Shown here piece by piece: positions 1-32,814 of a stretch of DNA of 32,814 nucleotides. Position numbers and translations under genes: made by a program. The notes beneath the pieces were generated by a model, which had not been told where the DNA came from, made no database searches, and saw nothing but the letters and a program-made list of their open reading frames with translations. Within the stretch, counting starts at the first letter, position 1. Each line of letters begins with the position of its first letter. Source of the stretch: Sphingobacterium thalpophilum. GTDB taxonomy: Bacteria; Bacteroidota; Bacteroidia; B-17B0; Aurantibacillaceae. The stretch is taken from positions 1-32,814 of the forward strand of contig CALPON020000019.1 of assembly GCA_943325195.2 (NCBI GenBank), given 5' to 3'.

Positions 1-218
1 AGCGTCGCCATTGCTGTGCCCCAAGTGCCGGAAGATTTCAGTTTGCGAAAGACCTGATATTGCAAGGTGCTGGCATTACCTGGCCAACGGAACGTAATTT
101 GTGGGGGAGTGCTGACGGCCGTAGCGACAATTTGTACCGCTGCGTCCGTGAGATTCTGCGCAGACGTTACTGCACTCTTTAATAAAACAATAAGCAGAAT
201 TGCGAAAACCCTTTTCAT
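1..218 (-). CDS. Secreted fibronectin-III-like protein, 3' end cut by window edge
   Basis: Reading the minus strand from an ATG at 218 gives 72 open codons running off the left edge, so only the N-terminus is present. It begins MKRVFAILLIVLLKSAVTSA, a clear signal peptide, with probable cleavage before QNLTD. After about 20 residues comes TFRWPGN...LQYQVFRKL, which looks like the first strands of a fibronectin type III domain; the same W...YxVFRK pattern recurs in the large secreted proteins at 23130-28714. A TATCTTTA box (243-236, one mismatch from TAnnTTTG) lies 17 bases upstream of the ATG. The role is unknown. A T9SS sorting domain at the missing C-terminus would be typical but cannot be seen. 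Start and export signal are secure; the Fn3 reading is tentative because few residues are visible. Confidence 0.7.
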   Translation of the reverse strand, partial: MKRVFAILLIVLLKSAVTSAQNLTDAAVQIVATAVSTPPQITFRWPGNASTLQYQVFRKLKSSGTWGTAMAT

Positions 219-774
219 CTCTAATAAATCTAAATTAAAGATAATGAAATAAATCAAAAGCGATAACGCCTGAGGCAATCCGTAATTTACACCCCTAACT
301 ATTTTGCGCTTATTCCTCTGTGCTTTCCTGTGGGGCTTTTATGGCCGGACGCTCTTCCACTCATGACCCAAAACAAAAATTTATGAAACGAGTGCCGCCC
401 TCTTTTCTAAAAGAGGCGCGCACTTCAATGGCACTTGACAGAGCAGAGGTCATTTACCCCCTGTCGAAATTTTTCAGCAAAGCAGTCTGAAAGACTTAAC
501 TGCCCTTTACCATGAAAGCAAGCCCGAAGGGCTTGAATACGCGTAACTTTGTAATCAAGATGATCCGCGTACTTTTTGGAAGATTGACCATGGCTGCCAC
601 AAGACTAGCGTACGCGCCTTAATTTTCCTTCGGCAATAAACGGCTGTTTTTCCTTTCCATGCAAACCGTTCACAACACGAAGACGAGGACTACAAAAATA
701 CAGGTGCTGCATCACATTATTTCAAGGATACATTACTCCCCTACAAAAAAATAATTCATGAAGCCCCATCCGAT
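219..774. other. Gene-free interval with several hairpins
   Basis: No convincing gene is present; the longest small frames are about 35 codons with no recognisable product. Visible structure: an imperfect inverted repeat at 392-423 (core 399-406 against 409-416, outer GTGC/GCAC), AGTCT-GAA-AGACT at 484-496, AAGCCC-GAA-GGGCTT at 520-534, the palindrome TACGCGTA at 538-545 with further CGCGTA/TACGCG copies at 566-571 and 611-616, and the palindrome GCGTACGC at 608-615. A perfect TATTTTTG box lies on the minus strand at 700-693. The interval may hold an untranslated RNA or only the 3' region of the polA transcript; the sequence alone does not decide. Confidence 0.5.
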
Positions 775-3591
775 TTAATGCGCTTCGAGCCAGTTGGCAC
801 CCATACCAATCCCAACTTCCACCGGCACTTTCAGAGGAAGCGCCTCCCGCATTAATTTCTCAACGAGTGCTTTCACCTCCTCGAGTTCTGGCTTATAAAC
901 GTCAAACACCAATTCATCATGCACCTGCAGTAACATGCGCGATTTGTAGTGTCGCTTTTTAAACTCCTGATGTACATTCACCATCGCCACTTTAATCATG
1001 TCCGCCGCAGATCCCTGAATAGGGGCATTAATGGCATTCCGTTCAGCAAAACCACGCACGGTGGCATTTGCCGAAGTGATGTCCCGCAGCCAGCGTTTGC
1101 GGCCTAAGATTGTCTGCACATAGCCATTTTCTCTGGCAAAATTTACCTGCTCATCCATGTAATTCCGAATGGAGGAATATTCTCTGAAATAATTATCGAT
1201 GAGTTGCTTGGCTTCTGCCCGCGGAATGTTAAGGTTCTCGGCAAGACCAAAAGGTCCTTGTCCATAAATAATACCAAAGTTCACACTCTTGCTTTTGTAG
1301 CGCATTTCTTTGGTGACGTCGCTTTCTGCCACACCAAATACTTTGGCTGCAGTGGCTGTATGAATATCCTTGCCAGCCTGAAAGGCTTCACACATGTTTG
1401 GATCACCACTAATGCTGGCAACAATTCGCAATTCAATCTGCGAATAATCGGCACTTAATAAAATGTGGTCGGCATCGCGGGGCACAAAGGCTTTGCGAAT
1501 CTGGCGACCACGCTCAGTGCGGATGGGAATGTTTTGCAGATTAGGATTGTCGCTGCTTAAACGACCAGTAACGGCCACTACCTGATTAAAGGACGTGTGG
1601 ATTCGGCCGGTGCGCGGATGCACCATCAATGGCAAGGAATCGACATAGGTATTCTTTAGCTTGACCAGCTCTCGGTAATCCAATATTTTTGACACAATCG
1701 GATGGGCATTCTCGAGCTTGCTTAATACATCTTCACCTGTAGCGTACTGACCTGTTTTGGTTTTTTTTGCCTTATCTGTAATTTTAAGGTAGTCGAATAA
1801 AATTTCGCCAACTTGTTTGGGCGAAGACACATTGAACTTGGTCCCCGCAAAATCCTGAATTTCTTTCTCAACAATTGTAATATCCGTTTTTAACTGTGCG
1901 GAAAAATCACGGAGATTGTCAACATCCAGCCGTATGCCTTCACGTTCAATTTCCGCCAGCACCTTAATGAGCGGAACTTCCACAGTGTTGAATAAGTCTT
2001 CCAAGGTGTTTTCTGCCAGCAAAGGCGCAAAGGTGTTTTTTAACTGCAGCGTCACATCCGCATCTTCGGCAGCGTAGGCGGCAATCTTATTTAGCTCCAC
2101 CGCACGCATACTCAGCTGGTCTTTCCCGCGTTTGCCAATTAAGGTCTCAATGCTCACCGGACTGTAATTCAAATACGTTTCAGCCAACACATCCATGTTG
2201 TGGCGCATATCCGGCATAATAAGAAAGTGAGCCACCATGGTGTCAAACAAACGGTTGTTAATCTGCAGCCCGTAATTTAATAGAACCTGATAATCGTATT
2301 TGATATTTTGTCCAATTAATGTTTTGGTAGCGTCCAAAAAAACGGGACGGAAGTGTTCTAGAATCTGCATAGCCTCCAACCGATTCTCAGGCACCGGAAC
2401 ATACCAAGCCGTAAACGCTTCTACCGAAAAAGATAAGCCTACGATTTCTGCATCCAAGGTGTTTAATGAGGTCGTTTCGCTGTCAAAACAATATTCCGAA
2501 TGTTTCTGCAGCAAGGCCAGCAGATCCATGATCTTCTCAGTGCTATCGGCAAGATGATACGTGTGTGTTGTGTTATCGATTGTTTTGAAATTTTTTGGTG
2601 CTTCCGGCTCGGCACTTTCCTGCAGAGCTTGTTCGTCATTACCGCTGAACAAATCAGGTATGGAAGACTTAGGAGGTGCTGGCAGCTTCTCACTGCCACC
2701 GATGTCTTCCCCTGTTACAATCTGGGCTATGCGTCGGAATTCGAGTTCACGGAACAACTCGCTGAGCACTGGTTTATTCACTTCTTTGATCGCCAGTTTT
2801 TCTTCTTCTAGCTCAATGGGACAGTCGAGAATAATCGTCGCCAAGCGCTTCGACTGAATGGCCATCTGGCTGTTATTCTCTACCTTCTCTTTTAACTTTC
2901 CTTTTAGCTGTGCGGTATTTTCGATCAGATTTTCAATGCTTCCAAAATCCTTAATCAGCTGAATGGCGGTCTTTTCACCCACACCGGGAATACCAGGAAT
3001 GTTGTCGACCTTGTCGCCCATCAAACCAAGAATGTCAATTAACTCAGATACATTACGAATCTCCCATTTCTTGCAGATCTCGGCAGGCCCAAGAATCTCC
3101 GCACCATTTCCTAGGCGGGCGGGTTTATAAATAAATGTGTTTTCATCCACTAGCTGGCCGTAGTCCTTATCCGGGGTCATCATGTACGTCGTGAATCCAG
3201 CCTTTTCAGCTTTGATGGCCAGCGTGCCAATCACATCATCCGCTTCAAAGCCTTCGAGGCCTAAGACTTCAATGTTAAAGCCTTTGATGAGTTCAATGAT
3301 TACGGGGATGGATTTTCGCAAATCTTCCGGCATTTCTTCTCTATTGGCTTTATAGGTTTCAAACTCCAAGTGGCGCGCGGTTGGTCCCTCCATGTCAAAT
3401 ACAACTGCGATGTGTGTCGGCTTTTCTTTTGTCAGAATTTCCAGCAGCGTGTTGGTAAAACCAAAAATGGCGGACGTATTAAATCCCTTTGAATTGATTC
3501 GGGGACTGCTGCTGAATGCAAAATACGCCCGGTAAATCAAAGCGAATGCATCAAGAAGAAATAATTTTTTCGGAGTGTCTTTCGTAATCAT
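775..3591 (-). CDS. polA: DNA polymerase I with 5'-3' and 3'-5' exonuclease domains
   Basis: This is a full-length 938-residue family A polymerase that acts in Okazaki-fragment maturation and repair synthesis. The 5' nuclease (about 5-300) shows FEADDVIG and TPDKDYGQL. The proofreading domain (about 340-530) keeps all three exonuclease motifs: FDSET (D370, E372), NIKYD (D433) and YAAEDAD (506-512), so it should be active, unlike the degenerate domain of Taq or Bacillus Pol I. The polymerase domain has motif A DYSQIELR (715-722), motif B from R764 to G777 (RYKSKSVNFGIIYG) and motif C VHDELVFDV (890-898). The start is the ATG at 3591, two bases after the stop of the small secreted-protein gene, so it is probably the last gene of the cysS-containing transcript. 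Confidence 0.98.
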   Translation of the reverse strand: MITKDTPKKLFLLDAFALIYRAYFAFSSSPRINSKGFNTSAIFGFTNTLLEILTKEKPTHIAVVFDMEGPTARHLEFETYKANREEMPEDLRKSIPVIIELIKGFNIEVLGLEGFEADDVIGTLAIKAEKAGFTTYMMTPDKDYGQLVDENTFIYKPARLGNGAEILGPAEICKKWEIRNVSELIDILGLMGDKVDNIPGIPGVGEKTAIQLIKDFGSIENLIENTAQLKGKLKEKVENNSQMAIQSKRLATIILDCPIELEEEKLAIKEVNKPVLSELFRELEFRRIAQIVTGEDIGGSEKLPAPPKSSIPDLFSGNDEQALQESAEPEAPKNFKTIDNTTHTYHLADSTEKIMDLLALLQKHSEYCFDSETTSLNTLDAEIVGLSFSVEAFTAWYVPVPENRLEAMQILEHFRPVFLDATKTLIGQNIKYDYQVLLNYGLQINNRLFDTMVAHFLIMPDMRHNMDVLAETYLNYSPVSIETLIGKRGKDQLSMRAVELNKIAAYAAEDADVTLQLKNTFAPLLAENTLEDLFNTVEVPLIKVLAEIEREGIRLDVDNLRDFSAQLKTDITIVEKEIQDFAGTKFNVSSPKQVGEILFDYLKITDKAKKTKTGQYATGEDVLSKLENAHPIVSKILDYRELVKLKNTYVDSLPLMVHPRTGRIHTSFNQVVAVTGRLSSDNPNLQNIPIRTERGRQIRKAFVPRDADHILLSADYSQIELRIVASISGDPNMCEAFQAGKDIHTATAAKVFGVAESDVTKEMRYKSKSVNFGIIYGQGPFGLAENLNIPRAEAKQLIDNYFREYSSIRNYMDEQVNFARENGYVQTILGRKRWLRDITSANATVRGFAERNAINAPIQGSAADMIKVAMVNVHQEFKKRHYKSRMLLQVHDELVFDVYKPELEEVKALVEKLMREALPLKVPVEVGIGMGANWLEAH

Positions 3592-3593
3592 GT

Positions 3594-4139
3594 TTAGTTT
3601 TGACTGGCTTTCCAGCTATTAAATTCATTAAGAATGGCGATCGCTTTTTCTGCATCAAATTCCTCGGCCACATACTTAGCGGCAAGTGCAGGATTTTCTT
3701 TCAAGCACTCATTAATTTGTTTCTTAAATTTTTTTCGTTTGACTTCGACCAGTCTTTTATTTTCAGAATAGCTAAGATAATAAGCTTTTTCAGTTACAAT
3801 TTTCTCGCCTATCTGCATTTCAACTCCTAGTTCATATAAGTTCACAGCGCCTTTGCTTAACACACGGTAGAAGCGTGGCTCTCCGTCGCTATCCATAGAA
3901 AAATAAGAGTCGCCTTCAAGCATATAAGAAACGACCTTGTCGGCTTTATAAATCTTCTGAATGCCTGCTGCATCTTTGAATATTATTTTTTCATAGGCCA
4001 GCATCGGCTTTTTAGCGTTGACCTGTGCCTCCCCTCTCAGAGTATCTCCGGTTAGAGTGACAACCTTGGCGGTAACAAAAGTCTGAGCGCCGACCATCAG
4101 AGAGCTGCTGATTAGAAAAATGCCAATTGCTGTTTTCAT
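3594..4139 (-). CDS. Small secreted protein of unknown function
   Basis: The 181-residue protein starts with a signal peptide, MKTAIGIFLISSSLMVGA, with probable cleavage before QTF. The mature part opens with a beta-rich segment containing LTGDTLRGEAQV and IFKDAAGIQKIYKADKVV, a pattern I associate with small Bacteroidota envelope proteins of unknown role. A Lys-rich basic stretch (about 128-143, KRKKFKKQ) is followed by an Ala/Glu-rich helical C-terminus. No catalytic motif was recognised. It sits 27 bases after the glutaminyl cyclotransferase gene and 2 bases before polA, so it is probably co-transcribed with both. Start: ATG at 4139. Confidence is high that it is a real exported protein; the function is not assigned. 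Confidence 0.85.
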   Translation of the reverse strand: MKTAIGIFLISSSLMVGAQTFVTAKVVTLTGDTLRGEAQVNAKKPMLAYEKIIFKDAAGIQKIYKADKVVSYMLEGDSYFSMDSDGEPRFYRVLSKGAVNLYELGVEMQIGEKIVTEKAYYLSYSENKRLVEVKRKKFKKQINECLKENPALAAKYVAEEFDAEKAIAILNEFNSWKASQN

Positions 4140-4166
4140 GGGCTACTGTCTAAAAACTGTATCGTC

Positions 4167-5006
4167 TTAAAGCGCAAGGCTGAGTTCGTAAACAACGGCC
4201 CACATTTTACCTGTCACAAACAAATGCCCTGTTGAAGGATCATAAGCAATGCCATTCATTTCATGCTGGTTAGGATAGCGTCTATGCGCCTGGTCGCTCA
4301 AGTAGCCAAGGTCCATGCTTCCCACGACCTTTCCACTTGCGGGATCAATCTTGACAATCCGATTGGTCAACCACACATTCGCGTAAATAAATCCCTTTAC
4401 GTATTCGAGCTCATTCAAATGCACTAACTCATAGCCGTTTTCGGTTACGGGAAGGGTTTTCGTCACTTCAAATGTTTGGGGCGTGACGTAGGTGAGATAA
4501 CACGTGCCATCACTAAAAATAAGGTGCTTACCATCGCTGGTCATGCCCCAGCCCTCTTTATTTGAATAGCTAAACTGATTAATCTTGTTGAACTTTTTTG
4601 TATCAAAAACAAAACAGGTCTGATTGGTGTAAGTGAGCATGTACAGTTTGTTTTCAAAGAACTGGATGCCTTCTCCAAAATAAATGTTTTTATCCAATTC
4701 GGTTTTTACCTGAAGTTGGCCTGTTTTCAAATCGGCAATTCCAATAGTGGAGCGCGTCCCGGGCACATTTGAGGCGGCGCCAGTACTCTCAAACAATTTG
4801 CCTTCGTAAAATAAAAATCCTTCCGTGTATGCACTGCTGTCATGTCGGTGCGTAGCCACTACAGAGAAGTCAATGACCGGGGTAACCGGGTCCTCCTCTA
4901 CCGTCACTTTTTTTTCGGCTTTAACCGGCTTCTCGTTTCCGCAACTTCCAAAAAGCAGCAGCAAAATGGAAAGGGCCAGTATCCTGATGTAGTGTGTGTT
5001 TTTCAT
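4167..5006 (-). CDS. Glutaminyl-peptide cyclotransferase, lipoprotein (beta-propeller type)
   Basis: I read this as the plant-type glutamine cyclotransferase family (Glu_cyclase_2). This enzyme converts N-terminal glutamine of exported polypeptides to pyroglutamate with release of ammonia. Family features: the opening motif SAYTEGFLFYEGKLFESTG, repeated propeller blades, GWGMTSDGKHLIFSDGT, LNELEYVKGFIYANVW, and the terminal NGIAYDPSTGHLFVTGKMW. The N-terminus is a lipoprotein signal with LFGSC (C22), followed by a Lys/Glu-rich tether, so it should be membrane-anchored facing the periplasm. I chose the ATG at 5006 (279 residues), two bases after the cysS stop; a TTG at 5012 in frame would add only MK. 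The context is a cysS-polA transcript, but its likely substrates are the many A|Q-cleaved exported proteins in this window. Confidence 0.9.
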   Translation of the reverse strand: MKNTHYIRILALSILLLLFGSCGNEKPVKAEKKVTVEEDPVTPVIDFSVVATHRHDSSAYTEGFLFYEGKLFESTGAASNVPGTRSTIGIADLKTGQLQVKTELDKNIYFGEGIQFFENKLYMLTYTNQTCFVFDTKKFNKINQFSYSNKEGWGMTSDGKHLIFSDGTCYLTYVTPQTFEVTKTLPVTENGYELVHLNELEYVKGFIYANVWLTNRIVKIDPASGKVVGSMDLGYLSDQAHRRYPNQHEMNGIAYDPSTGHLFVTGKMWAVVYELSLAL

Positions 5007-5008
5007 TT

Positions 5009-6472
5009 TCAAATTTTCCAGCTACTGCCTTCTTTCGTATCCTTCACCTGAATGCCCGCACCAATTAATTTATCGCGGATTTCATCGCTTAGTTTAAAAT
5101 CCCTGCCTTTCTTTGCCTGGGCGCGAATCTCCAGAATAAGCTCCATTACTCTTGCCAGCGCAGCATCGGTCTTCTGATTGCCCTCTTCGAGTTTCAGACC
5201 GAGCACATCAAATAAAAAATCTTGAAATAGCTGCTTCAATAGCGCGAGGTCCTCAGCGTTCAGACTCGTCTTGCCATCGTTAACACTGTTGATGATGCGT
5301 GCGCCCTCAAACAGTTGCGCAATGAGAACGGACGTATTAAAATCATCGTTCATGGCGGCGTAGCAGTTGTCCCGCAGCTGGCGCACATTTTCTGTGCTAC
5401 TATCGGAAGCATTCAGACTCTGCAAAGTTTTGTAACTTTCCATCAAGCGGTCAAATCCTTTTTCACTGGCCTGCAGGGCTTCGTTACTGAAATCCAACGT
5501 GCTGCGGTAATGCGTCTGTAACATAAAAAAGCGGACCGCCATGGGGGCATAGCCTTTTTCTAAAAGCGGATGATTGCCGCTAAACAATTCCCCTGGTAAA
5601 AAACCATTGCCCGCACTTTTGCTCATGCGCACACCGTTAACGGTCAGCATATTGGTATGCATCCAGTAATTTACCGGCTTTGCATCATAACAGGCCTGTG
5701 ACTGTGCAATTTCATTGGTGTGGTGAGTGGCTTGCAAATCCATTCCCCCGCCGTGTATATCAAAGGTGTCGCCCAAATATTTTCTGCTCATGGCTGAACA
5801 TTCAATGTGCCAGCCTGGAAAGCCCCATCCCCAGGGCGATGGCCAGCGCATTAGCGTTTCTGGCTTTGCTTTGATCCACAAGGCAAAATCCAGACGGCCT
5901 TTCTTCTCATCTTGTCCGCTTAAGTCCCGGGTGCCTTCCAACAGTTCTTCTAGTTTGCGGTTGGTAAGCTGCCCGTAATTAAAGGCTGAACTATACTTTT
6001 CGACATCAAAATAAACCGTGCCCTTGACTTCATAGGCAAAGCCCCGCTCCATAATTTCTTTCACCATCTCGATCTGCTCACAGATGTGACCGGTGGCAGT
6101 GGGTTCGATGCTTGGCGGTAGCGTATTAAATTGTTTTAGTACCTCATGAAATCCAACGGTATAGCGCTGAACAATTTCCATGGGTTCCACTTGTTCCAAT
6201 CTTGCTTTCTTTGCGAATTTATCATCCCCTTCGTCGCGGTCGCCTTCCAAGTGGCCGGCATCAGTGATGTTACGGACATAGCGTACTTTAAACCCCAGGT
6301 GCAGTAGGTATCGGTAAATTAAATCAAAGGATATAAATGTTCGGCAATTTCCAAGATGAACGTCGCTGTATACAGTAGGGCCGCAGACATACAAACCAAC
6401 AAAAGGCGGATTAAGAGGCTGAAACTCTTCTTTTTTTCTGCTGAGTGTGTTATAGAGTTGGAGCGTTTGCAT
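5009..6472 (-). CDS. cysS: Cysteinyl-tRNA synthetase
   Basis: This class I synthetase of 487 residues, a usual length, attaches cysteine to tRNA-Cys in the cytoplasm. Visible motifs: [15 protein letters not shown], carrying the zinc ligand C30 and the HIGH-type signature HLGN (39-42); WHIECSAMS with C225; ATHHTNE with H250 and E254 completing the zinc site; and RMSKSAGN, with the KMSKS-type loop MSKS at 283-286. The C-terminal helical DALR and anticodon-binding region is present. Start is the ATG at 6472. A TACTTTAG sequence (6486-6479) resembles a Bacteroidota -7 box but would give a very short leader; alternatively transcription continues from the MerR-type gene 64 bases upstream. The glutaminyl cyclotransferase gene starts 2 bases after its stop. 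Confidence 0.98.
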
Positions 6473-6536
6473 AGTACGCTAAAGTACGGCAAAAAACGCT
6501 CTATTAAAAGTAGGAATAGTCCTGCTCGGTGAAAAA

Positions 6537-7421
6537 TCAGATCAGTGTCTTGAAGTGCGCATAATCCTTAAAGACGTTGATTCCCGGCTGCATAAAATGG
6601 GGCTTCAATTCTTCGCTAAATGCCAAACGGCCTGAAACTAGGACCTTGGCAGCTGGGAGCTTTGTCCGCAGCGAACCCAGCAGGGCGGCCAGCGAAGGCT
6701 CTTCGATCTGACTGGTGAGAATGGTAACCACGTAATCGGGATTCACATTTTCAGCAATAGTGATCAAATCGGCCGTGGGCAAGCTTTGTCCGAGATACAG
6801 GCAACGGTGACCTCGCATACGCGCCAGGTAATGCGTGTAAATGAGCCCGAGTTCATGCAATTCCTGATCGGGAAGAAAAAACAGAAAAGTGCGGGATTCG
6901 ATGTTTTTCAGGGGACTAATACGGTCTATTCCGACAATGAGTTTTTGGCGGACCAGGTTGCTGATGTAGTGTTCTTGTGCGGGGCTAATAACGCCAACCT
7001 GCCACATATTGCCTACCTGTCTTAAAAAAGGAAAAACAATGTTTTCAATGGTAGTTTCAAAACCGAATTGCATGACGGCATTGTTGATGGTGGATTCAAA
7101 CCGTTCTTCATCCATCATGATGAGACAAATCAACAGGGTTTCCATCTGCACACTTTGTTTCTGTGAGGTGTTGAGCACCCGATTGACCTCCGACAAAAGC
7201 TCCTGCTGGTGAAGACGGGCAATTTCAGAGATTTTATAGCCGTTATTATTCAGCAGGCTGATATTGAGAATCCGCTTGAGATCATCGTCATCGTAACTGC
7301 GGATATTAGTACTCGTGCGCGTGGGACGAAGGATACTGTAACGCTGCTCCCAGATTCTCAAGGTGTGCGCCTTGATTCCCGAAACCAGTTCAATATCTTT
7401 TATCGTGTATTTGCTCGTCAC
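6537..7421 (-). CDS. MerR-family regulator with CarH-like B12-binding domain
   Basis: The N-terminus is a MerR winged helix: YTIKDIELVSGIKAHTLRIWEQRY, then RPTRTSTNIRSYDDDDLKRI. The rest matches the cobalamin-binding half of CarH/LitR-type photoreceptors. The cap domain contains W-x9-EH (MWQVGVISPAQEHYIS), whose Trp packs over the adenosyl group in CarH, followed by ExHxxG (ELHELG), whose His is the lower axial cobalt ligand, in a Rossmann-like B12 domain ending near SGRLAF. Such proteins bind DNA as tetramers in the dark and release it in light. No ATG precedes the HTH. I prefer GTG at 7421, which gives the family-like MTSKYTIKD; TTG at 7469 would add 16 residues. No carotenoid gene is nearby, so the target is unknown. 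Confidence 0.88.
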   Translation of the reverse strand: MTSKYTIKDIELVSGIKAHTLRIWEQRYSILRPTRTSTNIRSYDDDDLKRILNISLLNNNGYKISEIARLHQQELLSEVNRVLNTSQKQSVQMETLLICLIMMDEERFESTINNAVMQFGFETTIENIVFPFLRQVGNMWQVGVISPAQEHYISNLVRQKLIVGIDRISPLKNIESRTFLFFLPDQELHELGLIYTHYLARMRGHRCLYLGQSLPTADLITIAENVNPDYVVTILTSQIEEPSLAALLGSLRTKLPAAKVLVSGRLAFSEELKPHFMQPGINVFKDYAHFKTLI

Positions 7422-7502
7422 TCTGCTAATAAACAAGCGAAATGGGTTTTTGTTCTCTCTGGCCGCCAAGTATTTTTTTGGCTGTACCCCAAAGAAGTTG
7501 GT

Positions 7503-8084
7503 TTAACGGCCTTGTCCGTTTGCGGGATTGCTTGTCTTCTGTGGTTCGGGCTGGAGCGTTCCTGGAATTTTTGCAAGTGGCATGGCGTCAAGTTTCTTCT
7601 TCACCGCCGTCAGCAGGTCATCTCCTGGCTCGGAAAACAAAATACTAGTGCGTCCCGGACTCGTGTCAACCACATAGCGGAAGCCCCCTTCTTTAGCCGC
7701 CATTTCAATGCCTTTTTTCGCTTTAATCAAGATAGGCGTGGTCAGCTCGGTCTGACGGACCCGGAAGTCCGCCTCCGCCTTTTGCTGAAAATCCTGAATA
7801 CGTTTTTGCAATTGCTGCAGGTCCTCCTGCTTGGTCTTCTTCAAAAACTCACTCATTCCCGGTTCTTTTGTCTGATAATCCTTGTATTTGGTCTCCAGTT
7901 CCAACTGCATGTTCTTCAGTTCTGACTCGAGTCCCTTTAAGTAATTATTAGCCGCTTCGGAGGCCGTTTTTGTCTCGGGCATGAGATTTATCAATGAATC
8001 GTAATTTAAGTGGGCTACTTTTTGAGCATTGCTGGGTAAGGCAAAAGCGAAAGCTAGCGCGAGGAAAAAAAATCGTGTCTTCAT
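7503..8084 (-). CDS. OmpH/Skp-family periplasmic chaperone, third paralog
   Basis: The 193-residue exported protein has signal peptide MKTRFFFLALAFAFALPSNA, cleaved before QKVAHLNYDSL. It then has a long Lys/Glu/Gln-rich coiled coil (about 40-135, e.g. LQQLQKRIQDFQQKAEADF) and a C-terminal strand segment FRYVVDTSPGRTSILFSEPGDDL, the usual Skp arrangement, followed by a Pro/Gln tail. Skp proteins hold unfolded outer-membrane proteins on the way to BamA. It is much closer to the paralog at 8239-8844 than to the one at 8865-9386: both share the mature start, MPETK and the LQQLQ.RIQDFQQKAE core. A terminator separates it from that paralog and a TATCTTTA box lies just upstream, so it may be a separate transcript with the MerR-type gene. 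Confidence 0.92.
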   Translation of the reverse strand: MKTRFFFLALAFAFALPSNAQKVAHLNYDSLINLMPETKTASEAANNYLKGLESELKNMQLELETKYKDYQTKEPGMSEFLKKTKQEDLQQLQKRIQDFQQKAEADFRVRQTELTTPILIKAKKGIEMAAKEGGFRYVVDTSPGRTSILFSEPGDDLLTAVKKKLDAMPLAKIPGTLQPEPQKTSNPANGQGR

Positions 8085-8101
8085 AAAGCGTTTATAGGCA
8101 G

Positions 8102-8109
8102 TAAAGATA
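8102..8109 (-). promoter_or_regulatory. Candidate -7 box for third Skp paralog
   Basis: TATCTTTA on the minus strand matches the Bacteroidota TAnnTTTG consensus at all but the last base and ends 17 bases before the ATG at 8084. It lies downstream of the terminator at 8204-8234, where a new promoter would be needed. A matching -33 TTTG was not found at the standard spacing. Confidence 0.4.
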
Positions 8110-8203
8110 GGTTATGGGAATAAATAAATAAAAATGGAGGATACGGGATGGGGGGGCCTGCAAATCCACAGCGATTAAAGCAAGCGTCGTCCCGATTGGT
8201 GAA

Positions 8204-8234
8204 ACAAAAAAGCCCTTCCGTTAAAAAGGGCTTT
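8204..8234 (-). terminator. Rho-independent terminator after second Skp paralog
   Basis: On the minus strand a 9-bp perfect stem (AAAGCCCTT at 8234-8226 with AAGGGCTTT at 8217-8209) encloses an 8-base loop and is followed by a T-rich tract (8208-8204 and beyond). It begins 4 bases after the stop codon of the gene at 8239-8844, the right place to end the uppS-bamA-skp-skp transcript. Confidence 0.85.
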
Positions 8235-8238
8235 CCGT

Positions 8239-8844
8239 TTATTTTCCAGGCGCTTTGCTGCCAGCTGGTTTTGGAGGGGACTTTATTCCTCCCGTTCCTT
8301 CTGGCTTGGTCCCGGGAACGACCGCTGCTGGCATACTGTCCAGTTTCTTCTTAACAAGGCCAAGAATATCATCCGAGCTTTCGCTGTATAACACGGTGGT
8401 GTTTTGCACACTTGTGTCCAATACATATTTATAGCTATTTTCTTTGGCCACTAATTCAATGGCTTTTTTCGCTTTTTCGAAAATAGGAGCTGTTAACTCA
8501 CCTTGCTTGCGCTTCACATCCATTTCCGCTTTTTGCTGGAAATCCTGAATCCGCGTCTGCAACTGCTGCAGATCTTCCTGCTTGTTCCGCTTGGCCAATT
8601 CACTCATGCCCGCTTCTTTTTCAAGATAATCTTTGTACTTATTCTCAAGTTCGGTCTGCATGGCGATTACTTCCTGCTCAAGGCCTTTGTAATAGACTTG
8701 TGCAGCCTCGGTAGCCATCTTTGTTTCCGGCATCATACTCACCAAAGAGTCGAAGCTAAGGTGTGCAATTTTTTGAGCCTGGCTAAAGCTAACGCAGAAA
8801 ATAGCAGCGATAGCGACAATACTTTTCTTTACTGGATTCGTCAT
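8239..8844 (-). CDS. OmpH/Skp-family periplasmic chaperone, second paralog
   Basis: The protein has 201 residues. A signal peptide (MTNPVKKSIVAIAAIFCVSFSQA) is cut before QKIAHLSFDSL. A Skp-like coiled coil follows (about 45-140, including LQQLQTRIQDFQQKAEMDV), then the C-terminal KYVLDTSVQNTTVLYSESSDDI, and a low-complexity Pro/Gly/Lys tail (about 175-201) that classic Skp lacks. The tail is basic and may help contact the membrane or peptidoglycan; that is inference. The gene lies 20 bases after the first Skp gene in the uppS-bamA cluster and ends in a strong terminator. It is the recent duplicate of the paralog at 7503-8084. Confidence 0.93.
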   Translation of the reverse strand: MTNPVKKSIVAIAAIFCVSFSQAQKIAHLSFDSLVSMMPETKMATEAAQVYYKGLEQEVIAMQTELENKYKDYLEKEAGMSELAKRNKQEDLQQLQTRIQDFQQKAEMDVKRKQGELTAPIFEKAKKAIELVAKENSYKYVLDTSVQNTTVLYSESSDDILGLVKKKLDSMPAAVVPGTKPEGTGGIKSPPKPAGSKAPGK

Positions 8845-8864
8845 CTATTATTTATGTTATGTTT

Positions 8865-9386
8865 TTATTTTTTGTAGCCCAAATATACAAGAACATCGTC
8901 ACTGCGATCGTATTTATTGTTGGCATAAAGCAGGGAAACTTGTCCCGACTTATCCATCACAAACCCCAGTCCGTTTTTCTCCGCCACAGCCTTAATGGCG
9001 TTGTAAACCTTGTCTTGTAAAGGTTTTACGAGCTCCTGGCGCTTTTTGAAAAGCTCCCCTTCCACGCCAAAGCGCTGTTTTTGCAAATCCTTGACTTCTT
9101 TTTCTTTATTAAGAATCTCGTTTTCTCGTTTCTTTTTCATCTCGTCCGTCAGCAAAATAGCATCGGCCTGGTAGGCTTTATACAATTTATCGACCTCCGT
9201 GTATTTAATATCAATTTCTTTCTGCCACTGCACACTTAACTTATCCAGTTCATTTTGTGCTGCTTTGTATTCTGGAATCTGTCCCATAATATAATCCGTA
9301 TCCACATACCCGAACTTAGCGCCCGATGCTTGCGCGCCTGCGAAGAAAGAAAGACTGATAAAAAGTGCGATCAAAAAATTTTTCAT
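8865..9386 (-). CDS. skp: OmpH/Skp-family periplasmic chaperone, bamA-proximal
   Basis: At 173 residues this is the usual Skp/OmpH length. The signal peptide is MKNFLIALFISLSFFAGA, followed by QASGAKFGYVDTDYIMGQIPEYKAAQ, the typical family start. A coiled coil (about 40-130) and the C-terminal GLGFVMDKSGQVSLLYAN complete the fold. It should bind outer-membrane proteins in the periplasm and pass them to BamA, encoded immediately upstream. The gap from bamA is 71 bases with no clear terminator. It is the most canonical of the three paralogs and differs markedly from the other two, which resemble each other. Confidence 0.95.
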   Translation of the reverse strand: MKNFLIALFISLSFFAGAQASGAKFGYVDTDYIMGQIPEYKAAQNELDKLSVQWQKEIDIKYTEVDKLYKAYQADAILLTDEMKKKRENEILNKEKEVKDLQKQRFGVEGELFKKRQELVKPLQDKVYNAIKAVAEKNGLGFVMDKSGQVSLLYANNKYDRSDDVLVYLGYKK

Positions 9387-9457
9387 GTTTTTTTAATTAC
9401 TATTAATCATAAAACGTGCCACGCATAATATTCTGCATCAATTAACATATTTTAAAA

Positions 9458-12058
9458 TTACAATTCTCCCAATGTTCCTCCAATGGTAAAGTGAAATTGT
9501 CCTTTTCCATTTCCGTTACTGGCATCAGTGCCCGGCACCTTATCAAAGCCCCAGCCATAATCTACGCCCAATAAGCCAAACATAGGAAGAAAAACGCGAA
9601 GACCAACCCCCGCGCTACGTTTCACATTAAAAGGATTAAAGGATTTAAAATTTGCCCAGGTATTCCCCGCTTCTGCAAAACCGAGCACAAAAATGGTCGC
9701 CTGGGGATTCAAGCTAATGGGATAACGCAACTCCATCGTATAACGTGCCACAATGGGATCGCCCACGCCTGACGAAACTGTATTGTCCTTGTACCCGCGC
9801 AGACCAATAATTTCCCGGGCCACAAAGTTCTGGAACCCACTAATTCCTGAACCTCCCATGTAAAACCGTTCAAAGGGTGAATAGCCCACATTTTTATTGT
9901 ACCGTGCCAGAAAGCCATAACCAACTTTTGTCCGTAAAACAAGATTGCGGGCTTCTTTTCCTTCTGCTGCCTTCTGGTTAGTCAACTGTGTAAACCACTC
10001 CATCGTGATTTTATACTTCTGATACTCAATGTAACGATAACGCTCGGCATCCGTCATCTCCGGATTATTATAATTCTTATTATTCACCAGGGAATAAGGT
10101 GGCGTGAACTGTCCCCCCAACACAAAATTGGAGCCGTGCTTGGGATAAATAGGCCCGTCAATAGAGTTACGGGAAATGTTTAGACCCAGATTCAAATCAT
10201 TTGCAAAACCGGATTTAAAAACAAATGCACCATAATTTATCAGCTCATAGTAGTTATAACTGATGTTGCTATACATATTAAAAAAATTGTCCGGCCACTG
10301 CAGTCTTCGACCCAGACCAATAGACCCTCCAATAATACTCATGCTGCTACGCGCAGGATTCGCCACCTTAACGCCATTTTCTTTTATAAATTTGGTTTGT
10401 GCGGTATTATTAAAAAGTGAATGGAAGGCAGAAATCGAAAGTGCGTTTGGCTTTTTGCCGCCTAACCAGGGCTCTGTAAAAGAGAAATTATAAGATTGAT
10501 AATAAATTCCGTTGGTCTGTGCACGAATGGCCAGCTTCTGCCCATCACCCGATGGTAATGGTCGCCAGGCCTCGCGTTTAAACATGTTGCGCGTCGAAAA
10601 ATTATTAAAGGTCACTCCCAGGGTACCAATAATGCCCAAGCCCCGCTGCTGTCCGGTAGAAGTATTGTAAATGTTTCTGCCGCCCCAGCCGCCACTCAAC
10701 TCCACCTGATCGTTAGCTTTTTCTTCCACAATGTATTCAATGTCTACGGTGCCATCTGCAGGATTAGGCGTCGGAATCACATTGAGTTTTTCAGGATCAA
10801 AAAAGCCTAACTGCGCTAACTGACGGTTCGTTCGGATAATGTCGGTTCGTCTGAATAACTGTCCAGGCTTGGTAAATATTTCTCGGTAAACAACATGATC
10901 ATTCGTCTTGTCATTCCCCTTAATTGTTATCTTGTTGATGGTCGCTTGTTTTCCCTCATACATCAAGACATCAAAATCAATGGTGTCGTTGTGCACATTA
11001 CTCTCCTGCTCATGCACCTGAAAGAACAGGTAACCATCGTCCAGATAAAGACTGGAAACGTCGTAGCCACTTGGGTTCATGTAAAGCTTCTGTTCCAACT
11101 TACTCTGATCATAGACATCCCCCGCCTTAATATTCAGCACCGTGTCCAGCTGACCGCTTCTATATTTTGTATTGCCAAACCAATTGAATTTTCCGAAGTA
11201 ATACTTATGTCCCTCATCAATCGTAATATCAATGGCCACGCGGTTATCACTGATAAAGTAGACTGTATCCTTTGCCACACGCGCATCGCGGTAACCCCTG
11301 GTGGCGTATTTTCCAGCGATGGCTGGCAGGTCTTTGTGCAGATTCTCCTCCAGGTATTTGGCAGAATTAAAAGGATTGTACCAGCGGAAGCGTTTACTGT
11401 CTTCCAGACTCCTTCTTAATTTCCATGCAGGAACCACCGTGTTGCCGGTAAAGTTGACCTCCTGAATACGGACCTTTCTGTTCTTTACCACCTCGATGGT
11501 GAGAATGGTATGTGGATTTTTCTGGGCCGTGTCGCGGACCTGCTCAATACGAACATCGTTATAAAAATAACCTTTGTCCAAATAATAATCGTGAACAGTA
11601 TTGCGAATGGTGCCGATCATATAATCCGTCACCACGCGTTCTTTCATTAAATGAATCTTTGCCCGGATATCATCAGCGTCGCTGCGCTTAACGCCTCCCT
11701 TAAATTTAAAACTCGTAAGACGGGGGCGCTCCACCACACGTATAATTAAATTCATCTGGCCTGAGCCGGCACTTTCACCCAAAATCTGGATGTCCTCAAA
11801 AAGACCCTGCTTCCATAATTTCTTAATGGCATCACTGGTTCGGTCTCCGGGGATTGTAATCTCCTCGCCTTTGGTAAGACCGCTAAAAAGAATAATCACA
11901 TTCTGATCGGTTGCACTTGCCCCCTCAACGCGGATAGCGGCAACTTTATATTTACTGCGATTTTTGGCTTGCGCCGTAAACAAACTGTCCGAACGCTGAG
12001 CATACACGAGCGTGCAAAGGGTATTGAAAAGTGCTAATAATGCCAGCTTTTTGATCAT
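9458..12058 (-). CDS. bamA: BamA, outer-membrane protein assembly factor
   Basis: The 866-residue protein has a signal peptide (MIKKLALLALFNTLCTLVYA, then QRSD), a row of POTRA domains (about 35-430; e.g. GLTKGEEITIPGDRTSDAIKKLW, VNFTGNTVVPAWKLRRSL) and a C-terminal beta-barrel. In the barrel, GGSGISGF and the L6-type motif LRGY (753-756, R754) match the Omp85 signature. It inserts beta-barrel proteins into the outer membrane. The length fits Bacteroidota BamA. The gene begins 3 bases after uppS and is followed by the Skp genes, an arrangement that pairs the insertase with its chaperones. The end, FTIGGTLGEL, finishes with Leu rather than the Phe common in proteobacterial barrels. Confidence 0.97.
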   Translation of the reverse strand: MIKKLALLALFNTLCTLVYAQRSDSLFTAQAKNRSKYKVAAIRVEGASATDQNVIILFSGLTKGEEITIPGDRTSDAIKKLWKQGLFEDIQILGESAGSGQMNLIIRVVERPRLTSFKFKGGVKRSDADDIRAKIHLMKERVVTDYMIGTIRNTVHDYYLDKGYFYNDVRIEQVRDTAQKNPHTILTIEVVKNRKVRIQEVNFTGNTVVPAWKLRRSLEDSKRFRWYNPFNSAKYLEENLHKDLPAIAGKYATRGYRDARVAKDTVYFISDNRVAIDITIDEGHKYYFGKFNWFGNTKYRSGQLDTVLNIKAGDVYDQSKLEQKLYMNPSGYDVSSLYLDDGYLFFQVHEQESNVHNDTIDFDVLMYEGKQATINKITIKGNDKTNDHVVYREIFTKPGQLFRRTDIIRTNRQLAQLGFFDPEKLNVIPTPNPADGTVDIEYIVEEKANDQVELSGGWGGRNIYNTSTGQQRGLGIIGTLGVTFNNFSTRNMFKREAWRPLPSGDGQKLAIRAQTNGIYYQSYNFSFTEPWLGGKKPNALSISAFHSLFNNTAQTKFIKENGVKVANPARSSMSIIGGSIGLGRRLQWPDNFFNMYSNISYNYYELINYGAFVFKSGFANDLNLGLNISRNSIDGPIYPKHGSNFVLGGQFTPPYSLVNNKNYNNPEMTDAERYRYIEYQKYKITMEWFTQLTNQKAAEGKEARNLVLRTKVGYGFLARYNKNVGYSPFERFYMGGSGISGFQNFVAREIIGLRGYKDNTVSSGVGDPIVARYTMELRYPISLNPQATIFVLGFAEAGNTWANFKSFNPFNVKRSAGVGLRVFLPMFGLLGVDYGWGFDKVPGTDASNGNGKGQFHFTIGGTLGEL

Positions 12059-12061
12059 AAC

Positions 12062-12808
12062 TTAATTACTGCTGATTTGTTCGCTGGTTTTTCCAAATCT
12101 CCGCTCCCGGTTCTGATAGGAAATAATGGCCTTATAAAGTTCGTTTTTGCGGAAGTCAGGCCACAGCACATCTGTAAAATAAAACTCTGCGTAGGCCAAT
12201 TGCCAAAGCAGAAAATTACTAATGCGGTGCTCGCCGCTGGTTCGAATCATAAGTTCGGGATCAGGAATATCTCTCGTGTTTAATTGGTCGGCAATCATAC
12301 GGGCACTAATCTCGGAAGCCTTTAAGGCGCCTGTCTCCACCTGGTAAGCAATTTTTTTCACCGCCTCCGTAATCTCCCACTTACTGGAATAAGATAATGC
12401 TAGAACCAGTGTCACCCTGGTGTTCTCAGCCGTCATCGCCATACTTTCTGCCAACTCCGTTTGACAGACCGCTGGTAAACTTTTCACATCACCAATCACT
12501 TGTAGTTTGACCCCCTTCTTATGCAAATTTGGAGTCTCCATGCTAATGGTCCCCACCAATAATTCCATCAGGGCATCTACCTCATCTTTGGGACGATTCC
12601 AGTTCTCGGTGCTGAAAGCATAAAGGGTTAGATACTTGATTCCAATCTCCCCACAGGCTTCAACAATCTCACGGACGGAATTAACCCCCTCGTGATGACC
12701 AAAAATCCTGTCCTCACCATGTTGTTTGGCCCAACGTCCATTCCCATCCATGATGATGGCCACATGGGAGGGAATATTATTTTTATCAATTGAGGCGAGT
12801 AAATCCAT
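12062..12808 (-). CDS. uppS: Undecaprenyl diphosphate synthase (cis-prenyltransferase)
   Basis: The 248-residue protein condenses isopentenyl diphosphate onto farnesyl diphosphate to make the C55 lipid carrier for peptidoglycan and surface glycans. The signature AIIMDGNGRWAKQHG contains the catalytic D21; FSTENWNRPKDEV, LALSYSSKWEI and the C-terminal RTSGEHRISNFLLWQ with YAEFYFTDVLWPDF complete the family motifs. A perfect TATCTTTG box ends 16 bases before the ATG. The gene opens the transcript that continues into bamA only 3 bases later, linking lipid-carrier supply with outer-membrane assembly. Confidence 0.97.
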   Translation of the reverse strand: MDLLASIDKNNIPSHVAIIMDGNGRWAKQHGEDRIFGHHEGVNSVREIVEACGEIGIKYLTLYAFSTENWNRPKDEVDALMELLVGTISMETPNLHKKGVKLQVIGDVKSLPAVCQTELAESMAMTAENTRVTLVLALSYSSKWEITEAVKKIAYQVETGALKASEISARMIADQLNTRDIPDPELMIRTSGEHRISNFLLWQLAYAEFYFTDVLWPDFRKNELYKAIISYQNRERRFGKTSEQISSN

Positions 12809-12824
12809 GAATTAACGCGGGTCG

Positions 12825-12832
12825 CAAAGATA
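12825..12832 (-). promoter_or_regulatory. Promoter -7 box for uppS-bamA-skp
   Basis: TATCTTTG on the minus strand is an exact match to the Bacteroidota TAnnTTTG element, 16 bases before the uppS ATG. At the expected 19-base spacing upstream there is TTAG (12855-12852), one base from the -33 TTTG. Confidence 0.65.
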
Positions 12833-12962
12833 GTAAAATAGTAAAAATCAACTAATTAATTCCGGTTTTTTTAGTTTTTTAACAGCGTGCTTTTCCAGCA
12901 ATTCCGGCGCCTTCCGCTGCTCACCAAGTCATAGGACGTCCGTGCACGGCACTTTGTTACAC

Positions 12963-13382
12963 CTAACTAGTGTGATCGGCGATAATCACCCACTTCCCTT
13001 CCAACTTCCGCCAGAGTAGACTGAAATGGCCCCCCACAGGCTGAGCTCTCTGCAAGTTCCACCTGCCCGTCACAAAAACATAATCATCACTCAGCTGTTC
13101 CAAACTCAGCAAGGTAAAGCCAAGCTGGCCCATTTTTTCTTTGGAATCATAACTCCTCTGATAATTGGCCAACGTGTTCTTCCAACCATAAGTCACGCCC
13201 TTGCTGCCTATAAATTTTAAACGCTCATCATTCCAGTAAGAATCCATAAAGGCCAACAGATCCCCCTTATTCCAGGCCGCCTCCTGATGCTTCATTAACA
13301 GACGGATTTGCGCCGTATCGGTCTGCGCCTTAACCAAGCCAAAAACAAACAAGAAACCAGCGATTAGGAATGCTCTGCTCAT
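12963..13382 (-). CDS. Secreted DUF4440/SnoaL-like (NTF2 fold) protein
   Basis: From the ATG at 13382 this encodes 139 residues: signal peptide MSRAFLIAGFLFVFGLVKA, then QTDTAQIRLLMKHQEAAWNKGDLLAFMDSYW, which is the helix and turn that open the DUF4440/NTF2-like cone fold. The Trp-rich end (FSLLWRKLEGKWVIIADHT) is also typical. No catalytic residues can be assigned; family members are often small-molecule binders or isomerase-like. An in-frame ATG at 13430 would add 16 hydrophilic residues ahead of the signal peptide and would place the coding start inside the likely metH promoter, so I reject it. The gene is divergent from metH. Confidence 0.85.
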   Translation of the reverse strand: MSRAFLIAGFLFVFGLVKAQTDTAQIRLLMKHQEAAWNKGDLLAFMDSYWNDERLKFIGSKGVTYGWKNTLANYQRSYDSKEKMGQLGFTLLSLEQLSDDYVFVTGRWNLQRAQPVGGHFSLLWRKLEGKWVIIADHTS

Positions 13383-13414
13383 CTTGTAAATGTAGTCAAT
13401 ATGTTGTACTTTTG
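13383..13414 (+). promoter_or_regulatory. Promoter of the metH leader
   Basis: TACTTTTG at 13407-13414 is an exact TAnnTTTG -7 element, with CTTG at 13383-13386, 20 bases upstream, as a near-consensus -33 element. Transcription should begin around 13420, just before the first strand of the riboswitch P1 helix at 13434. That placement supports both the promoter and the aptamer. Confidence 0.65.
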
Positions 13415-13433
13415 CTGCTCGTTCTTTCATAGT

Positions 13434-13587
13434 ACTTATTAAGAAAAGCAGAGGGATACGCCCTGTGAAGCTTTACCAACCCTTAAGGGAAAGATGAATA
13501 TTGAAGTGTTAATTTCACAATCATTCAATAGTTATAATTTCAAAAGAAGGTGGGAATTCGTTTCTGATTCATCAGAAAAAAATAAGT
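13434..13587 (+). promoter_or_regulatory. SAM-I (S-box) riboswitch aptamer with long P3
   Basis: The core follows the S-box. P1 is ACTTATT (13434-13440) with AATAAGT (13581-13587). AAGAA is the J1/2 segment. P2 is AAGC/GCTT (13446-13449, 13470-13473) with the kink-turn bases AGAGGGATACGCCCTGTGA inside. Then come CCAACC, P3, GGTGGGAATTC (13549-13559) with the conserved AATTC, and P4 TTTCTGA-TTCA-TCAGAAA (13561-13578). A loop-to-J3/4 pseudoknot is possible between ACG (13458-13460) and CGT (13559-13561). P3 is closed by CCTT/AAGG (13481-13484, 13547-13550) and spans about 70 bases with an internal TATTGAA/TTCAATA helix. SAM binding should switch off metH through the terminator downstream. Confidence 0.88.
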
Positions 13588-13635
13588 CGGAAAAAATTAG
13601 AATTTACAACGTTTAAAAAATAACAACTCAACTCT

Positions 13636-13668
13636 AATCCCTTCCGCAATAAACGGAGGGGATTTTTT
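13636..13668 (+). terminator. Riboswitch expression-platform terminator before metH
   Basis: An 11-bp stem, 13636-13646 with 13654-13664 (one G-T pair, 7-base loop CAATAAA), runs into a T tract that ends 5 bases before the metH ATG. The 5' arm is also complementary to 13588-13601 just after P1: 11 of 14 positions pair, with AAA facing CCC in the middle. That gives an alternative antiterminator fold. Low SAM would favour reading into metH; high SAM would favour termination. Confidence 0.85.
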
Positions 13669-13673
13669 ATTTT

Positions 13674-16600
13674 ATGAATAACATTACAACTGAACTAGAA
13701 AAACGCATCCTGATTATCGATGGTGCCATGGGCACTATGATCCAGCAATACAGCCTTGAAGAAAAGGACTATCGCGGTGCGCGTTTTGCAGATTGGCATA
13801 AGGATCTGAAGGGCAATAACGACCTACTTTCCATTACCCGTCCAGACATCATCAAAGCTATTCATAAAGAATATTTGAAGGCGGGTGCAGATATCATCGA
13901 AACCAATACGTTCAGTGGTACGCGCATCGCCATGGCGGACTACGAGATGGAAAGCCTCGTGTACGAACTCAATTACGAATCGGCCAAAATCGCCAAAGAA
14001 GCGATTGCGGAATTTCAAAAAGAATTTCCTGAATTTGCCGTTATCCCCAAATTTGTGGCTGGCTCCATGGGACCCACCACCAAACTGGCCTCCATGTCCC
14101 CCAACGTAAACGATCCTGGTTTCCGCGCTGTCACTTTTGATGACCTTGTAGAAGCCTACTCGGAACAAATTAAAGGACTTATTGACGGCGGTGCCGATCT
14201 GCTTTTATTCGAAACCATTACCGATACACTCAATGTCAAAGCAGCGCTCTTCGCCACCGAAGAGGTCTGCAAAAAATTAAATCGTAAAATGCCGGTGATG
14301 GTCTCAGGAACTATTACCGATGCCAGTGGGCGGACCTTAAGCGGACAAACGACAGAAGCATTTCTCAATTCGGTTTCACACGTTGAATTACTCAGCGTGG
14401 GCCTGAACTGCGCCATGGGAGCCAAAGACCTGCGTCCCTACCTAGAAGAGCTTTCCATGAAAGCGCCTTTTTACGTGAGCGCTTATCCAAATGCCGGCCT
14501 GCCAAACCAGTTTGGTGAATACGATCAGGATGCGCATGAAATGGGGCATCAGATTGAAGAGTTTTTAAAGGCAGGGTTTCTCAACATTGTCGGCGGTTGC
14601 TGCGGCACCACCCCCGCACACATTAAGCGGATCGCAGAACTGGCGAAGAATGCCAAACCTCGCAAAAAACCTCAGGGAGACCACCTCATGCACCTCAGTG
14701 GTCTGGAGCCTCTGACGCTGCGTCCCGAAAGTAACTTTTTAAATGTGGGAGAACGGACCAATGTAACCGGCTCTAAAAAATTTCTGCGTCTCATCAAGGA
14801 AAACAATTATGAAGAAGCGCTTAGCATTGCCCGAGACCAAGTGGAAGGCGGTGCTCAGGTAATTGATGTGAACATGGATGAAGGGATGCTGGACAGCGAA
14901 GCTGCTATGACCACCTTTCTCAACCTCATTGCTGCTGAACCGGATATCTCGCGCGTTCCCATCATGATCGATTCGTCGAAGTGGTCCGTAATCGAAGCCG
15001 GATTAAAGTGTGTGCAGGGGAAAGCTATTGTCAATTCTATCTCCCTAAAAGAAGGCGAGGATAAATTTATTGAACAAGCTTCAAAGGTGCGTCAATATGG
15101 CGCCGCAGTAATTGTGATGGCTTTTGATGAAGTGGGACAAGCGGATACCTTGCAACGTCGCATCGATATTTGCGGACGAGCCTACCGCATCTTAACGGAA
15201 CAGGTAAAGTTCCCTCCCCAAGACATTATTTTTGATCCGAATATTTTTCCGGTCGCAACAGGTATGGATGAACACCGCCGTAATGCGCTCGATTTTTTTG
15301 ACAGCACTAAGTGGATCAAAGAACATCTTCCCTACGCAAAAGTAAGTGGTGGGGTCAGCAATGTCTCTTTCTCTTTCCGAGGTAATGATCATGTGCGCGA
15401 AGCGATTCACTCTGCGTTTTTATACCACGCGGTGAAAAACGGAATGGACATGGGCATCGTGAATCCTTCTCAATTAGTGATCTATGATGACATAGAAAAA
15501 ACATTACTGGAACTGGTGGAAGATGTGTTGCTGGATCGCCGCGAGGATGCGACAGAGCGACTTGTCAGCCATGCAGAATCGCTGAAAGGCATCACCAAAG
15601 AAAAAACTGAAAAAGATGAGGCCTGGAGAAAAGGCACCGTGGAAGAGCGTCTGAGTCATGCCTTGGTAAAAGGTATTGTTGATTACATTGATGAGGATAC
15701 CGAAGAGGCGCGACAGAAACTTGGCCGTCCTTTGTATGTGATCGAAGGGCCCCTCATGGCGGGCATGAATGTCGTGGGTGATTTGTTTGGCAGCGGCAAA
15801 ATGTTTCTGCCCCAAGTGGTCAAGAGTGCGCGGGTCATGAAAAAAGCAGTCGCCTTTCTCGAACCTTTTCTACAGGCAGAGAAAGAAGAAGCCAGACTGA
15901 ATGGCACTGGTCAATTGCAACGTAGCAATGCGGGCAAAATACTATTGGCCACCGTAAAAGGAGACGTGCATGACATTGGAAAAAACATTGTCGGCGTCGT
16001 ATTAGCCTGCAATAATTTTGAAATCATTGACCTTGGCGTCATGGTCTCTAGTGATAAGATTCTGGATGAAGCCAGAAAACAAAATGTGGACATGATTGGT
16101 CTAAGCGGACTCATCACCCCCTCACTGGATGAGATGGTCCATGTGGCCAAGGAGATGGAGCGTCTCGGATTTAAGATACCCTTGCTCATTGGCGGTGCAA
16201 CGACTTCGAAGGTGCACACAGCTGTGAAAATTGCGCAAAATTATTCTGGACCAGTAGTGCATGTCAATGATGCCAGTAAATCGGTACCAGTTGCAAGCAA
16301 CTTGTTATCAGAAGATCAGCGAAAACCTTTTCTCACTGATTTATTAAAGGATTATGACCGCGTGCGGGAACAAAATAAAAATGCACAATCGCAAGCAAAA
16401 TTTATCACTCTGGAAGAAGCAAGACAAAATAAATTTGCGGTCGACTGGAAAGCCGAAAAGACAGCGCAACCAAGCTTCACCGGAACTCGGGTGCTGACTG
16501 ATTTTGACATGGAAGAGATTAAGGCCTACATTGACTGGACGCCATTCTTTCACAGCTGGGAATTAAAAGGCGCCTATCCCAAAATTCTGAATGATCCAGA

Positions 16601-17378
16601 GCGCGGAACGGAAGCGCAAAAATTATTTAAGGATGCGCAAGAAATGTTGAAAAAAATCATCACTGAAAAGTGGTTGCAGGCAAATGCCGTAGTTGGGATT
16701 TTCCCTGCCGCAAGCGTTGGAGCAGATGATATTGAGTTGGATTGGAAAGATGAAAAGGATCAGAACTACTTATTTCATACCCTCCGTCAACAAACGAAAA
16801 AACCAGCAGGTCAGGCAAACATCGCGCTTGCCGACTTTGTTCGTCCGAAAGAAAATGGACGTGGTAATGACTTTATTGGTGCCTTTGCCCTCACCACGGG
16901 TATCGGTATTGATGAACGCGTAGCGGCCTTTGAAAAAGACCATGACGATTACAGTGCCATCTTATTAAAAGCACTGGCCGATCGATTGGCCGAAGCCTTC
17001 GCAGAGCTCCTGCATAAGAAGGTCCGCACCGACTACTGGCCCTATGCTGCAGGTGAAACCCTAAGTAATGAGGAACTGATCCAAGAAACATATCAGGGTA
17101 TTCGTCCCGCCCCAGGTTATCCCGCACAACCTGACCACACGGAAAAAGAAACCATTTGGAAATTACTGGAGGTGGAAAAGAACACCGGCATTATCCTGAC
17201 CGATAGTTTAGCCATGGTGCCCACGGCGGCAGTGAGTGGACTATACATCGGTAGCGCGGCATCTCACTATTTTGGTATTGGTAAAATCACCAAAGAGCAA
17301 GTGGCAGATTATGCCGCCCGTAAAAACATGCCGTTTGAAGTCGCTGAAAGGTGGTTGGGACCTGCGTTGGGGTATTGA
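13674..17378 (+). CDS. metH: Cobalamin-dependent methionine synthase
   Basis: The 1234 residues match the full four-module enzyme (E. coli MetH is 1227). It transfers the methyl group of 5-methyl-THF to homocysteine through methylcobalamin. The homocysteine domain carries the zinc cysteines C246 (GLNCAMGA) and C309/C310 (GGCCGTTP). The folate domain follows from about 350 ([24 protein letters not shown]). The cobalamin cap and binding domain contain [11 protein letters not shown] with axial ligand H766, and [13 protein letters not shown]. The C-terminal reactivation domain contains DYWPYAAGE and [12 protein letters not shown] (from R1144), which bind S-adenosylmethionine. Start is the ATG at 13674, right after the riboswitch terminator, with no Shine-Dalgarno. 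All key residues are present, so the gene looks intact. Confidence 0.99.
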
Positions 17379-17404
17379 GTGTTAATTTTTCGCTATTCAG
17401 AACG

Positions 17405-17436
17405 TAGGATGACTTTTTTAAAAAAAGAAAATCCTA
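17405..17436 (+). other. Inverted repeat between metH and purH
   Basis: TAGGAT (17405-17410) and ATCCTA (17431-17436) flank an inner CTTTTTT/AAAAAAG pair, giving an imperfect A/T-rich hairpin 27 bases after the metH stop. It could end the metH transcript, but the U tract lies inside the stem instead of after it, so it is not a standard intrinsic terminator. Confidence 0.4.
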
Positions 17437-17493
17437 ACTAAGGGTCAAGCTGTTTCAGGCAATAACAAAGCGTGGAATTCTAAATTCTTAGGC

Positions 17494-17501
17494 TATCTTT
17501 G
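17494..17501 (+). promoter_or_regulatory. Promoter -7 box for purH
   Basis: TATCTTTG matches TAnnTTTG exactly and ends 15 bases before the purH ATG at 17517. It argues that purH has its own promoter and that the TTG at 17499, inside this box, is not the start codon. No -33 TTTG is seen at the standard spacing. Confidence 0.6.
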
Positions 17502-17516
17502 CGCTTTATTCTCATC

Positions 17517-19043
17517 ATGGACAATACAAAATCAATAAAAAGCGCCCTGGTTTCCGTTTATTACAAAGATCATCTGGAACCCATCATCCGGAAACTGCAT
17601 GCCCTCAATGTGAAATTATACAGCACCGGCGGCACCCTCAGCTTTATTGAGAAATTGGGTATTCCCGTAACGGCAGTGGACAGCGTTACCAGCTATCCCG
17701 AAATTTTTGGCGGACGTGTGAAGACTCTGCACCCTGCTATTTTCGGGGGGATTCTGAACCGCCGTGATAACAGCAGTGATCAGAAAGAAAAAGCAGAGCA
17801 TCAGATTCCTGATATTGATTTGGTGATTGTTGACCTCTACCCCTTTGAGGAAACGGTGGCCGCAAAGGCATCTGAAGAAGAAACCATCGAAAAAATTGAC
17901 ATCGGCGGCATTTCTCTAATTCGCGCTGCTGCAAAAAATTTTAACGATGTCGTTATTATCTCTTCCCGCAACGAATACCCACACTTGCAGGAGCTTCTTG
18001 AACAAGGAAATGGTAGTACGACGCTTGAACAACGTCGTCACCTCGCCGCTAAAGCGTTTGCGACTTCTTCACATTACGACTCAGCCATCTTCAATTACTT
18101 TAACACCACTGAACAAATTCCTCAGTTTAAAGAAAGCATCCAAAACTCCCAGGTCCTGCGCTACGGCGAAAATCCGCATCAACAAGGCACCTTCTATGGT
18201 AATCTCGATGCCATGTTCACTAAAATGAGTGGCAAGGAATTGAGTTACAACAATCTTCTCGATGTAGACGCCGCAGTAGCACTCATCGCCGATTTCAACG
18301 AGCCAACATTCGCCATTTTAAAACATAACAACGCCTGTGGTGTCGCCAGTCGCAGCACTTTACACCAGGCTTATATTGATGCCTTAGCCGGAGATCCAGT
18401 CTCTGCCTTCGGAGGTATTTTAATTGCGAACCGCGAAATGGACCTCACTACCGCTGCGGATGTCAATAAACTATTCTGTGAAGTTGTCATTGCACCATCC
18501 TATGCGACAGATGCGCTCGAACTTTTAAAATCAAAACCGAACCGTATTTTACTCGTGCAAAAAAACGTTCATCTGAGTGGTAAATCCTTTCGCACTTTAT
18601 TGAACGGTGTGATTGAGCAGGACAAAGATTTTAAATCCGAGACTGCGGCCGACCTCACTCCCGTGACAACGAAGGCTGCAAGCGAATCAGAAATTGCAGA
18701 TTTGTTATTCGCGAATAAACTAGTGAAACATACTAAATCGAACACCATCGTCCTGGCTAAAAACGGACAGTTACTCGCCAGCGGCACTGGACAGACCTCC
18801 CGAGTAGATGCCCTTCGACAGGCGATTGCCAAAGCAACCGCTTTTGGTTTTGACCTAAGAGGTGCCGTGATGGCAAGCGATGCGTTCTTTCCATTTCCTG
18901 ATTGTGTGGAGATTGCTGATAAAGCTGGTATTACTGCCGTTATCCAGCCGGGTGGTTCAATTAAAGATAAAGAAAGCATTACCTATTGCGATGCCCACGG
19001 CATGGCCATGGTGATGACGGGGACACGGCATTTTAAACACTAA
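17517..19043 (+). CDS. purH: Bifunctional AICAR formyltransferase / IMP cyclohydrolase
   Basis: From the ATG at 17517 the protein has 508 residues and performs the last two steps of IMP synthesis: formylation of AICAR with 10-formyl-THF and ring closure. The N-terminal MGS-like cyclohydrolase domain shows KSALVSVYYKD, STGGTLSFIEKLGIPV and GGRVKTLHPAIFGGIL. The transformylase domain shows RYGENPHQQGTFYG and LKHNNACGVA, with the catalytic pair K269/H270, then DPVSAFGGI; it ends at GTRHFKH. Alternative TTG at 17499 would overlap the likely promoter. The gene converges on kup with 85 bases between stops. The hairpin at 19110-19128 lies in that gap. Confidence 0.98.
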   Translation: MDNTKSIKSALVSVYYKDHLEPIIRKLHALNVKLYSTGGTLSFIEKLGIPVTAVDSVTSYPEIFGGRVKTLHPAIFGGILNRRDNSSDQKEKAEHQIPDIDLVIVDLYPFEETVAAKASEEETIEKIDIGGISLIRAAAKNFNDVVIISSRNEYPHLQELLEQGNGSTTLEQRRHLAAKAFATSSHYDSAIFNYFNTTEQIPQFKESIQNSQVLRYGENPHQQGTFYGNLDAMFTKMSGKELSYNNLLDVDAAVALIADFNEPTFAILKHNNACGVASRSTLHQAYIDALAGDPVSAFGGILIANREMDLTTAADVNKLFCEVVIAPSYATDALELLKSKPNRILLVQKNVHLSGKSFRTLLNGVIEQDKDFKSETAADLTPVTTKAASESEIADLLFANKLVKHTKSNTIVLAKNGQLLASGTGQTSRVDALRQAIAKATAFGFDLRGAVMASDAFFPFPDCVEIADKAGITAVIQPGGSIKDKESITYCDAHGMAMVMTGTRHFKH

Positions 19044-19109
19044 ACGTTTCTGGTTGCCTGCTTGCAGCCTTCATTCAATTGACTCCCGGGGCAGAGCGAC
19101 GAACCCACA

Positions 19110-19128
19110 GCAAGCGATCAACGCTTGC
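19110..19128. other. Hairpin between convergent purH and kup
   Basis: GCAAGCG (19110-19116) and CGCTTGC (19122-19128) form a perfect 7-bp stem with a 5-base loop, directly after the kup stop on the minus strand and 66 bases after the purH stop. No U tract follows on either strand, so it may protect a 3' end or end transcripts weakly. A second, smaller stem is at 19052-19069. Confidence 0.45.
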
Positions 19129-21081
19129 CTATCCGACCCTCTGCAACTTAATTTCTTTCGGTGGTGCAATCACCAGCGGGAATTTCTCAATTTTTACCGA
19201 GCTACTGTCGAGTCCGAAAGCCTTGGCTTCACTGACACTCAGACGCTTGAGAACAAAATACACATTCAGAATTATTTTTTCGAAGAGCGGTAAGTCGTTT
19301 TCGTAGGACAAGAATTTTTCAAGCACCACGAATTTAAAATCTCCGATTACATTGTTTTTGTTGAGGGATTCGTAGCGACTGGTGATGTCCACTTCACCAT
19401 TCTTCACGAGGTCGCTGACCACCTTACGGAACATGAGATTGATCCGAGGCGGAATACGGAATCCTATTTGAAAATCCACCCGGATGATGTCTTCATTTGC
19501 AATGTGTGTCACCCGGTAATCCATGCGGTAGGGTTCATCTAAAACATCCACATGCACAAACCAATAGATGTCCGCTTTTTTAGGACGCTTCTGCAAAATA
19601 CTGTAAATGATTTTTGATTCAATCTCTGAAGTATTGCTGGCGCTGGTCATGTAGACCAAATGCGTGGCATACTTTTGAATGGTAGGATCAATACTCAGAT
19701 CACAGAGCATTTTTTTATAGGAATCAAGCGGTACAAAATCGGTATATCGCTGACGGATGAGTTTGGCGATGTACCAGCAGCCCATGATGATGGCGAGCAC
19801 CAAAGCAATCATTAACGTGATATAACCGCCTTTCGGAAACTTTTCAAGCATGGCTACCAAGAAGGTTCCTTCGATAACAATATAGGTAATAGCAAAAATG
19901 CTTGTAAACCAGCGAGGGTATTTTTTCAATTGCATAAAGAACACCAGCAGACGCGATGACATAATCATCCCCAAAATAATGGTGAGACCGTAGGCCGCTT
20001 CCATATTACTGGATTCCTTAAAGTAGAGCACGATAAAGACACAACCGAAGTATAACAACCAGTTAATGGAGGAGATGTACATTTGTCCTTTCAACTCCGT
20101 TGGATATTTAATTTTTACTTTCGGCCAGAAATTCAAACGCATCGCCTCATTGATGAGCGTGAATGACCCGCTGATGAGTGCCTGTGAAGCAACGACAGTG
20201 GCAATGGTAGCAATACCTATTCCTATCGGTAAAAACCAGTCGGGCATGATGGAATAAAAGGGATTAGCGCCATTCAGAACCTGCCCGTCCTTTGACACCA
20301 GCCAGGCGGTCTGCCCGAGATAATTCAGAATCAGCATGATCTTGACAAAAATCCAACTCATACGAATGTTATCACGCCCGCAGTGCCCCATATCCGAATA
20401 CAAGGCCTCTGCTCCGGTTGTACATAAAAAAACAGCACCCAATAACCAGAAACCTCCTGGATAGGCCACGAGTAGCTTAATGCCATAATAAGGATTGAGT
20501 GCTTTTAAAACCGTGAAGTCATTTGACAAACCAATAATGCCCATGATCCCCAGGGTCAGAAACCAGATGAGCATAACGGGACCAAAAAACTTTCCGATGA
20601 ATTTTGTACCAAACTGCTGAATAAAAAATAGAGCGGTGATAATGGTGATGATGATTGGAATCGTAGGGATCTGACTGAAGCGCGGAATTAATTTTAAACC
20701 TTCTATTGCCGAGGCAACTGAGATGGGTGGTGTAATGATGCCTTCGCCCAGAATACAGCAACCACCGATGATGGCTGGGAAGATGAGCCATTTCCGTTTT
20801 GCTTTTTTGATGAGTGCGAATAAAGAAAAGATTCCCCCTTCCCCTTTATTATCGGCCCGCAGGGTAAAGATGACATACTTGATAGTGGTTTGAAATGTGA
20901 GGGTCCAGAATACGAGGGACATCGCCCCGATAATCACATTTTTGTCGATGGCTTTGTCACCAACAACGGACTTCATCACATACAGCGGAGAGGTCCCAAT
21001 ATCTCCGTAAATAATCCCCAGTGTAACCAGTAAGCCTCCCAAAGTAACCTTATTCAGGGGGCCGTGTGCAGTATTTCCCAT
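19129..21081 (-). CDS. kup: Kup-family potassium uptake permease
   Basis: The 650-residue inner-membrane protein imports K+, probably with H+. The family signature GDIGTSPLY is at 26-34, within the first membrane segment. About twelve hydrophobic segments follow to about residue 440, including GCCILGEGIITPPISVASAIEGL, LLGAVFLCTTGAEALYSDMGHCG and GIATIATVVASQALISGSFTL, all well conserved in Kup/HAK transporters. The C-terminal 200 residues are a hydrophilic cytoplasmic domain with HVDVLDEPYRMDY and GFRIPPRINLMF. Start is the ATG at 21081; a TACTTTTA box (21113-21106) lies upstream. Divergent from the T9SS cargo cluster, with 176 bases between. Confidence 0.97.
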   Translation of the reverse strand: MGNTAHGPLNKVTLGGLLVTLGIIYGDIGTSPLYVMKSVVGDKAIDKNVIIGAMSLVFWTLTFQTTIKYVIFTLRADNKGEGGIFSLFALIKKAKRKWLIFPAIIGGCCILGEGIITPPISVASAIEGLKLIPRFSQIPTIPIIITIITALFFIQQFGTKFIGKFFGPVMLIWFLTLGIMGIIGLSNDFTVLKALNPYYGIKLLVAYPGGFWLLGAVFLCTTGAEALYSDMGHCGRDNIRMSWIFVKIMLILNYLGQTAWLVSKDGQVLNGANPFYSIMPDWFLPIGIGIATIATVVASQALISGSFTLINEAMRLNFWPKVKIKYPTELKGQMYISSINWLLYFGCVFIVLYFKESSNMEAAYGLTIILGMIMSSRLLVFFMQLKKYPRWFTSIFAITYIVIEGTFLVAMLEKFPKGGYITLMIALVLAIIMGCWYIAKLIRQRYTDFVPLDSYKKMLCDLSIDPTIQKYATHLVYMTSASNTSEIESKIIYSILQKRPKKADIYWFVHVDVLDEPYRMDYRVTHIANEDIIRVDFQIGFRIPPRINLMFRKVVSDLVKNGEVDITSRYESLNKNNVIGDFKFVVLEKFLSYENDLPLFEKIILNVYFVLKRLSVSEAKAFGLDSSSVKIEKFPLVIAPPKEIKLQRVG

Positions 21082-21105
21082 ATCAGGGCTAAAAGTTTAA
21101 AGCAG

Positions 21106-21113
21106 TAAAAGTA
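21106..21113 (-). promoter_or_regulatory. Candidate -7 box for kup
   Basis: TACTTTTA on the minus strand is one base from TAnnTTTG and ends 24 bases before the kup ATG. No clear -33 element was identified. Confidence 0.35.
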
Positions 21114-21223
21114 GGAGATTTTAAGACACGGCGACCAAAAAATGAAGGAAATCCGCAGACGATTCGTCTTGCTAACTAGCGCCTAAAAAATTGATTTTCC
21201 TTCCGTTTGACTCTTTTTTTCTA

Positions 21224-21231
21224 TACATTTA
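21224..21231 (+). promoter_or_regulatory. Candidate -7 box for the T9SS cargo cluster
   Basis: TACATTTA is one base from TAnnTTTG and ends 26 bases before the ATG at 21258. A TTTG lies at 21206-21209, closer than the usual 19-base spacing. If used, it could drive the first two secreted-protein genes, which are only 6 bases apart. Confidence 0.35.
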
Positions 21232-21257
21232 TCTAAAGAAAATACACACCGACACTT

Positions 21258-23123
21258 ATGAATATCTTTAGCCGTACTTTTTGTTTAGTAAGCCTACAGC
21301 TCCTTGTTTTTCCCGCATTTATGCAGGCGCAAACTGCGCGAAAAAGTTTTGTCATTCAAAAAGCCGGTGTCAACAATGTGTCGGATCAACAACCGGATTA
21401 TTTTCCCGCTCTATTAGTGAGAGAAATGCCATCTCAGCGCGCTAAACAGTCAGAGTATTACGCTTACCCGCCGCATGACCTGTCCCTACAAGCGCGCCCA
21501 ACCAACACCCTCCTAGGTCTCATAAAAGGACAGAGTTTTTCGGCCAACCCATTTAGTGTTTCAACGCCCTGTGATAACGATTTGGCCATCTCAGATTCGG
21601 GCTTCGTTGTCTCAACTGCCAACACCAATATTTATTTCCGAAACACAACCACGGGCCAGAATTTTCCTGCCAAGTCACTGGCCGGCTTTACCAATCCGGT
21701 AAACAGCTACCATCGTGAGTTTGATCCAAAAGTCATTTACGATCCCGAAGCAGACCGCTTTATCCTTATGTGTCTGGTTGGAACAGTAGACACCAACAGT
21801 AAAATAATTGTTGGTTTCTCACAGACTTCTAATCCCACTCAGGGCTGGAATTTATATACCCTTCCGGGAGACCCTTTAAATACAGGACACTGGAGCGACT
21901 ATCCTATGGTTTCTCTAACTAAAAAAGATTTTTACCTATCCGTTAATCTGCTGTATAATGACAGTTCCTGGCAGACTGGATTTGTACAGACCCTTATTTG
22001 GCAAATCGATAAAAATAAGGGCTATCAGGGCCTACCCTTGCGTTCCGATCTTCATTATAACATCAAACACAATGGCCGGTTTCTCCGCAACCTCTGTCCT
22101 GCCAAGGGCGGCAGTCAACTGTACGGACCCAATATGTATTTCCTTAGCAACCGCAATCTGGCGTCCCAAAACGACACCGTTTTCCTTGTGAACGTTACCG
22201 ACACCACCGGCGCGCTCTCCAATACGGTCACCACTCGAGCACTCGTCAGCAATCAGCGTTATTTTTTTCCGCCAGACGGTCGACAAACGATTGCTACGCA
22301 GTCTCTGGCGACCAATGATTGCCGAAATCTTGGCGCTTTCTTTGAAAACAATACGATCCAGTATGTCCACAACACGGCCAATCCTGCGAATGGCAAGGTA
22401 ACCGTTTATCACGGTGTCATTAACAATGTCTCCTCTGCTAATCCTGTTGTTACAGGCAACCTGTTGCCTAATGACACGATGGATTTTGCTTATCCTAACA
22501 TCTCCTATGCAGGCGTTAAATTTACGCAAGACAACAGGAGCATCATCACCTTTGATCACAGTTCCACCAAAGTGTTTCCTGGTGTTTCTGCCATACATAG
22601 CGACGGGCAGGGTAACTATTCTTCAATTCTTAGAATTCAAAATGGAACACAATATGTGAACTTGCTCACCGCCAATCTCGAGCGCTGGGGTGATTATTCT
22701 GGTTCCCAGCGTCGTTACAATCGGCCCGGTGAAGTCTGGATGAGCGGTTATTACGGCTACAACTTTAGTGCTTCGTATCCTTATGCACATGGCACGTGGA
22801 TTGCACAAATCACGAACAGTGTGAATCCCTTTGATGATACCCGAGTGCCAGCGCAGACCAGTGCAGAGGCGGGCCTGAGCGTGTACCCCAATCCTGCCGC
22901 CGATTTGTTTTCGGTCGACATCCAGTTGGCTTCCCCAGAGTACCTCAATATTGAGCTCTTTGATCAGAATGGAAAAAGTGTGCAAGTCCTTTTGCGCGAC
23001 TGGGTTAAAGGCTTAAACACGGTTTTCACGTTTAATACACGGGACCTCAGCAAAGGTCTTTATGTTTTGCGCATCAGCGGTAATAAGGGAACCAGCATCA
23101 CCCGTAAAATTATTATTAAGTAA
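21258..23123 (+). CDS. T9SS type A-sorted secreted protein, probable beta-propeller
   Basis: The protein has 621 residues with signal peptide MNIFSRTFCLVSLQLLVFPAFMQA, then QTARK. The C-terminus (about 540-621) is a T9SS type A sorting domain: SVYPNPAADLFSVDI, LFDQNGKSV, GLYVLRISGNKG and terminal Lys-rich strand. It should therefore cross the outer membrane by T9SS and be cleaved and anchored or released. The body has repeats of a propeller-like kind (DPKVIYDPEADRFIL, HWSDYPMVSLTKKDFYLSVN, ANLERWGDYSG, GEVWMSGYYGY). I have seen the WGDYSG-type motif in large Bacteroidota surface proteins of unknown role. No enzyme motif is evident. The next gene starts 6 bases after its stop, so the two are probably co-transcribed. 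Confidence 0.88.
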   Translation: MNIFSRTFCLVSLQLLVFPAFMQAQTARKSFVIQKAGVNNVSDQQPDYFPALLVREMPSQRAKQSEYYAYPPHDLSLQARPTNTLLGLIKGQSFSANPFSVSTPCDNDLAISDSGFVVSTANTNIYFRNTTTGQNFPAKSLAGFTNPVNSYHREFDPKVIYDPEADRFILMCLVGTVDTNSKIIVGFSQTSNPTQGWNLYTLPGDPLNTGHWSDYPMVSLTKKDFYLSVNLLYNDSSWQTGFVQTLIWQIDKNKGYQGLPLRSDLHYNIKHNGRFLRNLCPAKGGSQLYGPNMYFLSNRNLASQNDTVFLVNVTDTTGALSNTVTTRALVSNQRYFFPPDGRQTIATQSLATNDCRNLGAFFENNTIQYVHNTANPANGKVTVYHGVINNVSSANPVVTGNLLPNDTMDFAYPNISYAGVKFTQDNRSIITFDHSSTKVFPGVSAIHSDGQGNYSSILRIQNGTQYVNLLTANLERWGDYSGSQRRYNRPGEVWMSGYYGYNFSASYPYAHGTWIAQITNSVNPFDDTRVPAQTSAEAGLSVYPNPAADLFSVDIQLASPEYLNIELFDQNGKSVQVLLRDWVKGLNTVFTFNTRDLSKGLYVLRISGNKGTSITRKIIIK

Positions 23124-23129
23124 TGAAAC

Positions 23130-25883
23130 ATGAACCGCCGGTCCCTCCATATTGCTCTGCTATTTTTTCTATTGTTTGGTTTTCGCAGCTTCGCTACACA
23201 TAATAGAGCCGGCGAAATCACCTATAAACGCATTGCGCCGTTTTCAGCGATCGTAGGCGGGGTCACGGTTCCCGTCTTCACCTATTCCATTACTGTTATT
23301 CTCTACACGGCAGATGGTCAGCTAGTGGCTGACCGCTGCATAGACACCCTGTATTTTGGGGATAATCAACGGGAAGTCATCACCCGCGTGAATGGTCCCA
23401 CCAATGGTTGCGACTGCCGCTTCTTTTCGAACAAGCCAGTAGGCTGCGGCGTTTTGATTATTAATGAACCCGATTACAAAGTCAAACAGAACATTTACAC
23501 CACCATACACACCTACCCTGGAGCAGGCACCTACACCATTCACACCACCGATCCCAACCGGAACAAAGATGTGAAGAACATGACCAATTCAATAAATCAG
23601 GCGTTTTACGTCGAATCGCTCCTCATCATCGATAATTTTACTGGAGCCAACACCTCCCCGCAATTCTCGTTTCCCCCCATTGATAAGGCATGTTTGAATG
23701 TCTGCTACCAGCATAATCCCGGTGCCTTTGATATTGATGGCGATAGCTTGAGTTATGAATTAACAAGCAGCCGCACAACAGGGGGACAGTCGGTGCCCGG
23801 TTATTTCTACCCGGAGACGGGCGCGGGCGGCACCTATGCGATTCACCCGGTAACCGGCCTCCTGACCTGGTGTACACCCCAATTCCAGGCAGAATACAAC
23901 GTCGCCTTCATTGTGAAGGAATGGCGCAAAAATACCAGCGGCAGCTACAATTTAGTCGGCTATGTATTAAGGGATATGCAGGTGATTGTCAATGTTTGTC
24001 CTAACAACATTCCTCCCCTCATTGCGCCACAGTCGCCCGTTTGCATTGAAGCCGGTAAGTCCCTCAGCAGAGAACTAGAAATTTCAGACGTGAACAGTGG
24101 ACAAACGGTGACCCTCAGTGGTGGTGGCGGTGCTTTCGCGGGCACATCGCCACTGGCGACACTTAATCCCAGCTCGGGACTTGTGCTACAGAATCAGGGT
24201 AACCGCTACTTTAGCACCTTCAGCTGGCAGACCAGTTGCGATCACCTTAGGTCGCTGCCCTACTATTGCACGGTGAAAGCCACAGACAACGGTATTCTTG
24301 GTGAAAACAAATTAGTTAGCTTTCAAACCTTCGAAATTCGCGTGGTACCACCAGCCGTAACCGGCCTCACCGCTGTACCACAGGGCAACGCCCTGCGAAT
24401 TTCTTGGAATCCTGCGGCCTGTAATCCCGCATCGAATAAACTCATTTCCTATACGGTTTACAGAAAAAATGACTGCTCACAAGTCAGCTTCGATCCCTGC
24501 GGAAAAGGTCCTGATCCTGGCCTCACGTTCGATAAGATTGCGGTCCTGAGCGCCAGCGTCACTAGCTTAACAGATAATGATAATAATAAAGGACTTGTGG
24601 TGGGCCAGAGCTATGGTTACCTGGTGATTGCCGAATATGAAGATGGCATCAGAAGCCTCTCTGGCACACAGATTTGCGCAGAACTTCGTAAGGACCTTCC
24701 TTTTCTAAGTCATGTCGATGTGCTAAGTACCGCTGCTTCAAGCGGCTCTATTCAGGTGCGCTGGCTAGCTCCAAGTACAAAAAAAGGGAACTTGGATACC
24801 CTAGCCTACAAAGGTCCCTACCAGTATCGCCTTTATCACAAAAGCAGCACGGAAACTAACTATACGGAAGTCTTCAGTCGCCAGGCCGCGCGTCTTAATG
24901 ATCTTCCCCTCAATTTTATTCACGGTGGGATTAATACGGAGAGCAGCGCTCATCACTATGAAATTCGTTTTCTGAGTGATACCATTCTTCTGGGCGCATC
25001 GCGAAAGGCTTCTGCCCTTTTTGCTACAGCCGTGCCTGGGGACCGACGTATTGATTTGAGTTGGGAGTCAAGCGCGCCCTGGAAAAATTATCAGTTTGAG
25101 ATCTTTCGAAAAGATCCAGACTCCAGCGCATACCGGCTGCTGACCAAGGTGGCTGCCAGTCCTTATGCCGACACGCGCTCTGTCGTCAACGGTTCCACCT
25201 ACTGCTATTACGTGCGCGCCTACGGCCAGTATTCGGATACCACAATTGTTCGCCCTTTAATCAACCACTCACAAATCGTCTGCGAAAAGGCCGTTGATAA
25301 GATTCCGCCGGTGCGGCCCTTAGCGGACATCAGCGCCAACTGCCAGTCCGGTTTTCTGGAAGTCAGCTGGGCCGACATTCGAAATGAAAGTGACGATGCC
25401 GCCTCTTATGAAGTGTTTTACAAACCCGCACTATCAGCAGAATACATGGCACTCGCCAAATTTAAGGTAGATCAGCCACGACAGTTCAATAGCGATAATC
25501 CCAGCAATTTCGCGGGGTGTTATGCAGTAAGAGCGACGGACGTGAATGGAAATGTGGGAGCTTTGAGTGCGGACCTTTGTGTGGATATTTGTCCCGAATT
25601 CGAACTACCCAATGTCTTTTCCCCAAATGAAGACCTTGCCAATGATGAGTTTAAAGCCGTGCGGGTCAAACAAATTAAGGATATCGATCTCTCGGTGGTG
25701 GACCGTTGGGGACATTTGGTTTACCACACCACGGATCCCTATTTTAAATGGGATGGTATTAGCCAAAGTAGTAAACAGGCTTGTAGTGAGGGCACTTATT
25801 TTTATGTGTGCACAGTAAGCGAGCCAAGGCTGCGCGGCGCAGTCAGGCGGACCATCAAGGGGCATGTGCAACTTGTCCGTTAG
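23130..25883 (+). CDS. Large T9SS type B-sorted surface protein, paralog 1
   Basis: The protein has 917 residues. A signal peptide, MNRRSLHIALLFFLLFGFRSFA, precedes THNRAGEITYKRI, the start of a roughly 280-residue N-terminal module found in gliding-motility-associated Bacteroidota proteins. That module includes DPNRNKDVKNM, AFYVESLLII and a cadherin-like DIDGDSLSYELT with PVTGLLTWCTP. Fibronectin-III-like repeats follow (about 405 onward: GLTAVPQGNALRISWNPA, IQVRWLAPS, RRIDLSWES, FLEVSWADI). The last 97 residues from C821 are a type B sorting (gliding motility-associated C-terminal) domain: CPEFELPNVFSPNEDLAND, VVDRWGHLVY, GTYFYVC, GHVQLVR. An adhesin or filament role is likely but not shown. 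The next gene is its paralog, 44 bases on. Confidence 0.9.
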   Translation: MNRRSLHIALLFFLLFGFRSFATHNRAGEITYKRIAPFSAIVGGVTVPVFTYSITVILYTADGQLVADRCIDTLYFGDNQREVITRVNGPTNGCDCRFFSNKPVGCGVLIINEPDYKVKQNIYTTIHTYPGAGTYTIHTTDPNRNKDVKNMTNSINQAFYVESLLIIDNFTGANTSPQFSFPPIDKACLNVCYQHNPGAFDIDGDSLSYELTSSRTTGGQSVPGYFYPETGAGGTYAIHPVTGLLTWCTPQFQAEYNVAFIVKEWRKNTSGSYNLVGYVLRDMQVIVNVCPNNIPPLIAPQSPVCIEAGKSLSRELEISDVNSGQTVTLSGGGGAFAGTSPLATLNPSSGLVLQNQGNRYFSTFSWQTSCDHLRSLPYYCTVKATDNGILGENKLVSFQTFEIRVVPPAVTGLTAVPQGNALRISWNPAACNPASNKLISYTVYRKNDCSQVSFDPCGKGPDPGLTFDKIAVLSASVTSLTDNDNNKGLVVGQSYGYLVIAEYEDGIRSLSGTQICAELRKDLPFLSHVDVLSTAASSGSIQVRWLAPSTKKGNLDTLAYKGPYQYRLYHKSSTETNYTEVFSRQAARLNDLPLNFIHGGINTESSAHHYEIRFLSDTILLGASRKASALFATAVPGDRRIDLSWESSAPWKNYQFEIFRKDPDSSAYRLLTKVAASPYADTRSVVNGSTYCYYVRAYGQYSDTTIVRPLINHSQIVCEKAVDKIPPVRPLADISANCQSGFLEVSWADIRNESDDAASYEVFYKPALSAEYMALAKFKVDQPRQFNSDNPSNFAGCYAVRATDVNGNVGALSADLCVDICPEFELPNVFSPNEDLANDEFKAVRVKQIKDIDLSVVDRWGHLVYHTTDPYFKWDGISQSSKQACSEGTYFYVCTVSEPRLRGAVRRTIKGHVQLVR

Positions 25884-25927
25884 AAAACCTGTTTTGGTAA
25901 TTTTAGAATTCTTTAGCGAAAATTTAG

Positions 25928-28714
25928 GTGGGCCAAAACCTCAAATACCGTAACTTTAGTCATCTGAAAAAGCTGCTGTTCATATTTCTTGTCTTTGCGA
26001 CCCTTAGTATTAAGGCGAGTCATAACCGTTCCGGAGAAATAACCTATAAGCGGATAGCACCCTTCAGCGCAGTAGTCGGTGGGCTGAATGTGCCCTATTT
26101 CCGTTACCAAATTACTTTGATTCTTTATACGGATGACGATACCAAAGCGAGCTCTACAGGTAATGTGGCCGATCGCTGCAGTGATAGTATTTCGTTTGGT
26201 GACAATACGATTGAACTGGTGAACCGCGTCAATGGTGGCACGCCCCTTTGTCCTACCTGTGCGCCCTGTGGCTGCCCAAATTGCGGCGAGTTGATTATCA
26301 ATGAACTTGGTTTCCGCGTAAAGAAAAATGTATACGTTGTAGAGCATGTTTACCCCGGACCGGGCAGTTATGTGATACGGGTTTTTGATCCCAATCGCAA
26401 CAAGTCAATTGTCAACATTCCTAACTCTGATCAGCAGCCTTTCTATGTGGAATCAATACTGATTATTAATGGTTTTACAGGCGCAAACTCTTCGCCGGAA
26501 TTTAAATACAGTCCCATCGACCGCGGCTGCACCAACATTTGCTTTTTTCACAATGCCGGCGCGTTTGATGCAGATGGTGATAGTCTCAGCTACGCGCTGA
26601 CCACCAGTCGCGGAAATGGCGGTTTAACCATTCCCGGTTATGAATTTCCTGATGCGGGTCCTGGCGGGCAGTATAGCATTGATCCCGTCACCGGTTTACT
26701 GAGTTGGTGCACGCCTCAGAAACAGGGAGAATACAACATTTCTTTTATTGTCTCCGAATGGCGGCGCAACACAGCAGGTAGATACGAGCTGATTGGTTCG
26801 GTGCTGAGAGATATGCAGGTATTGGTTAAAACATGTATCAATAATGCGCCCCCAAAAATCGTGGTCCCACCCGATACCTGCGTGGAAGCCGGTGCGCTGA
26901 TTTTTAAGCGACTACTGGTGCAGGATCGTGATTCAGGAAATGTAGTCACCCTCCAGGCTCAATCGGGGGCCTTTGCTTCCGCGCTACCTTTGGCAACGCT
27001 TACAAGAACAACGGGCGTCATGTCTCCAACCAATAATTTTCAATACACGAGTGATTTCAGATGGCAGACCAATTGTGCTCAGATCCGTCTACAACCTTAT
27101 TACACCACCTTTAAGGTACAGGATAATGCAGATCCAAAACAAGTGTTTTTCGCAACATACGCGATTCGTGTTGTGCCTCCGGCAGTAAAAAATGTAACGG
27201 CGGTACCACAGGGCTCCGCTATTCGCCTGAGCTGGGATCTAACAACCTGTACTTCCACCATCAATCCCCTCTACCGGTACCGCATCTACCGGCACAAGGG
27301 TTGTGTGTCTTTTAATTACAAAACCTGCCAGACCGGCCCTCCCCCTGTATCCGAAAACTACAGCCTTGTTGCCAATGTGCCCGCCCAAACCAATTTCTTT
27401 ACGGATGCTGATGGTGGACGAGGACTAGTCGTGGGACAGAACTACAGCTACATCATACTGGCCTTGTATAGCGACAGTTCTTCTTCTTATGGAGGTTCAC
27501 AGGTTTGCGCCGAATTAAAAAAAGATGTGCCACTCATCACGCATGTCGATATCTTAAGCACTTCCCTGACATCGGGTAATGTGCTCGTGAAATGGAAACG
27601 TCCTTTCACCAACCCAGGAAATCTGGATACCCTTGCGTTTAAAGGTCCCTATAAACTCAGGCTTCTGCACCGCGCAGAAAATGAAAGCAGCTTTACAGAA
27701 CTGTTTTCTTCTGTCCAGTCCCGCTTTTACATGCTTCCAGAAAGCTTCACGCACACCGCAGTGGCAACGGCTTCCCTATCCCAAAGCTATTATCTCGCTT
27801 TTTACAGCGATTCTCTTTTTATTGGTAATTCCCGCCAAGCACGCAGTATTTTTCTCACGGCGACTTCCTCAGACCGACGCATCAATCTGAGCTGGTCGTA
27901 CGATACACCCTGGGATAACAAGCTCTACCGGATTTTTCGCCGCGACTCGGGAGCCACCGCCTACGTCCTTGTGGGGACAAGTACGCTGAGCACTTTTACG
28001 GATCAGAATGGCATTCAAAATGCAAAACCCTACCAGTATTATATTCAGAGTGAAGGCGCCTATAGCGATCCTGCATTGCCAGCACCGCTGATTAACCGTT
28101 CGCAAGAACTCATTATCCGCGCGGCCGATACCACGCCCCCCGTGACGCCTACGCTAAATGTGGAGGCTGACTGTGCGGGCGGAAACATTACGGTCAGCTG
28201 GGCCGATATCAAAGTATTCAGTGATGATGTGAGCTCCTACCAATTACTGTATAAAGCCTCACTGAATGAAGCCTGGATCCCAGTAACACTTATTAAAGAG
28301 GGCGACGTGCTGGCATTTAAAACAGATGGGTTAAACTCCATTGCCGGTTGCTATGCTGTTAATGCGACCGATATCAATGGCAATACAGGGGACAACAGTC
28401 CTGATTTTTGTATCGACAACTGTCCCGAATTTGAACTGCCTAATGTGTTTTCTCCCAACGCGGACGGGACTAATGATTTCTTTATGGCGATAAAAGTCCG
28501 TCAGGTTAAGGAAATCAATTTGGTAGTGACGGATCGCTGGGGTAATCTTGCCTTTAAGACGACAGATCCCGCATTTAAATGGAATGGCATCAATCAAATT
28601 TCAAAAGAAGCCGCAAGTGAAGGAACTTTCTTTTATGTTTGCGAAGTATTTGAATGGAGGGTCAGCGGCATCGCCAAGCGAACGCTGAAAGGGACTCTTC
28701 AACTGGTTCGCTAA
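25928..28714 (+). CDS. Large T9SS type B-sorted surface protein, paralog 2
   Basis: The 928-residue protein aligns end to end with its upstream neighbour: SHNRSGEITYKRIAPFSAVV, DPNRNKSIVNI, DADGDSLSYALT, PVTGLLSWCTP, Fn3-like repeats, and a type B sorting domain from C832 (CPEFELPNVFSPNADGTND, VTDRWGNLAF, GTFFYVCEV, GTLQLVR). The start is GTG at 25928, preceded directly by an in-frame TAG; no ATG, GTG or TTG lies between it and the signal peptide (LKKLLFIFLVFATLSIKA), so it is the only workable start. A Cys-rich loop at 108-119 (C108, C111, C114, C116, C119) is absent in that form from paralog 1. A TAATTTTA box at 25898-25905 may provide a separate promoter. Confidence 0.9.
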   Translation: MGQNLKYRNFSHLKKLLFIFLVFATLSIKASHNRSGEITYKRIAPFSAVVGGLNVPYFRYQITLILYTDDDTKASSTGNVADRCSDSISFGDNTIELVNRVNGGTPLCPTCAPCGCPNCGELIINELGFRVKKNVYVVEHVYPGPGSYVIRVFDPNRNKSIVNIPNSDQQPFYVESILIINGFTGANSSPEFKYSPIDRGCTNICFFHNAGAFDADGDSLSYALTTSRGNGGLTIPGYEFPDAGPGGQYSIDPVTGLLSWCTPQKQGEYNISFIVSEWRRNTAGRYELIGSVLRDMQVLVKTCINNAPPKIVVPPDTCVEAGALIFKRLLVQDRDSGNVVTLQAQSGAFASALPLATLTRTTGVMSPTNNFQYTSDFRWQTNCAQIRLQPYYTTFKVQDNADPKQVFFATYAIRVVPPAVKNVTAVPQGSAIRLSWDLTTCTSTINPLYRYRIYRHKGCVSFNYKTCQTGPPPVSENYSLVANVPAQTNFFTDADGGRGLVVGQNYSYIILALYSDSSSSYGGSQVCAELKKDVPLITHVDILSTSLTSGNVLVKWKRPFTNPGNLDTLAFKGPYKLRLLHRAENESSFTELFSSVQSRFYMLPESFTHTAVATASLSQSYYLAFYSDSLFIGNSRQARSIFLTATSSDRRINLSWSYDTPWDNKLYRIFRRDSGATAYVLVGTSTLSTFTDQNGIQNAKPYQYYIQSEGAYSDPALPAPLINRSQELIIRAADTTPPVTPTLNVEADCAGGNITVSWADIKVFSDDVSSYQLLYKASLNEAWIPVTLIKEGDVLAFKTDGLNSIAGCYAVNATDINGNTGDNSPDFCIDNCPEFELPNVFSPNADGTNDFFMAIKVRQVKEINLVVTDRWGNLAFKTTDPAFKWNGINQISKEAASEGTFFYVCEVFEWRVSGIAKRTLKGTLQLVR

Positions 28715-28730
28715 TCTATACACGTGATTT

Positions 28731-29921
28731 ATGAAACTCTATAAGAATTTGGTAGACGCTATTGCGCTTACTGTACAAGATATATTTAAGGGCCAGCGCT
28801 ATGCGGACAAGGCAATTGAACGCGTTTTTAAACAGCACCCCCAGTGGGGTAGCCGCGACCGACGTTTTGTGGCAGAAGGAGTGTACGAGATTGTGCGCAA
28901 TTACCGCTTGTATGCGCGCCTAGCGGAAACTGAAACGAATTACTGGTTCATCACCGCCGTGTGGTTGGTGTTACGAGGTACCGAAATTCCGGAATGGCAG
29001 GAATTTAAACATGTTCGGCCCGATCAGATTAAAGCAGCGCGTGAACTTTTACGGGAGGATTTTAATGTCAATGAGTCCGTACCCGATTGGCTTTATGAGC
29101 GCATTTCAGAAGAAATTGGTGAAGACGCAGCTAGACGCGAAATTCAGGCGATGAATACGCCGGCAAATGTTTATTTGCGCGTCAATACCTTAAAAACTAC
29201 AATACAAGCTTGTAAAACCGAATTAGAAAAGGACGGTGTGCAGACCATACTTGTGCCTGACCTCGAAAATGCCTTGCAATTACAAAAGCGCGAAAATATT
29301 TTTTCCAACCGCTTATTCAAAGAGGGATGGTTTGAAATACAGGATGCTGGTTCTCAACAAATCGCTTCCTTTCTGATGCCCCGCAGCGGTGAAACCGTGA
29401 TTGATGCCTGCGCAGGAGCGGGCGGAAAAAGTCTCCACCTAGCCGCCCTCATGAATAATAAAGGACGAATCATCAGCATGGATGTAGAGGACTACAAACT
29501 CGAAGAATTGAAAAAAAGAGCACGCCGTGCCAATGCACACAATATTGAAACAAAAATCATCGACAAGACAAAGACCATTCAAGCCCTGCAAAGCCGCGCG
29601 GACCGAGTGTTGCTGGATGTGCCCTGCAGCGGATTAGGCGTGCTAAAACGAAATCCTGACGCGAAATGGAAGCTCGATAAAGAAAAGATTGAAAAAACAA
29701 GCCGGATTCAAAGGGAAATCCTTCAGGACTATTCGGCCATGGTCAAAGCAGGAGGCACTGTGGTTTATAGCACCTGCAGCATTTTACCGAGTGAAAATGA
29801 AAAAGTCGTTCAAGCCTTTCTAGAAAAAAATAAAAACTACGCACTCAAAGAAGAGAAACATTTGTCGCCTTCTCAGGGATTCGATGGTTTCTATATGGCC
29901 CGAATCGAGCGCCTTACCTGA
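28731..29921 (+). CDS. rsmB: RsmB/NOP2-type rRNA cytosine-C5 methyltransferase
   Basis: The 396-residue protein uses SAM to methylate a cytosine in RNA. The SAM-binding motif DACAGAGGKS is at 225-234. The two family cysteines are C299 in DVPCSGLG (the RNA-releasing Cys) and C349 in YSTCSILPSENE (the catalytic nucleophile). The N-terminal 140 residues are helical and include QWGSRDRRFVAEGVYEIVRNYR, resembling the NusB-like domain of RsmB, which methylates 16S rRNA C967 in E. coli; the precise target here is inferred. Start is ATG at 28731, 16 bases after paralog 2. Its 3' end overlaps the convergent solute-binding-protein gene by 8 bases. Confidence 0.88.
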   Translation: MKLYKNLVDAIALTVQDIFKGQRYADKAIERVFKQHPQWGSRDRRFVAEGVYEIVRNYRLYARLAETETNYWFITAVWLVLRGTEIPEWQEFKHVRPDQIKAARELLREDFNVNESVPDWLYERISEEIGEDAARREIQAMNTPANVYLRVNTLKTTIQACKTELEKDGVQTILVPDLENALQLQKRENIFSNRLFKEGWFEIQDAGSQQIASFLMPRSGETVIDACAGAGGKSLHLAALMNNKGRIISMDVEDYKLEELKKRARRANAHNIETKIIDKTKTIQALQSRADRVLLDVPCSGLGVLKRNPDAKWKLDKEKIEKTSRIQREILQDYSAMVKAGGTVVYSTCSILPSENEKVVQAFLEKNKNYALKEEKHLSPSQGFDGFYMARIERLT

Positions 29922-30729
29922 TTTCTACGGACTCCAGTACTTCGTAACCCAGATACTTTTCGAGTAACTGATGATAGGCACGTGTAGAGGTAAATCCGAA
30001 ACCACCTTCAAAAAACTCGGCTAAAGAAGCGCTATGCCGGCTATTGAGTGGTAAGATGTACCCCAGCTCTTCACGTGGCTCTGTAAAGGCTTTCTGAATC
30101 TTGAGGAACTTCGTGGGATTGCTTTTCAAAAATGCCCAGTACGCTACAATGTCCACATACCCAACAGTCGTATTATCTGAAATTATTGTCTGCAACACCT
30201 GATTCTGATTTTCCACCATCCGCAATTTCATGTCCGGTAAGAATTGTGATTTGATGTTATTCAAGTAATTAACGTGACTACTTCCTTTTACGGCAATGCC
30301 GTTTACGCCGCTGAAACTGCGTGCGACCTCATCATTGCTCTTTTCGCGGATTGTTGCTAATCGGCCCGACGATATTAAAACAGCCACATTCTGAAGATAC
30401 GGGGGGCTGAAAGAAACTTCTTTTTCACGAGCAAGGTTACGTGTCACTGAGCCGGCGCCGACCATGGTGCTGCGACCCTCTTTAACGGAGTTGTAGAATT
30501 CACTGAAGTCCTTATAGGGTTTATAATTCACCACAGTAGTGATGTTCTTACGCTGTTTCAGCCAGCTGACGTATTCGCTTAGGATATCGATTTCAATGCC
30601 TTTTAGCTTGCCGCCATCCATAAAGGCGTAAGGATAATTTTCATAGTAATGAACGATAAGCGTGTCCGGCATCTGAGCATTGAGCAGACAAGAGAAAAAG
30701 AGTACAATGGCAGTCAGAAATCTTTTCAT
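29914..30729 (-). CDS. Periplasmic solute-binding protein (SBP_bac_3 type), orphan
   Basis: The 271-residue protein has signal peptide MKRFLTAIVLFFSCLLNA cut before QMPDT. The mature part resembles amino-acid-type family 3 binding proteins: YENYPYAFMDGGKLKGIEIDIL, then TRNLAREKEVSFSPPYLQNVAVLI (the Arg and SPPY region normally holds the ligand alpha-amino/carboxyl groups), GIAVKGSSHVNYL, and GYVDIVAYWAFL. No permease or ATPase gene is adjacent, so it may serve a distant transporter or act as a sensor or lytic-enzyme-like relative; no transglycosylase domain follows. The ligand is unknown. It converges on the rRNA methyltransferase with an 8-base overlap and is divergent from the rhodanese gene. 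Confidence 0.85.
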   Translation of the reverse strand: MKRFLTAIVLFFSCLLNAQMPDTLIVHYYENYPYAFMDGGKLKGIEIDILSEYVSWLKQRKNITTVVNYKPYKDFSEFYNSVKEGRSTMVGAGSVTRNLAREKEVSFSPPYLQNVAVLISSGRLATIREKSNDEVARSFSGVNGIAVKGSSHVNYLNNIKSQFLPDMKLRMVENQNQVLQTIISDNTTVGYVDIVAYWAFLKSNPTKFLKIQKAFTEPREELGYILPLNSRHSASLAEFFEGGFGFTSTRAYHQLLEKYLGYEVLESVEIR

Positions 30730-30842
30730 AGTAATGGTTTTCCGTAAAGTTCAAAAAAAATCCGTCAGTTCTCCCATTTCCTTCTTTACATTTTTACGCA
30801 TTCGGTGTTAATAAACTCCCCAATCCAAAAAAAGCCATTTTT

Positions 30843-30873
30843 GTTGCAGGTATGCTGTCGACGCCTAAATTTG
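30843..30873 (+). promoter_or_regulatory. Promoter for rhodanese-cysQ
   Basis: TAAATTTG at 30866-30873 is an exact TAnnTTTG -7 box with GTTG at 30843-30846, exactly 19 bases upstream and one base from the -33 TTTG. It ends 15 bases before the ATG at 30889. Confidence 0.6.
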
Positions 30874-30888
30874 TAGAAAATCGTTGTT

Positions 30889-31269
30889 ATGCACAAAATT
30901 ATCACCTTCCTCTGCCTGTCGCTTGCTTTAACAGGGCTTGCACAAACTAAAGTCCAAAATGTAGATGCAGCGGCCTTTAAAGCCTATGTGGATGGGAAGA
31001 AAGGCGTATTGATTGACCTGCGGACAGCAGATGAGATTGAGAGCAAGGGCCTAATTCCCGGCGCCCTTGTTATTGACTATTTGGCCAAGAACGCTGAAAC
31101 AGAAATTGCGAAGTTAGATAAGAAAAAGACCTACCTCATCTACTGCGCCGGCGGCGGAAGAAGCGGTGAGTGTGCGGCCCTGATGACTAAACTAGGCTTT
31201 AAAGAAGTTGTTAATCTTGAGAAAGGTTACGGGGACTGGAAACGCAAAGGCTATCCAACCACTAAATAA
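30889..31269 (+). CDS. Secreted single-domain rhodanese
   Basis: The 126-residue protein has signal peptide MHKIITFLCLSLALTGLA followed by QTKVQNVDAAAF. One rhodanese domain fills the rest: GVLIDLRTADEIESKGLIPGAL (the CH2A-like DxR motif), the active-site loop YCAGGGRSG with C86 and R91 in the C-x4-R pattern, and GFKEVVNLEKGYGDWKRKGYP. The intact Cys makes sulfurtransferase activity in the periplasm plausible; the sulfur donor and acceptor are unknown. It is 17 bases before cysQ and probably co-transcribed with it from the promoter at 30843-30873. Confidence 0.92.
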   Translation: MHKIITFLCLSLALTGLAQTKVQNVDAAAFKAYVDGKKGVLIDLRTADEIESKGLIPGALVIDYLAKNAETEIAKLDKKKTYLIYCAGGGRSGECAALMTKLGFKEVVNLEKGYGDWKRKGYPTTK

Positions 31270-31286
31270 TCCAGAGTTTCTCTCCT

Positions 31287-32096
31287 ATGCTCCTTCCCGC
31301 TCTGCTCCATCTCGCTATTCAAGCTGCTTTTCAGGGCGGAGAAGAAATTCTAAGGATTTATGAGACGGATTTTAAAGTCGAAACAAAATCCGACAATACA
31401 CCTGTTACAGCAGCAGACAAAGCCTCCGGGAAAGCCATTGCTGCGGTTCTTTCTCTTTCAGCCATTCCCGTTATCAGTGAGGAAGAAACCGTGCCGCCAT
31501 TTGAAGAAAGACACGCCTTTGAACGCGTGTGGATTGTAGATCCGCTTGACGGCACCAAAGAGTATGTGAAACGAAATGGTGAATTTGCAGTAAATGTGGC
31601 TCTAGTAGAAAATAATCGTCCCATCATCGGCATTATCTATGCCCCTATCTTAAAAAGTCTGTACTTCGCCGCCAAAGGTTTCGGCAGTTATAAAATTACG
31701 GAAGCGGAACTCAAGCAGATTCAAAATGCCTCCCTAGACGATTTAATGAAAACTGCGATTCGACTGCCAACCGAGCAGCTGCCTGCTGTCTATACCGTTA
31801 TAGCCAGCCGCTCACACCTCAGCCGCGAAATAAATGAACACGTCGGGAACTTAAAACGCCTGTATGGTGAAGTTAACATGCTTAACATCGGCAGCAGCAT
31901 CAAACAATGCTGGGTGGCGGAAGGCAAGGCGCATGAATACGCGCGTTACGGACTGACGATGGAATGGGATACAGCAGCAGGACAGTGCATTCTAGAAGAA
32001 GCCGGCAGTCAACTCATCGACCTGGTGACCGGCATGGCCATGGTTTATAATAAAGAAGATTTACGCAATAATTATTTCATCGCCCGCAAAGGCTAA
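31287..32096 (+). CDS. cysQ: 3'(2'),5'-bisphosphate nucleotidase CysQ
   Basis: This 269-residue member of the inositol-monophosphatase-like Mg2+ phosphatases hydrolyses PAP, the by-product of sulfate activation, to AMP. Metal-site motifs are intact: SEEE (64-67), WIVDPLDGTKEY with D85 and D88, and MEWDTAAGQCIL with D228. The DGTKEY form is characteristic of CysQ as distinct from inositol phosphatases. The protein is cytoplasmic, with no signal peptide. Start is the ATG at 31287. The neighbour upstream is a rhodanese, so both touch sulfur metabolism, although in different compartments. Confidence 0.95.
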   Translation: MLLPALLHLAIQAAFQGGEEILRIYETDFKVETKSDNTPVTAADKASGKAIAAVLSLSAIPVISEEETVPPFEERHAFERVWIVDPLDGTKEYVKRNGEFAVNVALVENNRPIIGIIYAPILKSLYFAAKGFGSYKITEAELKQIQNASLDDLMKTAIRLPTEQLPAVYTVIASRSHLSREINEHVGNLKRLYGEVNMLNIGSSIKQCWVAEGKAHEYARYGLTMEWDTAAGQCILEEAGSQLIDLVTGMAMVYNKEDLRNNYFIARKG

Positions 32097-32241
32097 GTCA
32101 GCCACCCCAGCACTACCAAAAACAGGGTGAATGCCCGAGCTCATCTGCTTCTTGCCGCACAGTGTGTAAAATAAAATTGTTAAATACTCAGTAAGTGGCG
32201 ACTTTCTCGATGGACAACAATAAATAATAACGCACTATTTT

Positions 32242-32814
32242 TTAAGAGAGAATCCTTATGCTCTGTGCCAGACGCATGGCTTTGTCTCGCACTAGCTCTG
32301 CGCTCACCGTTTTTTCGTCATTGCATACTACCACGCCCATACGGCGGTAGGGACGAGCACTCGGCTTATTAAATATTTTTACATCGGTTCCGCCTTCCTC
32401 CAGTACGCTGGCAATGCCCTCGTAATCTGGCTGCGTACTCTCTGCAGCGGCAAGCAGCACGGCAGAAGCGCCAGAGCGCAGTAAGTCAATGGAGGGAATC
32501 GGTAGGTGCAGAATAGCGCGTGCATGCAATTCGAACTCATTGTAGTTTTGCGTATTGGCCAAGGTCACCATGCCAGTATCATGCGGTCGCGGCGAAAGTT
32601 CACTGAAGTACACGCCCTTTTCCGTAAGAAAAAACTCAATACCCCAGATCCCTTGACCTGTCAACGCTGCGGTAACTTTCTCTGCCATCACCTGCGCTTC
32701 GTTTAGGTCTTTCTCTGAGATCGCACAGGGCTGCCAACTTTCCTGATAATCGCCGCGTTCCTGCCGGTGGCCGATCGGGGGACAGAACAAGGTGGGTCCG
32801 TTTTTCTGAGTCAC
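32242..32814 (-). CDS. purT: Formate-dependent GAR transformylase PurT, C-terminal part
   Basis: The frame is open from the right edge to a stop at 32242 and holds the last 190 or so residues of a protein that is about 390 long in the family; the N-terminal half lies outside the window. PurT makes formyl-GAR from GAR, formate and ATP, replacing the folate-dependent PurN reaction. Diagnostic segments are [51 protein letters not shown] and the terminal RRMGVVVC...[11 protein letters not shown], with ATP-grasp metal ligands in the E/SxRPHD region. The GTG at the very edge is probably an internal Val and not a start. Confidence 0.95.

Follow-up and report, generated by a model that had tools for sequence, protein, structure and literature searches.

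A probable SAM-I attenuator upstream of metH in Sphingobacterium thalpophilum, with an enlarged but lineage-typical P3 arm and an apparently weak link between sensor and switch

In classic S-box attenuators the antiterminator overlaps the 3' strand of P1. Long peripheral arms in riboswitches are likewise familiar: according to the parts of Barrick and Breaker (2007; PMC2258182) considered here, many riboswitches accept insertions that are long and variable and typically form stem-loops, so that a long P3 is not by itself new. Repeats of the heptamer TAACTGA have been described in Beggiatoaceae, Cyanobacteria and five Bacteroidetes (PMC4679880, in the portion covered here); to the same extent, its main text does not contain the word riboswitch, and the part of PMC12121620 considered holds nothing on a repeat-filled P3. 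No repeat-filled P3 in a SAM riboswitch was found among the open-licence PMC literature matches listed, which is weak evidence of absence, and with the same reservation the repeat make-up and the turnover of P3 described below were not found in print among them.

The metH leader analysed here lies on contig CALPON020000019.1 of S. thalpophilum, in a window (the whole stretch of DNA that was analysed) of 32,814 nucleotides. It carries a SAM-I (S-box) riboswitch aptamer on the plus strand at 13433-13588, which matches the Rfam model RF00162 with 59.9 bits (E 1.2e-11). A preliminary description had proposed such a riboswitch and suggested the covariance search; the score came out above, not below, the gathering score of 44.4 bits, and the match spans the complete model (positions 1-108) upstream of a full-length metH, bearing the proposal out. 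The gene itself (13674-17378, plus strand) encodes a cobalamin-dependent methionine synthase of 1234 aa with the Pfam domains S-methyl_trans, Pterin_bind, B12-binding_2, B12-binding and Met_synt_B12, and a place upstream of a methionine gene is as expected for SAM-I. This aptamer is the sole RF00162 match found in the source genome, a 2.9 Mb draft in 217 contigs; many relatives have two, and a second could be missing from the draft. Elsewhere in the window, at 7503-12058 on the minus strand, three adjoining OmpH-family genes are found beside that of an 866-aa POTRA-domain protein (BamA-like).

The 5' strand of P1 (13434-13440) pairs with its 3' strand (13581-13587) in both the RF00162 alignment and the minimum-energy fold, and the four-way junction of P1 to P4 is likewise present in both. 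When 13433-13668 was folded without constraint, P1, P2, P3 and P4 appeared together with an 11-bp terminator at -50.0 kcal/mol. The L2 bases ACG (13458-13460) can pair with CGU at 13559-13561 to form the pseudoknot. The kink-turn region of P2 falls within the whole-model match.

For comparison, we searched the 87 genomes of the family (the order comprises the same 87), of which 77 had a match, giving 130 RF00162 matches in total. We examined 110 of the 130, including that of the source genome: all of at least 139 nt, those truncated to 85-97 nt and some of the usual short matches. The 20 left out are all of 111-136 nt, so the count of short-P3 metH loci may be too low. Sixty-nine loci were classed as metH-type, by tblastn evidence of metH downstream or, for three of them (L063, L078 and L080, where metH was not seen in the stretch), by hand on account of the leader; L035 is a duplicate of L034 within this set. 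The gene starts more than 500 nt past the aptamer match in 14 loci, including L037, L039, L043, L044 and L045. Five such loci were examined and have an intervening ORF of 251-258 codons, which in the three scanned (L037, L039 and L045) contains Pfam methyltransferase domains (Methyltransf_11). Downstream of the second, short SAM riboswitch of the family, several loci (L013, L015, L020, L025 and others) have an ORF of some 75-97 codons whose sequence is similar by eye; the one tested, that of L015, had no Pfam match. The pseudoknot bases, ACG in L2 and CGT in J3/4, recur in 67 of the 69 metH-type loci, the remaining L039 and L045 having been mis-anchored by the search pattern. The support for this contact is complementarity, with no covariation within the set because the bases are nearly invariant.

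Upstream of the aptamer, a Bacteroidota-type promoter is predicted at 13384-13414 (plus strand) from its match to the consensus for this phylum, TTG followed by TAnnTTTG: TTG is at 13384-13386 and TACTTTTG at 13407-13414. The TAnnTTTG part, to which the count applies and not to TTG, occurs between 60 nt before and 8 nt into the aptamer start in 53 of the 69 metH-type loci, 45 of these having it 16-18 nt ahead of the aptamer; the reversed pattern occurs in 6/69. Between promoter and aptamer lies the conserved leader motif GTTCTTT (13421-13427, plus strand). In 67/69 metH-type loci it precedes the aptamer start by 0-7 nt, 4 nt being the commonest distance, and it also occurs in 6 of the 42 others, dropped metH loci among them. 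The motif is possibly boxA-like. The rRNA leaders used for comparison (16S genes were found in 3 of 8 genomes, and the G052 locus was left out as its stretch is incomplete) have GTTCATT in all four cases, two each from G003 and G004. None of the four has GTTCTTT closer than 260 nt to the start of the 16S gene, and in one it lies some 1000 nt ahead of that start. The promoter-like pattern combined with GTTCTTT was found at 18 places in 8 genomes, compared with 4 for the reversed pattern; five of the 18 precede the metH riboswitch and the rest precede mixed or unclear ORFs.

The P3 arm measures 70 nt (13481-13550, plus strand). Its inner helices, 13489-13492 with 13538-13541 and 13499-13505 with 13524-13530, had been proposed in the preliminary description for an arm of about 70 bases, and both were recovered in the unconstrained minimum-energy fold. 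The enlargement is real; the short hairpin taken there as the expectation is not the norm in this lineage, since an insert of at least 60 nt is carried by 62 of the 69 metH-type loci and a shorter one by 7. The suggested comparison of P3 lengths upstream of metH showed the long arm to be usual among family relatives. Between CAACC and GGTG, the 69 metH-type loci have a stretch with a median length of 85 nt; in the other SAM riboswitches of the family (36 of 37 measured; one duplicate locus) it ranges from 16 to 48 nt, with a median of 35. Five further metH loci (L004, L008, L009, L011 and L018), left out of the 69 when the extraction pattern failed on them, have a short P3 by eye. The stretch is short in the metH leaders of other Bacteroidota found by pattern among 80 related loci: it measures 11 nt in each of five Mucilaginibacter leaders and either 17 or 26 nt in those of Aquimarina. 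The long arms usual in the lineage rule out that the P3 expansion is an oddity of the source genome. A search of the class covered 295 genomes, with matches in 210. Of the matches listed, 13 of 126-194 nt were examined. Four of them (L256, L263 and the near-identical pair L257/L258) show a similarly repeat-like P3 by eye; in L260 and L262, P3 is long but lacks repeats of this kind, and in L261 it is P4 that is enlarged. Other palindromic repeats are also seen in arms of SAM riboswitches (the arms being assigned by eye), with CCCGATAGCTATCGGG in P3 of L024 and P4 of L064 and CTGAGCGGAGTCGAAG in P4 of L261.

In the relatives, P3 mostly forms an imperfect hairpin built from tandem units of 7 (sometimes 8) bases, mostly AT-rich. 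Over the 61 distinct long arms, the best period among 4 to 12 is 7 in 51 arms and 8 in 7, and the match averages 0.52, 0.52 and 0.47 at lags 7, 14 and 21, against a baseline of about 0.26-0.32 at lags that are neither these nor adjacent to them. The lag-7 z exceeds 2 in 50/61 arms and the fold z falls below -2 in 53/61. For P3 of the source genome, these values are 1.8 and -1.4, and no significant copy of it was found elsewhere in its own genome (best other match E 0.66); this shortened arm, with no clear 7-base signal, may be a decayed repeat. Copies of P3 in the other genomes queried differ in number. The arm of G020 has 23 further matches in its own genome, spread over 18 distinct places (E <=0.01; 40 of 71 candidates scored), and 5 in total across 11 other genomes, that of G051 has 3 further matches in its own genome and 1 elsewhere, and that of G067 has 1 weak further match (E 0.009) and 0 elsewhere. 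When P3 contains at least two AGTT heptad steps, the genome has more AGTT arrays elsewhere, with a median of 6 versus 1 (Mann-Whitney P 0.0014, 12 versus 50 loci, where related genomes are not independent and overlapping array registers are counted separately). Exceptions are G013 and G023, which are rich in AGTT heptads and have a P3 without that type. The reversed-pattern control exceeded the forward count in 8 of 87 genomes (G017, G018, G028, G029, G041, G055, G065 and G071); there the reversed AGTT unit is itself a 7-base array.

Turnover of the arm was analysed in 42 loci with direct metH, pairs being binned by metH DNA identity; P3 identities were computed with strict gaps, as cheap-gap scoring was too lenient (shuffled 0.61). 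In the 4 pairs with metH identity of at least 0.90, mean identity was 0.97 in the linker and 0.78 in P3, and in the 39 pairs at 0.85-0.90 it was 0.72 and 0.61. At metH identities under 0.85, linker and P3 alike come close to what shuffling gives (0.56 and 0.52, respectively) and are little informative. Thirty pairs selected for a linker identity of at least 0.8 have a mean P3 identity of 0.63, with 6 of them within one SD of shuffled. L061 and L071 even share a linker identity of 0.96, yet have different heptads in P3; counter-cases that keep P3 are L042/L057 (0.92) and L061/L066 (0.95). The pair identities thus indicate that P3 changes faster than the adjoining linker between close relatives. 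We tentatively suggest that P3 may repeatedly serve as a docking site for heptad-repeat hairpins that are dispersed and of a genome-specific type, swapped faster than the neighbouring unconstrained RNA, with sensor core and switch kept. P3 would be a peripheral arm that in this lineage is filled by tandem 7-base repeat hairpins and often replaced, presumably through some insertion or replacement process, and the repeats would be tolerated because P3 retains the base pairs adjoining the core.

Tandem 7-base units are prone to slippage, and P3 could also grow and change by replication slippage inside the arm only, with no exchange with genomic repeats. Three of the four P3 queries, with few or no copies elsewhere, would fit this course as well; however, G020 has matches to its arm at 18 further places, with few in other genomes, and L061 and L071 differ in unit type despite their nearly identical linkers. 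We consider slippage alone fairly unlikely; the faster change of P3 may come from exchange with dispersed repeats or from slippage.

Between the aptamer and metH lies an intrinsic terminator (13636-13668, plus strand) with an 11-bp stem, a 7-nt loop and a T tract at 13663-13668 that stops 5 nt short of the metH ATG at 13674. A scan of 13350-13700 on both strands gave 2 terminator-like sites, its hairpin (13636-13664) among them, where shuffled sequences have a mean of 0.2. The competing antiterminator is formed by 13588-13601 and 13633-13646 on the plus strand, of which 13636-13646 doubles as the 5' arm of the terminator; 11 of 14 positions pair, as read from the sequence and checked by folding. 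The terminator hairpin, the antiterminator pairing and the spacing to the ATG had been described beforehand, and sequence, fold, terminator scan and covariation agree with that description. For the covariation analysis we aligned 66 of the 68 distinct leaders (L010 and L097 were left out as divergent), 64 being distinct in the aligned stretch. In the terminator, 93.3% of cells are paired, above all 500 shuffles and compared with at most 64.6% in slid versions, and 6 of 11 pairs show changes on both sides against a shuffled mean of 1.8 (0/500 shuffles as high). The antiterminator, including three pairs into P1, is paired in 83.9% of cells versus 78.7% in shuffles (0/500 as high) and 17.6-47.0% when slid, and 44 of its cells are changed on both sides versus 15.1 (0/500 as high). 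Two of the five measures applied to it were unremarkable: pairs with both-side changes (7 versus 5.6; 103/500 shuffles as high) and pair types (17 versus 14.8; 75/500 as high) do not stand out. Of the pairs tested, the outermost one (columns 5-82) has no support: 42 of the 64 distinct leaders leave it unpaired. Covariation in related leaders rules out a chance terminator or antiterminator.

The Rfam match, the metH domains, the covariation of both alternative helices and the upstream promoter motif support the reading of the metH leader as a SAM-I riboswitch with a terminator/antiterminator platform. Most likely, this leader serves as an OFF switch acting by SAM-dependent transcription termination; SAM binding and the direction of the switch would follow from the riboswitch family. 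With SAM bound, P1 would be held and the antiterminator disfavoured, and the 11-bp terminator would form just ahead of the metH start codon. Without SAM, 13588-13601 would pair with the emerging 13633-13646 and RNA polymerase would read through. The computed energies favour the terminator both with P1 (-50.0 kcal/mol, compared with -41.1 for P1 plus antiterminator) and without it (-48.6 compared with -40.0), so that in this model antitermination would have to rest on folding order.

A stem so close to the start codon could also act in translation, by hiding the ribosome site in read-through transcripts. An ATG, as a putative start codon, begins within 15 nt of the T run in 54/69 loci, and at 5 nt in the source genome; against this, a strong stem with a T tract is already what an intrinsic terminator requires, and some relatives have a longer spacer or another ORF between terminator and metH. 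We regard such a second role as unlikely.

The preliminary description had placed P1 next to the antiterminator without overlap and left its effect on the choice between the two folds as a puzzle. The lack of overlap holds true, and is an exception that the source genome shares with L039 alone among the 64 distinct leaders. In the other 62, the antiterminator can take at least one base of the P1 3' strand, 56 of them in the main register and 6 (of the GTAGA type) in a shifted register assigned by hand. P1 and antiterminator are mutually exclusive in these relatives because both require the P1 3' end; the puzzle is thereby answered, since 62 of 64 antiterminators can invade P1 and the source genome has lost the pairs. 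At C13647 and A13648, the overlap pairing would need A or G and then C or T, as found in most relatives. At alignment column 7, C replaces T in six loci; five of them have G as both the P1 partner and the antiterminator partner, and the sixth has A at the P1 partner position. The commonest set at this column is A/T/A; of 65 loci with a readable motif, 36 have it. Adding the P1 strand to the antiterminator brings a predicted mean gain of -5.3 kcal/mol over 66 leaders and of -1.1 kcal/mol in the source genome, the smallest of the 66, tied with L039. Since P1 and antiterminator can coexist in the source genome, strand exclusion cannot account for coupling there. Sensor and switch in the source genome look unusually weakly linked, and loss of the shared stretch should weaken the coupling and make control probably leaky.

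Taken to its extreme, the same loss would mean that the switch is decoupled in the source genome, where the aptamer folds and SAM no longer governs termination. The overlap pairs missing only here and in L039 and the smallest predicted gain from P1 invasion would both agree with this. Nevertheless, the Rfam match, the antiterminator and the terminator are all retained, which argues for continued selection, and SAM could act via timing or sterically through the junction; we thus judge full decoupling improbable. That the long P3 is a selected functional domain (a second sensor, or a protein or RNase site) and not a set of tolerated repeats seems very unlikely, because the arm, although its length and hairpin character persist as its letters change (61 distinct arms of 65-115 nt, most of them with a low fold z), is below 60 nt in the seven metH-type loci, short by eye in five more, only 11-26 nt in the pattern-found Mucilaginibacter and Aquimarina leaders, and unlike between near relatives.

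Altogether, we consider it highly probable that this SAM-I riboswitch shuts metH off at high SAM by transcription attenuation, with a coupling that is weakened in the source genome and with P3 as a tolerated, repeat-filled arm. Its relatives form a natural series, in which one riboswitch in dozens of genomes has had a peripheral helix rewritten and the switch kept. This allows the tolerance of SAM-I to changes in P3 and the spread of intergenic repeats to be studied jointly, and the source genome offers a natural test of the extent of P1/antiterminator overlap that a SAM-I attenuator requires.

In kind, the metH leader appears to be an ordinary SAM-I OFF attenuator, with a P3 that is unusual but typical of the lineage and a weakness in coupling that is specific to the genome. 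It shares with the RF00162 model the P1-P4 match over its whole length, the pseudoknot bases and the terminator/antiterminator platform, and differs in the 70-nt P3 and in the base of that arm, which is CCA/UGG here and GCA/UGC in the model. Unlike classic S-box attenuators, the source genome has no overlap of P1 and antiterminator. As in the variable riboswitch insertions covered in the parts of PMC2258182 considered, a long non-conserved stem-loop occupies a tolerated site; compared with those, the insert of this lineage consists mostly of tandem 7-base repeats, recurs at one site and is quick to change. With the TAACTGA heptamers, as far as the portion of PMC4679880 covered goes, it has in common tandem 7-mers that are mostly intergenic, whereas the 7-mers described here are variable, occur as inverted pairs and belong to a riboswitch arm.
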